This document shows positions 1 to 64,000 of a stretch of 64,000 bases of DNA, in pieces; the stretch's first letter is position 1; every line of letters begins with the position of its first letter. A program made the translations under genes and the position numbers. This stretch comes from Halanaerobium hydrogeniformans (lineage in GTDB: Bacteria > Bacillota > Halanaerobiia > Halanaerobiales > Halanaerobiaceae), in the NCBI RefSeq assembly GCF_000166415.1, contig NC_014654.1, positions 868,001-932,000 on the forward strand, in the 5' to 3' direction. The notes under the pieces were generated by a model that worked only from the letters and a program-made list of their open reading frames with translations, ran no database searches and was not told where the DNA came from.

Positions 1-2
1 CT

Positions 3-557
3 GGAGGTACCGTTTATCTGGCAGCTGCTGATAGTGAGGGAAATTATGTTTCTTTTATTCAGAGTAATTATATGGGCTTTGGCTCTGGCCTGGTGGTACC
101 TGGTACCGGTGTTGCACTCCAGAATAGAGGTCATAATTTCAGTCTTGACCCGGAAGCTCATAATGCGCTTAAAGGCGGTAAAAGAAGCTATCATACCATA
201 ATTCCCGGTTTTTTAACTAAAAACGGGAAGCCGATTGGTCCCTTTGGAGTTATGGGAGGTTTTATGCAGCCTCAAGGTCATCTCCAACTTTTAATTAATA
301 CAATTGATTTAAATTTAAATCCCCAGGCTGCCCTTGATGCACCTCGCTGGCAGTGGATTGAAGATAAAAAGATAAAATTAGAGGCGGATTTTCCTGAACG
401 GGAGGCCAAATTACTGGCTGCTAGAGGTCATGAAATAGAACTCAGTCTCGATTCCTCAACATTTGGCAAAGGCCAGATGATCTGGAGAGATCAGAAAGAA
501 GAAGTACTAATAGGTGGGACAGAGCCCAGAGCAGATGGTGCAGCTGCAGTTTATTAA
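3..557 (+). CDS. Gamma-glutamyltransferase, C-terminal part (truncated by window edge)
   Basis: The reading frame is open from the first complete codon at position 3, so the gene starts outside the window; an ATG at 72 is internal. The visible 184 residues carry hallmarks of the small-subunit half of gamma-glutamyltransferases: an IQSNY stretch, FGSG, then PGTG and LQNRG, followed by the PGF and GVMGG motifs typical of this family. The enzyme class is made as a proenzyme that cleaves itself and moves or hydrolyses gamma-glutamyl groups from glutathione and similar compounds. The autocatalytic threonine lies upstream of the window, so activity cannot be judged. No signal peptide can be assessed. 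It is separated from argC by about 90 bp holding a promoter, so it is probably a separate unit. Confidence 0.85.
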   Translation, partial: GGTVYLAAADSEGNYVSFIQSNYMGFGSGLVVPGTGVALQNRGHNFSLDPEAHNALKGGKRSYHTIIPGFLTKNGKPIGPFGVMGGFMQPQGHLQLLINTIDLNLNPQAALDAPRWQWIEDKKIKLEADFPEREAKLLAARGHEIELSLDSSTFGKGQMIWRDQKEEVLIGGTEPRADGAAAVY

Positions 558-577
558 AGCTAAATCCTGTGAATAGC

Positions 578-606
578 TTGATTAGATCACTTTAATGAGA
601 TAAAAT
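578..606 (+). promoter_or_regulatory. Predicted sigma-A promoter of the argCBD operon
   Basis: TTGATT (578-583) and TAAAAT (601-606) are separated by 17 bp, about 44 bp before the argC start. It is close to the consensus for a housekeeping promoter. No ARG-box operator was recognised by eye. Confidence 0.45.
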
Positions 607-649
607 AAGCAAAAGATCAATAAGTAAAAAACAGCTAGGAGATGATAAG

Positions 650-1717
650 ATGATCAAGGTCAGTATAGTTGGTGCTACTGGATATGTGGGAATTGAATTA
701 ATGAGATTACTGCAGCAGCATCCGCAAGTAATAATCAAAGATCTAATTTCAAAAAGCAATGCTAAGAAAAAGCTGGTAGATGTTTATCCTCAATTTAGAG
801 GCTCTAAACTCGAAAATTATACTTTAATTGCTCTAGAAGATTTTCAGCCGGAAGATAGTGATCTCATATTTAGCGCTCTTCCCCATGGCGTATCACAGGA
901 CATTAGCTCCCAGTTAATTAAATCCGGGACAAAAATAATAGATATGAGCGGTGATTTTAGATATCATGATATAGAAATATATGAAAAATGGTATGGAGTT
1001 GAACATAAGCATCCTGAACTTGCTAAAAAGGCAGTTTATGGACTGACAGAATTAAATAGAACCCAAATAAAAAACGCGGAGTTTATTGCAAACCCGGGTT
1101 GCTATGTAACAGCATCACTGCTTGGTATTTTACCTTTGATAGACTCTGATTTAGTAAAAACTGAATCGATAATTATTGATGCCAAATCAGGTGTCAGTGG
1201 AGCTGGAAGAAGCTTAAAAAGCAACCTACTTTTTACAGAATGTCATAATACAATGAAAGCATATAGTCCGGCAGTACATAGACACAGTTCAGAGATCGAA
1301 TATATTTTAAATGAGTTTTTGCAAGGAAGTTATGATAGCAGATCTTCTGAACAGAGGGCTGAGATTCTTTTTACACCTCATTTAATTCCTATCAAAAGGG
1401 GAATTCTGACAACTATTTATCTTGACTGCAAAAGAAAAAGTTCTGATAGCGAAATTTTTAGTCTATATGAAGATTTTTATGGACAGGAAAAATTTGTTCA
1501 GGTCTTAAAAGATGAGCTGCCAGAGATTAAAAACATAGCAGGCTCTAATTTTGCTCAGCTTGGCTTTAAATATGATCAAAGAACTGATAGAATAATAGTA
1601 ATTTCAGTTATTGATAATATGCTTAAAGGAGCTGCAGGACAGGCAGTCCAGAATATGAATGTCTTATTTGGTATTGATGAGGATACAGGTCTACAGGCAA
1701 CTGCCCTATTTCCTTAA
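650..1717 (+). CDS. argC: N-acetyl-gamma-glutamyl-phosphate reductase
   Basis: This is the NADPH-dependent third step of arginine synthesis, reducing N-acetylglutamyl phosphate to the semialdehyde in the cytoplasm. The N-terminus has the dinucleotide-binding motif GATGYVG (residues 8-14), and the catalytic cysteine lies in the NPGCYVTAS block at about residue 151. The KSGVSGAGR block and a conserved HRHSSE segment follow. Length (355 aa) is normal for the family. The start has an AGGAG box with 8 nt spacing. It is the first gene of an argC-argB-argD set on the same strand; argJ or argA is not present between them, unlike many Firmicute arginine operons, so acetyl-group recycling must be encoded elsewhere if the pathway is complete. 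Confidence 0.95.
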   Translation: MIKVSIVGATGYVGIELMRLLQQHPQVIIKDLISKSNAKKKLVDVYPQFRGSKLENYTLIALEDFQPEDSDLIFSALPHGVSQDISSQLIKSGTKIIDMSGDFRYHDIEIYEKWYGVEHKHPELAKKAVYGLTELNRTQIKNAEFIANPGCYVTASLLGILPLIDSDLVKTESIIIDAKSGVSGAGRSLKSNLLFTECHNTMKAYSPAVHRHSSEIEYILNEFLQGSYDSRSSEQRAEILFTPHLIPIKRGILTTIYLDCKRKSSDSEIFSLYEDFYGQEKFVQVLKDELPEIKNIAGSNFAQLGFKYDQRTDRIIVISVIDNMLKGAAGQAVQNMNVLFGIDEDTGLQATALFP

Positions 1718-1767
1718 AACTATAGTAAATCCAGAAATTTGAGAGCTAAAATTTAAGCACTTTTATA

Positions 1768-2658
1768 ATGCTTGAGGAGGAGAGTAAAATAGAAGAACTA
1801 ATAGAGAAGGCATATGTTTTAATCGAAGCACTACCATATTTTAAGGACTATTATGGCAAAACTTTTGTGATCAAATATGGTGGAAGTATTATGGCTGATG
1901 AAAAACTAAAAAAGAATTTAATTGAAGATATTACCCTGCTTAAATATGTTGGTATTAACCCGGTAATCGTCCATGGTGGAGGTCCTGCTATCAATAAAAC
2001 ACTTGATAGATTAAATATTAAAGCAAATTTTGTTGATGGACTAAGGGTTACAGATAAAGAAACAATGGAAATTGTAGAAATGGTTTTATCTGCCCAGATT
2101 AATAAAGAAATTGTTTCTTTGATTAATCAAATGCAGGCCAGTGCTGTTGGTATTTCCGGTAAAGATGGTAATCTAATTAAAGCGGTAAAAAAGACTTTTG
2201 ACTCAAAAGAAAAAGACCTTGGTTTTGTGGGTGAAGTAGAAAAAATAAACCCAGAGCTTGTTGAACAATTAATAGCAGATGGCTATATCCCTGTAATTGC
2301 ACCAATTGGAGTTAGTGAAAGCGGAGAAACATTAAACATTAATGCTGATAGTGTTGCAGGAGAGTTAGCAGTTGCACTTAAGGCAGAAAAGTTGATTTAT
2401 TTAACTGATGTAGATGGAATTCGTTATGATCCTGAAGATGAAAACAGCAGGGTTTCGAAATTAACATTTGCTGAAATTGATGAATGGATAGAACAGAAAA
2501 AGATTAAAGGGGGAATGGTGCCCAAGGTTAAAGGTTGTAAACAGGCTGTTGACTCTGGGGTGCTGAGAACCCACATTTTAAATGGTTTAGTACCACATCC
2601 ACTTTTACTTGAGATCTTTACTGATCAGGGTGTTGGAACAATGATAATTAAAGAATAG
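1768..2658 (+). CDS. argB: Acetylglutamate kinase
   Basis: Phosphorylates N-acetylglutamate with ATP, second step of arginine synthesis; member of the amino acid kinase fold. Visible motifs are KYGGS near the N-terminus, VHGGGPAIN (substrate and phosphate binding) and the later LTDVDG block. The start is doubtful. ATG 1768 has no Shine-Dalgarno sequence in front of it, while a strong GAGGAGG (1774-1780) lies inside the frame, 8 nt before an ATA codon at 1789. Starting there would give (M)EELIEKAYVLIEALPYF, which is where ArgB proteins normally begin. I keep 1768 as the conservative coordinate. The gene sits 50 bp after argC and 16 bp before argD and ends in TAG. Confidence 0.93.
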   Translation: MLEEESKIEELIEKAYVLIEALPYFKDYYGKTFVIKYGGSIMADEKLKKNLIEDITLLKYVGINPVIVHGGGPAINKTLDRLNIKANFVDGLRVTDKETMEIVEMVLSAQINKEIVSLINQMQASAVGISGKDGNLIKAVKKTFDSKEKDLGFVGEVEKINPELVEQLIADGYIPVIAPIGVSESGETLNINADSVAGELAVALKAEKLIYLTDVDGIRYDPEDENSRVSKLTFAEIDEWIEQKKIKGGMVPKVKGCKQAVDSGVLRTHILNGLVPHPLLLEIFTDQGVGTMIIKE

Positions 2659-2674
2659 CAAAGGAGTAGATAGT

Positions 2675-3868
2675 ATGGAGATAGCAGAAATTATTCAGAG
2701 TGATAAAGAACATTTTATGACCGTTTATGGTGGTAGATATCCTCTTTATGCTGAAAAAGCTGAAGGAATAAAAATCTACAGTAAAGATGGTAAGGTATAT
2801 CGTGATTTTTTATCTGGTATAGGTGTTAATTCTATCGGTTACAGTAATCAGCGTTTTAAAGAGGCTTTAAAAGATCAGATTGACAAGATTATTCACTGTT
2901 CAAACTTTTATTATATAGAACCCCAGGCAGAGCTGCAGAAGAAATTATGTGATAACTCTGCTTTTGATAGAGTTTTTTTCGCCAATAGTGGTTCTGAAGC
3001 TAATGAGGGTGCTTTAAAACTGGTTAGAAAGTATTTTAGAAAAAAAGGTAAAAAGAAATATGAAACCATCACTGCTGACAGATCATTTCACGGGAGAACG
3101 ATGTCAACAGTAACAGCAACCGGTCAGGATAAATATAAAAAGCCATTTGCTCCTTTACCAGTTGGTTTTAAAACTGTTCCCTTTAATGATTTAGAAGCTT
3201 TAAAAAATGCTGTTGGAGAAAAAACTGGAGCAATTATGCTGGAGCCAATTCAGGGTGAAGGAGGAATTTATCCAGCCAAGCAGGAATATCTTGCCGGTGT
3301 AAGAGAATTATGTGATGAGAAGGATATACTGCTGATCTTTGATGAAGTACAGTGTGGTATGGGCAGAAGTGGAGAACTCTTTGCCTATCAGCATTATGGA
3401 GTTGAACCCGATATTATTACCCTTGCCAAAGCACTTGGTGGTGGAGTACCAATTGGTGCTTTTCTGGCTAAAGAAGAGGTTGCAGCAGCTTTTGAACCGG
3501 GAGACCATGGAACTACCTTTGGTGGGAATCCACTCGCAACCAGAGCGGCTTCTGAAGTGCTTGACATTATGCTGGCAGATGGCTATTTAGATAATGTCAA
3601 AAAGATGGGAGAATATTTTATTGCTGAACTTGATAAATTAATTGAGAGAAGTGATAATTTAGTTGAAAGTAGAGGGATGGGTTTGATGCTGGCCCTTGAG
3701 CTTGCTGAAGATCTATCTGCAAAAGAGCTTACCCAGCTCTTATTTGAAAGAGGCTTTTTGGTTAATGCTGTTAAAGATCATACACTTAGATTTTTACCAC
3801 CCTTTGTGCTTGGAAAAGAAGATATTGATTTATTAATCGAAAATATTGAGGAGATTATCAATTTTTAG
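2675..3868 (+). CDS. argD: Acetylornithine aminotransferase (class III PLP enzyme)
   Basis: Transfers an amino group from glutamate to N-acetylglutamate semialdehyde, fourth step of arginine synthesis; related enzymes also act in lysine synthesis. The class-III aminotransferase pattern is clear: NSGSEANE, a FHGRT segment, the [12 protein letters not shown] block and the PLP lysine in LAKALGGG. Length 397 aa is typical. GGAG lies 8 nt before the ATG, 16 bp after argB, so it is the third gene of the arg operon. It ends in TAG. Ornithine or succinyl-diaminopimelate specificity cannot be separated from sequence, but the operon context favours the arginine role. Confidence 0.93.
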
Positions 3869-3903
3869 TTAAATAAATATTTTGTTTGAGAGGCAGGGTT
3901 TTT

Positions 3904-5808
3904 ATGAATAATTTAAATATGATTAAAAATTTAGTCAAAGAAGATAAAGATCAGCAGAGTAAAATAAGTTATAATATAGGTAGAAATGAGAAATGCCCCT
4001 GTGGCAGTGGCAAAAAATTCAAAAAATGCTGTGCACTTAATAATCCTGAGTTAAGTCGCGAAGATTATTTTCAAAAAGTAAAAGAGATAAAAGATGAAGA
4101 AAAATTAATTGCAGTGCTCAAAGAGGCTGTAGAAAATTATCCATTGGAGCAGAGCTTTATTTTACCATTGATAGTTTATTCTCTGCAGCACAGCAATTAC
4201 CAGACAGCTGTTAAATATCTAAAACATGCCTGGCAGCTGATGGGTACAGATTTGGATGAAGCATTTATCTCACCGCTTGTAAATATCATGCTGGATAAAG
4301 GGGAAATAGAAGAGGCAGAAGCAATTATTAGAGAATCTCTAGAATCCAAAGGAGAATCGATTCCTCTTTTAATTGCCCTAGCAGAGGTATACAAAAAAGA
4401 AGAAAAAATGCAGAGGGTAAATGATATAATCGATCGGGCAATGGAGATTGATCCAGAAAACTTACAGTTGATAGTTTTTAGACTTGAAACTTTAATGGAC
4501 TTTGATGATGTAGTTAGTTCTCTTGCCCTTTATGAGAAACATTATGAGAAGCTCAAAGACTATAAGCAGATGCGGGTAATAGGTTTTTTAGATGATTTTA
4601 TAGAAAAAAGGTTTAATTTAAAAGAAAATCAGGAGTTAAATGAAAAAGAAGCTTTAAATTCTGCCAAAAAAACCTTTAGTGTATTTGAAGAAATTGATAA
4701 CTTACAGCTAAATGCTGCTGACAGCAGGGCTAAAGAACTACTTGAAAAAATAAAAGAGCTACCTCCTAAAAATTCTCAAATTGCCTTAGATATTTTAGCC
4801 TATTATCTGACAGCTGAATTATATGATGAATTTGAAGAATATGCTCAGGAAATTAATGCAGTTCAAAAAAATAATCCTAATTACTTAAGGCTGCTATTTT
4901 TGAAATTCTACAACCAGGGTGAACTAAAAAAGGCCTATCAATATATTTCTCAAGCCTTTGAACTTGAAAAAACAAGAAAAGATGGGCATTTCCATAACTG
5001 GCAGGTTGCAGCTGATTATCTGCAGTTTATAGTTGATTATGACAGCAATGATGATTTAAAGAATTTTATTAATGATTTTGCTGCTTTAATTGCAGAAGAT
5101 AAAGATCTGCTTTCTAACTTAATGATGCTGCTTGAAAATAATAACTCTGAACAGTATAAAGAGAAATTATTAAATAAAATTCTAGAAGTATTAGAACAGA
5201 GTGATATTAAAAATATTGAGGCTAAGGATGTCTACAATAAACTGTTTTTTACAAAACTGCTGGAACTTGATTTGAGAGAACATTTTAATAATACAGCTGC
5301 CGAAGAAATTATTAAAGAGATTGAAAAAGTCAGCAGAGAAGTTGAAGAAAAAGCGATAAATACTCCTGTTTTAAGTTATGCAAAATTGAGATTGCTTAAA
5401 TATCAGGCAGGTAATTTAGAAGAAGAAAAAGAAAAATTAATTGCTTCACTTAAAAATTCTAAGATAGAAAGCTATTATGATGCTATTGCTTATTATGAAA
5501 CTATGCTGCGTTTTGCTGATCCAGCTCCAATCTTAACTGAGATTCCCTATAGTAAATACTTAGATGATCAGCAGCTTGAATTCTATCGACTCACTGCAGC
5601 ATTAAAATTAAGATATTATGAAATAGCTTCAAAAATATTTTACAAGCAGTTTTTAGAAAAAACTCAGAAAAGTGAGCTAGGGTCATTTTTTATAAGTCTG
5701 CTCCGCTATTTTGATAGCAAAGATATATTAGAACACTTAGAAAATATGGAAGTTAATGAAGAAATAGTTAATTATTTAATAGATATAATGAATATCAAAA
5801 ATAATTAG
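3904..5808 (+). CDS. SEC-C motif protein with long TPR-like helical region
   Basis: Near the N-terminus is the zinc-binding SEC-C motif CPCGSGKKFKKCC, the same metal-binding module found at the C-terminus of SecA and in many proteins of unknown role. It is followed by about 590 residues of charged, repetitive amphipathic helices resembling tetratricopeptide or HEAT solenoids (recurrent Leu/Ala/Tyr spacing). No membrane segment or signal peptide is seen, so a cytoplasmic scaffold or ribosome/SecYEG-associated role is possible but is inference. A TTG at 3886 would add six residues; ATG 3904 with GAGAGGCAGGG upstream is preferred, giving 634 aa. It follows argD by 35 bp and could be co-transcribed. 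Specific function not recognised. Confidence 0.75.
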   Translation: MNNLNMIKNLVKEDKDQQSKISYNIGRNEKCPCGSGKKFKKCCALNNPELSREDYFQKVKEIKDEEKLIAVLKEAVENYPLEQSFILPLIVYSLQHSNYQTAVKYLKHAWQLMGTDLDEAFISPLVNIMLDKGEIEEAEAIIRESLESKGESIPLLIALAEVYKKEEKMQRVNDIIDRAMEIDPENLQLIVFRLETLMDFDDVVSSLALYEKHYEKLKDYKQMRVIGFLDDFIEKRFNLKENQELNEKEALNSAKKTFSVFEEIDNLQLNAADSRAKELLEKIKELPPKNSQIALDILAYYLTAELYDEFEEYAQEINAVQKNNPNYLRLLFLKFYNQGELKKAYQYISQAFELEKTRKDGHFHNWQVAADYLQFIVDYDSNDDLKNFINDFAALIAEDKDLLSNLMMLLENNNSEQYKEKLLNKILEVLEQSDIKNIEAKDVYNKLFFTKLLELDLREHFNNTAAEEIIKEIEKVSREVEEKAINTPVLSYAKLRLLKYQAGNLEEEKEKLIASLKNSKIESYYDAIAYYETMLRFADPAPILTEIPYSKYLDDQQLEFYRLTAALKLRYYEIASKIFYKQFLEKTQKSELGSFFISLLRYFDSKDILEHLENMEVNEEIVNYLIDIMNIKNN

Positions 5809-5818
5809 CTAAATACCC

Positions 5819-5847
5819 TTGTCAAAAGTGAAAATAATTACTATAAT
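5819..5847 (+). promoter_or_regulatory. Predicted strong promoter of the ECF transporter gene
   Basis: TTGTCA (5819-5824), a 17 bp spacer and a perfect TATAAT (5842-5847). The start point would be near 5854, giving a leader of roughly 108 nt before the coding region. Confidence 0.6.
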
Positions 5848-5854
5848 ATAGCTA

Positions 5855-5953
5855 TGACGGTAGGGGCGGAATTCATTTATTGATACTGCACCCACAAATA
5901 CTGTTAAATTTATTTAGTTTGGTCCACCTGGATCATTGGACCGGGATGGGAGG
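5855..5953 (+). ncRNA. Structured 5' leader, candidate riboswitch of unknown class
   Basis: The leader can fold into two elements. The first pairs ACGGTA (5857-5862) with TACTGT (5899-5904) and GGGGC (5863-5867) with GCACCC (5888-5893), leaving one bulged A and a side bulge around a 20-nt loop. The second is a perfect 6-bp hairpin, GGTCCA (5921-5926) with TGGACC (5937-5942), 10-nt loop, ending just before the GGGAGG ribosome binding site (5948-5953). A structured leader ahead of a vitamin-type ECF transporter suggests ligand-dependent control of translation. It does not match the TPP, FMN, cobalamin, THF or preQ1 consensus patterns I can recall. Confidence 0.4.
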
Positions 5954-5961
5954 AAAAGAAG

Positions 5962-6480
5962 ATAAAACTTAAGACAAGACAAATTGTTATTGCTGGAATG
6001 TTGGGAGCTATTTCTATTATTTTGGGGGCTACAGGTTTAGGGTTAATACCTGTTCCTACCCCGGCAGGTCATGTGACGATAATGCACCTACCTGCTATTT
6101 TGGGTGGTATTATTGAGGGACCTGCGGTTGGACTGCTGATCGGTTTAATTTTTGGTGTATTTAGTTTTCTTAGAGCTACCAATCCGATTTTTGCAGATCC
6201 TTTAATTGCAATATTACCGAGACTTTTTATTGGTGTTGCAGCTTATTATAGTTATAGGGCAACTTTAAGGCTAAATCAAAATGTATCTTTAGCAGTTGCT
6301 GGTGTAATTGGAACAGTTGTTAATACTGCAGGTGTTTTGACTCTGGCTGTTTTGAGAGGTTATTTACCGATGAGTGCAGCTTTAGCAGTTGCAGGTACTC
6401 ATGGGATTCCAGAAGCAGTTATTGCAGCACTTTTTGCAGTTCTTCTCGGAAGAGTTTTAATCAATTATCAGGCAAGCTAA
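5962..6480 (+). CDS. ECF transporter S component (vitamin-type substrate-binding membrane subunit)
   Basis: Very hydrophobic 172-residue protein with about five to six membrane segments and the motif VPTPAGHVTIMHLPAI typical of small S components of energy-coupling factor importers, which bind a vitamin or precursor and pair with a shared EcfA-A'-T module encoded elsewhere. Substrate is not readable from sequence; pantothenate- or folate-type relatives are plausible. The only standard start, ATG 5998, has a poor ribosome site and would cut into the first membrane helix. A strong GGGAGG lies 8 nt before the in-frame ATA at 5962, and the extra residues KLKTRQIVIAG look like a normal S-component N-terminus, so an AUA start is proposed. 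No ATG, GTG or TTG occurs in this frame between the upstream stop (5905) and 5998. Confidence 0.8.
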   Translation: MKLKTRQIVIAGMLGAISIILGATGLGLIPVPTPAGHVTIMHLPAILGGIIEGPAVGLLIGLIFGVFSFLRATNPIFADPLIAILPRLFIGVAAYYSYRATLRLNQNVSLAVAGVIGTVVNTAGVLTLAVLRGYLPMSAALAVAGTHGIPEAVIAALFAVLLGRVLINYQAS

Positions 6481-6525
6481 GAGTAAATCTATGTTTTTGA
6501 GCAAAATAATTTAAGTTAAATGAAA

Positions 6526-6551
6526 AGAAGGCTGCTAAAGCCTTCTTTTTG
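6526..6551 (+). terminator. Rho-independent terminator after the ECF gene
   Basis: AGAAGGCT (6526-6533) pairs with AGCCTTCT (6539-6546) over a 5-nt loop, followed by a T run. Confidence 0.75.
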
Positions 6552-6578
6552 ACTTAAATAACTGTTATAATGTATAAT
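6549..6578 (+). promoter_or_regulatory. Predicted promoter of the 6650 operon
   Basis: TTGACT (6549-6554), 18 bp spacer and TATAAT (6573-6578), about 70 bp before the start of the unknown gene at 6650. Confidence 0.5.
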
Positions 6579-6649
6579 ATAGATAGAGAAATAGCTTTTC
6601 AGTCAAAAATTGAATAATCTCTACTTCAGGCCTGAGAGGAGGAGTTAAG

Positions 6650-7387
6650 ATGAAAGATAAAAACAAGATTAAAGAAGTTCTGGAGAACACAGAAATATTG
6701 TTAGAACCAGAAGATTTAATTTCAACATCTCATGATACAACTCTCCACTATTTTGTGCTCAGTGAGCCATATTATCTGGAAGAATTTCCGGAAGAAGGAC
6801 CTGAAACCAAGGTAAGAGAAGGAAAAATTACCTGGGAAAAACCAAAACTTCTAACCCCAGATTACATGATAAATATGAGTGGATTTAGTGGTGAAGCCAA
6901 AAAAGCGATGCAGATGATTGCTAATGAAAACCCTGATTTGGCCGGATTATTATATAAAATGAATTATCGCAAACAATCAATCAGTACTTTTACAATATCA
7001 AGAGAATTAGAAAAAGCTCAGGAAGAGATTGAAAATGAAAGAATTAATGATGAAGATAATTTAACTGTAATAATCAAAGGTGTTGATGAGCTCTGGGATG
7101 TTTCACTGATGAAGTTTATTCAAAGTCTGATGTTAAAAAGTGCTTATAAATCTCAACTTCCCTATTATGAGGAAAAGGGTTATTTAAGTACTGATGAAGA
7201 AGGTTATTCTGTTGTAACAAGAAATTTAGAAGGACTTCCAATCGCAGCAAGTGAAGAGATAGAAAGAATGTTTGAAATGGTTAAAAAAGGTGAAGAAGAC
7301 CCGGCTAAATTAAAAAGAGAATTAGACCGCTGGGGAGTCTTCAATGCTTATCAAGATAGATTCTTTGATCTTTTTAAGGAGGATTGA
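6650..7387 (+). CDS. Conserved-looking protein of unknown function
   Basis: 245 residues, acidic, no membrane segment, signal peptide or recognisable catalytic motif. The middle contains a clear helical charged stretch (residues about 115-140, rich in Glu) followed by a more hydrophobic segment with GVDELWDVSLMKFI and a Tyr-rich loop. It starts with AGAGGAGG 7 nt upstream, so it is certainly translated. Its stop overlaps the ribosome site and start region of the next gene, so the two are translationally coupled and probably form a pair. I do not recognise the family and assign no function. Confidence 0.6.
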   Translation: MKDKNKIKEVLENTEILLEPEDLISTSHDTTLHYFVLSEPYYLEEFPEEGPETKVREGKITWEKPKLLTPDYMINMSGFSGEAKKAMQMIANENPDLAGLLYKMNYRKQSISTFTISRELEKAQEEIENERINDEDNLTVIIKGVDELWDVSLMKFIQSLMLKSAYKSQLPYYEEKGYLSTDEEGYSVVTRNLEGLPIAASEEIERMFEMVKKGEEDPAKLKRELDRWGVFNAYQDRFFDLFKED

Positions 7388-7392
7388 TAGTT

Positions 7393-7959
7393 GTGAAAAG
7401 CGCATATGAAGTTGCTATGGAAAGAGCGGAAAGAATTTATGCTGATGATGAGGGTGATAATTCACTGGAGATCAGGGAAAATTTAAAAAAAGTTATGGCC
7501 CCTTTTTTCAAAGGTGATATGGATCCTGAAGGTTTATGGCATGAATTAAAAGATGAAGATGAGGCTGTTTTAGTTGAGGCCCAGTTAATGTTAATTGAGT
7601 CGATTGGACTACGTAATAGCTCTGAACAGATTGAGCGGAGAAAAGAAGCAGTAGTTGCCGTAGAATCACTTAAAGATACGGAAAATAGTAGTTTTTTCGA
7701 AAAATCTTTTACTCAGGCTCAGAGCCTACAGCAGCAGTATCAAACTCAAAAAAATAAATTAGATCAACAGGTACAGCAGCATCTAGATAATTCTCAGGCA
7801 CAGGGTTTAAGTGCTCAGGCAGCTGCAAATGGTGGCCAGGAACAGGGAATGAATGGTCAGATGAGACAGCAGCTTGCTAAAAAACTTTCTGAATTTCAAA
7901 AAAGCTATAATCAGCGTTTTGATAAATTAATTGAAAAAATGAAAGCAGAATTGAAATAA
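7393..7959 (+). CDS. Unknown protein with Gln-rich coiled region, partner of the 6650 gene
   Basis: 188 residues from the preferred GTG start at 7393, which lies 10 nt after AGGAGG; a TTG at 7384 is only 1 nt from that box and is unlikely. The N-terminal KSAYEVAMERAERI resembles the start of several uncharacterised bacterial proteins. The C-terminal half is strongly hydrophilic, with many Gln and Ala residues (roughly 115-165) and likely coiled-coil character, ending in a Lys-rich helix. The upstream stop codon is inside the spacer, so expression is coupled to the gene at 6650. A terminator follows directly. Function not recognised; a structural or binding partner role for the first protein is only a guess. 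Confidence 0.6.
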   Translation: MKSAYEVAMERAERIYADDEGDNSLEIRENLKKVMAPFFKGDMDPEGLWHELKDEDEAVLVEAQLMLIESIGLRNSSEQIERRKEAVVAVESLKDTENSSFFEKSFTQAQSLQQQYQTQKNKLDQQVQQHLDNSQAQGLSAQAAANGGQEQGMNGQMRQQLAKKLSEFQKSYNQRFDKLIEKMKAELK

Positions 7960-7980
7960 TAATTAAAAACTTATTTTAGG

Positions 7981-8010
7981 AATCCGACTTTTTGGTCGGA
8001 TTTTTTTTTA
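7981..8010 (+). terminator. Rho-independent terminator
   Basis: AATCCGAC (7981-7988) pairs with GTCGGATT (7995-8002), loop of 6, followed by eight or more T. It closes the two-gene unit of unknown proteins. Confidence 0.85.
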
Positions 8011-8094
8011 GACGATAGTTCATTTATAACTTTAAGCAGGATTAACATAAAACAGCTAGAATTATATACTTAGATAATATTCTGGGGTGAGAAA

Positions 8095-8715
8095 ATGATT
8101 AAAAATATAGTGTTTGACCTGGGGAATGTCCTCTTAGACTTTGATCCGGAAAGTTATTTGGCTGATCTAGAGTATGATGAACAGCAAAAAATGGAAATTA
8201 AAAAAGCTGTTTTTGCCAGTCCCGAATGGCTGCAGCTGGACAGGGGAAGCCTTAACTTTGCTGAAGCTAAAAAGAAAATGATCGCGAGAAATCCCCATTT
8301 AGCGCCTGAGATAGAAAATGTAGTGGATGGCTGGGAAAAAATACTTAGTTTGAAAGAAGATACTCTTTTAATTTTAAAAGAGCTGGCTCAAAAAGATTAT
8401 CAGCTTTATGTGCTTTCTAATTTTCATCAGAAAGCTTTTGCTTATGTTCATGAAAAATATGATTTTTTCAGTTATTTTTCTGGGATTGTTATTTCTTCTG
8501 AGGTAGGGATGATCAAACCAGAAAAAGAAATTTATTCTTATTTATTAAATGAATATCAATTAAAAGCAGAAGAAACTTTATTTATTGATGATACACTGGC
8601 TAACATTGAAGCAGCTCAAAGCAAGGGGATAAAAGGAATTCATTTTCAAACAGCAGAAATGTTAAAAGAAGAGTTGCAATATTATTTCGAATCAGTAGAA
8701 TCTTTAGGGGAGTGA
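8095..8715 (+). CDS. HAD superfamily phosphatase (YihX-like, subfamily IA)
   Basis: 206 residues with the four haloacid-dehalogenase motifs: FDLGNVL with nucleophile Asp8, LSNFH (motif II), a Lys in GMIKPEKEIY (motif III) and FIDDTLANIEAA (motif IV). The FDLGNVLLD variant and length resemble YihX-type sugar-phosphate phosphatases, which act for instance on glucose-1-phosphate; the physiological substrate here is not known. It lies 4 bp upstream of the mechanosensitive channel gene and shares its transcript. Given the glycogen and sucrose genes nearby, a sugar-phosphate substrate is a reasonable but untested idea. Confidence 0.8.
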   Translation: MIKNIVFDLGNVLLDFDPESYLADLEYDEQQKMEIKKAVFASPEWLQLDRGSLNFAEAKKKMIARNPHLAPEIENVVDGWEKILSLKEDTLLILKELAQKDYQLYVLSNFHQKAFAYVHEKYDFFSYFSGIVISSEVGMIKPEKEIYSYLLNEYQLKAEETLFIDDTLANIEAAQSKGIKGIHFQTAEMLKEELQYYFESVESLGE

Positions 8716-8719
8716 GGCT

Positions 8720-10075
8720 ATGTTTGAAGGCATCGAACCGGATTATGTTTATCATCAATTAATTGAAATTATAGAAAATTATCTTTTGGTTCGAACAAAT
8801 TTAATAGAATTAATTATTTTTCTTATAATGATTTTTGCAGCTTATTTTTTAAGCAAAATAACTGCAACTAGAATAGAAGAATTACTTAAAAAAATAAAGT
8901 TTTTTAAAGAAAATAAGATAAAAAGGGCTGTTAATAGACTGTTATTGCCTTTAATTTTAATGCTTTTGATTTCTGCTTATTATGTTATTGCAGCTGTTTT
9001 AAATCTACCATTAGCAGTAATCAGTATTTTTGCGAATCTTGTTACAGCCTGGTTGATCGTCAAATCTATAACTCTGTTTTTTCCTAAAAAGAAAATGTTT
9101 AAATTTCTATCAGTTTTAATTTGGATAATTGCCGCTTTAAGAATTCTTAATATTTATGAAGAAACGATTAGCTTTTTGGATAGTCTTGCTTTTAGAAGTG
9201 GCAACCTGAGAGTCTCAGTTTTACTTATTGCCCAGTCGTTAATTATTTTCAGTATATTATTATGGGCTGCTGATAGAATAAGCAGGATCGTTAGTAGACA
9301 GATTAATAAAAATACGGACCTTACTCCTTCGGTCAGGGTTTTATTAAATAAAATTGCTAAATTTTTGATCTTCACCGCTGCAGCTTTATTTGCCTTAAGT
9401 TCACTGGGAATTGATTTAGGTGCTTTTGCCTTCCTTGGTGGTGCTGTTGGTGTTGGTTTAGGTTTCGGGCTGCAGAAAATTGTATCTAATTTTATCAGTG
9501 GAATAATTATCTTGGCTGATAAATCCATTAAACCCGGGGATGTTGTAGAAATCGGTGATGTTTATGGCTGGGTTAGGGAACTTGATACCCGTTTCGTCTC
9601 TGTGGTTACCCAGGCAGGCAAGGAATTTCTGATTCCAAATGAGGATTTTATAACTAAAAAGGTAATTAACTGGTCATATAGTGATAACCTGGTTCGGGTT
9701 AATGTAGAAGTTGGTGTTTCCTATGATAGTGATTTAAGACTGGTTGAAGAACTGATTCTAAAAGCTTCAGAGGGGAAAAAAAGAATCTTGGATTCTCCTA
9801 AACCAAGCTGTTTGCTGATGGAATTTGCTGATAGCTCTGTAAACTTTGAGCTGCGATTCTGGATTAGTGATCCACAAAATGGGATCCATTCAATTCAAAG
9901 TGATGTACTCTTATCCATCTGGGATAATTTTAAAGAACATGATATAGAAATTCCATTTCCGCAGAGAGATTATCATCTTAGATCTATGTCTGAATCTATA
10001 TCTGAATCTATTAACAAAAATTTGGCTGGTTTGGGCAAAAATTCAAAACAAGAAGATAATATTGAGCAAGAATAA
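8720..10075 (+). CDS. MscS-family mechanosensitive ion channel
   Basis: 451-residue membrane protein. About four N-terminal hydrophobic segments precede the pore-lining TM3 and the MscS beta domain signature (GAVGVGLGFGLQKIVSNFISGIIIL, then ADKSIKPGDVVEIGDVYGWV, given here in two parts). The C-terminal domain is the usual mixed vestibule region, ending in a charged, Ser/Glu-rich tail. Such channels release solutes on hypo-osmotic shock, fitting an organism from saline habitats. It is larger than E. coli MscS (286 aa) because of extra N-terminal helices. Start ATG 8720 is preceded by GGGGAG, 4 bp after the HAD phosphatase. Confidence 0.88.
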   Translation: MFEGIEPDYVYHQLIEIIENYLLVRTNLIELIIFLIMIFAAYFLSKITATRIEELLKKIKFFKENKIKRAVNRLLLPLILMLLISAYYVIAAVLNLPLAVISIFANLVTAWLIVKSITLFFPKKKMFKFLSVLIWIIAALRILNIYEETISFLDSLAFRSGNLRVSVLLIAQSLIIFSILLWAADRISRIVSRQINKNTDLTPSVRVLLNKIAKFLIFTAAALFALSSLGIDLGAFAFLGGAVGVGLGFGLQKIVSNFISGIIILADKSIKPGDVVEIGDVYGWVRELDTRFVSVVTQAGKEFLIPNEDFITKKVINWSYSDNLVRVNVEVGVSYDSDLRLVEELILKASEGKKRILDSPKPSCLLMEFADSSVNFELRFWISDPQNGIHSIQSDVLLSIWDNFKEHDIEIPFPQRDYHLRSMSESISESINKNLAGLGKNSKQEDNIEQE

Positions 10076-10104
10076 TTTGAAAACTGGATTAAGGAGGCTA
10101 ATTT

Positions 10105-10653
10105 ATGGGAAAAATTTTAATTCCACTTGCTGAAGGTTTTGAAGAAATAGAGGCGGTTACCAATATCGATGTTTTAAGAAGAGCTGGTCTTGAGGTTGTT
10201 ACTGCAGGAATTGGTGGCAGAGAAATCATGGGAGATCATGCTATAAAAGTAGAAGCAGATGAAAAAATCGAGAATATTGACAGTGCCGATATTTCTGCGG
10301 TGGTTTTACCTGGTGGTATGCCTGGAGCTGCTAACTTAAGAGATAGTGAAGAACTCTTAGAGATAATCAGGGATGTTAATAATAGAGGTGACCTGTGTGC
10401 AGCGATTTGTGCTGCTCCAATTGTTTTAGAAGCAGCAGGAATATTAGAAGGTAAAAAAGCTACCAGTTATCCAGGTTTTGATGAAGAGATGCAGTCTGCT
10501 GATTATCAGGAAAAAAAGCTTGTTATAGATGGTAATATTATAACCTCTCGTGGCCCTGGACTTGCCCTTGAGTTTGCTCTAAATATAGTTGAGTATTTAG
10601 TAGATAGTGATAAAAGTGAGCAGCTAAAAAATGCGATGCTCTTTCAGGGCTAA
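10105..10653 (+). CDS. DJ-1/PfpI family protein
   Basis: 182 residues. It has the nucleophile-elbow motif AAICAAP with Cys102 as the conserved reactive cysteine, and the N-terminal LAEGFEEIEA block holding the partner glutamate, as in the DJ-1/YajL/ThiJ subfamily. Such proteins act on methylglyoxal or protect against glycation and oxidation; which role applies is debated for the family. AAGGAGG lies 7 nt before the ATG, 29 bp after the channel gene, so probably same transcript. A bidirectional terminator follows. Confidence 0.88.
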   Translation: MGKILIPLAEGFEEIEAVTNIDVLRRAGLEVVTAGIGGREIMGDHAIKVEADEKIENIDSADISAVVLPGGMPGAANLRDSEELLEIIRDVNNRGDLCAAICAAPIVLEAAGILEGKKATSYPGFDEEMQSADYQEKKLVIDGNIITSRGPGLALEFALNIVEYLVDSDKSEQLKNAMLFQG

Positions 10654-10696
10654 ATATTCAATTTTAAAGCAATAATAAAATAATTGCCGATAAGAA

Positions 10697-10723
10697 AACC
10701 CCGTTCTTTAGAACGGGGTTTTT
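10697..10723. terminator. Bidirectional terminator between convergent genes
   Basis: AACCCCGTTC (10697-10706) pairs with GAACGGGGTT (10711-10720) over a TTTA loop, flanked by A run on the left and T run on the right, so it can serve both the DJ-1 gene (plus) and glgP (minus). Confidence 0.88.
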
Positions 10724-10768
10724 ATTTGCTAAATTTAAATCAGCAAGTTATTATATTAGCTTTTTGTG

Positions 10769-12382
10769 TTATTCACTAACATACATTTCTTCATAATATC
10801 TTTCCACCATTTTTTTAGCAGAAAATCTTTCATAAGTTGATTGCACACTTTCAAACATCATATCCTGCCAGCGATCTTTGTTTGCATAAAAGGTAGGAAT
10901 TACATCATTGAATAGAACCCTATAGAGAGCGTAAAGATCACTTTCATCCTGGCCTTCACCTTCATAGCCATCTCCAAATTGCCAGCCGTTAATCCCGTGC
11001 TCACAACCTTCGACCCACCAACCATCAAGTATACTGAGGTTGAGACCACCATTCATGGCAGCTTTCATACCTGAAGTACCACTTGCTTCTAGAGGTTTAC
11101 GGGGGTTGTTCAGCCATACATCAACACCACGGGTCAGCATTCTTCCAGTTTCCATATTATAATCTTCTAAGAAAACTACACTATTTGGGAATTGTTTTGC
11201 TTTTTTAACAATATTAGCTACGATGTTTTTACCATTATCATCTGTTGGATGTGCTTTACCTGAGAATACTAATTGAATATCACCACATTCTAAATAAGGA
11301 TCGATCACATCTGATTTTTGAAAAATAAGATTTGGTCTTTTATATGCTGTAGCTCTTCTTGCAAAACCAATAATAAGCTTATTGGGATCAAGTTGTGCTC
11401 CATTAGTTTCTTTTATATAATCTACCAATTCATTTTTCATCTCTTGATGTTTTTCAACAATTTTCTCCTTGTTATCAACATTATCTCTAATTCTTTTGTC
11501 AACCCAGGTACTTCTGTGTACACCATTCGTAATTGAGATTATTGGTGATTTTCCTGTAACATCTTTCCACATTTCTCGAGCTGTTTGACCGTGTAATTTT
11601 GCAACACCATTAGAGATTCTAGAGAGGCGTAAGCCTGCCACTGTCATTCCAAAAGGGCTGTCTCCAATTTCTTTCATCTGTTCTCTTGTCAGGCTATTAA
11701 AGGCACCCATTTTTTCTAAGCTATCTAAGCTATGAGCCTCATTACCTTCTTTAACAGGGGTGTGGGTTGTAAAGACAATATCTTCTTTAACAGTTTTCCA
11801 GGCTTCATGGAAATCCATTCCGTTTTCCATTTTTTCTCTGATTAATTCTGTACCTGCTAAAGCTGCATGTCCTTCATTGAAGTGATAAATATCAATGTTA
11901 AGGCCTAATTTTCTAATTGCCTTAACTCCACCAATTCCCAGAACAATCTCCTGAGCAATTCTTTTTTCATTAAAACCATCATAAAGTCCGTCAGTTATGT
12001 TCTGGAATTTCTTGTTTTCAGCTAAGTTAGCATCGAGAAGGTAAAGGGTTGCATTATCAAATTTATCAACTTTCCAGATTTTAAGTGTTACATCTTGATC
12101 CTTAACTTTTACGGTAACTTTTTCTCCTGTATCAACTGCATGTTCATAATTTCTTTTTTGGATAGGATGTTTATCAACAGGACGTCCATCTTTATTTATA
12201 ACCTGCTTAGAATATCCTTTTTTCCACAAAAGACCAATTCCTGTAATAGGATAAGAATATTCTTTTGCTGCCTTTAAAATGTCTCCTGCCAAGATTCCTA
12301 GTCCACCTGCATAAATCCTCATATCTTCATCTAAACCATATTCCATACAAAAATATGCTGTATGGGGTTTGCTGTTGTTCAT
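10769..12382 (-). CDS. glgP: Alpha-glucan (glycogen/maltodextrin) phosphorylase, short GT35 type
   Basis: Cleaves alpha-1,4-glucan ends with phosphate to glucose-1-phosphate, using PLP as cofactor. At 537 aa it is of the short phosphorylase type rather than the 800-residue glycogen phosphorylase. Motifs: N-terminal AYFCMEYGL and YAGGLGILAGD, HFNEGHAAL, TNGVHRSTW, the GFARRATAYKR block, and the PLP-lysine region EASGTSGMKAAMNGG. It is transcribed toward the terminator at 10.7 kb, has its own promoter just after sps, and a GGAGTGAAGTAG ribosome site. Its position beside sucrose and glycogen genes fits use of storage polymer or of imported maltodextrin. Confidence 0.92.
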   Translation of the reverse strand: MNNSKPHTAYFCMEYGLDEDMRIYAGGLGILAGDILKAAKEYSYPITGIGLLWKKGYSKQVINKDGRPVDKHPIQKRNYEHAVDTGEKVTVKVKDQDVTLKIWKVDKFDNATLYLLDANLAENKKFQNITDGLYDGFNEKRIAQEIVLGIGGVKAIRKLGLNIDIYHFNEGHAALAGTELIREKMENGMDFHEAWKTVKEDIVFTTHTPVKEGNEAHSLDSLEKMGAFNSLTREQMKEIGDSPFGMTVAGLRLSRISNGVAKLHGQTAREMWKDVTGKSPIISITNGVHRSTWVDKRIRDNVDNKEKIVEKHQEMKNELVDYIKETNGAQLDPNKLIIGFARRATAYKRPNLIFQKSDVIDPYLECGDIQLVFSGKAHPTDDNGKNIVANIVKKAKQFPNSVVFLEDYNMETGRMLTRGVDVWLNNPRKPLEASGTSGMKAAMNGGLNLSILDGWWVEGCEHGINGWQFGDGYEGEGQDESDLYALYRVLFNDVIPTFYANKDRWQDMMFESVQSTYERFSAKKMVERYYEEMYVSE

Positions 12383-12485
12383 CTACTTCACTCCTTTTTA
12401 ATATTAAAACTTTTCCCAAATATAATAAATTAATATAGATCCAAAATGCCTACCTTTTTTACAATTTATAAGTATGCATCTATTT

Positions 12486-12513
12486 ATTATAACAAATTCT
12501 CAGCAAATGTCTA
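12486..12513 (-). promoter_or_regulatory. Predicted promoter of glgP
   Basis: On the minus strand TAGACA (12513-12508) and TATAAT (12491-12486) are 16 bp apart, lying immediately after the end of the sucrose-phosphate synthase gene and about 100 bp before glgP. Confidence 0.4.
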
Positions 12514-13995
12514 TTATTTTAGTACATTTTGGTTAAATTTTTCTAATAGTTTATGTTCATTATCACTATCTGGTAGGAAAAAATAACTTGGTATATCACT
12601 GTGATCAACCGGAATTTTAAATTCTAGACCTTTTTCTATAGCTGCTATATATCTTTTTGCTGTCTGCTTCCAGGTATATTTGCTTTCAACCCGCTTTATT
12701 GCTTTTTTCTGATATTTCTCCCAGACATCTTTTTTACCGAGAATCTTTTTTAGACCTCTAGCAATATCAGCTGAATCTTCAGGATCAATTAGTATTCCAT
12801 ACTCATCATCTTCCATAATTTCTTTTTGCCCACCATTTTTGGTCACAACTGCTGGTAATCCTGCGGCCATAGCTTCAACTGGGGCTAAACCAAATGGCTC
12901 ATAAAATGAAGTCAGAGAAAAAACAGATTCTTTCTCTGCCAGGAAGGCATAGCATTCAGAAAGCTCTTTTTGGCTTGAAATTGGAAACATACTTACTTTT
13001 CCTTCAAGGTTATTTTCAGCGATAATTTTCATTATCTTAGCTAAGATTTCTTTTTCTTCTCCACCTGCAGCACTGTAATCTTCAAATGGATTTTCAATAC
13101 CTCTTAATGTTATAATAAGGTTTGCAATTTCCTGCAGTTTTTTATCTGCAGCAAAAGCTTTAACAAGGCTGATATGATTTTTCTTTTGATCAAGTCTACT
13201 GGCAGAAATTACGCAGGGCAATTCAGTCCGTTCTGCACTAAGATCTCTATTTAGATAATTGGCCAATTTTTCAGCAGTTTCCTGGCTATAATTGCCATCA
13301 AAGACTGTAGTATTTACCCCCGGTGGAATTACGGAAAACTTTTTGTCATCCTCAACTACAGCTGCTCCCTCATAATAAGGGTGAGAGTACTGCTCATATC
13401 TTTCCTGTGAGGTGCTAACTATGATTTGATTGCAATATTTCATTGCCAATCTTTCTGCAACTATTCTAGAGTGGAACTTAAATCTCTCTATTAACTCATT
13501 ATAATTATCTTTACTAAAATTGAGTTTATCCATTTTTTGAGCACCTAAAGAATGGCCGGTAAAGGAAAAAGGAGTTTCCATTTTTTCTTTTAATAACACA
13601 CCGGCAAGACCGCCATCTCCATAGTGAGTTGTAAAGAAATCAGGAAAAACTCCTTCTTCATCATAAAAATCGGCAACTGCATCAACATATTCTTTAAGAT
13701 GAGGCCATAACTTTTCTTTTTCTAAAAATTTGTCACCACCAAAAGGAAGCCTGATTATTCTTAAGTTATCAGCTCCTTCATAACTATCATATAAATCACT
13801 AAATTCCGGCCATTTTGGATCATTAATTTGTCTTGTTACAATATCAACTTTAACTCCCAATTCTGCCATGGCTTTACTAACTTCCTTAACATAGACCAGT
13901 TGACCTCCAAAATCGGGATGTTCTGTCCAATAACTATCATCTTTATCAAAGTTTCCCTGTGGATTCAAAAAAGCAACATGTTTAATATCACTCAT
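12514..13995 (-). CDS. Sucrose-phosphate synthase-type glycosyltransferase (GT4)
   Basis: 493 residues with two Rossmann domains. The N-terminal GGQLVYVKEVSKAMAELG block is the acceptor-side signature of sucrose-phosphate and sucrose synthases; the C-terminal SFYEPFGLAPVEAMAAGLP contains the nucleotide-sugar E-x7-E motif. Size and organisation match the bacterial SPS of Halothermothrix orenii, which makes sucrose-6-phosphate from UDP-glucose and fructose-6-phosphate. Its ATG overlaps the last base of the sugar kinase stop region, so the two are co-translated. No sucrose-phosphatase gene is adjacent. Sucrose may serve as a compatible solute or a metabolic intermediate; a sucrose synthase activity is an alternative. 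Confidence 0.87.
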   Translation of the reverse strand: MSDIKHVAFLNPQGNFDKDDSYWTEHPDFGGQLVYVKEVSKAMAELGVKVDIVTRQINDPKWPEFSDLYDSYEGADNLRIIRLPFGGDKFLEKEKLWPHLKEYVDAVADFYDEEGVFPDFFTTHYGDGGLAGVLLKEKMETPFSFTGHSLGAQKMDKLNFSKDNYNELIERFKFHSRIVAERLAMKYCNQIIVSTSQERYEQYSHPYYEGAAVVEDDKKFSVIPPGVNTTVFDGNYSQETAEKLANYLNRDLSAERTELPCVISASRLDQKKNHISLVKAFAADKKLQEIANLIITLRGIENPFEDYSAAGGEEKEILAKIMKIIAENNLEGKVSMFPISSQKELSECYAFLAEKESVFSLTSFYEPFGLAPVEAMAAGLPAVVTKNGGQKEIMEDDEYGILIDPEDSADIARGLKKILGKKDVWEKYQKKAIKRVESKYTWKQTAKRYIAAIEKGLEFKIPVDHSDIPSYFFLPDSDNEHKLLEKFNQNVLK

Positions 13996-14990
13996 TAATT
14001 TTCTCCCCTTTCAGCCGGATTAATATTATAATATGACATAATTTCTAGAAGTGGTGGTATTGATGACAGGGCACCAACTCCCTGGATTTTGAAAGCTGCT
14101 ACTGCATTCCCCAATTTAGCTGATTCTTTAATAGTTAATGATCTTAAAATGCCACTTAAAAAACCAGACCAAAAAGAATCACCTGCTCCAGTTACATCAA
14201 TAACCTTTTCTGAAAAAACTTCTATATGTACGGGTTCGTTTTTTCCATCAGATACTAAGACTCCATCTTTACCTAAGGTTAAAATAACTATTTTGGCTCC
14301 ACATTGATGATATTTTTTAAGATAATTTTTTGGGGTATCTTTAGCAAATAAATGCTCTGCATCATCAAGTGAGGGTTTAATAAAATCGGATTTACTGATA
14401 ATGTCTTTAATGATTTGTTTGCCTTTTTCACCTTCAGGCCAGAGGCTGGCTCTAAAACTGGGATCAAAGGCCAGTAAAGTATCATTTTCAACTGCATAAT
14501 CAATAATTTTTAAAGCAGTTGATCTGGCAGGATTTTTTGAGAGAATAAAACTGCCGATAAAAAAGATTGAAGATTGATCAATTTTTTCATAAATTTCTTC
14601 TTCAAGTTCAATATTAATATCTGCACCTCTGTAAGCTAACCAGGAGGGTGTAGCTTTACTTTTATTAACGAAAATTACCGGTGTAGCGGCAGAACTGTCT
14701 ATTTGAAGACAGTCTAAGTTAACTCTTTCATCTTTTAAAATATCTTTTAAATAATCTCCAAAGGCATCATCTCCTATTCTCGATATAAAAGCAGTTTGAT
14801 TGTCCAGTCTCTGTGAATTAACAAGAACATTGGCAGGAGAACCACCAAAATATCTTGTGAAATTAATACACTCTTTTAAAGGAGCTTCCTCACGAGAGAT
14901 CATATCAAGAAGAACCTCACCAAAAGCTGTTATATCGATAGGTTTTTTCTCAGGGTATAAGCGATCATAAATACTTAACAATAGTCTCAC
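13995..14990 (-). CDS. PfkB-family sugar kinase, probably fructokinase
   Basis: PfkB/ribokinase fold: FGEVLLDM at the N-terminus, YFGGSPANVLVN (signature 1) and DVTGAGDSFWSGFL (signature 2, with the catalytic Asp). Co-expressed with sucrose-phosphate synthase, so phosphorylation of fructose is the best guess. Two starts are possible: GTG 14990, which overlaps the ribosome site, or TTG 14981, which sits 4-5 nt after GAGGTGAG and is better spaced; the latter would remove three residues. Total length 328-331 aa, normal for fructokinases. An unusual short N-terminal extension (IYDRLYPEKKPI) precedes the usual start of the fold. Confidence 0.83.
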   Translation of the reverse strand: MRLLLSIYDRLYPEKKPIDITAFGEVLLDMISREEAPLKECINFTRYFGGSPANVLVNSQRLDNQTAFISRIGDDAFGDYLKDILKDERVNLDCLQIDSSAATPVIFVNKSKATPSWLAYRGADINIELEEEIYEKIDQSSIFFIGSFILSKNPARSTALKIIDYAVENDTLLAFDPSFRASLWPEGEKGKQIIKDIISKSDFIKPSLDDAEHLFAKDTPKNYLKKYHQCGAKIVILTLGKDGVLVSDGKNEPVHIEVFSEKVIDVTGAGDSFWSGFLSGILRSLTIKESAKLGNAVAAFKIQGVGALSSIPPLLEIMSYYNINPAERGEN

Positions 14991-15183
14991 CTCAGTGTTA
15001 ATTATTATACTTCCTATCTAATCATTATTTCTACATAAATTTTAAATAACCTGTTTTTTTTGGAGATTAATATATTCTCTGGGCAGGAAATGAGTATTTA
15101 ATAAAGAATTAGTAATAAAATAGCAGGGTATATTGATATTTATTGATGTTTACAAAACTGTAATTATTTTGGGGATGGTTTAA

Positions 15184-17103
15184 ATGCTAAAAGAAAAAGT
15201 TAACAGGCGGGCTGCTAAACTCTATTATTCTGGTGATGATCTAGGTTTTACATTCGATTCTAAAAAAATATATTATAGAATTTGGTCACCTCCGGCTCAA
15301 GCTGCAGCAATAGAAATTTATGATGATGATAAAGGCAAAAAGAAAATTGAAGAATATAAATTAGAGCGATCTATAAGTGATACCTGGAAGGTTAAACTAC
15401 CTTTAAGTGTTTACGGTAAATATTATCGTCTCAGATTAAGGACACCAAAACAGGAGTTTAATTTTGTTGATCCCTGGGTTAAAGCTGTTGGTACAAACAG
15501 TAAATATGGTTTAATAGTTGATCCTTCAAAAGTTAATCCACCTACCTGGAAAGAAGATAAGAAAGTCGAAATAGAGGATCCGGTTGATGCAGTTATTTAT
15601 GAACTCCATGTTAAAGATTTCTCCATTTCTAAAGAAAGTGGGATGAGAAATAGGGGTAAATATACAGCTTTTACTGAAAGACATAGTGTTAATCAGGAGG
15701 GAATGTTAACCGGTATTTCTCACTTAAAAGAACTGGGTATTACCCATGTGCATCTTCTACCAGTCTTTGATTTTTGTACTGTTGATGATCTAGATAAAAA
15801 AGATTATAATTGGGGCTATGATCCACTATATTATATGGTTCCTGAAGGTTCATACTCATCAAATCCCAGCAATGAAAGCAGGATTTATGAGTTTAAAAAA
15901 ATGGTTAAAACTCTTCATTCTTATGGGATTGGAGTGATTATGGATGTAGTCTATAATCATACATACCAAACTGAAGATTCACCCTTCCAAAAAATATTTC
16001 CAAATTATTTTTACAGGTTTACTGAAGACGGAGAATTTGCCAATGCTTCTGGTTGTGGTAATGAAATAGCAACCGAGCGCGAAATGATGCGCAAATTTAT
16101 TTTAGACTCTTTATTATATTGGAGTCGCGAATACCACATTGATGGTTTTCGCTTTGATTTGATGTCTGCTATTGATCGAGAAACGATGCTTTTGGCATCA
16201 GAGAAGTTAAGACGAGAAAACCCTTCGGTTTTAATTTATGGAGAACCATGGACTGCTCTTGAGCCACAGCTGAGCAATTATCAGCAGATTAAAAAGGGTG
16301 ATCAAAAAGGTACGGGTATTTCAGTTTTTAATGATGATTATCGTTCTGCGATTAAAGGAGATAATGATGGGATTGGAAAGGGCTTTGTTCAGGGTAAAAT
16401 AGGTCTTGAGAGACAGATAAATGAGGGGATCATCGGTTCTGTTGGTCTTGCTGAAAGAAGGCTGCATGGCTTTGCCCATTATCCGAGTGAAACAATTAAT
16501 TATGTTGAATCTCATGATAATCTTACCCTTTGGGATAAACTGGCCCGCTGTTGTCCTGGTGCTGATGAGGAAGAACGCAAAAAAATGCATAAATTGGCTA
16601 TGGTAATCCTTTTAACTTCACAGGGGGTACCATTTGTTTTAGCAGGAACTGAATTTTTAAGAACAAAGTTCGGTGATCATAACAGCTATAATTCAGGGAT
16701 AGATATTAATGAGCTTAAATGGGAACGTAAAACCACTTATAGAGATCATTTTAATTATGTCAAAGGTTTAATCAATTTACGCAGCCACCATCCTGCTTTC
16801 AGGATGAAAACGAAAGAGGAGATAAGAAAAAATATAGAATTTATCAATTCACCTTTTGGTACTGTAGGTTATGGCATTTATAACAATGCAAATGGTGATG
16901 CCTGGAATAAAATATTGGTACTTTTAAATCCTTCTCATGAATGGAAACAGTTTTTTCTGCCAGAACATGGCACCTGGGCCATCGTCGTTGATGAGCAGGA
17001 AGCTGGTACTGAACCGATTAGATTTTTTCACTCTGATGAGGTTGTTGTCCCACCTATTACAGGAATGGTGATTTATTCTGAAGATCTTGTTTTAGGGTAT
17101 TAG
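15184..17103 (+). CDS. pulA: Type I pullulanase (GH13 debranching enzyme)
   Basis: Hydrolyses alpha-1,6 links in pullulan, limit dextrins and glycogen. 639 residues: an N-terminal CBM48-like beta domain (about 20-115), then the GH13 barrel. The type I pullulanase marker YNWGYDP is present. Catalytic residues are visible: nucleophile Asp325 in GFRFDLM, acid/base Glu354 in YGEPW, and Asp445 in VESHDN. There is no signal peptide, so the enzyme is cytoplasmic and should act on stored glycogen or imported dextrins together with glgP. It is divergent from the fructokinase-SPS pair and ends in TAG. Confidence 0.92.
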   Translation: MLKEKVNRRAAKLYYSGDDLGFTFDSKKIYYRIWSPPAQAAAIEIYDDDKGKKKIEEYKLERSISDTWKVKLPLSVYGKYYRLRLRTPKQEFNFVDPWVKAVGTNSKYGLIVDPSKVNPPTWKEDKKVEIEDPVDAVIYELHVKDFSISKESGMRNRGKYTAFTERHSVNQEGMLTGISHLKELGITHVHLLPVFDFCTVDDLDKKDYNWGYDPLYYMVPEGSYSSNPSNESRIYEFKKMVKTLHSYGIGVIMDVVYNHTYQTEDSPFQKIFPNYFYRFTEDGEFANASGCGNEIATEREMMRKFILDSLLYWSREYHIDGFRFDLMSAIDRETMLLASEKLRRENPSVLIYGEPWTALEPQLSNYQQIKKGDQKGTGISVFNDDYRSAIKGDNDGIGKGFVQGKIGLERQINEGIIGSVGLAERRLHGFAHYPSETINYVESHDNLTLWDKLARCCPGADEEERKKMHKLAMVILLTSQGVPFVLAGTEFLRTKFGDHNSYNSGIDINELKWERKTTYRDHFNYVKGLINLRSHHPAFRMKTKEEIRKNIEFINSPFGTVGYGIYNNANGDAWNKILVLLNPSHEWKQFFLPEHGTWAIVVDEQEAGTEPIRFFHSDEVVVPPITGMVIYSEDLVLGY

Positions 17104-17141
17104 AGATTCAAAATACTTGTATAAAAATATTTTCTGTGATA

Positions 17142-17170
17142 AAATTCAATTACTAAACTGAATTTTTTTT
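17142..17170 (+). terminator. Probable weak terminator after pulA
   Basis: AAATTCA (17142-17148) pairs with TGAATTT (17159-17165), then a T run. AT-rich stem, so modest strength. Confidence 0.5.
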
Positions 17171-17265
17171 ATATTTTCGCAATTAAAAATATAAAAATTT
17201 TGGTTTTTAATAAATTTTTTAAAAATCTAAATTTTAAAGAAAGAAAGGAGAAGCGAGTATAACTT

Positions 17266-19164
17266 ATGATTAAAGAAAAACAACTAGAAAATGTTGTGTT
17301 ACCTGATGAAGTATCTGAATTGTTAGAAGCATGTCCAAATTATATTGTTGCTCACAAAGAAGAAGAACTGGTCGATTTAGCAGTTAGAGATGCAAAAAAT
17401 GGCTGCCAGGAAGTTAAATATGATATTCCCGGCCAGGGAGAAGTAGTAGAGGCTGTTGTTTGTAAGGTTAGAAATGGTATATCTGCTAATTATCCTGACC
17501 CATATATGAGAAGGCGTGATCCCAACTGTATGTTAATAGCAGATGATCAGCCAACTGATAAGGAAAGATATGAAAATAGATTTGGTGAGGATTTTTCCGG
17601 AGTGAGGGAAGAAACCTTTGACTGGTTAAAAGAACAGGAACTTGCCGTATTCTTTTTTGAAACTGGACCTTCTGGTTTAGGTGTCAAAGCAATGGCAATT
17701 GCACCAGCTAATGCCGGTTTTTTTGCTTTTGGGCTGGCCCTACTCCAGGGAATAGTTGATACACGGGAATTAGAAAAGGATTTTGTACCAGAATCCTTTA
17801 TCTATATCGCTCCCCCATTTAGACACACCCATTTTGACGGTAAACAGGTAGTTGTCCATAGAAGATTAAAAAATAAATATGAAATGTTCGCCTATAATCT
17901 TTATCCAGGCCCTAGTGCCAAAAAAGGTGTTTATGGAATGTTAATTAATCAGGGGGTAGAAGAAGAGTGGGTTACCCTTCACTGTTCAGCAGTTCAGGTA
18001 GTTACTCCTTATGGTAATACTGTAAACATCTCTCATGAAGGTGCAAGTGGTGGTGGAAAAAGTGAGATGTTAGAAGATATGCACCGCGAAAGAAGTGGTA
18101 GGTTGCTTTTTGGTAAAAATTTAATGACCGAAGAAAAATATCGGATCACCTTACCTCAAGGTTGTGGTTTGAGACCGATGACAGATGATATGGCTATCTG
18201 CCATAACTCCTTACAGAAAAATAATGGCAAATTAACCTTAATGGATGCGGAGAATTCATGGTTTGTAAGAGTAGATCATATTAACAAATATGGAACTGAG
18301 CCAAACCTAGAGGCAATTACTGCTGATCCAGACAAACCGCTTTTATTTTTGAATATTGATGCAGCACCAAATAGTACTGCTTTGATCTGGGAGCATATTG
18401 AAGATGAGCCAAATAAGCCCTGTCCTAACCCCAGGGTTACAATACCAAGAGATATTATACCAGATGTATTAAAAGAGCCACTTTCTATCGATGTAAGAAG
18501 CTTTGGTGTTAGGGTTCCCCCCTGTACAAAGGAAAACCCAACTTATGGTATTTTAGGGTTATTCCATGTTCTACCACCTGCTCTTGCCTGGCTGTGGAGA
18601 CTTGTGTCCCCACGTGGACATGGTAATCCCAGTATAATTACTGGTGATGGTATGAGTTCAGAGGGTGTTGGTTCTTACTGGCCCTTTGCTACCGGTAAAA
18701 AAGTTGATCAGGCCAATTTGCTTTTAGAGCAGATTATAGAAACCCCGAAGGTAAAATATATTGTAACTCCCAACCAGCATATTGGTGCCTGGAAGGTTGG
18801 CTTTATGCCAGAATGGATAACCAGAGAGTATTTAGCCCGGAGAGGTGGAGCCTGGTTTACAAAAGATCAGTTGAGACCTGCCAGGATGCCGCTTTTAGGT
18901 TATTCTTTAAAAGAATTACTGGTTGAAGGTCAGCAGATAGAAAAAGAATTTCTGCAGGTTCATCGTCAGGCAGAAGTTGGCGAAAAAGCCTATGATATTG
19001 GTGGTAAGATTCTTTCCGACTTCTTTAAAAAATGTGTGAGAGAATATCTAGAACCAGGTCTTCATCCAATTGGAGAAGAAATAATAAAAACCTGTTTAAA
19101 TGATGGTAAAGTTGAAGATTATTGTGATCTAATAGAGGGTGAAGCAATTATAAGAGAGGTTTAA
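17266..19164 (+). CDS. DUF4914 family protein with PEP-carboxykinase-like nucleotide site
   Basis: 632 residues, matching what I recall of the uncharacterised DUF4914 family. It contains a P-loop-like motif GASGGGKSEM (Lys265), similar in form and mid-protein position to the kinase loop of ATP-dependent PEP carboxykinases (GxSGxGKT). A later LNIDAAPNSTALIW segment could supply a metal-binding Asp, and a C-terminal SPRGHGNPSII then SYWPF segment resembles carboxykinase loops. No signal peptide or membrane segments. The frame cannot extend upstream because TAA precedes the ATG; the nearest GGAG is unusually far (about 15 nt), so initiation may be weak. It follows pulA by 160 bp and precedes a Na+/alanine symporter. 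A PEP-related or kinase activity is inference only. Confidence 0.75.
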   Translation: MIKEKQLENVVLPDEVSELLEACPNYIVAHKEEELVDLAVRDAKNGCQEVKYDIPGQGEVVEAVVCKVRNGISANYPDPYMRRRDPNCMLIADDQPTDKERYENRFGEDFSGVREETFDWLKEQELAVFFFETGPSGLGVKAMAIAPANAGFFAFGLALLQGIVDTRELEKDFVPESFIYIAPPFRHTHFDGKQVVVHRRLKNKYEMFAYNLYPGPSAKKGVYGMLINQGVEEEWVTLHCSAVQVVTPYGNTVNISHEGASGGGKSEMLEDMHRERSGRLLFGKNLMTEEKYRITLPQGCGLRPMTDDMAICHNSLQKNNGKLTLMDAENSWFVRVDHINKYGTEPNLEAITADPDKPLLFLNIDAAPNSTALIWEHIEDEPNKPCPNPRVTIPRDIIPDVLKEPLSIDVRSFGVRVPPCTKENPTYGILGLFHVLPPALAWLWRLVSPRGHGNPSIITGDGMSSEGVGSYWPFATGKKVDQANLLLEQIIETPKVKYIVTPNQHIGAWKVGFMPEWITREYLARRGGAWFTKDQLRPARMPLLGYSLKELLVEGQQIEKEFLQVHRQAEVGEKAYDIGGKILSDFFKKCVREYLEPGLHPIGEEIIKTCLNDGKVEDYCDLIEGEAIIREV

Positions 19165-19217
19165 TTTGCATCCTTTATAAAGCGGTAATTTTTTAATAGT
19201 AAAATATATATCAAATC

Positions 19218-19249
19218 AAGCTTCTGCTTCACAAGCAGGAGCTTTTTGT
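19218..19249 (+). terminator. Rho-independent terminator after the DUF4914 gene
   Basis: AAGCTTCTGCTT (19218-19229) pairs with AAGCAGGAGCTT (19233-19244), 3-nt loop, one G-T pair, followed by a T run. Confidence 0.85.
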
Positions 19250-19371
19250 ATACATGGATAAGATTATTAAACATATTTATTACTTTTATTTTGCAGGAAT
19301 ATGCAGCCTGCTATCTAATTATAAATCTATGTAGTTAATATAACTGCAAATATCATACGAGGAGGAAGCAG

Positions 19372-20739
19372 ATGTTAGAAACATTTTTATCTATTAATGA
19401 TGCTGTAAATGCAGTTGTTTGGGGACCACCGTTTTTAGTTTTACTTGTCGGTACAGGTCTTTATTTAACGATCAGGCTTGATTTTTTCCAGTTTAAACAC
19501 TTTAAACTTTCCTGGGACAAAAGTTTTGGCCGATATTTTAGTAAAGAAGTAGAAGAGGAGGGAGGAGTTTTATCTTCATTTCAGGCCATCAGTTCAGCTA
19601 TGGCGGCTACCCTTGGAGTTGGTAATATTGCAGGGGTAAGTACTGCAATTTCTTTAGGTGGTTCGGGAGCTGTTTTTTGGATGTGGATTTCGGCCTTAGT
19701 AGGTATGGCGACCAAATTTGGTGAGGCCCAGCTTGGTGTAAAATTTAGGGAAAAACACGGAGAAGACGACTATACTGGTGGAGTTATGTATTATATAGAA
19801 CATGGTATGGGAGGAAAATGGAAGTGGCTGGCGGTTTTATATGCATTTTTTGCTGGAATTGCCGCTTTTGGAATCGGTAATATGGTTCAGTCAAATACTT
19901 TAGCCCATGCTGCAGAAAGTGGATTTGCTATTCCAACCTGGATTACAGGAGTTGCTGTTTCCTTTTTTGTGGGGCTTGTAATTTTAGGTGGGATTAAAAG
20001 GATCGGTAAAGTGGCAGAAAGACTCGTTCCGGTAATGGCAATTTTTTATTTTATAGGTGGATTTGTAATTATTTTAATGAATATTTCTGCTTTACCAGGA
20101 GTTATGGGTGATATTTTTGCGAATGCCTTTAGTCCTGCAGCAGCATTTGGTGGATTTGCTGGTGCTTCAGTAAGAATGGCAGTTCGTTTTGGTATTGCCA
20201 GAGGAGTTTTTTCTAATGAAGCCGGTTTAGGTGCAGCTTCAATAGTTCATGCCCAGGCTAAAAATCAACCAACTCGTCAGGGCATGTGGGGCATTTGGGA
20301 AGTATTTATTGATACAATTGTTGTTGGTTCTATAACTGCTTTTGTTGTTTTATTAACTGGAGCTCTTGGTACAGGAGAAACAGGGGCTGTTTTAGCTGCA
20401 GAAGGTTTTAGCAGAGGTTTGCCCGGGCCAGGTGGTTATATAATTAATATTAGTATCATTATTTTTGCTTATACCACAATGTTAACCTGGAGTTTTTATG
20501 GAGAAGAGAGTTGGAGATATCTATTTGGCAAGAAAATAGTTAAGCCCTATAGATTTGTTTTTGTAATTTTACTTTTTGTAGGGGCAGTTGGAGCTTTAGA
20601 ACCGATCTGGCTTTTAGCTGATACATTAAATGGTTTAATGGCAGCCCCTAATTTAGTTGCCTTAATTGTACTGGCAGGGGTTATAGTTAAAGAGAAAGAT
20701 GATTATATGGCCACCCTTGACAAGGACAAGGCTGCTTAA
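19372..20739 (+). CDS. Sodium:alanine/glycine symporter (AGCS family)
   Basis: 455 residues with about ten membrane helices. The family signature is visible in the first third (GNIAGVSTAISLGGSGAVFW) together with the later FSNEAGLGAA block. These carriers import alanine, glycine or similar amino acids with Na+, in keeping with sodium-based energetics of saline anaerobes. GGAGG lies about 7 nt before the ATG. Single gene between two terminators. Substrate cannot be decided; glycine would fit the glycine decarboxylase genes at 37-40 kb. Confidence 0.9.
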   Translation: MLETFLSINDAVNAVVWGPPFLVLLVGTGLYLTIRLDFFQFKHFKLSWDKSFGRYFSKEVEEEGGVLSSFQAISSAMAATLGVGNIAGVSTAISLGGSGAVFWMWISALVGMATKFGEAQLGVKFREKHGEDDYTGGVMYYIEHGMGGKWKWLAVLYAFFAGIAAFGIGNMVQSNTLAHAAESGFAIPTWITGVAVSFFVGLVILGGIKRIGKVAERLVPVMAIFYFIGGFVIILMNISALPGVMGDIFANAFSPAAAFGGFAGASVRMAVRFGIARGVFSNEAGLGAASIVHAQAKNQPTRQGMWGIWEVFIDTIVVGSITAFVVLLTGALGTGETGAVLAAEGFSRGLPGPGGYIINISIIIFAYTTMLTWSFYGEESWRYLFGKKIVKPYRFVFVILLFVGAVGALEPIWLLADTLNGLMAAPNLVALIVLAGVIVKEKDDYMATLDKDKAA

Positions 20740-20761
20740 AATATTATAGTTTACAAATACG

Positions 20762-20803
20762 AAAAGGATGAGCCGGGGTTACTCCCAGTTCATCCTTTTT
20801 TTA
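20762..20803. terminator. Bidirectional terminator between symporter and glgD
   Basis: AAAAGGATGA (20763-20772) pairs with TCATCCTTTT, loop containing CCGGGG/CTCCC pairing, flanked by A and T runs; it lies between convergent genes and its right arm reaches the glgD stop. Confidence 0.8.
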
Positions 20804-21952
20804 AACTATTGAGTTTTTAGCAATTATCATTGGTAAATTTATATCTCCTTTGAGAGATTTATCAGCTGTAATCTGAACTCCTTTATCCAGGATAACATTT
20901 TCTAGTTTAGCGTTTTCTCCAATAATAGATTTTTGCATAATAATCGAATTTTTAACAACTGCTCCCGGGTGTATTTTAGCACCCCTAAAAAGAATACTAT
21001 TTTTAACTTCACCCTGGATCGAACAGCCATTAGCTACCAGAATATTTCTGGCATTGGCACCACTTTTATAAGAACTTGGGGCTTCATCCTTTGGTTTGGT
21101 AAAGATCGGTGCACCTTTTAAAAAAAGGTCCTGCCAGACATTTGGCTTTAGAAGCTCTAAATTCGCTTTGTAATAACCATTAATAGAATTGATGACTGCT
21201 GCATAAGAATCAAAAGGATATCCATATACTTTAAGCTTATTTAAATTACCGATAATAGCATTTTTAACAAAATCCCACTGCCCCATACTGATACAATCAT
21301 CAATAATATCTAGCAGCAGATCTTTTTTAATAATATATCTCTGTAAAGAGATTTTTTTAAAATATTTATCTTTAGGATTAACCTTCATTTCTATTATTCG
21401 GTCATGATCATCTGTATTAATCACTATATATGAAGTATCACGACGAAAAACATCCAGCTGCTTATAGATAATTGTTATATCATTTTTGTTTTGTAGATGA
21501 AATTTAAAGGCATCTCTGTAGTCAATATTTGCGACTATATTAGGACTACCGATAATTGCATATTCCTGTTCACTTCTTTCTATATAATCGATATTACTGC
21601 TGAAATTTTGCAAATCCCCTTTATAGGCTCGCTCAGCCTTGTAAATATGAGATGGTGGTAGAATAAAAAGGCCGTTTCTTTTTCTATCCAGATCCCAGGC
21701 CTTACCAAAACCAATGTGATCCATTAAGGAGCGATATTTAGACTGCAGCAGTAGACCGACATTGGTGATTCCCGAATTTACCATATTAGAAAGTGGGAAA
21801 TCAATCAATCTATACCTTGCCCCAAAGGGAACAGAAGCTAAAGAGCGGTGTGAGGTTAATTTATCTAAAAATGACTCATCAAGGGCATTATTAATTATTC
21901 CCATTACATTTTTCATACTCTGTCCATCTTTTTTATAAATTGAGCTCACCAT
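20801..21952 (-). CDS. glgD: Glucose-1-phosphate adenylyltransferase subunit GlgD
   Basis: GlgD is the non-catalytic or regulatory partner of GlgC in Firmicutes; together they make ADP-glucose for glycogen synthesis. The nucleotidyltransferase-like N-domain shows [17 protein letters not shown] but lacks the G-rich catalytic loop GGxGTRL found in GlgC, as expected for GlgD. The C-terminal half is a left-handed beta-helix with hexapeptide-type repeats (GCSIQGEVKNSILF and following). The family normally starts at MKNVMGIIN, which is Met13 here (ATG at 21916); ATG 21952, one base after the glgC stop, is kept because translation is likely coupled. It is the last gene of glgB-glgC-glgD. Confidence 0.9.
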   Translation of the reverse strand: MVSSIYKKDGQSMKNVMGIINNALDESFLDKLTSHRSLASVPFGARYRLIDFPLSNMVNSGITNVGLLLQSKYRSLMDHIGFGKAWDLDRKRNGLFILPPSHIYKAERAYKGDLQNFSSNIDYIERSEQEYAIIGSPNIVANIDYRDAFKFHLQNKNDITIIYKQLDVFRRDTSYIVINTDDHDRIIEMKVNPKDKYFKKISLQRYIIKKDLLLDIIDDCISMGQWDFVKNAIIGNLNKLKVYGYPFDSYAAVINSINGYYKANLELLKPNVWQDLFLKGAPIFTKPKDEAPSSYKSGANARNILVANGCSIQGEVKNSILFRGAKIHPGAVVKNSIIMQKSIIGENAKLENVILDKGVQITADKSLKGDINLPMIIAKNSIV

Positions 21953-21953
21953 T

Positions 21954-22364
21954 TTAGCCCACCACCGTTCCGGATTTAATTTTAGAGTTCTCTGGAATCA
22001 ATTCATCATCACCAATAACCGTAATTTTTAATCCATCAGTTTGAGAATCAATTCCTATCTGAGAATTTTTCTCTATATTGACATTACGCCCAATAATAGA
22101 ATTATTTATCTGAGAACCTGAAGCTATACAGGTATTGGGCAGGACAACTGAATTTTCTACAACAGCATCCCTGCCGATTTTGACCCCAAAAAAGAGTACA
22201 GAGTTTTTAACCTTACCCATTACCTGTGTCCCTTTATTAATCATTGAATTTTCTACTTCGGCTTCACCGGCAATATATTGGGGTGGTCGATTGGGATTAA
22301 CACTGTAGATCACCCATTTGCGACTCTGAAGGTCAAGTTCAGGTTGATCACCTAACAGATCCAT
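21954..22364 (-). CDS. glgC: GlgC C-terminal fragment (beta-helix domain), separated by an in-frame UAG
   Basis: 136 residues that continue the GlgC reading frame directly: the upstream fragment ends SYW-stop and this frame resumes Ala-His-Met-Asp-Leu-Leu, matching the conserved SYWxxNMDLL region of ADP-glucose pyrophosphorylases, where the stop occupies the position of a Glu/Gln/Lys. It then contains [13 protein letters not shown] and the beta-helix domain used for allosteric control and subunit contact. No further frame damage is seen. An ATG lies 6 nt after the stop codon, so reinitiation could make a split enzyme; there is no clear ribosome site. A real nonsense mutation, a sequencing error, or stop readthrough are the alternatives. 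Confidence 0.75.
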
Positions 22365-22370
22365 ATGAGC

Positions 22371-23135
22371 CTACCAGTAGCTTTTTATTGTTCCAACATC
22401 TTTCCAGTAATCTTTAAAAGTATAGGCATAAAAGGAGAGCTCATCATCCATCATCGCTGGAATGATATTATGACCAAAATCTCCAGCAGAATTTTCATTT
22501 CTTTCTGCTTCTGCATTTAGATATTTGCGGAGTGTTTCCCAGTTAAAAATATAGATCCCCATTGAAGCTAAATTATTTTTTGCGTTTTTTGGTTTTTCCT
22601 GAAATTCAATAATTTTTTGATCCTGGTTTGTATTCATTATTCCAAAACGATGGGTTTCCTCCCAGGGAACTTCAAGAACAGCAATACTTACTTCTGCCTT
22701 TTTTTCTTTGTGAAATTCCAGCATCTTAGAGTAATCCATTTTATAGATATGATCTCCTGATAATACTAATACATATTCAGGTTCATAGAGATCGATAAAC
22801 TCTATATTTTGATAAATAGCATCTGCAGTTCCCTTATACCAGTGGCCTCCCCCTTCTTTAACATAAGGAGGTAGAACAGTAACTCCACCACTATTTCTAT
22901 CTAGATCCCAGGAACTACCACTACCGATATATCTATTTAAAACAAGGGGCTTATATTGGGTTAAAACCCCTACTGTTGTAACTCCAGAGTTCGAACAATT
23001 ACTCAAAGGAAAGTCAATTAACCTGTATTCTGCACCAAAGGGAACAGCAGGTTTAGCAATATTATTAGTTAGAACACCGAGCCTGGTACCTTTACCACCT
23101 GCAAGCAGCATTGCAAGCATTTCTACTTTGGGCAT
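22371..23135 (-). CDS. glgC: Glucose-1-phosphate adenylyltransferase GlgC, N-terminal catalytic part ending at an internal UAG
   Basis: 254 residues holding the complete nucleotidyltransferase core: [12 protein letters not shown] catalytic loop, [15 protein letters not shown], the [10 protein letters not shown] metal-binding block, and the FQEKP segment. Normal GlgC is about 380-400 residues; this frame stops at a TAG (22371-22373) exactly where the linker to the beta-helix domain begins, and the rest is in the same frame just downstream. The gene makes ADP-glucose from ATP and glucose-1-phosphate. Good ribosome site (AAGGAGG) 24 bp after glgB. UAG is an ordinary stop elsewhere in the window (argB, argD, pulA, glgA), so a reassigned code is unlikely. 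Confidence 0.85.
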
Positions 23136-23158
23136 GAGCTACCTCCTTTTTAAAACTT

Positions 23159-25105
23159 TTAGCCATTTTTGCTCTCTTTCTTTTTTTCATCTCTCTTTTT
23201 GACTTCATTCGTCTTTTTATTGTATTTTAAATAAATACCAGCCAGTGGGGGTATGTTGATACCGATAGAATAATCAAAACCATGATATGGCTTTTGTTCA
23301 GCCTTAACCCTGGCAGATGTTTCATAATCTGAGCCACCAAATACTTCCTGGTCACTATTTAAGAGCAGTTCGTATTCTCCTGGACCAGGTACCCCAATCC
23401 GATAATCATCTCTGGGTTCAGGTGTGAAGTTCAATAGAACAATAATCTGCTGTTTAGCATTTTCTGAGCTTCTGATAAAACTGAGCACACTTTGTTCATA
23501 ATCATCGGCTTCAATCCATCTGAAACCATGGACATCATGATCTAGTTCCCAGAGAGCTTTTTCTTTTAGGTAAAGTTGATTAAGATCTTTAACAAATTCC
23601 TGGGTTTGTTGATGTTTTTCATAATCAAGTAAAAGCCAGTCTAGTTCCTGTTTGTAATTCCACTCTATAAATTGACCGAATTCTCCACCCATAAAAATCA
23701 GGTTTTTACCTGGATGAGCATACATATAAGTAAATAATAATCTTAAATTGGCAAATTTCCTCCAGTAATCTCCAGGCATTTTATCTACAAGAGATTTTTT
23801 GCCGTGGACTACTTCATCATGAGATAGGGGAAGAATATAATTTTCGCTGTGACTGTACATGCTGGAGAAAGTTAATTTATTATGTTCCCATTTCCTGTAA
23901 ACAGGATCTTTTTCCATATAATCTAAGGTATCATTCATCCAGCCCATATTCCATTTAAAATTAAAGCCCAGACCACCTTCATGAACAGGTGCTGTCACCA
24001 GAGGCCAGGCACTTGATTCTTCGGCAATCATCAGCAGACCTGGATAACGGCTGAATAGTTCGGTGTTGAGTTCTTTAATAAATTCTATAGCTTCTAAATT
24101 TTCGAAGCCTCCATATTGATTGGCTGCCCATTCTCCATCTTCTTTTTCATAGTTTAGATAAAGCATATTGCTGACAGCATCTACTCTTAAACCATCAATG
24201 TGGAATTTTTCCATCCAGTAGTTGGCACTTGAAATTAAAAAACTCCAGATCTCATTTTGGGCAAAATCAAAATTTAAGGTATCCCACTGTAAGTTCTCTG
24301 CCCGCCGGGGATCATTACTTTCAAATAATGCAGTACCATCAAAAAGTCTTAGCCCATGGTCATCTTTACAAAAATGACTTGGAACCCAGTCCATTATTAC
24401 ACCTATATCATTTTTATGGAGTTTATCCACAAAATACATAAAATCTTCGGGAGTACCATAACGGGAAGTTAAGGCGAAAAAGCCTGTTGTTTGATAACCC
24501 CAGGAACCAGGAAATGGATATTCGGTTAAAGGCATTAGTTCTATGTGGGTAAAGCCCATCTCTAAAATATAGGGGACCAACTCATCTGCTATGTCTCTAT
24601 AATTCATTAATTCACCATCATCCTGTTTCCAGGAACCGAGGTGAAGTTCATAAATGCTTATTGGCTCTTTAAGAACATTTTTCTTTTCCCGTTTTTTCAT
24701 CCATTTTTTATCCTGCCAGTCATATTCTTCTGCCTCATAGATCTGGGAGGCTGTTTTAGGTGCTTTTTCCTGTCTTTTTGCATAAGGATCTGCCTTGACT
24801 CTAATTACACCTCTATATCCTCTAATCCAGTATTTATAATACATCTTATTTTCTGCTTCAGGCACGAAAACAGTCCAGATTCCAGATTCTTTTATCTTTT
24901 TTAATGGATCAGCAGTCTTATCCCAATCATTAAAATCACCAATTACACTTATCTCTTCTGCATTGGGAGCCCAAACTGAAAACCTAACTCCTTTTACACC
25001 ATCTTCTTCTGTCAGGTGAGCTCCAAGAAATTCGTAACTTTCATAATGTCGTCCCTGATGAAACAAATATCTATCATAATCACCAGGATAATTATCCTTT
25101 GTCAT
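23159..25105 (-). CDS. glgB: 1,4-alpha-glucan branching enzyme
   Basis: GH13 enzyme that makes alpha-1,6 branches in glycogen. 648 residues: an N-terminal CBM48 module (about 30-115, with VRFSVWAPNAEEISVIGDFNDW), the catalytic barrel, and a C-terminal beta domain. Motifs: GVIMDWVPSHF, DGLRVDAVSNML (nucleophile Asp), AEESSAWP (acid/base Glu) and LSHDEVVHGK (third acid). First gene of a minus-strand glgB-glgC-glgD operon, divergent from glgA, with GAGGAGGGAG in front of the ATG. The C-terminal tail is rich in Lys and Glu. Confidence 0.93.
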   Translation of the reverse strand: MTKDNYPGDYDRYLFHQGRHYESYEFLGAHLTEEDGVKGVRFSVWAPNAEEISVIGDFNDWDKTADPLKKIKESGIWTVFVPEAENKMYYKYWIRGYRGVIRVKADPYAKRQEKAPKTASQIYEAEEYDWQDKKWMKKREKKNVLKEPISIYELHLGSWKQDDGELMNYRDIADELVPYILEMGFTHIELMPLTEYPFPGSWGYQTTGFFALTSRYGTPEDFMYFVDKLHKNDIGVIMDWVPSHFCKDDHGLRLFDGTALFESNDPRRAENLQWDTLNFDFAQNEIWSFLISSANYWMEKFHIDGLRVDAVSNMLYLNYEKEDGEWAANQYGGFENLEAIEFIKELNTELFSRYPGLLMIAEESSAWPLVTAPVHEGGLGFNFKWNMGWMNDTLDYMEKDPVYRKWEHNKLTFSSMYSHSENYILPLSHDEVVHGKKSLVDKMPGDYWRKFANLRLLFTYMYAHPGKNLIFMGGEFGQFIEWNYKQELDWLLLDYEKHQQTQEFVKDLNQLYLKEKALWELDHDVHGFRWIEADDYEQSVLSFIRSSENAKQQIIVLLNFTPEPRDDYRIGVPGPGEYELLLNSDQEVFGGSDYETSARVKAEQKPYHGFDYSIGINIPPLAGIYLKYNKKTNEVKKRDEKKKESKNG

Positions 25106-25368
25106 AAAACTCCCTCCTCTCAGTCAAAATCAAAATTATCAAAAAAGTTTTTAACTTACTGTATTATAACTATTCTCTATTTAGTGATATTTTCCTTTAA
25201 TTAACTTGCTTTTGTGCTCAATTTAATCAGCTTAAAAATCTTTAATTTGACAGGAGGTGAGAGTTTTAATAAACTATTGTTATACGGGGAAATATATATT
25301 TAGCTTAATTTGGAAATTATTCACTTGTCGGAGATAAAGATTTATCGAACTTTTTAGGAGGTGGCTTG

Positions 25369-27141
25369 ATGAAAAAAGAAAAAATGAAAATTTTATTTGT
25401 AGCTTCAGAGGCAGATCCATTTATCAAAACTGGAGGTCTTGCTGATGTAGCAGGTTCTTTACCACAGGCTTTAATTGAAGAAGGCCATGATGTAAGGCTG
25501 GTAATACCTCAGTACAGACAGATTCCGGAAAAATATCAGGAGAAGATGGAATCAGTCTGTCATTTTAGGACTAAACTGGCCTGGAGAGACAGATATCTAG
25601 GGGTTAACTATTTAGAAGAAGATGGAGTACCGGTTTATTTTATTGATAATAAACATTACTTTGATAGAGATTCTCTCTATGAAAATGAGGATAAACATGA
25701 GCAGTATGCGTTTTTCTCACAGGCTGTATTAGATATGCTGCCTGTAATTGGGTTTCAACCTGATGTTATTCATGCTAATGACTGGCAAACTGGTCCTTTG
25801 CCTGTGCTTTTTGCAGACCGCTATCGACAGCAGGATTTTTATAAGGATATAAAGACCGTATTTACTATACATAATATCCGCTATCAGGGTCAATTTGGAC
25901 CTGAAGTAGCTGGCGATGTTTTAGGTTTAGCTCATAATCACTGGGAGAGCGGTAAAATCCGTCATAATGGACTTACAAATTATATGAAATGTGGAATAAT
26001 GTATGCTGACCATATTACAACCGTTAGTGAAAGTTATGCTCAGGAAATACAGACTTCATATTTTGGAGAAGGTCTTGATTATGCTCTCAGGCTGCGTGGT
26101 GATGATTTAAGTGGAATAGTTAATGGAATAAGCTATGATAAATTTAATCCTGCCACAGATGAGAACATCCCGGTTCGTTATTCTAAAGGGGAGATTGATA
26201 AAAAAATAGCTAACAAGATCCATATTCAGCAGAAAATGGGCCTTAAAGTTGATGCAGATATTCCTTTAATCGGCTTTATTTCTCGCCTGGTTGAACAAAA
26301 GGGTCTTGATTTGGTTAAGGCTGTTTTTGATGAGATCTTAGAAACTGGTGCTCAGCTTTTAATTCTGGGTACAGGTTATAGAGAATACGAAGATTTCTTA
26401 AAAGCTAAACAGTCCGAATATCCGGATAATCTCTCTGTTAATATTATGTATGACAGCAAACTGGCCAATCAAATTTATGCAGGTAGTGATATGTTCTTAA
26501 TGCCTTCTCGCTATGAACCATGTGGTTTAAGCCAGTTGATCAGTTTCCGTTATGGAACAATTCCTATCGTTAGAGAAACCGGTGGCTTGAATGATACAGT
26601 GGTTTCCTACAAAGAAGAGACAGGAGAAGGAACAGGCTTTGCATTTGCTGCCTATAATGCCCATGATATGCTTTATACGATCCAGAGAGCGGTTTCTTTC
26701 TATAAGCAAAAAGGAGTCTGGAACAAATTAGTTTCAAGAGTTATGAATCTTGATTACAGCTGGCACAATTCAGCTCGCAAATATGAAGACCTTTATGCTG
26801 AACTTGTTGGTTTAGAGATCGAAAAAGAAGAACAAGAAGCTGATACCCCCGTAAATATTAAAGTTTATGAACCACAGGTAACCGATATTGTTGAAACTAA
26901 AGAGAGTAAAGAGGCAGGAAAAGCAGAGTCTGAGCAAAAAGAAAAAGCTCGGCTAATTGATATTAATGCTGCTTCTGTTGAAGAACTTTCGCAGTTAGAT
27001 GGGATCGGCAATGCTTATGCAGAAAGAATAGTTTCTTACAGAGAAGAAAATGGTCCTTTTGCAGCAAAAAGTGATCTAACAGCTGTTAAAGGTATAGGCA
27101 AGAAAAAATATCAAAATATTGCCGATATGATTAAGGTATAG
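25369..27141 (+). CDS. glgA: Glycogen synthase with an added C-terminal ComEA-like helix-hairpin-helix domain
   Basis: Residues 1-480 are a standard GT5 glycogen synthase using ADP-glucose: KTGGLADVAGSLP near the N-terminus, HANDWQTGPLP, TIHNIRYQG, and YEPCGLSQLISFRYGTIP near the C-terminal end. Normal family length is about 480. Here a charged Glu/Lys-rich linker (about 485-527) is followed by about 60 residues with two helix-hairpin-helix motifs (INAASVEELSQLDGIG and LTAVKGIGKKKYQNIA), as in the DNA-binding ComEA family. The fusion is continuous and in frame. ATG 25369, 7 nt after AGGAGG, is preferred over TTG 25366. Divergent from glgBCD; a terminator follows. Confidence 0.92.
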   Translation: MKKEKMKILFVASEADPFIKTGGLADVAGSLPQALIEEGHDVRLVIPQYRQIPEKYQEKMESVCHFRTKLAWRDRYLGVNYLEEDGVPVYFIDNKHYFDRDSLYENEDKHEQYAFFSQAVLDMLPVIGFQPDVIHANDWQTGPLPVLFADRYRQQDFYKDIKTVFTIHNIRYQGQFGPEVAGDVLGLAHNHWESGKIRHNGLTNYMKCGIMYADHITTVSESYAQEIQTSYFGEGLDYALRLRGDDLSGIVNGISYDKFNPATDENIPVRYSKGEIDKKIANKIHIQQKMGLKVDADIPLIGFISRLVEQKGLDLVKAVFDEILETGAQLLILGTGYREYEDFLKAKQSEYPDNLSVNIMYDSKLANQIYAGSDMFLMPSRYEPCGLSQLISFRYGTIPIVRETGGLNDTVVSYKEETGEGTGFAFAAYNAHDMLYTIQRAVSFYKQKGVWNKLVSRVMNLDYSWHNSARKYEDLYAELVGLEIEKEEQEADTPVNIKVYEPQVTDIVETKESKEAGKAESEQKEKARLIDINAASVEELSQLDGIGNAYAERIVSYREENGPFAAKSDLTAVKGIGKKKYQNIADMIKV

Positions 27142-27169
27142 TAAATATAAATTATCAAATATTAAATCA

Positions 27170-27217
27170 AGGCCGTCTACTTTGGAATTGCAAATCAAAG
27201 TAGCGGTCTTTTTTTGT
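27170..27217 (+). terminator. Rho-independent terminator after glgA
   Basis: GGCCGTCTACTTTG (27171-27184) pairs, with a small bulge, with CAAAGTAGCGGTC (27196-27208), followed by seven T. Confidence 0.75.
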
Positions 27218-27228
27218 TAAAATTAGGT

Positions 27229-27257
27229 TTGCTTATAGAGCTAAAATTAAATATAAT
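27229..27257 (+). promoter_or_regulatory. Predicted promoter of the FucI-like/suf gene run
   Basis: TTGCTT (27229-27234), 17 bp spacer, TATAAT (27252-27257), 40 bp before the first start codon. Confidence 0.5.
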
Positions 27258-27297
27258 AGTAATGGAAAAGAGAAAAAGACATTTTGGAGGTTAGATG

Positions 27298-28521
27298 ATG
27301 AAAATTGCCCTGCTTTCTATATTATCAGAGATACATGATGAAGAGAGGATTAATGATAGTCTTAAAGATAAATATCAATTTTTAAATAATAATTTTGAAA
27401 TTACAGAAATAGCAGTTGATGAGGTTGCTGACCATGATTTTTCAGATTATGATCTAACTATTAATTTTATTAAATCAGGAGGTTCTGAGAAAAATTTTGC
27501 CAGGATTTTTGAATATCTACCCCAACCGGTTTATTTATATGCTGTTGAGCTTCATAATTCCCTTCCAGCTGCTTTAGAAATATTGAGCTTTGTTAATGCC
27601 CGAGGAGCAGAAGCGAAGATTCTTCATGGAGAAAATGAAGATCTGCTGGTTGAAATTAAGGAATTAATTGAATACAGACGGATCAGAAACAAGATCTCAG
27701 AAGCTAAAATCGGTGTGATTGGTAAACCATCTGACTGGTTAATAGGGAGTCAGGTCGATAGAGAGCATGCTGCTCAACACTGGGGTACAGAATTTATCGA
27801 TATAGAAATGGAAGAAGTTTATAGTGCCTTGAAAAATATTGAGCAAAAAGAAGCAGAAAAAGTTGCAGAACAATATTTTATTAAGGCTGAAAAGATGCTT
27901 GAAAGTAGTAAAGCAGATTTAATAAAGGCTGCTGAGATTTATCTGGCCCTTAAAAAGCTTGCTGTTGATTATGATTTAGATGCTTTAACGATTAGATGTT
28001 TTGATCTGGTTGAAAAAATTAATAATACCGGCTGTCTTGCACTTGCACTTTTAAATGATGAAGGGATTACTGCAGGTTGTGAAGGAGATATAGCAGCTGT
28101 GTTTACTATGTATTTAGCTGCACAATTGACCGGTGAGACACCCTTTATGGCAAATCCGGTTAAAATAGATAGTAAAAAAGATCAGATAAATTTTGCCCAC
28201 TGTACTGTTCCCCTCTCTATAAGCGAAAAATTTATTTTGCGTTCTCATTTTGAAACAGGAATTGGGGTCGGAATACAGGGTATTTTAAGAAAAGAGGCTG
28301 TTACCGTTTTTAAAATTGGTGGAGCTGGTTTAGAACAATATTTTGTTGCTGAAGGAAAAATTATAGAGAATATGAATTCTCAAAATGCCTGTAGAACTCA
28401 AATCAAAGTTGAGCTACCACAGAGCTCAGATTATTTTCTTTCTGACGCTATTGCCAATCATCATTTGATTATAGCAGGTCATCATGCCGCTAAAATAAAC
28501 CATTTTTTAGCAAAGGAATAA
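27298..28521 (+). CDS. L-fucose/L-arabinose isomerase-like protein
   Basis: About 407 residues with the fold signs of the FucI/AraA superfamily: an N-terminal domain with SDYDLTINFIKSGG, a central GVIGKPSDWLIGS motif, and a C-terminal segment with EGDIAAVFTMYLA and the final HHLIIAGHHAA, where FucI-like proteins place metal-binding histidines. The known members are sugar isomerases that use Mn2+, but many relatives of this length are annotated only as isomerase-like and have no proven substrate. It is the first gene of a run that continues with sufC and sufB (19 bp gap). ATG 27298 has better spacing (7 nt) to TGGAGG than ATG 27295. Confidence 0.72.
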   Translation: MKIALLSILSEIHDEERINDSLKDKYQFLNNNFEITEIAVDEVADHDFSDYDLTINFIKSGGSEKNFARIFEYLPQPVYLYAVELHNSLPAALEILSFVNARGAEAKILHGENEDLLVEIKELIEYRRIRNKISEAKIGVIGKPSDWLIGSQVDREHAAQHWGTEFIDIEMEEVYSALKNIEQKEAEKVAEQYFIKAEKMLESSKADLIKAAEIYLALKKLAVDYDLDALTIRCFDLVEKINNTGCLALALLNDEGITAGCEGDIAAVFTMYLAAQLTGETPFMANPVKIDSKKDQINFAHCTVPLSISEKFILRSHFETGIGVGIQGILRKEAVTVFKIGGAGLEQYFVAEGKIIENMNSQNACRTQIKVELPQSSDYFLSDAIANHHLIIAGHHAAKINHFLAKE

Positions 28522-28540
28522 ATTTATAAGGAGTGTTATA

Positions 28541-29290
28541 ATGCCAAAATTACTGGAAGTTAAAGATTTACATTTAAAAATTGAAGATGCTGATATCTTA
28601 AATGGCTTAAGTTTCAGCCTGGAAAAAGGAGAAGTCTTTGCCCTGATAGGTCCAAATGGTTGTGGTAAATCAACCCTTGCCTATACTTTAATGGGGATTA
28701 ATAAATATTATCCCGACCAGGGCCAGCTGCTTTTAAACGGAGAAGAGATAAAAGACCTGCCGATTAATGAAAGAGCAAAAAAAGGAATAACCCTGGCCTG
28801 GCAGGAACCAGCCCGTTATCAGGGTGTTACAGTGAGAGAATTTTTATCACTTGGCTTAAAAGCAAAAGGTGAAGAAGTTACAGAAGCAAAACTCAGAGAT
28901 GCTCTGCAAAAAGTTGCAATAAGACCAGAAGTTTATTTAGATCGCTTTGTTGATAAAAGTTTAAGTGGTGGAGAAAGAAAAAGAATAGAGTTAGCTTCTT
29001 TGATTTTAATGCACCCAGAATTGATCATTTTAGATGAGCCTGATTCTGGAGTAGATATTGTAGCTTTAAATAATATTGCTGATATGATAAATTATTTTAA
29101 AGATTCACAGAGCGGAATTTTATTGATCACCCATTCACAGGAAATGCTCAAGTATGCAGATCGGGCCGCTTTATTATGTGATGGTGAAATCATTCGTCAG
29201 GGTAAACCTGATGCAATAAGTGAGTACTTTCAATCATTCTGTGGGCCCTGTAAAAAGGCTGAAGAATGTGAAACGGAGGTGGCAAGTTAA
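28541..29290 (+). CDS. sufC: SufC-type Fe-S assembly ATPase
   Basis: 249 residues with all ABC-ATPase motifs: Walker A GPNGCGKST, signature LSGGERKR, Walker B LIILDEPDSG and the switch His in LLITHSQEM. The LNGEEIKDLPINERAKKGI region is SufC-like. It drives assembly of iron-sulfur clusters on the SufB scaffold in the cytoplasm. Only sufC and one sufB/D-like gene are present, without sufS, sufU or sufD, like the minimal two-protein systems of anaerobic bacteria and archaea. A C-terminal tail with CGPCKKAEEC could carry metal. Stop overlaps the next start by one base. Confidence 0.88.
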   Translation: MPKLLEVKDLHLKIEDADILNGLSFSLEKGEVFALIGPNGCGKSTLAYTLMGINKYYPDQGQLLLNGEEIKDLPINERAKKGITLAWQEPARYQGVTVREFLSLGLKAKGEEVTEAKLRDALQKVAIRPEVYLDRFVDKSLSGGERKRIELASLILMHPELIILDEPDSGVDIVALNNIADMINYFKDSQSGILLITHSQEMLKYADRAALLCDGEIIRQGKPDAISEYFQSFCGPCKKAEECETEVAS

Positions 29291-30228
29291 TGAAAGATTA
29301 TGAAATGATGGTTGATGCCTATAAAGAGGCTGGTGGAAATGATATATTTTCTGATAGTGAAGTAGCCCATTTAGTTATGGAAAGAGATCAAATACTGGGT
29401 TCTAATCTGGTAGAAGGTTTAGAAGTTGATGCCAAAAAAATTGCCGAAGATACTGTTGCTGTTAAAGTAAGAATTAAAGCAGGCTATAAAATAAAAAATC
29501 CTGTTCATATGTGTTTTGGAGTTCTCCCAAAAGAAGGTAGACAAAAAATAGATATGCAGGTTGAAGTAGAAAAAAATGCCCATGTTGAGGTTAGAGCAGA
29601 CTGTGTATTTCCAAATGCAGTTAAGGTTCAGCATATCATGGATGCTGTAATCAATGTTCAGGCTGGAGGCAGCTATATCTATAAAGAACATCATTTTCAC
29701 GGAGATAATGGTGGAGTAGAGGTAATTGCTAAATCTAAGATCAATGTTGGTCCTCATGGTCATCTGGTTACAAAGTTTGATCTGCTTAAAGGTAGATGTG
29801 GTAAGATCGATTTTGATTATACTGCCGATTTAGATGATTATGCTAAAGTAGATATGCTGGCCAGGATAAGTGGGGAAAAAGATGATGTGATTAAAATAAG
29901 GGAAGCCGCCCATTTAAATGGCAGGGGCTCTAGAGGAGTGCTTGATTCTAAGATCGCTATTAAAGATAAAGCAGAAGCTGAGATATATAATGAATTGACA
30001 GCTGATGCACCAGAAGCGATGGGACATGTTGACTGTACCGAGATCATTAAAGACCATGCTATTGCAAGAGCAATACCGATTGTAGATGTTAGGCATCCAG
30101 AAGCAAAGGTAACCCACGAGGCTGCTATAGGGAGTGTGGACAGTACCCAGCTGCAGACTTTAATGGCCCGTGGCTTAGATGAAGAAGAAGCTTCAGAAGT
30201 GATTATTCAGGGTCTGCTAAATGACTAA
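29290..30228 (+). CDS. sufB: SufB/SufD-like Fe-S cluster scaffold protein
   Basis: 312 residues, shorter than SufB of aerobes (about 465-495). The right-handed beta-helix core is seen in the central EVRADCVF...IMDAVINVQAGG region and the SufBD signature follows: RGSRGVLDSKIAIKDKAEAE, then GHVDCTEIIKDHA and HPEAKVTHEAAIGSVD. The Cys in HVDCTE and His in THEAAIG match scaffold residues known in SufB. Overlaps sufC by one base, so the two are coupled. It forms the scaffold of a minimal SufBC (SmsCB-type) iron-sulfur system. Confidence 0.87.
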   Translation: MKDYEMMVDAYKEAGGNDIFSDSEVAHLVMERDQILGSNLVEGLEVDAKKIAEDTVAVKVRIKAGYKIKNPVHMCFGVLPKEGRQKIDMQVEVEKNAHVEVRADCVFPNAVKVQHIMDAVINVQAGGSYIYKEHHFHGDNGGVEVIAKSKINVGPHGHLVTKFDLLKGRCGKIDFDYTADLDDYAKVDMLARISGEKDDVIKIREAAHLNGRGSRGVLDSKIAIKDKAEAEIYNELTADAPEAMGHVDCTEIIKDHAIARAIPIVDVRHPEAKVTHEAAIGSVDSTQLQTLMARGLDEEEASEVIIQGLLND

Positions 30229-30258
30229 AGAAAGTTTAGCAACAAGGAGGAATAAGTA

Positions 30259-31218
30259 GTGCTTAAGAAAAAAATAAAAAGCTTATCAATTCTAACCCTA
30301 CTTTTATTAATGCTCTTTATATTCTCAGCCTTTAATCCGGCAGCAGCTTTAGAAGTAAATATTAATGCTCCTAACGTACCAGCTGCAATTCCATTTTTGT
30401 GGATGCAGGAAGAAGCTGAAGTTTTAGATTCTCTTGAGATCAATTTAAATTTATCCTCAGATCACCAGCGGGGAATATCACTAATAGCTCAAAATGAGAT
30501 AGACTTTTTGCTTACAGGCAGTAATGTTGGAGCAAATGCCTATAATAGAGGAGTAGATTTAAAACTTTTAAATATCAATACCTGGGCCATCGACTATTTA
30601 TTAACTTATGATTTTGAAATAGAAGAATGGCAGGAACTTAAATCTAAATCACTTGCTTTACCATTACAGGGAGGTCCACTTGACTTTTTGGCCCGTTACT
30701 TGCTGGAGGCCAATGCTGTTGACCCAGAATCTGTCAACTTTGTCTACAGATCTTTACCAGGGGCTGCCCAATATTTTATGGCAGGTAATCTTGATGCAAT
30801 AATCTTGCCTGAACCCCTTGTTACGGTGACAATGCTAAATTCTGAAGAAGCTGTACTGTCAATGGATATTCAGGAAGAATGGGCTGAGGTTCATGGAGAT
30901 CCCAGGATTCCTTTTGTAGGTCTTTTTGTAAGTGGTAAATTTGCAGAAGAGAACCCCCAGTTTACAAATATCATCAACGGTTATTACGGTCAGGGAGTTA
31001 ACTGGGTAAATGAAAATCCAGCTGCTGCAGCTGAGCTTGCCGCAGAGCATTTTGACATGCCTGCTCCAGTGATCGAGCAGTCTTTAAGCAGGGTTGATTT
31101 AAATATCTATCCTGAAGCTGAAAGCAGAGCTCTTGTAGAGTTATACTTCTCTGAAATATTAGAGATGTATCCAGAAATGATAGGTGGCCAGATGGTAGAT
31201 GAAGAATTCTATTTTTAA
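30259..31218 (+). CDS. ABC transporter substrate-binding protein (SsuA/NMT1-like)
   Basis: 319 residues with a GTG start 7 nt after AAGGAGG. The N-terminus is a clear signal peptide (KKKIKSL, then a Leu-rich core and AAA cleavage region); no lipobox cysteine is visible. The mature part has the two-lobe fold of periplasmic proteins of the nitrate/sulfonate/thiamine-precursor class, with LPLQGGPLDFLARYLL and PEPLVTVTMLN blocks. It belongs to a three-gene transporter with the next two genes, whose frames overlap. The substrate is not known. Confidence 0.83.
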   Translation: MLKKKIKSLSILTLLLLMLFIFSAFNPAAALEVNINAPNVPAAIPFLWMQEEAEVLDSLEINLNLSSDHQRGISLIAQNEIDFLLTGSNVGANAYNRGVDLKLLNINTWAIDYLLTYDFEIEEWQELKSKSLALPLQGGPLDFLARYLLEANAVDPESVNFVYRSLPGAAQYFMAGNLDAIILPEPLVTVTMLNSEEAVLSMDIQEEWAEVHGDPRIPFVGLFVSGKFAEENPQFTNIINGYYGQGVNWVNENPAAAAELAAEHFDMPAPVIEQSLSRVDLNIYPEAESRALVELYFSEILEMYPEMIGGQMVDEEFYF

Positions 31219-31951
31219 ACCCTTTTATTTAGTTTTAATTATTCTAATCCTGATCTGGGAGCAGGCAGCTGCTGGTTTAAACAGCCTGATCCTGCCCTCG
31301 GTCGGGGAGAGTTTAAATGCTTTACATGAAATTGCAGCCACAGGGATTTTGTATTCAAGTTTTATGATTACCCTCAGGAGAACTTTAATAGCTTACAGTC
31401 TGGCTGTAGCTGTTGGAATAATACTGGCTTTATTAATGCATAGATTTGAATATTTTAAAAGATCATTTAGACCTTTAATTACGATGATTCAGGCTACTCC
31501 ACCTGTTGTCTGGATCGCCTTGGCTATAATCTGGTTTGGAGTAGCAGAAGATCTTACCCCGATTTTTTTGATATTTATTGTTTCAATGCCGGTTATATTT
31601 GTTAATCTTTTTCAGGGTATAGATGATCTCAATACAGAGCTGGTGGAAATGGCAGAGGCCTATTCTACTCCCCGATTGAGAATAATTAAAGAAATATATT
31701 TCCCAGCTTTACTTCCTGCCCTTGTCTCTGCTTTAAGTATAGCTTTTGCCTTTGCCTGGAAGTCATCAGTTTTTGCAGAGTTTATCGGTTCTTCCAGTGG
31801 AATCGGTTATCAATTGAGCAGGGCTAATAGTATGCTGGCAACAGATAAATTGTTTGCCTGGACCATAATCTTGCTTCTGTTTATGATTTTTGTAGAATAT
31901 TATCTCCTGGAAAAATTAAAGGCCAGGGTTAGTAGGTGGAAAAATGACTGA
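31199..31951 (+). CDS. ABC transporter permease (SsuC/TauC-like)
   Basis: 250 residues, about six membrane helices, with the binding-protein-dependent permease EAA motif (MAEAYSTPRLRIIKEIYFPALLPALVSA, seen in two halves). Its start is 20 bp inside the end of the binding-protein gene, so translation is coupled. Pairs with the ATPase at 31944 as an importer of the sulfonate/nitrate/taurine family. The membrane segment GIILALLMHRFEYFKR and the later KSSVFAEFIGSSSGIGYQL are typical of this family. Confidence 0.87.
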   Translation: MKNSIFKPFYLVLIILILIWEQAAAGLNSLILPSVGESLNALHEIAATGILYSSFMITLRRTLIAYSLAVAVGIILALLMHRFEYFKRSFRPLITMIQATPPVVWIALAIIWFGVAEDLTPIFLIFIVSMPVIFVNLFQGIDDLNTELVEMAEAYSTPRLRIIKEIYFPALLPALVSALSIAFAFAWKSSVFAEFIGSSSGIGYQLSRANSMLATDKLFAWTIILLLFMIFVEYYLLEKLKARVSRWKND

Positions 31952-32726
31952 AGAAAAAGAAAAAATACTGGAATTTAAAAATGCTAAAAAAAGTTATGGG
32001 AAATTAACAGTTTTAAAAGATTTAAATTTAAGTGTTTATAAAGGGGAAATAACCTGTTTGCTTGGTCCCTCAGGTAGTGGTAAAACAACCGTATTTAGAA
32101 CTGCTGCCGGAATAGAAGAACTTGATGAAGGAGCCATAATTAAAAAAGATTCACTGCGTTTAGCTTATGTTTTTCAGGAGCCAAGGCTTTTGCCCTGGAA
32201 AAGTGCAGAAGAAAATTTAATTTTTGTTCAGAAAAATTATCAACTGGAAAAGGAAGCCAAATTGCGTGATCTCTTATTTAAGCTCTCTGGTTTAAGTAAT
32301 TTTAAAAATAGCTACCCTCATGAATTATCCGGGGGAATGAAACAGCGCTTAGAGTTGATCAGAGCTTTTGCGGTTAAAGCTGATCTGGTTTTTTTAGATG
32401 AGCCGCTCAAGTCATTGGACATGAAAACTAAATATAATCTCAGAAAAATGATTAACTTAATCCAAAAAGAAAGTGGAGTCAGCCTGTTTTTTATCACCCA
32501 TGACCCAGAAGAGGCTCTTCTGCTGGCAGATAGGATTTATATTTTAGCAGGAGAAGGTTCGGGAATAAAAAAAGAGATGCAGATCAAAAAAGAGCGCTCT
32601 AAAAGGAAAATAAGTGATCCTGAGCTTTATCAAAGCTTAGAAGAGATAATGGCAATATTTACTGACTTAGTTGCAGAATTTGCGGTAGATAAAAATGAAT
32701 TAAAAGAATTACAAGTAAAGAATTAA
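31944..32726 (+). CDS. ABC transporter ATPase (SsuB/TauB-like)
   Basis: 260 residues. Walker A GPSGSGKTT, signature LSGGMKQRLE, Walker B LVFLDEPLKSLD and switch His in FFITHDPEEALL. The FQEPRLLPWKSAEENL segment is characteristic of SsuB/TauB-type ATPases. Start overlaps the permease stop by 8 bp. It energises the importer formed with the two genes upstream. The C-terminal 50 residues are rich in charged amino acids. Confidence 0.88.
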   Translation: MTEEKEKILEFKNAKKSYGKLTVLKDLNLSVYKGEITCLLGPSGSGKTTVFRTAAGIEELDEGAIIKKDSLRLAYVFQEPRLLPWKSAEENLIFVQKNYQLEKEAKLRDLLFKLSGLSNFKNSYPHELSGGMKQRLELIRAFAVKADLVFLDEPLKSLDMKTKYNLRKMINLIQKESGVSLFFITHDPEEALLLADRIYILAGEGSGIKKEMQIKKERSKRKISDPELYQSLEEIMAIFTDLVAEFAVDKNELKELQVKN

Positions 32727-32741
32727 CAGGGATGTGCTTAA

Positions 32742-33782
32742 ATGGATAAAAATAAAAAGGACTATTTGTATCAAATTGTCAGCAAATATGGACAGAACCC
32801 TATTTCTTATCATGTTCTAGAAAGTGATAAAAAACATTTTTTCGTTGCAGGGATAGAGGGGGTTATAGCATATGCGACAGTTGGTGATGTGGTGGTAGTT
32901 TCTGGAGATATTGTTGCTTCTCAAGCAGATGCAGCAGAACTTTTATCAGAATTCACTGCTTTTTCTAAAAAAAATAATTATTCTATTCTTTTTTTAAATA
33001 CAACCGAAAAGTTTTTGGAATTATATAAAAAATTTGGTTTTGAAAATATTAAGTATGGAGAAGAAGCCCTTTTTAAACTGGCTGATTATGATCTTAAAGG
33101 TGGTAAGGTGGCAAAGGTTAGAGCTGCTATTAATCATGCTAATAAAGCCGGGATCGAGGTTGGTGAATATAAGCCTAAGGAAAAGAGAGATCCTGAATTA
33201 GAAGATGAAATTATAGAACTATCTAAAGAATGGTTTAAAATGAAAAAAGGTGGAGAAATTAAGTTTAGCCTGGGTGGAATTGGGCTTGAAGAACCTTATG
33301 ACAGAAGATATTTTACGGCAAAAAATAGTGAGGGCAAACTATTAGGTTTTGTAGTATTTATCCCTTATGAAAACAAAAAGGGTTATCTGGCTGAAGTTAC
33401 TAGAAGGCTGCCTGATGCACCACAGGGAGTAATTGAAAAAATGGTTTATGAAGCTTTTATGCAATTTAAAGAAGAAGGAGCAGAATGGGGAAGCCTGGGG
33501 CTTGTACCTCTGGTAAATGTTAGAGAAGAGGATATTAAAAACAAGTTAACCACCAGGATTTTCGAATATATATATGAAAATATGAATTATTTTTATGGTT
33601 TTAAAAACCTGCATCATGCCAAAAAGAAATATGCACCAACTGATTGGGAAGCAAGATATTTAGTTTATTATCCCAAAAGATTTACTCCCCAACTTGCTTA
33701 TGCATTATTAAAGGTTAAAAAACCGAAGGTGCTTAAAAATTATTTACTACCGATGCTCAAAAAGGGTTTTATATCTAACTAA
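32742..33782 (+). CDS. Phosphatidylglycerol lysyltransferase C-terminal domain protein (DUF2156)
   Basis: 346 residues resembling the cytoplasmic C-terminal domain of MprF (LPG synthase C), a tandem GNAT-like fold that transfers an aminoacyl group from charged tRNA to lipid. The motifs include GDPV-like VVVSGDIVAS, LNTTEKFLELYKKFGF and a Phe/Tyr-rich C-terminal half (EYIYENMNYFYGFKNLHHAKKKY in two parts). The MprF membrane flippase domain is absent, so it is a stand-alone soluble form whose acceptor is unclear. It lies 15 bp after the ABC transporter ATPase, in the same run. Confidence 0.72.
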   Translation: MDKNKKDYLYQIVSKYGQNPISYHVLESDKKHFFVAGIEGVIAYATVGDVVVVSGDIVASQADAAELLSEFTAFSKKNNYSILFLNTTEKFLELYKKFGFENIKYGEEALFKLADYDLKGGKVAKVRAAINHANKAGIEVGEYKPKEKRDPELEDEIIELSKEWFKMKKGGEIKFSLGGIGLEEPYDRRYFTAKNSEGKLLGFVVFIPYENKKGYLAEVTRRLPDAPQGVIEKMVYEAFMQFKEEGAEWGSLGLVPLVNVREEDIKNKLTTRIFEYIYENMNYFYGFKNLHHAKKKYAPTDWEARYLVYYPKRFTPQLAYALLKVKKPKVLKNYLLPMLKKGFISN

Positions 33783-33804
33783 TTTAAATTAAGGAGTTGA
33801 AAAA

Positions 33805-35202
33805 ATGGCTGAAAAATATGACATTGCGATTGTAGGAAGTGGACCAGGAGGATATGTAGCAGCTATTAGGGCTGGACAGATGGGAGCTAAAACTGTTTTG
33901 ATAGAAAAAGAAGTTTTAGGAGGTACCTGTTTAAACTGGGGGTGTATACCCACTAAAGCCTTTGTTAGATCAGCAGAACTCTTTGCAGATATCAAAGAAG
34001 CAGAAAGTTTTGGGATAAAAGTAGAAGGAGCAGAAGTTGATTTCCCGGCTGTTGTAAAAAGAAAAGATAAAATAGTTAAAAGATTGGTTGCCGGAATAGA
34101 TCATCTGCTTAAGAAAAATGGGGTTGAGAGAATAGAAGGTAAGGCTTCATTTATCGATAAAAACTATCTGAAGGTAGTGGGTAAAAAGACTACTGCAATA
34201 GAGGCAGAAAATATCATCATAGCCACCGGTTCTGTTCCCTCAAAACTGCCGATAGCAGGAGCAGATTTAGCTGGGATCTTAAGCAGCAGAGATGTACTTG
34301 ATTTAAAAGAACTACCTGAATCGATGATCATCGTTGGTGGTGGAATAATCGGGATGGAATTTGCCTTTATCTTTCAAAACTTCGGGGTTGATGTAACAGT
34401 AGTAGAATATTTAGATCAGCTTGTAACAGGAGTGGATACAGAAATTGCTAAAGAATTAAACCGTTCTGCTAAAAGAAGGAAGATAAGTGTTAAAACAGGG
34501 GCAGAGGTTAAAGAGATTAAAGAAACAGCAGCAGGTTATGAGGTGATCTTTGAACAAAAAGGCAAAGCAAAGAGTATAGAGGGTGAGAAGGTTTTAATGG
34601 CAGTTGGCCGCAGACCCTATCATGAAGGTTTAAAAACAGCTAATGCCGGGGTAGAGATTTCAGAAAAAAGAGGAGCAATAGTTGTTAATAATAAACTGGA
34701 GACAAATGTAGAAGGTATTTATGCAGTTGGAGATGTAACTGACAAAGTACTGCTGGCTCATGTGGCTTCACATCAGGGAGTAATAGCGGTGGAAAATATA
34801 ATGGGTCATGATAAAGAGATAGATTACACTGCAGTACCAGGTGCAATTTTTACCTCACCAGAGATAGGAACAGTGGGCTTAACAGAAGAAGAAGCCAGAG
34901 AAAAAGGAATTGATTATAAAGTGGGAGCTTTCCCCTTTGCAGCAAGTGGTAAGGTACTGGCGATGGGAGAAAGAGAAGGTAAGGTAAAAATAATAGCAGA
35001 AAAAGAAACAGGAAAAATTATTGGTGGAGCAATAATAGGGATAGAAGCCAGTGATTTAATTGCAGAATTAACCCTGGCAGTTAACCTGGGTTTAAAAGCA
35101 GAAGATCTGATAGAAACGATCCATGCTCACCCGACAACAGCAGAGGTTATTCATGAGGCTGCTTTAGGCTTAAAAGATGGTCCAATCCATTTTATGAGCT
35201 AA
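33805..35202 (+). CDS. lpdA: Dihydrolipoyl dehydrogenase
   Basis: 465 residues, flavin disulfide oxidoreductase that reoxidises dihydrolipoyl groups with NAD+. FAD site GSGPGGYVAAIRAGQ at the N-terminus, redox pair in GGTCLNWGCIPTK (Cys42/Cys47), NAD site VGGGIIGMEFAFIF, and the C-terminal base HAHPTTAEVIHE. No N-terminal lipoyl domain. It probably serves the glycine cleavage system: the GcvPA/GcvPB genes lie 2.3 kb downstream, while no 2-oxoacid dehydrogenase E1/E2 genes are present. GAGTTG ribosome site; 22 bp after the DUF2156 gene. Confidence 0.9.
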   Translation: MAEKYDIAIVGSGPGGYVAAIRAGQMGAKTVLIEKEVLGGTCLNWGCIPTKAFVRSAELFADIKEAESFGIKVEGAEVDFPAVVKRKDKIVKRLVAGIDHLLKKNGVERIEGKASFIDKNYLKVVGKKTTAIEAENIIIATGSVPSKLPIAGADLAGILSSRDVLDLKELPESMIIVGGGIIGMEFAFIFQNFGVDVTVVEYLDQLVTGVDTEIAKELNRSAKRRKISVKTGAEVKEIKETAAGYEVIFEQKGKAKSIEGEKVLMAVGRRPYHEGLKTANAGVEISEKRGAIVVNNKLETNVEGIYAVGDVTDKVLLAHVASHQGVIAVENIMGHDKEIDYTAVPGAIFTSPEIGTVGLTEEEAREKGIDYKVGAFPFAASGKVLAMGEREGKVKIIAEKETGKIIGGAIIGIEASDLIAELTLAVNLGLKAEDLIETIHAHPTTAEVIHEAALGLKDGPIHFMS

Positions 35203-35288
35203 AATGAGAAGCGTTAATTTTATCACAACAAACCGTTATAATCCCTGATTTAACAGTATTGATAACTAATATAGCTATTAAGATTTAT

Positions 35289-35317
35289 TTGACATTAGCT
35301 CGAAAAAAATATATAAT
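35289..35317 (+). promoter_or_regulatory. Consensus promoter of the encapsulin operon
   Basis: Perfect TTGACA (35289-35294), 17 bp spacer and perfect TATAAT (35312-35317). The start site should be near 35324. Confidence 0.8.
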
Positions 35318-35322
35318 ATATA

Positions 35323-35337
35323 TGATAATTGTTATCA
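35323..35337 (+). promoter_or_regulatory. Fur-like operator at the encapsulin transcription start
   Basis: TGATAAT-T-GTTATCA, a 7-1-7 inverted repeat differing from the ideal Fur box by one base of one arm. It covers the predicted start point, so a bound repressor would block the promoter directly. Confidence 0.6.
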
Positions 35338-35401
35338 TTAAAAAAGATTTTTAATGTAGTTAAAAACAAAGTGAATAAAAAATGAAAGGGTGGTCAATTT
35401 T

Positions 35402-35773
35402 ATGAGTTATCATGAACCAGAAGACAAATTAACCCCAGAAGCTATTGATTATCACCGGATAATCAAAAGTGTAATTGAGGAACTAGAAGCTGTTGATTGG
35501 TACAATCAGAGAGCTGTAGCAACTGATGATCCTGATGTAGAGGCAATTGTGGCCCATAACCGGGACGAAGAAATTGAACATGCATGTATGGGATTAGAAT
35601 GGCTGCGCCGTAACAGTGAGGTCTGGGATGAGATGCTTAGAACTTTCCTTTTCACAGATGCGAAGATAACAGAAATAGAAGAAGATGAAATGGCTGAAGG
35701 TGAAGAAGGAGCGAATCCTGCTTCTAATTCAAATGGATCACTCGGCCTTGGTAATATGAGAGGAGGAGAATAA
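35402..35773 (+). CDS. Encapsulated ferritin (EncFtn cargo)
   Basis: Cargo ferritin-like protein of 123 residues, ATG 35402 preferred over GTG 35390. It forms an open ferroxidase that works inside an encapsulin shell. Iron ligands match the EncFtn pattern: Glu27 six residues before Trp33-Tyr34, and Glu57 with His60 in EEIEH. The C-terminus has an Asn/Ser linker and the shell-docking peptide GSLGLGNMRGGE. Its stop overlaps the encapsulin start by one base. Confidence 0.93.
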   Translation: MSYHEPEDKLTPEAIDYHRIIKSVIEELEAVDWYNQRAVATDDPDVEAIVAHNRDEEIEHACMGLEWLRRNSEVWDEMLRTFLFTDAKITEIEEDEMAEGEEGANPASNSNGSLGLGNMRGGE

Positions 35774-36573
35774 TGGATATTTTAAAACGTTCAAAAGCAC
35801 CATTTGCTGATGAAGCCTGGTATTTTCTGGATGAAGAAGCAACCGATGTTTTAAACCAGAAGTTAAAAGCAAGATCAGAGGTGGATTTTATAGGACCTAA
35901 GGGTCTAGAATTATCTTCAATTAATACTGGTCGTTTTACAGATGCTGGAATTCAAGATGTTGAAGGTGTAAGTTATGCAACTAGAGATGTTCTGCCTTTG
36001 GTGGAATTGAAGATTCCTTTTACAATGGAATTAAGTGAGATAGAAGCTCTAGCTAGAGGTGCAGAAGATGTTGATACTGATGCTCTAATGGAAGCAGCTT
36101 CTAAAATTGCTCAGGCAGAAAACAAAGCGATTTTCTATGGTCTAGAAGAAGTTAATATTAAAGGTATTATCGAATCTTCAGATTATGAAGAGGTTAGTGT
36201 ATCAGGTGGAGAAAAAGAACTGATTTCCGGACTCTTAAAAGCATTATCTCTCTTTGAAGAAAATAGTGTTGGTGGACATAAGCGTCTACTTTTAGGGCCT
36301 GAACTTTATTCTCTACTTTATGAATTAGATGATAAAGGCTATCCTCTGAAGCGTAAGGTACAGGAAATGGCATCAGCTGGAGTAGTTTATGTGCCAGATC
36401 TAGCCAATAGAGGACTTTTGATCTCTGAACGTGGTGGAGATTTCGAATTAACAGTTGGTCAGGATATTTCTCTTGGTTTTGAAGAAAGAAAAGGTGACAA
36501 AGTAGAGTTATTCTTCCTTGAAACATTTACATTTAGGGTAAATGGACCTGAGGCTGCAGTTGTACTTAAGTAA
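35773..36573 (+). CDS. Encapsulin shell protein (family 1)
   Basis: 266 residues of the HK97-like encapsulin nanocompartment protein, with the N-terminal KRSKAPFADEAW region that binds the cargo peptide, GPKGLELSSINTGR, and the C-terminal SERGGDFELTVGQDISLGFEER typical of the shell protein (parts given separately in the family). Together with EncFtn it forms an iron store where the ferroxidase mineralises iron inside the shell. Ordinary two-gene operon; a terminator lies 26 bp downstream. Confidence 0.95.
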   Translation: MDILKRSKAPFADEAWYFLDEEATDVLNQKLKARSEVDFIGPKGLELSSINTGRFTDAGIQDVEGVSYATRDVLPLVELKIPFTMELSEIEALARGAEDVDTDALMEAASKIAQAENKAIFYGLEEVNIKGIIESSDYEEVSVSGGEKELISGLLKALSLFEENSVGGHKRLLLGPELYSLLYELDDKGYPLKRKVQEMASAGVVYVPDLANRGLLISERGGDFELTVGQDISLGFEERKGDKVELFFLETFTFRVNGPEAAVVLK

Positions 36574-36598
36574 ACTACCCTGTAATATAAATTAATAT

Positions 36599-36632
36599 AA
36601 TACCGTCTGCTATGGTGGAGGCGGTATTTTCT
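36599..36632 (+). terminator. Rho-independent terminator of the encapsulin operon
   Basis: AATACCGTCT (36599-36608) pairs with AGGCGGTATT (36619-36628), one internal mismatch or G-T pair, then T-rich sequence. Confidence 0.75.
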
Positions 36633-36701
36633 TTGCTCTTTAAAAAATCAGAAAATTCAAAATAAAACAAATTATGGAATCATTTGAATTGGGGGATGAT
36701 A

Positions 36702-37424
36702 ATGGGTTATCAATATATTTATGGTCCAGTAAATTCAAGAAGGTTAGGGCTCTCATTGGGGGTGGATTTATTAGGAGCTAAAGTTTGTTCTTTTAACTGT
36801 GTATATTGTGAACGGGGTAGGACCGATCAACTCACAGTAGAAAGAAAAGAATATGTTGCATATAAAGAAGTTACAAATGAGCTCAAAGATTTTTTAGCAG
36901 CAGGACCTAAATTAAATTACATAAGTTTTTCCGGCTGTGGAGAACCATTATTACATAAATATTTTGGCAGGATATCTGCTTATTTAAAGGAAAATTTCCC
37001 CCGGTATAAACAGGCTCTGCTGACAAACAGTTCTCTAATAACTGCAGAAATAATGCCTGAGCTTAAAAATTTAGATTTAATTGTACCTTCTTTAGATGCT
37101 GTTTCTGAAAATACTTTTAAAAAAATTAATCGTCCCCATAAAACAGTTGAAATTGATAAGATCATTACTAATATTGCTAAAGCTAAAAAAGAACTTAAGG
37201 CAAAAATGTGGTTAGAAATATTTTTGCTGCCCGGGATTAATGATCATCAGGAAGAATTGGAGCTCTTTAAAAAGGCTGTTCAAACGATCAAGGCTGATAA
37301 AATTCAACTAAACAGTCTGGACCGACCTGGTGCTGAAAACTGGCTAGAAAAAATGAGCAAAGATAGATTAAGAGAAATTGCTGATTTTTTAGGAGATAAT
37401 GTAGAAATTGTGGCAGGCTATTAA
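36702..37424 (+). CDS. Radical SAM protein (COG0731-like)
   Basis: 240 residues from ATG 36702 (GGGGGAT box); TTG 36684 would add six. The radical SAM cluster motif is Cys29-x3-Cys33-x2-Cys36 (CSFNCVYC), followed by FSGCGEPLLH, the SAM-binding glycine-rich strand. The short length and the YGPVNSRRLGLSLGVD start match the COG0731-type family, related to TYW1-like wybutosine enzymes but without a known bacterial substrate. Precedes gcvPA by 87 bp (from the preferred start). Confidence 0.8.
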   Translation: MGYQYIYGPVNSRRLGLSLGVDLLGAKVCSFNCVYCERGRTDQLTVERKEYVAYKEVTNELKDFLAAGPKLNYISFSGCGEPLLHKYFGRISAYLKENFPRYKQALLTNSSLITAEIMPELKNLDLIVPSLDAVSENTFKKINRPHKTVEIDKIITNIAKAKKELKAKMWLEIFLLPGINDHQEELELFKKAVQTIKADKIQLNSLDRPGAENWLEKMSKDRLREIADFLGDNVEIVAGY

Positions 37425-37511
37425 ATCTTAAGGGAGGTGAATTTAACGAGCACTGGAGCTCAAACTTTGATAATTGTAAAAGACGATAATATTAAAGGGG
37501 AGGAAAAGAAA

Positions 37512-38903
37512 TTGGCTAAAAGAGCGTTTCCATATATACCAAATTCAGTTGAGGAAATTAAAGCAGAGCTTTTAGAAGACATAGGCCTTTCAGATGTAGA
37601 AGACATTTTTAAAGAGATTCCTGATCATCTAAGATTTGATGGCAAACTAAATATTCCTGAGCCCAAATTATCAGAATATGAGCTAAAAAAACATGTTGAA
37701 AGAATATTGAGTAAAAACGAAAGTGCTCAAAATAATTTAAATTTCAAAGGAGGAGGAGTCTGGCAGCATTATGTTCCTTCGGTCTGTAGAACTATTGCCG
37801 GAAGGGATGAGTTTTTAACCGCTTATGTAGGTGATGCTTATGCAGATCACGGCAAATTTCAGGCCTTATTTGAAACTGCAAGTATGATCGGAGAATTAGT
37901 TGAGCTGGATGCGGTTAATACTCCAACTTATGATTGGTCTAATGCTATCGTGAGAAGTATTAGAATGGCTTCTCGGATTAATGGTCGGAAAGAGGTCTTA
38001 ATTCCAGCTTCAATGAGTCCCAGCCGTAAAAAAGTTGTTTTAAACTACTGTAAACCTGATATCAAGGTTACAGAAGTTGATTTTGATCAAGATACAGCTT
38101 TAATCAATCTTGATGATTTGCAAGCTAAACTATCTGATCAAGTAAGTTCGGTTTATATAGAAAATCCTAATTATCTGGGTTATTTAGAAATTTCTGCTCA
38201 AAAGATCGGCGAACTTACTCATCAGCATGGAGCCGAGTTTATTGTCGGAGTTGATCCCAGCTCACTAGGTGTATTAGAAGCACCTGCAAATTATGGAGCA
38301 GATATGGTCTGTGGAGAACTACAACCCTTTGGTTTAAATATGAAGTGGGGAGGAGCCCTGTCAGGTTTTATAGCCTCACCAGATGAAGAAAAATATGTTG
38401 GAGAATATCCATCTCTGCTCTTTGGAATAACACCTACTGTTGAAGAAGGAGAATATGGTTTTGGTCATGTTGCCTTTGAAAGAACATCTTATGCACAACG
38501 CGAAAAAGGTAAAGATTTTATTGGTACAAGTACAGCCCTTTACGGGATAGTTGCAGGGGTTTACCTGGCTCTAGTTGGACCAAAAGGTTTAATAGAACTT
38601 GGGGAAGGAATTATGCAGCGCTGTGAATATGCTAAAAAGAAATTTGCTGAAATAGAAGGTGTTTCAGTCCCGATTAAAACTCCTTCATTTAAAGAGTTTG
38701 TAGTTGATTTTTCAGGATGTAATAAAAGTGTAAAAGAGATCAATCAGCTCCTAGAAGAAGAGAATATATTTGGGGGAATTGATCTAGGAGAAAAAATGGA
38801 AGAGTATGAAAATTGTGCCCTCTTTTGCTTTACAGAAGTTCATGACAGATATGATATTAATAAACTGATCAATAGTATAGAAATGATTATCGAAAAATAT
38901 TAA
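37512..38903 (+). CDS. gcvPA: Glycine dehydrogenase (decarboxylating) subunit 1
   Basis: The alpha subunit of the two-part P-protein of glycine cleavage, which decarboxylates glycine with PLP and passes the methylamine to lipoyl GcvH. The long frame begins at GTG 37437, but TTG 37512 lies 8 nt after GGGGAGG and gives LAKRAFPYIPN, the usual N-terminus of the family, so 37512 is preferred (463 aa). Motifs include GAYSHGxxP-type YDWSNAIVRSIRMASR and GELQPFGLNMKWGGAL. The next gene is the beta subunit. gcvT and gcvH are not nearby. Confidence 0.92.
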   Translation: MAKRAFPYIPNSVEEIKAELLEDIGLSDVEDIFKEIPDHLRFDGKLNIPEPKLSEYELKKHVERILSKNESAQNNLNFKGGGVWQHYVPSVCRTIAGRDEFLTAYVGDAYADHGKFQALFETASMIGELVELDAVNTPTYDWSNAIVRSIRMASRINGRKEVLIPASMSPSRKKVVLNYCKPDIKVTEVDFDQDTALINLDDLQAKLSDQVSSVYIENPNYLGYLEISAQKIGELTHQHGAEFIVGVDPSSLGVLEAPANYGADMVCGELQPFGLNMKWGGALSGFIASPDEEKYVGEYPSLLFGITPTVEEGEYGFGHVAFERTSYAQREKGKDFIGTSTALYGIVAGVYLALVGPKGLIELGEGIMQRCEYAKKKFAEIEGVSVPIKTPSFKEFVVDFSGCNKSVKEINQLLEEENIFGGIDLGEKMEEYENCALFCFTEVHDRYDINKLINSIEMIIEKY

Positions 38904-38924
38904 GTTAATGAAGGAGGAAGAAAA

Positions 38925-40499
38925 GTGGGAAAAACAATTTTTAGAGAAAATTTTCATCAGGCAGATTGGGATGAACCGATCATTTATGAGATGTCTACTC
39001 CTGGTGTCAGGGGAATACTTGTTCCTGAGCCAGATCAGAAAATAAAGGATAGTGCAGGAGATGTAATGGCAAAAATTCCAGACAGTTTGAGAAGAAAAAA
39101 AGAGCCTAATTTACCAGAGGTTTCACAAAAACATGTTTTAATGCACTGGACCCATTTAGCCCAGGAAACGATGGGCTCTAACCTGACTAATGATATTAGT
39201 GAAGGTACCTGTACTATGAAATATAATCCACGTATTAACGAAGAACTGGTAGAAAATACTGATTTTTCACTGCTGCATCCAGAACAGAGTGAAGAAACTG
39301 TTCAGGGTATTTTAGAAATATATTCTGAGTTCGAAAACATAGTCAAAGAGGTTTCAGGTCTTGATAAAGCAACCTTACAGCCCGGTGGTGGAAACCATGC
39401 TGTTTACACAGCTGCCTCTATTGTTAGAAAATACTGGGAAGAAAAAGGTGAGCTTGACCAGAGAGATGAGATTATTACAACTATTTTCTCACATCCCTGT
39501 GATGCAGCTACACCAAAAACAGCCGGTTTTAAGGTGATAACCCTACAGCCTGATGAACAGGGCTTACCTGATATCGAGGCTTTAAAAGAAGCTGTTTCGG
39601 AAAGAACAGCTGCAATATTTATGACCAACCCTGAAGATATTGGTTTATATAATCCTAAGGTAGATAAATTTGTAGAAATAGTTCATGAAGCTGGAGGCTT
39701 GTGTTTTTATGATCAGGCAAATGCCAATGCATTTTTAGGTGTTGCCAGAGCTAGAGAGGCTGGCTTTGATATGTGTCACTTTAATGTGCATAAAACCTTT
39801 GGTACTCCTCATGGTGGTTCTGGACCTGGTAATGGAGCCTTTTGCTGTAAAGAAAAACTGGCCAAATATTTACCGGTACCAACCGTTGAGCATGATGGTG
39901 ATAAATATTATCTTGATTATGACCGCCCTCACAGTATCGGTAAGGTTAGAGATTTTTATGGTACTGCAGGGGTAATTGTCAGGGCATATGCCTGGGTAAT
40001 GGCAATGGGCGAAGAAGGTCTAAGAGAAACTGCCGATATATCAGTTATTAACAACAATTATCTTTATAGGAACCTGGTTGAAGAGGTTAAAGGACTATCC
40101 TATTGTTATCGTGATAATGGATTGATCCGTCAGGAACAGGTAAGATATACCTGGGAAGAACTGACAGATGATACAGGGGTTGATACCCTTGCCATCGAAA
40201 GAAGAATAGCAGACTTTGGTATTCAGCATTACTGGACAAGTCATGAACCATGGTTGATTCCAGAGCCAATGACACTTGAACCATGTGAAAGCTATTCTAA
40301 AGATGATCTTGATGAATATATTAAGGTGCTAAAAAGAATTGCAGAAGAAGCATATCAGGATCCTGAACTGGTTAAAAATGCACCTCATAAAGCAGCATCC
40401 AGGAAAAGAAAAGACGATAATATGCTTGATGATCCAGAAAGATGGGCTTTAACCTGGAGAGCATATCAGAAGAAAAAAGATAAAATTCATGCTGATTAA
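38925..40499 (+). CDS. gcvPB: Glycine dehydrogenase (decarboxylating) subunit 2
   Basis: 524 residues with a GTG start 8 nt after AAGGAGG. It is the PLP-binding half of the two-part P-protein: FNVHKTFGTPHGGSGPG holds the PLP lysine, and GGGNHAVYTAASIVR and DFYGTAGVIVRAYAW are also characteristic. With GcvPA it catalyses the first step of glycine cleavage (or the last step of reverse glycine synthesis). It lies 21 bp downstream of gcvPA, followed after 28 bp by an ATP-NAD kinase-like gene. Confidence 0.94.
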   Translation: MGKTIFRENFHQADWDEPIIYEMSTPGVRGILVPEPDQKIKDSAGDVMAKIPDSLRRKKEPNLPEVSQKHVLMHWTHLAQETMGSNLTNDISEGTCTMKYNPRINEELVENTDFSLLHPEQSEETVQGILEIYSEFENIVKEVSGLDKATLQPGGGNHAVYTAASIVRKYWEEKGELDQRDEIITTIFSHPCDAATPKTAGFKVITLQPDEQGLPDIEALKEAVSERTAAIFMTNPEDIGLYNPKVDKFVEIVHEAGGLCFYDQANANAFLGVARAREAGFDMCHFNVHKTFGTPHGGSGPGNGAFCCKEKLAKYLPVPTVEHDGDKYYLDYDRPHSIGKVRDFYGTAGVIVRAYAWVMAMGEEGLRETADISVINNNYLYRNLVEEVKGLSYCYRDNGLIRQEQVRYTWEELTDDTGVDTLAIERRIADFGIQHYWTSHEPWLIPEPMTLEPCESYSKDDLDEYIKVLKRIAEEAYQDPELVKNAPHKAASRKRKDDNMLDDPERWALTWRAYQKKKDKIHAD

Positions 40500-40527
40500 T
40501 TATAATAAAGAATGGATGGTGTAATTT

Positions 40528-41652
40528 ATGAAAAAAGTGGGGTTTATAGTAAATCCTATTGCCGGAATGGGCGGAAAAGTCGCCCTTAAAGGAACAGATG
40601 GAAAAAACATTGTAAAAAAAGCTAAAGAACTTGGAGCAGAACAGGAATCACCCCAAAAAGCAGAAATGGCTCTAAAAAGCCTAAAAGAAGAATTAAAAAA
40701 AGAAGCTGAAGTCGAGCTGATAACCTTCCCCCATTTAATGGGGGAGGAACTGCTCAAAAATTCCGGTCTCAGCTATCAGGTGATAGGTTCTATAGAGAAA
40801 GATAATACTACTGCAGAAGACACCAAAAGGGCGGCCAGATTAATGAAAGAAAAGTACCAGGTGGATTTACTGCTTTTTGCAGGTGGAGATGGTACGGCCA
40901 GGGATGTTTATGATGCTTTAAATCTTGATCTACCAGCCCTTGGTATTCCTGCAGGAGTAAAAATTCATTCTGCAGTATATGCAACCACTCCTAAGAATGC
41001 CGGGATTATTGCGGCTCGATTTATTGAAGGGGAGATTTCTGCTACCGAAGAAGCAGAAGTTATGGATATAGATGAAAAAGAATTTAGAAAAGGCAGGGTA
41101 ACTGCTAAACTCTACGGATATTTAAAAGTTCCAGTAGAAAGAAGATTAAGGCAGAATTTAAAATCAGGTAGTGCAGATAGTGAAGAAAGGGCAGCAGAAG
41201 CCATCGCTGCAGGAATAATAGAAACTATGAAAAAAGACTGCCTTTATTTAGTTGGTCCTGGTACCACAACCAGACCGATCATGCAGAAATTAGGTCTAGA
41301 ATACTCACTATTAGGAGTTGATGCGGTTGCAAATAAAGAACTGCTAGCTCTGGATCTTAGAGAAGCTGATATTCTAGATTTATTAGAACAATATCCTGAG
41401 GCTAAAATAATAGTAACTGCAATTGGTGGTCAGGGATATATCTTCGGCAGAGGTAATCAGCAGTTTAGCGAAAAGGTACTGAAAAAAGTTGGCAAAAAAA
41501 ATATTATTGTTGCTGCAACCAGAAATAAGCTGAGCGCTTTAAATGGTCCTCTCTTGATAGATACTCCTGAGCCAGCCTTAAATAAAAAATTAGCTGGTTA
41601 TTATAAAGTTGTGATCGGTCATCAGGACTTTATGATGCAAAAAGCTGAATAA
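40528..41652 (+). CDS. ATP-NAD kinase family protein (COG3199)
   Basis: 374 residues with the NAD-kinase/diacylglycerol-kinase fold: FIVNPIAGMGGKVALKG at the N-terminus and the nucleotide motif FAGGDGTARDVYD. The C-terminal half continues with an IGGQGYIFGRGNQQ block conserved in this family. These proteins resemble NAD kinase but the substrate is not established for the group. It is probably in the gcvPAB transcript (28 bp gap), which hints at a role in supplying NADP or a related cofactor, but this is inference. A terminator follows. Confidence 0.82.
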   Translation: MKKVGFIVNPIAGMGGKVALKGTDGKNIVKKAKELGAEQESPQKAEMALKSLKEELKKEAEVELITFPHLMGEELLKNSGLSYQVIGSIEKDNTTAEDTKRAARLMKEKYQVDLLLFAGGDGTARDVYDALNLDLPALGIPAGVKIHSAVYATTPKNAGIIAARFIEGEISATEEAEVMDIDEKEFRKGRVTAKLYGYLKVPVERRLRQNLKSGSADSEERAAEAIAAGIIETMKKDCLYLVGPGTTTRPIMQKLGLEYSLLGVDAVANKELLALDLREADILDLLEQYPEAKIIVTAIGGQGYIFGRGNQQFSEKVLKKVGKKNIIVAATRNKLSALNGPLLIDTPEPALNKKLAGYYKVVIGHQDFMMQKAE

Positions 41653-41660
41653 GTGACTTC

Positions 41661-41690
41661 AACCCCTTTTTTAAAAGGGGTTTCTTTTTT
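41661..41690 (+). terminator. Rho-independent terminator after the COG3199 gene
   Basis: AACCCCTTTT (41661-41670) pairs with AAAAGGGGTT (41673-41682) followed by a T run. Confidence 0.82.
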
Positions 41691-41714
41691 AAAATGCTAA
41701 TTAAAAACACATGT

Positions 41715-41743
41715 TTGTGCAACAAGCTTGAATATGATAAAAT
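41715..41743 (+). promoter_or_regulatory. Predicted promoter of the radical SAM DNA-module genes
   Basis: TTGTGC (41715-41720), 17 bp spacer, TAAAAT (41738-41743). The leader would be about 115 nt; no fold or operator was recognised in it. Confidence 0.4.
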
Positions 41744-41863
41744 AAATAAAAGAGTAGAGATAGTTCTGCATATTTAAGCCGTCTGAAATGTAATTTAACC
41801 AGGCAATAAGCTTTTCTTTATTCTTAATACATTTTTAAAATTATGGAGAAAGAAGGATTTAAC

Positions 41864-43111
41864 ATGGAACTAGAAGAAAAACTTGAAATTTTAAGTGATG
41901 CAGCTAAATATGATGTTTCCTGTTCTTCCAGTGGCAGCAGTAATCGGGGTGGGAAAAATAGTCTTGGTAATACTAAAGCCTCAGGTATCTGTCACAGCTG
42001 GTCTGATGATGGACGCTGTATTTCCCTCTTAAAAATATTATTCAGCAACTACTGTATTTATGACTGCCAGTACTGTGCTAACAGGTCCAGTGTTGATAGA
42101 AAAAGGGCCACCTTTACTCCAGAGGAAGTAGCTAAATTAACCATTGATTTTTATAAGCGCAATTATATTGAAGGCCTTTTTTTAAGTTCAGCTGTCACAA
42201 AAAGTCCGGACTGGACCATGGAACAGCTGCTGGAAACTGCCAGACTGCTGAGGAATAAATATAATTACCAGGGTTATCTCCATTTAAAGGCTATTCCAGG
42301 AGCAGATTTTAAACTTATTTATCAGGCAGGTCTGCTGACAGATAGGATGAGCGTTAATATTGAACTACCCAGTGAAAAAAGTTTAAAAAAATTAGCACCT
42401 CAGAAAGAAAAAGCTGCAATTTTAAAACCGATGCAGAATATCGGCACTGAAATAGAAAATAATTTAGTCGAGCGCAAAAAATATAAAAAGCAAAAAGAGA
42501 AATTTGTTCCTGCAGGTCATTCAACCCAGCTAATAGTGGGAGCAAGCCCGGAATCAGATAGAACCATCATTAATTTAGCTGAAGGTTTATATAATAAATT
42601 CAACTTAAAAAGAGTATATTATTCTGCCTATCTACCTGTTTCTAATTCTTCTTTATTACCTGCTTTAAACAGCAGTCCACCTCTTAAAAGAGAACACAGG
42701 CTTTATCAGGCAGACTGGCTCTTGAGATTTTATGGATTTAAAGCTGATGAACTGCTTAATCTTGCTAGAGAAAATCTTGATTTAAAGCTTGATCCTAAAG
42801 CTGATTGGGCACTTAATAATTTAGATAAATTCCCGGTAGAGGTAAACACCGCAGATTATCAGATGCTTTTGAGGGTGCCGGGGATTGGGCCACGTTCGGC
42901 GGCTAAGATAGTCAAAGCCAGAAAAGAGAAAAAATTAAATCACTACAATCTTAAAAAAATGAGAATAGTACTAAAAAGAGCTAATTTTTTTATTACCTGT
43001 GATGGCAAATATGCAGCTGCTGTTCCCTTTGATTCAGAAATTATTTATCAGCGTTTAGTTGAAAAAGAAGCCAAACAGCTTTCTTTATTTTCAAATCAGG
43101 GTAATAAATAG
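41864..43111 (+). CDS. Putative DNA modification/repair radical SAM protein
   Basis: 415 residues from ATG 41864 (AAGGA box); ATG 41843 is an alternative. The N-terminal KYDVSCSSSGS motif and radical SAM cluster CIYDCQYC match a family found linked to uracil-DNA glycosylase genes (TIGR03916 type). The C-terminus contains a helix-hairpin-helix segment, LRVPGIGPRSAAKIVKAR, which is a DNA-binding element. The next gene encodes the usual partner. No glycosylase gene is seen beside it. Exact chemistry is not known; a DNA lesion or modified base is suggested by partner and domain content. Confidence 0.85.
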   Translation: MELEEKLEILSDAAKYDVSCSSSGSSNRGGKNSLGNTKASGICHSWSDDGRCISLLKILFSNYCIYDCQYCANRSSVDRKRATFTPEEVAKLTIDFYKRNYIEGLFLSSAVTKSPDWTMEQLLETARLLRNKYNYQGYLHLKAIPGADFKLIYQAGLLTDRMSVNIELPSEKSLKKLAPQKEKAAILKPMQNIGTEIENNLVERKKYKKQKEKFVPAGHSTQLIVGASPESDRTIINLAEGLYNKFNLKRVYYSAYLPVSNSSLLPALNSSPPLKREHRLYQADWLLRFYGFKADELLNLARENLDLKLDPKADWALNNLDKFPVEVNTADYQMLLRVPGIGPRSAAKIVKARKEKKLNHYNLKKMRIVLKRANFFITCDGKYAAAVPFDSEIIYQRLVEKEAKQLSLFSNQGNK

Positions 43112-43233
43112 AGTTAAGTTTCAGCTTTGTTAAATTATTTACCTACTTTATATAAAAAATATTATATAATAAGCTATGGTTGAAAATTAATTTCAAATAA
43201 ATAACTTAAAAGCAGAAAATGGAGAAATATACT

Positions 43234-44007
43234 ATGAAAAAAGAAATTTTTATTTATGATGGCAGCTACCAGGGTTTATTAACAGCTTTATACACTGCTT
43301 TTAAAAGGAAAATAATGCCTGTCAAAATTGTTAAAGCAGCTGATTTTAGAGAAGATCTCTTTTATAAGAAGACAATTATTAAAAGCTCTGAAGAAAAAGC
43401 TGCTCTATTAATGGAAAATATAAAAGAACATATTTCTTCAGCAAGTTTAAAAAATGTATTTGCTGCTTATCTCTCTGAAATAGAGTCCATTGAAGATTAT
43501 ATTTTTCGTTACCTTTTTTTGGGTTTTAAAAAAGGGGAAAAAATCGATGAATTTTTAAGCACTACTGCGGTAATCAAGGTACAGGAAGCAGCCAAAAAAG
43601 TTAGGAGAGAAAGTCATAGGTTTAAAGGACTAATTCGTTTTCGGGAAGCTCAGGGAAATAAATATTATGGGGCAGTTGAGCCAGACCATGACATCTTGAT
43701 TTTGCTGGCACCCCATTTTAAAGATAGGTTTTCTATTCAGGATTGGCTTATCCATGATAAAAAAAGAGAAAAAGCCGTTATTTATTCTGCAGAAAGCGGG
43801 GAATGGCTTCTAATCGAGCTGGAGGCTGATTTTGAACCACAATATTCAGAACAAGAAGATATGGTCCAGGATTTATGGAAATCATTTTTTTCAGCAGTTA
43901 GTATTAAAAACCGTTATAATCCTAAGCTGCAGAGTCAGTTTATGCCTAAAAAATACTGGGGATATTTAGTTGAAAAACCTGGCAGCAGCAGGGATAGCAA
44001 TAAATGA
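43234..44007 (+). CDS. Radical-SAM-linked DNA metabolism protein (DUF4130/TIGR03915-like)
   Basis: 257 residues from ATG 43234, 9 nt after GGAG; ATG 43219 overlaps that box. The start IYDGSYQGLLTALYTAF, the central SHRFKGLIRFREAQ and the HFKDRFSIQDWLIHD segment are the marks of the family that accompanies the upstream radical SAM protein; in other bacteria it can be fused to a uracil-DNA glycosylase domain. Here the glycosylase part is lacking: the protein ends soon after KNRYNPKLQSQFMPKKYW. Probably works with the radical SAM enzyme in DNA repair or base modification. Confidence 0.83.
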   Translation: MKKEIFIYDGSYQGLLTALYTAFKRKIMPVKIVKAADFREDLFYKKTIIKSSEEKAALLMENIKEHISSASLKNVFAAYLSEIESIEDYIFRYLFLGFKKGEKIDEFLSTTAVIKVQEAAKKVRRESHRFKGLIRFREAQGNKYYGAVEPDHDILILLAPHFKDRFSIQDWLIHDKKREKAVIYSAESGEWLLIELEADFEPQYSEQEDMVQDLWKSFFSAVSIKNRYNPKLQSQFMPKKYWGYLVEKPGSSRDSNK

Positions 44008-44043
44008 ATATTATAAAATATTATAAATTAGGATGATTTTAAA

Positions 44044-45192
44044 ATGAAAAAGAAGATAATGGCTGTCTTTGGCACCAGGCCGGAGGCTATTAAGATGGCC
44101 CCATTATTAAAAAAGTTAGAGAATGAAAAAAATTATGAGCTAACAATCACTGTAACAGCTCAGCACAGAGAAATGCTTGATCAGGTTCTAAATCTTTTCG
44201 CCTTAAAAGCAGATTATGATCTGGACATCATGCAGCCAAAACAGACTTTAAATGAACTTACAGCAAGAATAATCAATAAATTGGCTGATGTTTTGAAAAA
44301 AGAAAAACCCGATCTATTACTGGTTCATGGAGATACCTCAACAACTTTTGTCAGTGCTTTAGCTGCTTTTTATCAGCAGATCAGTGTAGCTCATGTTGAG
44401 GCTGGACTCAGAACACATGTCAAGTATTCACCTTTTCCAGAAGAAATGAACCGTCAACTAACAGGAGTCTTAGCCGATCTTCATTTTGCACCAACCAAAA
44501 AGGCAGCAGAAAATTTACTTAGTGAGAATATCGAAAAAGATAAGATTTACATAACAGGAAATACGGTTATTGATGCTCTTTTTTCTGTGGTCGATAAAAA
44601 TTATAGCTTTCAGAATCCAGTATTAAAAGAAATTGACTTTGAGAAAAAGGATGTGCTGCTCCTTACTGCCCACCGCCGTGAGAATTTAGGGGAACCGATG
44701 GAAAATATTTTTAGGGCTGTCAGAGATCTAACAGCAGAGCTCCCTGATTTAGAGGTGGTATTTCCTGTTCATCTCAATCCTTTAATCAGAGAATTGAGCA
44801 AAAAAATGCTGGGCGATAATTCTCAGATTCATCTGATAGAGCCACTTGATTATCTGCCTTTTGTAAATTTAATGGCCCGTTCTAAAATAATTTTAACAGA
44901 TTCTGGAGGTATTCAGGAAGAAGCTCCCTCTTTGGCTAAACCTGTTTTGGTTTTAAGAGATACTACCGAAAGGCCAGAAGCACTTGAGGCTGGAACTGTA
45001 ATCAAGGTAGGTACTGAATATCAGGCTATTTATCAGCAGAGCCTTAAATTATTAAAAGATGAGGCTGAATATAAAAGAAGGGCTGCTGCAGTTAATCCTT
45101 ATGGGGATGGAAAAGCTTCTGAAAGGATCATTAAAGCCTTAGATTATTATTTTGCTTTCAGCCAAGAAAGAGCAGCTGATTTTAAGGGTTAA
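44044..45192 (+). CDS. wecB: UDP-N-acetylglucosamine 2-epimerase (non-hydrolysing)
   Basis: 382 residues that interconvert UDP-GlcNAc and UDP-ManNAc for cell-wall polymers. Standard family motifs: FGTRPEAIKMAPL at the N-terminus, VHGDTSTTF, HVEAGLRT, the TAHRRENLG block and DSGGIQEEAPSL near the C-terminal side. Length is typical. It follows the DNA-module genes by 36 bp and may be transcribed with them; no other cell-wall genes are adjacent. Confidence 0.93.
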   Translation: MKKKIMAVFGTRPEAIKMAPLLKKLENEKNYELTITVTAQHREMLDQVLNLFALKADYDLDIMQPKQTLNELTARIINKLADVLKKEKPDLLLVHGDTSTTFVSALAAFYQQISVAHVEAGLRTHVKYSPFPEEMNRQLTGVLADLHFAPTKKAAENLLSENIEKDKIYITGNTVIDALFSVVDKNYSFQNPVLKEIDFEKKDVLLLTAHRRENLGEPMENIFRAVRDLTAELPDLEVVFPVHLNPLIRELSKKMLGDNSQIHLIEPLDYLPFVNLMARSKIILTDSGGIQEEAPSLAKPVLVLRDTTERPEALEAGTVIKVGTEYQAIYQQSLKLLKDEAEYKRRAAAVNPYGDGKASERIIKALDYYFAFSQERAADFKG

Positions 45193-45343
45193 TTCTTTTC
45201 TTATCTCTTTGCTATCCAAACGAACTAAAAAAAATGGATTTAATAGGAAGGATTTAGAGAAGGCTTATGGAATAAATTATATTAGCAAGAATAATTATTA
45301 AGAAAATTTATTAATTAGAAGTTGAGAAGAGGAGGTAATAAGA

Positions 45344-47017
45344 TTGGATTTTAATATTGTAATTGCTGGAGAAGCAGGACAGGGTTTAAAAACCGTAGAA
45401 TCACTTTTAACAAAAACTTTTTCCAGGCACGGATATTACTTATTCAGCACCAAAGATTATATGTCAAGAATCAGAGGTGGCCATAACTTTATGCAGGTCA
45501 GAATAAGTGATGAAAAGGTTGAAGGTCCAGCAGAAGGAATAGATTTGCTGGTCGCATTAAATGAAGAAAGCGTTGAGGTTCATCGGGATGAGATGAGTGA
45601 GCGAGGAGTCATTTTAACTTCACTTGAATCCGATTCTGATCAGGTTGTGACTATTGATGCAAAAGCAATCGCAAAAGATGTAAACCCCAGAGCAGCAAAC
45701 ACGGTGTTTGTAGGTGCTGCTTTTAAAATTATGGGACTTCCTACAAAAGAGGCAAAAACTGCTTTAAAAGAACATTTTGCCAAAAAAGAATCTGTAATCG
45801 AAGATAATCTCACCTTATTAGATCAGGGCTATGAAACAGTAAACGAGGTTTTTGAGCTTGAAGATTTAGGTGCTAAAGAAGGTAGAATGATTATTGATGG
45901 TAATAGTGCAGTTGGTCTTGGAGCAGCTTTAGCCGGGCTGAGCTTTTATGCGGCTTATCCGATGTCACCATCTACAGGTATTTTAACTTATCTGGCTGGA
46001 AAACAGGAAGAGCTGGGGATAGTTGTAGAACAGGCAGAAGACGAAATTGCCGCGATCAATATGGCCCTGGGTGGCACATACAGTGGTATGCGTTCAATGA
46101 CTGGTACCTCAGGTGGAGGTTTAGCACTGATGGCTGAAGGGGTTGGACTGGCCGGTATTACAGAAACACCAATTGTAATTGCAGATGTACAGAGACCAGG
46201 GCCAGCAACAGGCCTACCGACAAGAACAGGACAGGGCGACCTATTATTTGCAATAAATATTGCCCAGGACGAGTTTCCTTTAATGGTTATTGCTCCTAAG
46301 GATCAGGAAGACGCAGTTTACCAGACCTTTAGAGCCTTTAACCTGGCTGATAAATATCAGATTCCAGTAATTATTTTATCTGATCAATTTATCGGTGATT
46401 CTTCTAAAACTATCAGTGAAATAGATACTAGTGGATTAGAGATCAATAGATATCTTATGGATGAAACAGAAGTTGAAGGAGAATATAAGCGCTATAAATA
46501 TACTGAAGATGGTATCTCACCACGAGCTTATCCAGGTCAGTTAAAAGATCAGATTGTTTTACTAGACAGTGATGAGCATGACGAATTTGCTCATATAGTT
46601 GAAGATGGTGAAACAAGAAATAAGATGGTTGAAAAACGGGCCAGAAAAATGGAAAAACTAAAAGAAGAAGATCTCTTAGATGCAGAATATTTTGGTCCTG
46701 AAGATCCTGAATATATAATAGTTAATTGGGGTTCTACAGCTGGTCCAACTAAAGAAGCAAGAAAATTACTTGCTGATGAATTTAAGGTAGGGCAGCTTTG
46801 CTTTAATGATGTCTGGCCATTACCGGAGAAAATGATAAAAGAAAAAGCAGCTGAAGCTGAATTAGTGATTGTAGAGAATAATAGTACAGCTCAATTTGCA
46901 AAACTGCTGAGATCTGAGACCGGTATTAAGGCTGATTATAATATTTTAAAATATGATGGTAGACCATTTTCCGGCAGCGAATTAGCGAGAAGATTTAAAG
47001 AAGAGGTGAGCAAATAA
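45344..47017 (+). CDS. korA: 2-oxoacid:acceptor oxidoreductase, fused gamma-alpha subunit
   Basis: 557 residues with TTG start (GAGGAGG 7 nt upstream). The first about 180 residues are the gamma domain (VIAGEAGQGLKTVESLL, RIRGGHNFMQVR), the rest the alpha domain with GNSAVGLGAALAGLSFYAAYPMSPST and SGGGLALMAEG (motif parts). With the beta subunit it oxidises a 2-oxoacid (2-oxoglutarate, branched-chain or pyruvate) to the acyl-CoA with ferredoxin reduction. The fused gamma-alpha arrangement is that of KorA/VorA-type enzymes. Substrate cannot be told from sequence. Confidence 0.9.
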   Translation: MDFNIVIAGEAGQGLKTVESLLTKTFSRHGYYLFSTKDYMSRIRGGHNFMQVRISDEKVEGPAEGIDLLVALNEESVEVHRDEMSERGVILTSLESDSDQVVTIDAKAIAKDVNPRAANTVFVGAAFKIMGLPTKEAKTALKEHFAKKESVIEDNLTLLDQGYETVNEVFELEDLGAKEGRMIIDGNSAVGLGAALAGLSFYAAYPMSPSTGILTYLAGKQEELGIVVEQAEDEIAAINMALGGTYSGMRSMTGTSGGGLALMAEGVGLAGITETPIVIADVQRPGPATGLPTRTGQGDLLFAINIAQDEFPLMVIAPKDQEDAVYQTFRAFNLADKYQIPVIILSDQFIGDSSKTISEIDTSGLEINRYLMDETEVEGEYKRYKYTEDGISPRAYPGQLKDQIVLLDSDEHDEFAHIVEDGETRNKMVEKRARKMEKLKEEDLLDAEYFGPEDPEYIIVNWGSTAGPTKEARKLLADEFKVGQLCFNDVWPLPEKMIKEKAAEAELVIVENNSTAQFAKLLRSETGIKADYNILKYDGRPFSGSELARRFKEEVSK

Positions 47018-47868
47018 TGACTGATATAAATACTTATGAAGCAGATAGAGAAACTGCCTGGTGTCCAGGCTGTGGTAACTTTCCTCTCAGAACCGCTCTA
47101 GCAGAATCTCTGGCTGAAATGGATTTAAAGCCAGAAGAGATTACTATGTATACTGGAATCGGCCAGGCTGCAAAAATGCCTCATTATATAAAAGTTAATG
47201 GTTTTAACGGTCTTCATGGGCGTTCATTACCACCTGCAGTGGCTATGAAGGTTGCAAATCCAGAAATGACTGTAATAGTAGAATCTGGTGATGGCTGTAG
47301 TTATGGTGAAGGTGGTAATCATATACTCCATAATATCAGACGAAATCTTGATATTATTCACCTTGTTCATGATAATCAGATTTATGGACTTACCAAAGGC
47401 CAGGCCTCTCCAACCAGTGGGCCAGAAATTAAAACCGGAGTTCAGACCCATGGAGTTAATGCAGAACCTTTTAATCCAGTTCGCTTTGCAGTTGGTATGA
47501 AAGCCAGCTTTGTGGCCCGGAGTACAGTAGGGGATAGGGAGCACCTTAAAGAAATGATTAAAGCAGCTAAAGCTCATAAAGGCTATGCTTTAATAGATAT
47601 TTTTCAACCCTGTGTATCTTTTAACAAGATTAATACCTATCAGTGGTACAATAAGCGGGTCTATAAATTAGAAGACCATGATCCCGGTGATTATGAGGCA
47701 GCTGTTAAGTTGGCAGATGAGTTTGGAGATAAGATTCCTATCGGGATCATCTATCAGGAAGAAAAACCAAGCTTTAGGGATAGAATTCCTTATCTTAAAG
47801 ATAAAGCACTGGTTGATAGAAGACCCAAGGTTGAAGAATTGAAGTTTTTAATTGACGAGTTTAAATAA
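47017..47868 (+). CDS. korB: 2-oxoacid:acceptor oxidoreductase, beta subunit (TPP-binding)
   Basis: 283 residues. The WCPGCGNFPLRTAL N-terminal block and the ESGDGCSYGEGGNH TPP/Mg motif (GDG...) are characteristic; QIYGLTKGQASPTS contacts the cofactor. The N-terminal CxxC and another Cys in DIFQPCVSF can hold the single 4Fe-4S cluster of this family. The ATG overlaps the last base of korA, so both are made in equal amounts. No ferredoxin-type delta subunit is adjacent. Confidence 0.92.
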   Translation: MTDINTYEADRETAWCPGCGNFPLRTALAESLAEMDLKPEEITMYTGIGQAAKMPHYIKVNGFNGLHGRSLPPAVAMKVANPEMTVIVESGDGCSYGEGGNHILHNIRRNLDIIHLVHDNQIYGLTKGQASPTSGPEIKTGVQTHGVNAEPFNPVRFAVGMKASFVARSTVGDREHLKEMIKAAKAHKGYALIDIFQPCVSFNKINTYQWYNKRVYKLEDHDPGDYEAAVKLADEFGDKIPIGIIYQEEKPSFRDRIPYLKDKALVDRRPKVEELKFLIDEFK

Positions 47869-47928
47869 ATTCAAGCTGATAATATTTACTATTTGACTTG
47901 ATTGCTCAAAATCAAAGGAGGCCAAAAA

Positions 47929-48417
47929 ATGGATATTTATGAATTTGCGATTAATTTTGAACAGGAAAATCGAGCTTTTTACGAGGAATTTGCTGAAAAG
48001 TGCAGCCATACTTCACTAAAAAGTGTATTTTTAAATCTTGCTGATGAAGAACGCAAACATGAAAATATAATCAGACAAATGCGTGATAACAAAGAACTTG
48101 ATTCAGTAGAATCAGATATTTTACCAAAAGCTAAAGAGGCATTTGAAGCGATTTCTAAAGATCTGCCTGAAAACGAAATTTTCGACACTGAACAGGTAGA
48201 TGTGTATCGGAAAGCAATTGCTGTTGAAGAAAAAAGTATCGAGTTTTATACTGAGCAGGCAGAAAAAGCAACAGATCCTGAAACAAAAGCAGCTTTTGAA
48301 CGTCTGGCAGAAGAAGAAAAGAAACACGAAAAGATCATGAGAAATATAACTGAAATGGTTAATCGTCCAAATACCTGGTTAGAAGATGCAGAATGGTATC
48401 ATCTGGATGAATATTAA
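47929..48417 (+). CDS. Ferritin-like diiron protein (rubrerythrin domain without rubredoxin)
   Basis: 162 residues from ATG 47929, 7 nt after AAAGGAGG; the longer frame from 47902 is not supported. Two repeated helix pairs carry the diiron ligands: FEQENRAFYEEFAEK and DEERKHENI, then AVEEKSIEFYTEQAEK and AEEEKKHEKI (ExxxH-type pairs). The rubredoxin domain and its four cysteines are absent, so it is rubrerythrin-like or erythrin-like. Such proteins scavenge peroxide or hold iron in anaerobes. Located 60 bp after korB and before hcp. Confidence 0.85.
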   Translation: MDIYEFAINFEQENRAFYEEFAEKCSHTSLKSVFLNLADEERKHENIIRQMRDNKELDSVESDILPKAKEAFEAISKDLPENEIFDTEQVDVYRKAIAVEEKSIEFYTEQAEKATDPETKAAFERLAEEEKKHEKIMRNITEMVNRPNTWLEDAEWYHLDEY

Positions 48418-48458
48418 TAATCTCAGTTTAAATATGTTATAATAATATATAAACAAGC

Positions 48459-48513
48459 AAAACACCTGTATCTGGTTAAAAATTTATCAATTTTCTGGAT
48501 ATAGGTGTTTTTT
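48459..48513 (+). terminator. Rho-independent terminator before hcp
   Basis: AACACCTGTATCTGG (48460-48474) pairs with CTGGATATAGGTGTT (48495-48509), with mismatches and a loop of about 20 nt, then TTTTTGTG. It ends the korAB/ferritin unit. Confidence 0.6.
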
Positions 48514-48554
48514 GTGATATATATCATAGAAGAAGTAATTTAAAAGGATATAAT
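48512..48554 (+). promoter_or_regulatory. Crp/Fnr-family operator and -10 box of hcp
   Basis: TTGTGA-TATATA-TCATAG (48512-48529) is a Crp-type inverted repeat. A TATAAT -10 box lies at 48549-48554 without a good -35. The start would be near 48561, so the operator centre is at about -40.5, the classical class II activator position. Confidence 0.5.
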
Positions 48555-48657
48555 TATACTTGAGTTAAATGCTTATATTTATTTTTAATTATCATGCTGT
48601 TGTTTAAAAAAGAAATAATATCAGCAGTTTTATTTATTAAAAAGAGGAGGAATAATT

Positions 48658-50328
48658 ATGTCCATGTTTTGTTATCAGTGTCAGGAGACAGCTAAAAACG
48701 AGGGCTGTACAGTTCGAGGTGTCTGTGGAAAAGATGCAGATGTAGCTAATCTTCAGGATCTATTGATATTTGTTTTAAAAGGTGTTTCAGTTTATGCAGA
48801 AAAGGCAAAAGAAGAAGGGATAGATCTTTCAGCAAAAACAGCACCATTTATCATGGAGGGTTTATTTGCAACGATTACCAATGCTAACTTTGATGCCAAG
48901 CGCTTTGAAGATTTAATTGTTGAGGCTTTTTCCTTAAGAGATGAAGTAAAAGCAGAGTTTGAAAAGGCTTATCAAAAAAATCATGGTGAAGAATTTGATG
49001 GTGAACTACCTGAACATGCTGTCTGGACAGCAGAAGAAGTTGATGAATATTACACTAAAGGTGAAGGTGTAGGAGTTCTAGAAACAGATGATGTTGATCT
49101 AAGATCTTTAAGAGAGCTTGCTACCTATGGTCTAAAAGGTATTGCAGCTTATGGAGATCATGCCAGAGTATTAGGAAAACATAAGGAAGAAATTGATAGA
49201 TTCACTCAAAAAGTACTTGCTGCAACTACAGATGATAGCTTAAGTGTTGATGAACTGGTAGGTCTGGTTATGGAAACAGGTGAAAAGGCCGTAGAAACAA
49301 TGGCTCTACTTGATGAGGCTAATACTTCTACCTATGGTCACCCTGAGCCTACAGAGGTTAATATCGGTGTAAATGATAATCCTGGTATTTTAATCAGTGG
49401 TCATGATCTAAAAGATATGGAAGAATTATTAGAGCAGACAGAAGGTACTGGAGTAGATGTTTATACTCACAGTGAAATGCTGCCGGCTAATTCCTATCCA
49501 GCTTTCAAAAAATATGATCACTTTGTAGGTAACTATGGTAATTCATGGTGGAAACAGGATAAAGAATTCGAGCAGTTTAATGGTCCGATTTTGATGACTA
49601 CTAACTGTATAACACCGGTTAAAGATTCTTACAAAGACAGAATCTTTACTACAGGTATGGCGGGTTATCCGGGTGTAACTCATATTCCTGATCGTGAAGA
49701 AGGTGGAAGTAAGGACTTTTCTGAAATAATCGAATTAGCTAAAACATGTGATTCTCCAGTTCAGCTTGAAGAAGGTACAATTCCAGGTGGTTATGCTCGT
49801 AATACGGTAATGAGTGTTGCCGATAAAGTTATCGAAGCTGTAGAAAATGGAGATATCAGCCGTTTTGTTGTGATGGGTGGTTGTGATGGCCGCTTTAAAT
49901 CCAGAGATTATTTTACAGATGTAGCTAAAGAACTACCAGAGGATGCTGTAATCTTAACTGCTGGTTGTGCAAAATACCGCTATAACAAATTAGATTTAGG
50001 AGATATTGGTGGAATTCCTAGAGTTCTAGATGCAGGTCAGTGTAATGACTCTTATTCCTTAGCTTATATTGCCTTACAGCTTAAAGAAGCTTTAGACCTT
50101 GATGATATAAATGAACTACCTATTTCTTATGATATCGCCTGGTATGAGCAAAAAGCTGTAGCAGTATTACTTGCTCTGCTTTCACTGGGGGTTAAAGGAA
50201 TCCGCTTAGGACCCACCTTACCAGCCTTTGTTTCAGAAAATGTATTAAATGTACTGGTTGATAAATTTGATATCAAGCCAACTACTGATGCAGAATCTGA
50301 TGTTGCTGCTATTATGGCAGGAGAGTAA
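48658..50328 (+). CDS. hcp: Hydroxylamine reductase / hybrid cluster protein
   Basis: 556 residues. The N-terminal cysteines Cys5, Cys8, Cys17 and Cys23 (CxxC-x8-C-x5-C) bind the cubane cluster; the hybrid Fe-S-O cluster region is in the C-terminal half ([35 protein letters not shown]). Family proteins reduce hydroxylamine in vitro and protect against nitric oxide and nitrosative stress. Good GAGGAGG ribosome site. Single gene with a Crp-type operator in front and a bidirectional terminator behind. The regulator encoded at 63.2 kb is a candidate activator. Confidence 0.95.
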
Positions 50329-50378
50329 TTTAAAAATAGATATTTAAAACAGCTAATTGTATACCCTTAGATAAGTAG

Positions 50379-50405
50379 AGACCTGCCGTGATGGCAGGTC
50401 TTTCA
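50379..50405. terminator. Bidirectional terminator between hcp and the subtilase gene
   Basis: AGACCTGCC (50379-50387) pairs with GGCAGGTCT (50393-50401) over GTGAT; T-rich on the right. Placed between convergent genes. Confidence 0.78.
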
Positions 50406-50420
50406 CAATGTCTAGGTTTT

Positions 50421-52193
50421 TTAGATTTCTTCTTTGTTTTCTAAGGCTAAAAGGGCAGGTTCTTTTAATTTTTGTTTATTTTTATTTAAAAATTGCTGAT
50501 AATCATTATCTTCTTTACCCAGTTCTTTATAGGCCTGTAATAAATAATATTTGAGCCAGTTGTCATCACTAGCCTGAAATATTTGCCGGAGAAGTTGAGA
50601 AAAGTCTGCAGCTTTAAACCCAAAATCTCTTAGAATTTCCAGAATAAAATAGAGGCTATGATTATTATTAATTATTGCAGAGCTCTTTTTTAAAATATTT
50701 TTTAAAGGGATCAAGAGCAGCTCATCCTGGTATGAGCCTATTATCTGAGCTGTAAGTTCCTGCTTTTTATAATCTTTATTAAGCAGATAATAGATAAGCT
50801 CAGCTGTGAGAACTGCTCTATCAGTATAATTTCTTTCTGTTTTATTTAATTCTTCTCCTATAAAATAGGCTTTCAATTTATTTTTCTTTAAGCTTTTTAT
50901 GATTTCTTCAAGTGGAACTTTATTTAATCTGGCCAGGATCTTGAGCTTGATTTTATCTTTTTTTGGATTAATACCTCTACTTAGCTTTTTAAAAATTATT
51001 TCTTCTGAGTGTTTAGCAGAACTGTTAAGTAATAAAACGATTCGCTTGATTATCTCTTCCTGCTTTTTTTCACCCAGATAATAGCTCAAAAATAAGAGGA
51101 AGTTCAGGTTTTTAGTGTTTTTGAAATAATATAAAGCTAATATATTAACTAACTGTGATAATATGATTAACATAAAAATTGTAAATAATATTATTCTAAA
51201 GCCTAATTCCCTGTAAAGGATTATTAAAAAGGGTTGGGCTAAAATAATAATTACTGCTAAAGCTGTAAAGATAAAAAGAGAAACAAAGGAAAACTTTTTC
51301 CAGAGTATAATTAAGCTGGTTAGAGAAAATATGAATAAAGCAGTATAAGTGATTAGAGTTAAATAAAAATAAAAAGGGCTGCCTTCTCTTAATGCTCTGT
51401 TAGAATTTATAGCACCTGCACCCAGTTTGGAATTTTGATATAATTCATCTTCGATAGGAGAAGCGGTTGTTTTAACGATTTCCAGGGCTTCAAATGGGTT
51501 TAGCTCATTATTATAAGCCAGCATTTTTGAGATTAAAGCTGTAAGTTGAGGAGCTGCAAAAGAGCTTCCCCTGCTGACTATAGTTCTACTTAAGTTAAGT
51601 GAAGGGAGATAAAGATACTGGTTAACTGCTAAAACACCAGGTGCAGAAATATCTATATATTCTCCATAATTAGATGCTGCCATCTTTTTGCTATTTTCAA
51701 GGGCTGCTACTGCAATAGTTTCTTCAAAACCGGCCGGATATATTTTTACCTCACTATTATTATTGCCTGCAGCAGCGATGATAAGCAGGTTAGGGCTGCT
51801 CATTTTTTCTATTATTTCTGCCTGTGAATCTTTTTCAGAAAAACCAAGGCTTATATTGACCAATATATTCTTGTCAGGATTATTTTCAGAATAACTTTTT
51901 ACTTCTTCTAAAGCCTCTAGATATTTATCCTGATCAATCTGTCCAAAAACATTTTCTACGGCTAATGCTTTTATTTGAACCTTCGATCTATTCCGAATTA
52001 TGGCCGCTATTTTACTTCCATGAGAGCTGTCTGCTGTTATTTTTGCCAGGGGAGATTGTAAATAGGCCTGATCTATTTGAGAATCAATTATAAAGATAAT
52101 AGTATCAGCATTTTGTGGAATTTCTTCAGAAATATGAAAAGCAATTAAAAATATTAATAAAGCTATTAAAGCAATAAAGAAATATTTTTTGAT
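50421..52193 (-). CDS. Membrane-anchored subtilisin-like serine protease with helical C-terminal domain
   Basis: 590 residues in the full frame. The N-terminus (I)KKYFFIALIALLIFLIAF is a signal anchor. The S8 catalytic set is complete: Asp37 in IIDSQID, His58 in SSHGSKIA, Asn144 in AAGNNN and Ser211 in RGSSFAAP. After the protease domain come about four membrane helices (residues about 275-370) and an approximately 220-residue charged helical domain with HEAT-like look that would face the cytoplasm. The long frame has no ATG/GTG/TTG near its beginning: a GGGAGG box stands 8 nt before ATC (52193). A TTG at 51861-51863 would give a protein lacking Asp and His, so the ATC start (or CTG 52199) is proposed. 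Confidence 0.78.
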   Translation of the reverse strand: MKKYFFIALIALLIFLIAFHISEEIPQNADTIIFIIDSQIDQAYLQSPLAKITADSSHGSKIAAIIRNRSKVQIKALAVENVFGQIDQDKYLEALEEVKSYSENNPDKNILVNISLGFSEKDSQAEIIEKMSSPNLLIIAAAGNNNSEVKIYPAGFEETIAVAALENSKKMAASNYGEYIDISAPGVLAVNQYLYLPSLNLSRTIVSRGSSFAAPQLTALISKMLAYNNELNPFEALEIVKTTASPIEDELYQNSKLGAGAINSNRALREGSPFYFYLTLITYTALFIFSLTSLIILWKKFSFVSLFIFTALAVIIILAQPFLIILYRELGFRIILFTIFMLIILSQLVNILALYYFKNTKNLNFLLFLSYYLGEKKQEEIIKRIVLLLNSSAKHSEEIIFKKLSRGINPKKDKIKLKILARLNKVPLEEIIKSLKKNKLKAYFIGEELNKTERNYTDRAVLTAELIYYLLNKDYKKQELTAQIIGSYQDELLLIPLKNILKKSSAIINNNHSLYFILEILRDFGFKAADFSQLLRQIFQASDDNWLKYYLLQAYKELGKEDNDYQQFLNKNKQKLKEPALLALENKEEI

Positions 52194-52296
52194 CCTCAGC
52201 CCCTCCCTTCTAAAAAAGTTTTGTTCTATTTAAATAATATTATATCACAGCTGGGGGAATTAAATTAAATTAAAGTTAATATATGTTTGTGAATTC

Positions 52297-52325
52297 TTGC
52301 ACGTTTATTAATGCAGTGATATAAT
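52297..52325 (+). promoter_or_regulatory. Predicted promoter of hydF
   Basis: TTGCAC (52297-52302), 17 bp spacer, TATAAT (52320-52325), about 90 nt before the start codon. Confidence 0.5.
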
Positions 52326-52417
52326 TAAAAGAAATTGTTGAGCTTTCATTGAAGCTAATCCAATAGTTAAGGCCATTAAAATTGAAAGAAAATATTATTA
52401 TATAAAAGGATGATTTT

Positions 52418-53647
52418 ATGCAGTCTACACCAAAAGGGAATAGACCTCACATTGCGGTTTTTGGCAGAAGAAATGCCGGTAAATCTAGTTTGATTAACAG
52501 CCTCTGCAATCAAAAGCTGGCCCTGGTATCAGAAGTTCCTGGTACTACAACAGATCCAGTCTATAAAGCTATGGAATTACTACCATTAGGACCGGTGATG
52601 ATGATCGATACTGCTGGAATAGATGATAGTGGAGACCTGGGAGAGATGCGGGTTAAAAAAAGTTATGAAATAATTCGAAAAACCGATCTGGCAGTGCTGG
52701 TAATCGATAACCAGGTTGAGTTTGGTAAATATGAGCAAAAACTGCTGGATAACTTTAATAAAACAAATACGCCAGTGGTAGCTGTAATTAATAAAATTGA
52801 TTTAGCTTTTGATAAAACCGAGGTAGTTGATAAGCTGCAAAGAGAATATGATCTTAAGCCGATTTTGCTTAGTGCAGAAAGTGGTCAGGGTATCGAAGAA
52901 TTAAGAGATAAAATAGCAGAAAAAATGCCCCAGGATACTGAAGAAGCTTTTATAGTTGGAGATATCGTTAATCCTGGTCAAACGGTGGTTTTAGTTACTC
53001 CTATTGATACTGCTGCACCCAGGGGAAGATTAATTTTACCCCAGGTACAGACGATAAGAGATATACTTGATCATGATGGGATTTCAATTATCTGTAAAGA
53101 AACAGAGCTTAAAGCTTCGCTGGCTGCTTTAAAGGAAAAACCTAAATTAGTTATAACTGATTCTCAGGCTTTTATGAAAGTTGCTGCTGATCTAGATGAA
53201 GATATTTTACTGACAGGATTTTCTATTCTTTTTGCCCGTTATAAAGGTGATTTAGAGATCTTTTTAAGAGGTGCAAAAAAATTAGCAGAATTAAAAGCAG
53301 ATGATAAGGTATTAATAGCTGAAGCCTGTACTCACCGCAGACAGGCTGATGATATCGGCACTGTTAAACTGCCCCGCTGGCTGCGTTCTAAAGTGGGATC
53401 TTCATTAGAATTTGAGCATGTTTCGGGAAGAGAGTATCCAGAGAATTTAAGTGATTATGATTTAGTCCTTCACTGTGGCAGCTGTATGCTGAACAGAAAA
53501 GAAGTTTTGTCAAGGTTGAGAGAGGCAGAAGAAGCAGGTGTAGCTGTTATTAATTATGGAATGGCCATTGCTCAATTACATGGAATACTTGATAGAGCTT
53601 TAAAGCCTTTTCCAGCAGCTTATCGGCTCTGGCAGCAGCAAAAATAA
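52418..53647 (+). CDS. hydF: [FeFe] hydrogenase maturation GTPase HydF
   Basis: 409 residues. The N-terminal GTPase domain has P-loop GRRNAGKSS, the DTAGIDD switch and NKID. The middle dimerisation domain has APRGRLILPQVQTIRD. The C-terminal cluster-binding residues follow the HydF pattern: a Cys-x-His in EACTHRR and a CxxC in HCGSCM. HydF assembles the diiron subsite of [FeFe] hydrogenase and hands it to HydA. The hydE and hydG genes are not in this window, so the maturation genes are dispersed. Single-gene unit with its own terminator. Confidence 0.94.
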   Translation: MQSTPKGNRPHIAVFGRRNAGKSSLINSLCNQKLALVSEVPGTTTDPVYKAMELLPLGPVMMIDTAGIDDSGDLGEMRVKKSYEIIRKTDLAVLVIDNQVEFGKYEQKLLDNFNKTNTPVVAVINKIDLAFDKTEVVDKLQREYDLKPILLSAESGQGIEELRDKIAEKMPQDTEEAFIVGDIVNPGQTVVLVTPIDTAAPRGRLILPQVQTIRDILDHDGISIICKETELKASLAALKEKPKLVITDSQAFMKVAADLDEDILLTGFSILFARYKGDLEIFLRGAKKLAELKADDKVLIAEACTHRRQADDIGTVKLPRWLRSKVGSSLEFEHVSGREYPENLSDYDLVLHCGSCMLNRKEVLSRLREAEEAGVAVINYGMAIAQLHGILDRALKPFPAAYRLWQQQK

Positions 53648-53655
53648 TATTTTAG

Positions 53656-53690
53656 GGGGCCTGCTTTTTAATAATCGCAGGCCTTTTAAT
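53656..53690 (+). terminator. Rho-independent terminator after hydF
   Basis: GGCCTGC (53658-53664) pairs with GCAGGCC (53677-53683) followed by TTTTA. Confidence 0.72.
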
Positions 53691-53802
53691 AATGTAAATA
53701 TAAGTAAAATTATATTTCAAATTTTAAGCAGGATTTAAAAAATCTATAGAGAAATAATTTAATAGTGTGAAAATTAATAATATTTATTAAAGGAGATGGG
53801 TT

Positions 53803-54579
53803 ATGCTTGAAATAATTGATCTGGTAAAAAAATATGATTCTGGTCCATTGGCTTTAGATGGAGTTAATTTAGAAATTGAAGATGGTGATATCATAGCATT
53901 GATTGGCCCGTCAGGAGCAGGCAAAAGTACCCTTGTTAGATGTATAAACAGACTTGTCGAACCTACTTCTGGCAAGATACTGCTCAATGGGGTTGATATT
54001 AGCTCATTAAATAAAAAAGAATTGCGTGATGCAAGAAAAAATATCGGGATGATTTTTCAGGAATATGCACTTGTAGAGCGCTTAAGTGTAATGGAAAATG
54101 TTTTATCAGGCAGACTTGCTTCTGTGAACTTTTGGCAGAGTCTGCGCCGTAAATTTCCGCAAAAATACATAAGTGAAGCTCTATCTTTGTTGGACAGGGT
54201 TGGTTTAGGTGATTATATTGATACCAGAGCAGATCAGCTTTCTGGTGGTCAGAGACAGCGGGTTGGTATTGCCAGAGCATTACTGCAGAAACCGGATTTA
54301 CTGCTGCTTGATGAACCGACAGCCAGTCTTGATCCTAAAACAGCCAGGCAGATAATGCGCCTGGTAGTGGATTTAGTTCAGGAAAAAAATATTTCTGCGA
54401 TTATTAATATTCATGAGGTTAAACTAGCTGAATTATTTACCAAAAGGATTGTGGGCTTAAGAGAGGGTAAAATTGTTTATGATGAGGAAGCGGCTAAATT
54501 GGATACTGATGCCTTAACCCTCATTTATGGGGAAGAAGACTGGGATTCTGAGGGCCCTGCAGAAGATGAAGGTGAGTGA
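53803..54579 (+). CDS. phnC: Phosphonate-type ABC transporter ATPase
   Basis: 258 residues with Walker [10 protein letters not shown], signature [17 protein letters not shown], Walker [14 protein letters not shown] and switch His in [10 protein letters not shown]. The length and [23 protein letters not shown] segment match PhnC-type ATPases. It is the first gene of phnC-phnE-phnE-phnD. No C-P lyase genes are in the window, so the substrate may be a phosphonate, phosphite or phosphate ester. Confidence 0.88.
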
Positions 54580-54585
54580 TATGAG

Positions 54586-55398
54586 ATGAACACAGAAAAT
54601 CAAGCAGTTGAAGAACGAAGCTGGTCAAAACCGAAACTTATTAATTCAGCATTTTTAAGATGGACAATTATTTTTCTAATATTTATTTATATTGTTTTTG
54701 CAGTTAGATCATTTGAGATCAATGTAGACAGAATTATTAGAGGTCTTGATAGAGCCTGGGAGATGCTTTATGCATTTTTGCAGCCTGATTTTTTGGCCAG
54801 ACAGAGCCATATTTTTCAGGGAGTTTTAGAAAGCATAACTATGACAGTTGTGGCAACAACCCTTGGTATATTATTTGCAATTCCTGTTACTCTGGGAGCA
54901 GCCAAAAACATTTCGCCTCTGCCTGTATATTATGTCTGTAGAGGTATTTTAGTAGTTTTTAGAAGCCTGCATGTAGTTATTTTAGCTATTTTATTTGTTA
55001 TCATGTTCGGATTTGGTCCTTTTGCAGGAGTTTTAACTATGATAATCAACAGTATGGGTTTTATCGGTAAACTTCTCTCTGAAGATATTGAAAATATTAA
55101 TGAAGAGACTTTAGAAGCCATCAGAGCTACCGGGGCTTCCTGGCCACAGCTGATTATTTTTGGTGTCTGGCCTCAAATTTCTTCTAGATTTATTGGTTTA
55201 TCAATTTACAGAGCAGATATGACATTCCGTCAGTCAACAGTTATTGGTCTGGTCGGAGCTGGTGGAATAGGTGCTGTTTTGGATACAGCGATGGGACGTT
55301 ATGATTTTAATACTGCTGCTGCAATTTTAATAGTTATTATAATACTTGTACTGATCGGCGAATATGTTTCAAGTGCAATTAGAAGGAGGTTAACCTAA
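54586..55398 (+). CDS. phnE: Phosphonate-type ABC transporter permease, first copy
   Basis: 270 residues with about six membrane helices and the permease EAA motif (EAIRATGASWPQLIIFGVWPQ). The segment STVIGLVGAGGIGAVLDTAM is typical of PhnE. It precedes a second permease gene of equal length, as in many phn loci where two PhnE proteins make a heterodimeric channel. Start ATG 54586 follows GGTGAG; the stop overlaps the next start by one base. Confidence 0.87.
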   Translation: MNTENQAVEERSWSKPKLINSAFLRWTIIFLIFIYIVFAVRSFEINVDRIIRGLDRAWEMLYAFLQPDFLARQSHIFQGVLESITMTVVATTLGILFAIPVTLGAAKNISPLPVYYVCRGILVVFRSLHVVILAILFVIMFGFGPFAGVLTMIINSMGFIGKLLSEDIENINEETLEAIRATGASWPQLIIFGVWPQISSRFIGLSIYRADMTFRQSTVIGLVGAGGIGAVLDTAMGRYDFNTAAAILIVIIILVLIGEYVSSAIRRRLT

Positions 55399-56210
55399 TG
55401 CCCTGGAAAAATATAGAGAATAAAAGTGAGTGGGTATTTAGAAATCAGAAGGAATCTCTAAAAAGGTTTTTTCTCCTTTTAGCTGGTTTAATAGTATTTT
55501 TAATCGCTTCCAAATTTATCTCTGATGCAACGATGTGGCCTTTTGTTATGGATGCCCCTGCTCAGGCGATGGATTTTGTAACCAGGATGTTTCCACCTGA
55601 TTTAGGATATACAAGGAGAATATTACCTGCCCTCTGGGATACGATTAATTTAGCTGTTTTTGGGACTGTCCTGGCTGCTTTAATATCTGTTCCTATAGCA
55701 GTTATGGCAGCACAAAACACAACTCCCCACAGGATAGTAAGGGGAATGGCTCTAACAATTATTGTTACTTCCAGGTCGGTCAATAGTTTAATCTGGGCTT
55801 TATTAATAGTTCAGGTTGTAGGTCCGGGTTTGTTTGCCGGGATGCTGGCTATTGCTGTGCGTGGAATTGGTATGATTTCTAAATTATTTTATGAAACTAT
55901 AGAAGAAATAAATCAAGAGCCGATAGAAGCTATTAAAGCAACTGGTGCTTCTAAAGCTCAGGTCTTTTTATATGGCTATATTCCCCAGTTAATGCCCTCT
56001 TTTGTAGGAGTTTCTGTTTACCGCTGGGAAATAAATATCAGAGAATCAACAATAATTGGGATTGTTGGTGGAGGTGGAATCGGCTTTTTATTAAATTCTG
56101 CTATCAATAGATTGCGCTGGGATCAGGCGATTATGGTTTTAATTACAATATTAATTACCGTGTTTATTGCCGAATGGGTTTCAGCGAAGGCTAGAGAGGC
56201 AGTTGCTTAA
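55398..56210 (+). CDS. phnE: Phosphonate-type ABC transporter permease, second copy
   Basis: 270 residues, homologous to the preceding gene and most likely an old duplicate: the same EAIKATGASKAQVFLYGYIPQ motif and STIIGIVGGGGIGFLL near the C-terminus. About six membrane helices. Overlap of one base with the first permease keeps their ratio equal. Divergence between the two copies is large, so they are probably specialised halves of one channel. Confidence 0.87.
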   Translation: MPWKNIENKSEWVFRNQKESLKRFFLLLAGLIVFLIASKFISDATMWPFVMDAPAQAMDFVTRMFPPDLGYTRRILPALWDTINLAVFGTVLAALISVPIAVMAAQNTTPHRIVRGMALTIIVTSRSVNSLIWALLIVQVVGPGLFAGMLAIAVRGIGMISKLFYETIEEINQEPIEAIKATGASKAQVFLYGYIPQLMPSFVGVSVYRWEINIRESTIIGIVGGGGIGFLLNSAINRLRWDQAIMVLITILITVFIAEWVSAKAREAVA

Positions 56211-56293
56211 ATTATTTTATTAAAAAGTGGGGTGATAAAATATTTTTTAAAGCTTAAGTCAAAACAAATAATAACAAGGAGGAGTTAATTAAA

Positions 56294-57265
56294 ATGAGAT
56301 TTAAAAAAATATTTATAATAATGTTAGTTATGATTTTTGCAGCTTCATTTTTTGCTTTAGCTGCAGTTGAGGCTTCAGAGTTAGATCCTCGCTACACAGA
56401 TGAAGATGGAGATATGGTAGCCGATCCGCCAGCAGATGAATCAGAATGGCTTGATCCTAATATTATTGTATTTGCCTATTCTCCTGTAGAAGATCCTGCA
56501 GTTTATGAAGAGGTATTTGCAGACTTTACCGAACATCTTTCTAATGAGCTGGATCGTCCGGTTCGCTATTTTGGAGTACAGAGTTATGCTGCCCAGGTCG
56601 AAGCAATGCGGGCAGGAAGACTTCATGTATCAGGTTTTGCATCAGGAGCAGTTCAGGATGCTGTTAATAAAGCAGGTTTTGTACCTCAGACCGCCATGGG
56701 TGATGAAGATGGCATGATAGGTTATCGGATGGCTTTAATTGCCAGACAGGATAGTGATATTGATTCAGTAGAAGATTTAAGAGGTAGAGAAATTCCCTTT
56801 GTTTCTGAATCATCAGGTTCAGGCTTTTTTGCTCCTCGAGCTCTTTTATATGAAGAGTTTGATATGCTGCCAGGCAGAGATTATGACTATACCTTCTCTG
56901 GATCACATGATAACTCAATTTTAGGAGTTTATCATGAAGATTATATAGCAGCCCCTATTGCTGATGTTGTAGTAGGCAGAATGTATGAAGGTGGTAGAAT
57001 CGAAGATCCTTCTGGCTGGCTAAAAACTGTTTATGAATCACCTTTATTTCCATCTACTGCTTATGGTGTAACCCATAAATTACATCCAGATTTACAGCAA
57101 AGAATCAAAGAGGCATTCCTTAACTTTGACTGGGAAGGTACAATGCTTACCCAGCAGTGGGAAGATGAAGATCGTTTTGTAGAAATAAACTATAAAGAAG
57201 ACTGGGAAGTTCAGAGAACAATTAGAGCTGGTAGTGAAGCAGTAGCAGAGCTATTAGGTGAATAA
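56294..57265 (+). CDS. phnD: Phosphonate-type ABC transporter substrate-binding protein
   Basis: 323 residues with an N-terminal signal peptide (RFKKIFIIMLVMIFAASFFALAA); no lipobox. The mature part has the PhnD features FAYSPVEDP, the YFGVQSYAAQVEAMRAGRLHVSGF block and the PFVSESSGSGFFAPR motif. The sequence is notably acidic, as expected for a protein exposed to high salt. Located last in the operon (phnC-E-E-D), opposite to the common D-first order. A terminator follows. Confidence 0.86.
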   Translation: MRFKKIFIIMLVMIFAASFFALAAVEASELDPRYTDEDGDMVADPPADESEWLDPNIIVFAYSPVEDPAVYEEVFADFTEHLSNELDRPVRYFGVQSYAAQVEAMRAGRLHVSGFASGAVQDAVNKAGFVPQTAMGDEDGMIGYRMALIARQDSDIDSVEDLRGREIPFVSESSGSGFFAPRALLYEEFDMLPGRDYDYTFSGSHDNSILGVYHEDYIAAPIADVVVGRMYEGGRIEDPSGWLKTVYESPLFPSTAYGVTHKLHPDLQQRIKEAFLNFDWEGTMLTQQWEDEDRFVEINYKEDWEVQRTIRAGSEAVAELLGE

Positions 57266-57281
57266 ATCTAAGTTTATACTC

Positions 57282-57320
57282 AAACAAAAAGGGCTGTTTA
57301 AGCAGTCCTTTTTGTTTTTT
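57282..57320 (+). terminator. Rho-independent terminator of the phn operon
   Basis: AAACAAAAAGGGCTG (57282-57296) pairs with CAGTCCTTTTTGTTT, loop TTTAAG, then a T run. Confidence 0.82.
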
Positions 57321-57375
57321 CGCTTTTAATTGTTATTTAATTTTCTCAGCTTTAAAATTTCAAATAAGTGAAATC

Positions 57376-57404
57376 TTGAACATTATTGGATATTCTGTTA
57401 CAAT
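57376..57404 (+). promoter_or_regulatory. Predicted promoter of aspA
   Basis: TTGAAC (57376-57381), 17 bp spacer, TACAAT (57399-57404), about 57 nt before the start. Confidence 0.45.
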
Positions 57405-57460
57405 AAATAGCAATAATTACCTTATTTGATATTAAATTAAATGGATCAGGAGTGTTAATA

Positions 57461-58873
57461 ATGAAAAAAGATACTAAAAATAATTATAGAATTGAATCAG
57501 ATAGCATAGGTGAAAAAAAGCTTGCAGCTGAATCTTATTTTGGCATCAATACGATCAGAGCCTTTGAAAACTTTTCTATCAGCAGGAAAAAAGTACACCC
57601 TGATTTAATAAAGAGTATTGCCATGATAAAATTTGCTGCTGCCCAAACAAATCTTGAGATTGGCCTTTTAGAACAAGAGAAAGCTGAGGCAATAAAAAGT
57701 GCAGCTCAAGAAATGATTAATGGTAAATTTGATCATCTTTTTAAATTAGATGCTCTGCAGGGTGGTGCAGGAACTTCAAGCAATATGATGGTTAATGAGA
57801 TAATCGCAAATAGAGCTTTAGAAATTATGGGTCAGCAAAAGGGGCACTATCAATACCTCCATCCTAATGACGATGTTAATAAGGGGCAATCGACAAATGA
57901 CGTTTATCCCACAGCTCTAAGAATTGCTGTTTTAAACTTACTTAAAAAATTAACTGATTCAATAGCGAATTTGCAGGAAGCATTACAGAAAAAAGAAAAA
58001 GAATTCGCAGGGGTTATAAAGCTGGCCCGGACGCAACTTCAGGATGCAGTACCAATCACTTTAGGTCAAGAATTTTCAGCCTATGCAGAAGCAGTCAATA
58101 GAGATAGATGGAGATTATATAAAATAACTGATCGATTAAAAAAGATAAATCTGGGTGGAACTGCTGTTGGAACAGGTCTCAATACCAGCTGGGCATATAT
58201 CTATAAAATAGCCAAAAACATTAGATCCATAACCGGTCTGAGTCTGGCTCATTCAGAAAACATGATCGATATAACCCAGAACATGGATATTTTTGTTGAA
58301 GTCTCAGGTCTATTAAAATCTGCAGCAGTTAATCTTAATAAAATTGCAAATGACCTTAGATTGCTTGCCTCAGGTCCCAGAGGAGGCTTAGCTGAGATAA
58401 CATTAAGTGAAGTTCAGGCGGGTTCATCAATCATGCCTGGAAAGGTTAACCCGGTAATATGTGAAATGATAAATCAGCTGGTAATAGAGGTTATTTCCAG
58501 TGACCAGGCTATAACTTTAGCTGCTAAAGAAGGACAGTTAGAATTAAATGCCTTTGCTCCAATTATAGCTCATCATCTATTAAACATGATTGAGGAAATG
58601 ACAAAGGGAATTGATATTTTTATAAATAAAACCATCAATGGGATTGAAGCAAATCCTGAGCGCTGTCGTGAACTTTTAGAAGCAAGTTTAGCCCAGTTAA
58701 CTGCTTTAGTTCCTCATATCGGCTATGAAAATGCGGTTAAAATAGCAAAGAAAATTTTAAAAGGTGATAATAAAAATATTAAAGAATTAATTATTGAGGA
58801 GGGACTATTGTCAGAAGATAAATTAGAAGAGCTTTTAACCATAGAAAAAATGACCGGATTATATAACCTGTAA
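57461..58873 (+). CDS. aspA: Aspartate ammonia-lyase
   Basis: 470 residues from ATG 57461, 8 nt after AGGAG (GTG 57452 overlaps that box). Fumarase/aspartase superfamily: GAGTSSNMMVNEIIANRA, and the signature GSSIMPGKVNP with the catalytic Ser loop. The ESDSIGEKKLAAESYFG start and the PNDDVNKGQSTNDVYPTA block favour aspartase, since fumarases have different residues at the latter positions; adenylosuccinate lyase is excluded by length and motifs. Reaction: aspartate to fumarate and ammonia. Monocistronic; followed by an insertion element. Confidence 0.88.
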   Translation: MKKDTKNNYRIESDSIGEKKLAAESYFGINTIRAFENFSISRKKVHPDLIKSIAMIKFAAAQTNLEIGLLEQEKAEAIKSAAQEMINGKFDHLFKLDALQGGAGTSSNMMVNEIIANRALEIMGQQKGHYQYLHPNDDVNKGQSTNDVYPTALRIAVLNLLKKLTDSIANLQEALQKKEKEFAGVIKLARTQLQDAVPITLGQEFSAYAEAVNRDRWRLYKITDRLKKINLGGTAVGTGLNTSWAYIYKIAKNIRSITGLSLAHSENMIDITQNMDIFVEVSGLLKSAAVNLNKIANDLRLLASGPRGGLAEITLSEVQAGSSIMPGKVNPVICEMINQLVIEVISSDQAITLAAKEGQLELNAFAPIIAHHLLNMIEEMTKGIDIFINKTINGIEANPERCRELLEASLAQLTALVPHIGYENAVKIAKKILKGDNKNIKELIIEEGLLSEDKLEELLTIEKMTGLYNL

Positions 58874-58980
58874 ATTAATTGCAGGTATTGAACTTCTAAC
58901 GTAGAATAAATTATTAAGAATTTATCTAAAACTGCCAAGAAAACTCCATCCAAGCTATGCATTGGGTGGAGATGAATTGG

Positions 58981-59101
58981 CTATTTATTCTGATTTTCAA
59001 TATACTTTTTAATTGTCTCAATAGCAGCATCACCAGAAGATACAATAATGATATTGTAGACTATAAACAGAATGATAATTGTTATTTAAGTCTCTATTCA
59101 T
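58981..59101 (-). pseudogene. tnpA: tnpA remnant (Y1 transposase) with the middle deleted
   Basis: On the minus strand, ATG 59101 with a GGAGG upstream opens MNRDLNNNYHSVYSLQYH, the usual N-terminus of IS200/IS605 TnpA. After about 20 codons the sequence passes, in another frame, into the C-terminal end (VSSGDAAIETIKKYIENQ, stop 58983-58981). About 100 central codons with the HUH motif and the catalytic Tyr are gone, so the protein is not functional. Confidence 0.75.
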
Positions 59102-59180
59102 AAAAATAAAACCTCCATTTTTTCTTTTACAAGCAAACATATGTATGATATAATTATAGTAGGATGGAGGTGAAAAATCA

Positions 59181-60434
59181 ATGCGATTATCATTTAAATT
59201 CAAGCCTAAATTAAGCCATAAGCAATTAGTAATAATTAATGAATTAGCCTGGCATATTAGTAAACTATATAATACAGTCAATTATGAGGTTAAAAACAAT
59301 AAAGATATAAAAGCTGTCTATACTGAATTAGAAACTAGATATAAAAATAACTGGCATAATGACTACCTTCACTCCCATAACAGACAGCAGGCATTAAAGC
59401 AGTTAGCTCAGGACTGGAAAAGTTTTTTTAATTCTCTCAAAGATTATAAAAAGAATCCTCAAAAATATAAGGGGCAGCCAGGATCACCTAATTTTAAACA
59501 TATGAACAGTAATCCCTGTGAAATAATTTTTACCAATTTAGCTGTTAGAATTAAAGATAACAAATTACTCTTATCCTTATCTAAAAAGATACAATCTAAA
59601 TATAATGTGAAAGCTCTTAATTTTGAGCTGCCTGAAGCAGTTCAAAGCATTATAGATTTAGATGCTGGCCAGCAGATAAAGATTAAGCAGGACCGCATTT
59701 CTAAAAGATGGTATCTACTAATCATCTATAAGGTCGAGGAAATAAAAGAAAATAATAACCCTAACATAATGGCAATAGATCTAGGTCTTGATAATTTGGC
59801 TACTTTAACATTTAAAAACAACTCTGAGTGTTATATTATCAATGGTAAAACTATTAAATCCAAAAATTCTTATTTTAATAAAGAAATTGCCAGACTACAA
59901 AGCATTAGAATGAGGCAGTTAGCTACCAGTAAAATTAGAGATACTAAACGAATAAAATATCTGAGATTAAAGAGAAGAAATTATATTAGAGATTATCTCC
60001 ATAAAGCTAGCTGCAAAATAGTTGATTTAGCAATTGAAAATCAAGTAGAAACTATTGTAATTGGAGATATAAAAAATATTAAAAAATGCAGCAAGCTTAA
60101 ATCTTTTGTCCAAATACCGATCCAGAGATTAAAAAAATTAATTGAATACAAAGCTAAACTAAAAGGTATCAAAGTTGTTGAAATTGATGAAAGCTATACT
60201 TCTGGGTGTAGTTCAGTAGATCTGGAAAAAATAAATAAAAGTAACTATGATAAATCCAGAAGAATTACTAGAGGTCTCTTTAAAACTAACGAGGGTCTAT
60301 TAATTAATGCTGATCAGAATGGTAGCTTTAATATACTTCGTAAATACCATAACGATAAATGTATTCTCAGACCTATCAAAGAGGCGAGAGATAATGGATT
60401 TGTGGACAATCCTTCAAGATTAAGGGTATCCTAA
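59181..60434 (+). CDS. tnpB: TnpB-type RNA-guided nuclease of an IS605-like element
   Basis: 417 residues, Lys/Asn-rich. N-terminal helical domain with KGQPGSPNFKH, then the RuvC-like domain: first Asp in AIDLGLDNLATL and last Asp in INADQNGSFNIL. The usual middle Glu motif (IVVEDL) is replaced by IVIGDIKNIKK, and a Glu in EIDESYTSGCSS may take over, as in known rearranged TnpB groups. The zinc-finger cysteines are reduced to a single Cys. TnpB proteins cut DNA guided by an RNA made from the element's right end. ATG follows AGGATGGAGGTG. Confidence 0.85.
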   Translation: MRLSFKFKPKLSHKQLVIINELAWHISKLYNTVNYEVKNNKDIKAVYTELETRYKNNWHNDYLHSHNRQQALKQLAQDWKSFFNSLKDYKKNPQKYKGQPGSPNFKHMNSNPCEIIFTNLAVRIKDNKLLLSLSKKIQSKYNVKALNFELPEAVQSIIDLDAGQQIKIKQDRISKRWYLLIIYKVEEIKENNNPNIMAIDLGLDNLATLTFKNNSECYIINGKTIKSKNSYFNKEIARLQSIRMRQLATSKIRDTKRIKYLRLKRRNYIRDYLHKASCKIVDLAIENQVETIVIGDIKNIKKCSKLKSFVQIPIQRLKKLIEYKAKLKGIKVVEIDESYTSGCSSVDLEKINKSNYDKSRRITRGLFKTNEGLLINADQNGSFNILRKYHNDKCILRPIKEARDNGFVDNPSRLRVS

Positions 60435-60566
60435 ACTATTAGGAGCAAAACTTAAAAGCCAAACATCTTGTAAACTGACCTAGTAATATAGGTTGAACTT
60501 TAATCTATATGAAGCAGTTAGAAGCTCCCTCTAAATCTTGGTTTTGATTTAGGTGGAGAGGTTCAC
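60380..60566 (+). ncRNA. Predicted omega RNA (reRNA) scaffold at the right end of the element
   Basis: The region from the end of tnpB through the right-end hairpin (60525-60558) is in the place where TnpB guide RNAs are transcribed; the guide would come from DNA just after the element (from about 60560, T/A-rich). Supported by position and the terminal hairpin only. Confidence 0.4.
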
Positions 60567-60610
60567 TATATTTAAAAAATAGTAATATTATAAGTCAGAG
60601 GGAGGAAAAA

Positions 60611-61999
60611 ATGTTTTATAAAAAAATTAGTTCAAAAGGTTTAGCTCATTTTTCGTATTTAATTGGTGATGAAAATGAAGCAGCTGTTATAGATCCCAGG
60701 CGAGATATAGATGTTTATCTTAAAGAAGCAGAAAAAGAAGGAACAGAGATTAAATATATCTTCGAAACCCACCGGAATGAAGATTATATTATCGGCTCTC
60801 GAGCTTTAGCTTCTGTGACAGGTGCTGAGATTTTTCATGCAGATGGACAATTAGCTTATCAATATGAAAACACTGTAGAGGCCGGAAAAAAATATAAATT
60901 GGGTAGATTGAACCTGGAAGCAATGCATACTCCCGGACATACTAAAGGTTCTCATTCTTATATTTTAAATGATTATGATGATCAACCCTGGATGATTTTT
61001 ACCGGTGATATACTCTTTGCCAATGATGTTGGCAGGATCGATTTTTATGGCGAAGAAAATATTCCCGAAATCGCTGCTCTGCTTTATGATTCACTATATA
61101 ATAAGATAATGCCACTCGGAGATGGAGTGATTATTTGTCCGGCTCATGGTGCTGGCTCAGTCTGTGGCAGCCAGATAGCAGATCGAGAAATAACTACAAT
61201 CGGGATCGAGAAAAAGTCAAATCCGTATCTCCAGTATAAGAGTAAAGAAGAATTTGTCAGTGAAGTGGGAGAAATGGAGGAGAAGCCTCAGTATTTTAAA
61301 GCAATGGAAGCCGCTAATTTAGAAGCTCCAGCAAGAACAGAGCTTCCTTTTGTTAAGCCCCTAAAGCCAGGAGAATTTGAAGAAAAGGCTGCCCAAAAAG
61401 ATTATGTTGTGATTGATATTAGAAGTGAAAGTGACTTTGCAAGTGCTCATGTTCCATCTGCTCTATATTTACGGGATAATATTCTGGCCAGTTTTATTGG
61501 TTGGTTTATGCCAACTGATAAAAAGATTCTACTGGTTAATGATGGTAGTTATCCAGAAGAAACTATTAGAACCCTTTATAGAATGGGCTATGAAAAGATT
61601 GAGGGCTATCTTTACAGAGGAATGTTAAGCTGGAATATGGCAGGGAAAGATAGTAATTCGATTTCTGCAGTTAACATTAGTGAATTTTGTGACTTTGTTA
61701 AAGACAAAAATAAAGATGAATATTTGCTGCTGGATATTAGAAAAGAAGAAGAAAAGGAAGAAGAGGGTTATCTTGAAAGTGCAAAAGAGATTCCTCTAAA
61801 TGACCTTCAGGCAGATCTGAACAATTATCTTGCAGAACTGGAAAACAAAAAAGATATATATGTATTCTGTGGGAGTGGAATTAGATCTATGACTGCAGCC
61901 AGTCTTATTAACGCTCATTTAGAAGCAGATGTTAAAGTTGTATTAGGTGGTTTAACTGCCTGGTCAGCATCAAAATGTTTGCTTAAAATTAAAAAGTAG
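60611..61999 (+). CDS. MBL-fold hydrolase with two rhodanese domains (persulfide dioxygenase-like)
   Basis: 462 residues. Residues 1-250 are a metallo-beta-lactamase fold; the metal motif is changed from H-x-H-x-D-H to ETHRNEDYIIG, while TPGHTKGSH, FTGDILF and PAHGAGS keep the other ligands. Two rhodanese domains follow: the first (VIDIRSESDF) has lost its active Cys (VNDGSY), the second (YVFCGSGIRSMT) retains it. Proteins of this architecture handle persulfide or polysulfide sulfur. GGGAGG lies 7 nt before the ATG. A long hairpin terminator follows. Confidence 0.83.
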   Translation: MFYKKISSKGLAHFSYLIGDENEAAVIDPRRDIDVYLKEAEKEGTEIKYIFETHRNEDYIIGSRALASVTGAEIFHADGQLAYQYENTVEAGKKYKLGRLNLEAMHTPGHTKGSHSYILNDYDDQPWMIFTGDILFANDVGRIDFYGEENIPEIAALLYDSLYNKIMPLGDGVIICPAHGAGSVCGSQIADREITTIGIEKKSNPYLQYKSKEEFVSEVGEMEEKPQYFKAMEAANLEAPARTELPFVKPLKPGEFEEKAAQKDYVVIDIRSESDFASAHVPSALYLRDNILASFIGWFMPTDKKILLVNDGSYPEETIRTLYRMGYEKIEGYLYRGMLSWNMAGKDSNSISAVNISEFCDFVKDKNKDEYLLLDIRKEEEKEEEGYLESAKEIPLNDLQADLNNYLAELENKKDIYVFCGSGIRSMTAASLINAHLEADVKVVLGGLTAWSASKCLLKIKK

Positions 62000-62033
62000 A
62001 TTTTTACAGAAAAAAATAAATTTAAATAATAAT

Positions 62034-62090
62034 AACTCAAACTTCGCACTTATAAAAGAGTTAAATATCTGCGAAGTTTGAGTTAATTAT
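62034..62090. terminator. Hairpin terminator between convergent genes
   Basis: AACTCAAACTTCGCA (62034-62048) pairs perfectly with TGCGAAGTTTGAGTT (62070-62084), loop about 21 nt, near T-rich sequence on the right and A-rich on the left; it can stop transcripts from both sides. Confidence 0.65.
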
Positions 62091-62100
62091 TTTCAAAGGA

Positions 62101-62310
62101 TTATCCTGAAATCCCCAGTATTACAACCATATATATTACACCTAAAACTACTGAAAACTTAATCCCTTCATTTTTTGCCTCTTCTTTTATTTTTTTGTGA
62201 TCTTCTTTCTCATTCTTTAATTTCTCCAGCTTTATTTTATACCAGCCTATACCTGTCACAATCATTAATATGGCAAGCGAAATAATTCTAAATAAAGAGT
62301 CTTCTATCAT
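62101..62310 (-). CDS. Small membrane protein of unknown function
   Basis: 69 residues with two membrane helices (about 8-24 and 49-67) and a very basic/acidic loop between them (KLEKLKNEKEDHKK). AGGAGG lies 10 nt before the ATG. It is the last gene of the crp-rnfD run (24 bp after rnfD), so it is most likely a partner of RnfD. No family recognised. Confidence 0.6.
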   Translation of the reverse strand: MIEDSLFRIISLAILMIVTGIGWYKIKLEKLKNEKEDHKKIKEEAKNEGIKFSVVLGVIYMVVILGISG

Positions 62311-62334
62311 CAGTAATCCACCTCCTGAAGTATG

Positions 62335-63171
62335 TTAAGCTTTGAATTTTTTATCGAGTAAAGGTACAAAGATATTCATTATCAAGACACCAAAAGCCAT
62401 ACCTGCTGGCAGCCAACCCCAGAACCTCATGGCCATTAGAATCAAAGCAATTCCTATCCCGAAAACTATCTGAGCTTTCGGAAAACGGGGAGAAGTCATC
62501 GGATCAACTGCATAAAAGAAAGAACCAAGCATTACACTACCTGTGAATATATGAAAAAGAGGATTATGTCCCATTAGCAGGGCGAAAATACCTACGGTAG
62601 TAATAAGGCTGACCGGAATTCTCCAGCGGGCATATTTTTTATAAATTATATATATCCCACCAATTAATATTAAAAGAGCAGACATTTCCCCCAGACTTCC
62701 AGGAACTAGCCCTAAAAAGGCTTCACCTGTTGAAACCATTTCCCCGCTATCCCAGAAAATACCAAGAGGAGTAGCTGTACTTACCATATCTATCCTCGTC
62801 TGCCAGGGAGATAGAGCCGCAGGAAAAGCAAAAATCAAAAATAATCTACCAAGTAAAGCGGGATTAAATAGATTTTTTCCTACTCCACCAAAAAGTTCTT
62901 TTCCTACTATTATACCAAAAGCAACTGAAATTGCAGCTGCATAAATTGGAGTACTTGGAGAAAGTGTAAAAGAAAATAATAAGCCTGTAACTACTGCACT
63001 TAAATTTTTGATCTTCAGAGGCTGATTGCTTAATTTCTGATAAGCTGCCTCAGCAGTTACAGCACCTAAAATTGAAACCGATATTAATATAAAAGCTGAT
63101 AAACGATAACTATATAAAGCATATAAAGTTACCGGTATTAAAGCCAATAACATGCCCTTCATCATCTTCAT
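62335..63171 (-). CDS. RnfD/NqrB family protein (FMN-binding membrane subunit), isolated copy
   Basis: 278 residues with about eight membrane segments. The FMN-attachment motif is seen as MVSTATPLG (Thr134 as the probable flavin site, the S/T-x-A-T-x-L pattern of RnfD/NqrB) and FNPALLGRLF in the middle. In Rnf complexes the protein works with RnfA, B, C, E and G to couple ferredoxin:NAD+ electron flow with ion pumping; none of those genes is adjacent here. GGGAGG 7-8 nt upstream of the ATG. It lies between the Crp-type regulator and the 69-residue membrane protein. Confidence 0.82.
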   Translation of the reverse strand: MKMMKGMLLALIPVTLYALYSYRLSAFILISVSILGAVTAEAAYQKLSNQPLKIKNLSAVVTGLLFSFTLSPSTPIYAAAISVAFGIIVGKELFGGVGKNLFNPALLGRLFLIFAFPAALSPWQTRIDMVSTATPLGIFWDSGEMVSTGEAFLGLVPGSLGEMSALLILIGGIYIIYKKYARWRIPVSLITTVGIFALLMGHNPLFHIFTGSVMLGSFFYAVDPMTSPRFPKAQIVFGIGIALILMAMRFWGWLPAGMAFGVLIMNIFVPLLDKKFKA

Positions 63172-63205
63172 AATTAAATTCCTCCCTTATTTTCATTAAA
63201 AGTAA

Positions 63206-63874
63206 TCAATCGATATCTTTTAATTTGTCAAGTTCAAAAATGTATATTTTTTTGCGAGAAGTTTTGATGATTTCTTGAGCTTCAAATTTACCGAGCACTC
63301 TAGAGACCGTCTCTCTGCTGCTGCCTATCATATTAGCCAGTTCTTTTTGGGTTAGTGAGAGATCAAGTACAATTTTATCTTTTTTCTTGACTCCATATTT
63401 TTTTGCCAAAAAGACCAGCAGTCCTGCCACCCTGGCCGAGCTGTCTTTTAAGGCTAAGTCTCTAACATTTTCCTGAGCTCTTCTAAGGCGGTGACTCATC
63501 TCTCTTAAAAGCTTAATCGCTATCTGGGGATTGTCTAAAATTAGTTCTTCTAATTTTTCTTGTTCAAAAACTAAAACCCGGGTTTTGGCCATGGTAACAG
63601 CGGAAGCAGGATAATTACCCTTATCAAAAGCCACTATTTCTGCAATTATATCGTTTTTACCAAAAATATTTAAAATTTGTTCATCACCATTTGCTATCAT
63701 TTTGATTAATTTAACCTGACCAGCTTCTATTATATAGAATTTATCTCCTTTTTCTCCTTCAAAAAAGATATACTCCCCTTTTTTAAAAGTCCTTTTAATA
63801 ACTATTTGATCAATTAATTTTATTTCTTCATCTGTGAGTGAACTAAAAAGAGGTATTTCTTTGACAATACTCAT
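63206..63874 (-). CDS. Crp/Fnr-family transcription regulator without cysteines
   Basis: 222 residues. The cyclic-nucleotide-binding-like domain (about 10-120) is followed by a dimer helix and a winged helix with recognition helix SSRETVSRVLGKFE (about 185-198), where the E-x-x-S-R pattern fits binding to Crp-type TGTGA half-sites. There is no cysteine in the protein, so an Fnr-like iron-sulfur sensor is excluded; a heme or small-molecule sensor such as HcpR is possible. It is the first gene of a run with rnfD. A Crp-type site lies ahead of hcp at 48.5 kb. Confidence 0.87.
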   Translation of the reverse strand: MSIVKEIPLFSSLTDEEIKLIDQIVIKRTFKKGEYIFFEGEKGDKFYIIEAGQVKLIKMIANGDEQILNIFGKNDIIAEIVAFDKGNYPASAVTMAKTRVLVFEQEKLEELILDNPQIAIKLLREMSHRLRRAQENVRDLALKDSSARVAGLLVFLAKKYGVKKKDKIVLDLSLTQKELANMIGSSRETVSRVLGKFEAQEIIKTSRKKIYIFELDKLKDID

Positions 63875-63926
63875 TTTTTCACCTCGTTTAAATTATTAAT
63901 TACCTATAGCATAACCATATCTTTGA

Positions 63927-63960
63927 ATTTAATGATATTAAATCAGAACATAAATTGCAA
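63927..63960 (-). promoter_or_regulatory. Predicted promoter and operator of the crp-rnfD run
   Basis: On the minus strand TTGCAA (63960-63955), 17 bp spacer, TATCAT (63937-63932). A perfect inverted repeat ATTTAAT-3-ATTAAAT (63927-63943) covers the -10 box, a position suited to autoregulation. AT-rich, so caution is needed. Confidence 0.4.
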
Positions 63961-64000
63961 GAAAACTGTTTTTTTGTAGATTTATAATTTTTTTAAAAAA

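Follow-up and report, generated by a model that had tools for sequence, protein, structure and literature searches.

Translation of a putative membrane-anchored subtilase gene of Halanaerobium hydrogeniformans very probably starts at an AUC codon, at position 52193, and the same spot is kept by the relatives of this organism. Judged from the sequences compared, the gene is a member of a set of genes in the order Halanaerobiales that would start at AUN codons (AUU, AUC or AUA). The gene lies in a window of 64,000 nucleotides, the whole stretch of DNA that was analysed, which is part of a single-contig genome of 2,613,117 bases (G000), and its features are as follows.

50421..52193, minus strand: gene of a putative membrane-anchored subtilisin-like protease, 590 codons from ATC to the stop codon TAA
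52191..52193, minus strand: proposed start codon ATC (AUC); the start column of the orthologues holds ATC in eight, GTG in one and TTG in one
52202..52207, minus strand: ribosome-binding box GGGAGG, 8 nt before ATC
52239..52244, minus strand: predicted -10 box TATAAT with TG before it (extended -10), a consensus match only
52083..52085, minus strand: codon of catalytic Asp37, invariant, upstream of the first canonical start, placed by alignment with subtilisin, in model strand 31-37
52020..52022, minus strand: codon of catalytic His58, invariant, upstream of the first canonical start, first residue of model helix 58-70
51561..51563, minus strand: codon of catalytic Ser211, in the motif G-[TS]-S-F-A-[AS]-P, in model helix 210-227

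The minus-strand frame is open from a stop codon just above 52229 to the TAA at 50421-50423, and the first ATG, GTG or TTG within it is TTG 51863, which is codon 111 and lies 110 codons after ATC 52193. The box GGGAGG (52207-52202) is followed by 8 nucleotides (GGCTGAGG), by ATC (52193-52191) and by AAA AAA TAT TTC, encoding KKYF; such a spacing is usable, since the canonical starts of the same genome peak at 6-8 nt. An in-frame CTG is located at 52199, 2 nt from GGGAGG, and between the -10 box and ATC the H. hydrogeniformans gene contains no ATG, GTG or TTG in any frame. An earlier note on this DNA had described the frame as open for 110 codons above TTG 51863, the box as standing exactly 8 nt before ATC 52193, and CTG 52199 as only 2 nt from the box, all of which were confirmed by reading the minus frame and the sequence upstream of it. 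Its further statement, that the added stretch holds Asp37, His58 and a signal anchor, likewise held, with both residues being invariant in the orthologues.

The frame encodes a Peptidase_S8 domain (Pfam PF00082, E 6.5e-18), and its product is, on the basis of sequence and a predicted structure, a putative membrane-anchored subtilisin-like protease. All nine sequences of the alignment share Asp37, His58, Asn144 and Ser211, the triad and the oxyanion Asn occur in the order and motifs of family S8, and the motif around Ser211 is invariant in the orthologue alignment except at its bracketed positions. In a profile search, residues 30-254 aligned with residues 25-264 of subtilisin BPN', the alignment beginning at residue 29-30. 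In the predicted model (mean pLDDT 77.5), helix 2-24 forms the N-terminus, Asp37 ends a strand, His58 opens a helix and Ser211 lies in another; long helices and a helical C-terminal part follow. The best structural matches of the model are subtilisins. Since Asp37 and His58 lie before TTG 51863 and within the subtilisin fold, the stretch before this TTG would be needed for an active enzyme. The 3' part of the gene (window 50421-51350, minus strand) encodes what follows the protease domain, namely long hydrophobic helices and a helical C-terminal region for which Pfam gives no match.

The comparison of orthologues covered 10 genomes carrying the gene, H. hydrogeniformans included, the nearest named orthologues being those of H. 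polyolivorans, H. kushneri and H. saccharolyticum, the last of which also has ATC. The start column holds ATC in eight genomes from two families (G000, G014, G004, G001, G008, G009, G003 and G005), GTG in the closest relative (G010, 76% identity) and TTG in G002. The earlier note had placed the start at ATC 52193, and the occurrence of ATC, GTG and TTG in one column across ten orthologues supports this placement; the comparison had been set beforehand as the refuting test, and the GTG of G010 and the TTG of G002 were found at exactly the ATC column, not shifted. A purine-rich box precedes the start column in all ten genomes, reading AAAGGAGG in most, with GGAGG 7 nt before ATC in the orthologues. 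TATAAT is located 38-51 nt upstream of ATC in G000, G004, G001, G008, G009 and G005, and in these six genomes no ATG, GTG or TTG occurs in any frame from TATAAT to ATC; the leader of G003 likewise lacks these three codons. Only G014 has leader ATGs, at -18 and -6, which are badly placed, lying before the box or too near to it.

Two other placements of the start have to be weighed against these data. Initiation at CTG 52199, giving M-R-I-K-K-Y with ATC merely as the third codon, would be in frame and would use a known rare start codon; however, this CTG follows GGGAGG by 2 nt, which is too close, no orthologue has CTG at that position, and CTG is not in excess at strong ribosome sites in the genome scan described below. 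We regard this placement as very improbable, and CTG 52199 was rejected as the start for its wrong spacing and lack of conservation. The second holds that an ATG in another frame is joined to the gene by a frameshift, either programmed or a sequencing error, or that the true start is TTG 51863, the choice of gene finders limited to ATG, GTG and TTG, with the frame above it open by chance. It is extremely unlikely, as the leader offers no ATG, GTG or TTG in any frame, the extension is open in the nine other genomes as well, where Asp37, His58 and further residues are conserved, and independent genomes could not share a sequencing error. A frameshift from an upstream start codon was rejected for want of such a codon in the leader.

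The reading that AUC 52193 is the start can be extended to the codon itself. Ile fills 12 of the 120 residue columns that are invariant across the eight ATC genomes, and of these 12 the start alone has an identical codon in all eight, the other 11 being variable. When the start, Met and Trp columns are left out, 19 of 116 invariant columns are codon-identical. Because the start is the sole codon-identical Ile column and ATC makes up 19% of the Ile codons in these genes, it is the codon AUC itself that is kept. An ATG stands at the start column in none of the 10 orthologues, the place always being taken by a weaker codon, and this absence of AUG from the sequences hints at selection for a weak start.

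Similar starts are found in other genes. The earlier note had pointed to two more genes of the window with an 8-nt spacing between box and AUN codon, and these are the following, in both of which ATA proved to be kept across the Halanaerobium genomes compared.

1789..2658, plus strand: argB (acetylglutamate kinase), proposed ATA start at 1789, 8 nt from the box
5962..6480, plus strand: S (substrate-binding) component of an ECF transporter, proposed ATA start at 5962, 8 nt from the box

For argB, ATA occupies the same column in 10 of 10 Halanaerobium genomes, and five genomes of other families have ATG or GTG; for the ECF component, ATA is present in all 12 Halanaerobium genomes and in G013, ATT in G012, whereas seven genomes from other families carry ATG, GTG or TTG in that column. 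Elsewhere in the genome, infC, encoding initiation factor 3 (IF3), starts with ATC in 20/20 Halanaerobiales genomes read (loci L139-L158). The minE gene (G000:C1:1275133, plus strand; L166, L177, L245-L258) has ATC in 17/17 genomes of the order, behind AAGGGGGGAG or GGAGG; this ATC is the sole conserved start-like codon, an AUN codon two codons later not being conserved, and in most genomes read no canonical start codon lies between the upstream stop and the conserved N-terminus. The RNase Y gene, rny (G000:C1:1436105, minus strand; L164, L169, L216-L218, L228-L244), has ATT in 23/23 genomes of the order, one codon earlier in G020. A GTG inside its ribosome box, three codons upstream of ATT and without a box of its own, may be mis-annotated as the start.

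In the orthologues read in G010 and G004, AUN is kept for RNase Y (ATT), argB (ATA), the ECF component (ATA) and MinE. For a T2SS-F-like protein the codon is ATT in G000 and either ATC or ATT in relatives; for a nitrilase-like protein AUN, as ATT, is kept in one relative. At the same column, ATT of a regulator at 155721 corresponds to ATG in G004, ATT of a gene at 1312843 to GTG in G010, and ATA of a permease at 348724 to ATG in G010. Protein names in this set are our assignments by inspection, except for those with Pfam matches. With the subtilase included, ten AUN starts are supported by relatives in the 636 genes sampled, or about 1.6%. An ACG start considered for gcvPA (window 37446) was rejected, as the N-terminus of the family is better matched by a downstream TTG that has a strong box. 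Further AUN candidates with strong boxes, seen in scans only, are located at 110467, 247504, 284430 and 104747 of G007:C1 and at 316670, 269220, 91673 and 221853 of G017:C1.

The breadth of this set also bears on an account in which AUC is the start of the subtilase and its weakness is not selected, the ribosomes of the order tolerating AUN so that starts drift among AUN and canonical codons. We consider this account possible, with somewhat less than even confidence. In its favour, the genes with AUN starts are unrelated and serve housekeeping, transport and regulation. Against it, the third base is stable, in the subtilase (ATC in all eight AUN orthologues, in genes whose other 11 Ile columns vary) as well as in infC, minE and rny, with the counts given above.

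The frequency of such starts was assessed by scanning 864 kb with 636 genes, about a third of the genome, for AUN codons at strong, uncontested ribosome sites. There were 19 AUN events, spread over 15 genes, where the other codons led us to expect 7.8 (p = 0.0013), and ATA, ATT and ATC were each in excess at strong ribosome sites, whereas CTG was not. Four further scans covered 400 kb each, two in genomes of the order (G017 and G007) and two in controls of the same class outside the order (G044 and G039). AUN codons were in excess in G017 (7 against 2.6 expected, p = 0.03) and non-significantly more frequent than expected in G007 (4 against 1.7), and no excess was found in either control (2 against 2.3 in G044; 2 against 3.7 in G039). 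Pooled, the order yielded 30 AUN and 98 other events and the controls 4 and 51 (odds ratio 3.9, p = 0.006), statistics that are rough, with neighbouring codons of one gene counted separately and thresholds set while the data were in view. A single AUN case from a one-genome scan can be due to chance, AUN codons being common Ile codons, and the orthologue evidence is the stronger part of the argument. The boxes of supported AUN starts have a median of -13.5 versus -11.5 kcal/mol, a biased comparison in that these starts were partly picked by box strength.

Several components of the initiation machinery were inspected for a cause. The anti-Shine-Dalgarno tail is standard. The rRNA methylases KsgA, RsmD, RsmH, RsmB and RsmI are linked to start fidelity, and their loss was rejected as an explanation for KsgA, RsmD and RsmH, all of which are present. 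An alteration of 16S positions 1338/1339 (E. coli numbering) was also rejected, these positions being normal in G000 and G007. In every Halanaerobiales genome read (L268 in G000; L259-L288), A29:U41 replaces the first of three G:C pairs that are conserved in the anticodon stem of the initiator tRNA, and in G024 and G027 pair 31:39 is also altered, to G:U; the pair and stem are normal in G044, G050 and G053. These G:C pairs are gripped by the ribosome, and discrimination against CUG falls in vitro when the neighbouring pair, G30:C40, is swapped (PMC11497404), so that the unusual pair lends support to drift among tolerated starts. The control G039, however, has A29:U41 without an AUN excess, which speaks against such drift; A29:U41 was rejected as a sufficient cause on the same grounds, and the tRNA change is at most permissive.

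For the preferred start at AUC 52193, initiation may proceed as follows. A strong Shine-Dalgarno helix would position the ribosome at the codon, and the initiator tRNA, with its CAU anticodon, would read AUC by two correct pairs and a third-base mismatch. The protein should then begin with formyl-Met, and initiation would be weaker than at AUG. By analogy with infC, IF3 might tune this start, and by analogy with S. aureus, where AUN starts behind extended boxes yield about 10% of AUG (PMC13009471), and with Streptomyces, the level of the protease would be held low and may depend on IF3. Attenuated, IF3-sensitive initiation is likely, on these analogies, to be the role of AUN starts. More broadly, and only tentatively, we suggest that AUU, AUC and AUA could form in the Halanaerobiales a standing class of weak starts, in about 1-2% of genes, comprising an IF3-sensitive group (IF3, MinE, RNase Y, ArgB, transporters and the membrane protease) whose output would vary with the supply of IF3, the class being supported by an initiator tRNA that lacks one of three near-universal G:C pairs in its anticodon stem; we consider this broader proposal less likely than not.

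Because ATG, GTG and TTG are the only starts accepted by standard gene finders, AUN-started proteins of the Halanaerobiales would be given truncated or misplaced N-termini, and the mis-started genes would include basic ones, such as minE and that of RNase Y. A set of AUN starts that is both dense and old would also provide a natural system for asking what purpose start-codon discrimination serves, raising the questions of why the third base differs between genes yet stays fixed within each, whether the genes are coordinated through IF3 and whether the change in the initiator tRNA is permissive.

The protein resembles subtilisin (peptidase family S8) in its Asp-His-Ser triad, oxyanion-hole Asn and predicted fold, and differs from it in having an N-terminal signal anchor without a recognised propeptide and in its added hydrophobic helices and helical C-terminal region. 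NCBI table 11 includes AUN starts, and individual cases have already been established: infC starts with AUU in E. coli, ATC in Streptomyces and AUA in S. aureus, and pcnB with AUU in E. coli. In these genes, as here, the AUN start stands behind a good ribosome site, and the infC of Halanaerobiales itself has AUC; autoregulation by IF3 explains infC, whereas no comparable reason is evident for the protease, argB, minE or rny. No reports on start codons in Halanaerobium were found in the open-access literature. When about 69,000 starts were reconstructed for closely related genomes, AUU was listed as the new codon twice, and AUA and AUC never (PMC5622118), although that work uses annotated starts, which miss AUN cases. 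Streptomyces sigR has a GTC start that is repressed by IF3, is found in 32 of 34 species and was mis-annotated as a GTG inside the ribosome box (PMC5472188). It shares with the present set a conserved non-canonical start and a mis-annotation at an in-box GTG that could likewise befall Halanaerobium rny, but it concerns GTC instead of AUN and one gene, and its control by IF3 is experimental, whereas that in Halanaerobium is inferred. Experiments in S. aureus have established AUN starts behind extended Shine-Dalgarno boxes for ccpN (AUA), cvfC1 (AUU) and citZ (AUA), at about 10-30% of AUG, and those of ccpN and cvfC1 are conserved among related species (PMC13009471). The likeness lies in strong boxes and conservation in relatives; the difference is that S. 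aureus has four such sites, in other genes, in its whole genome (PMC13009471), compared with ten supported in about a third of the genome here. The kind of start is thus not new, and what appears to be new is the density and order-wide conservation of AUN starts, together with the case of the protease.
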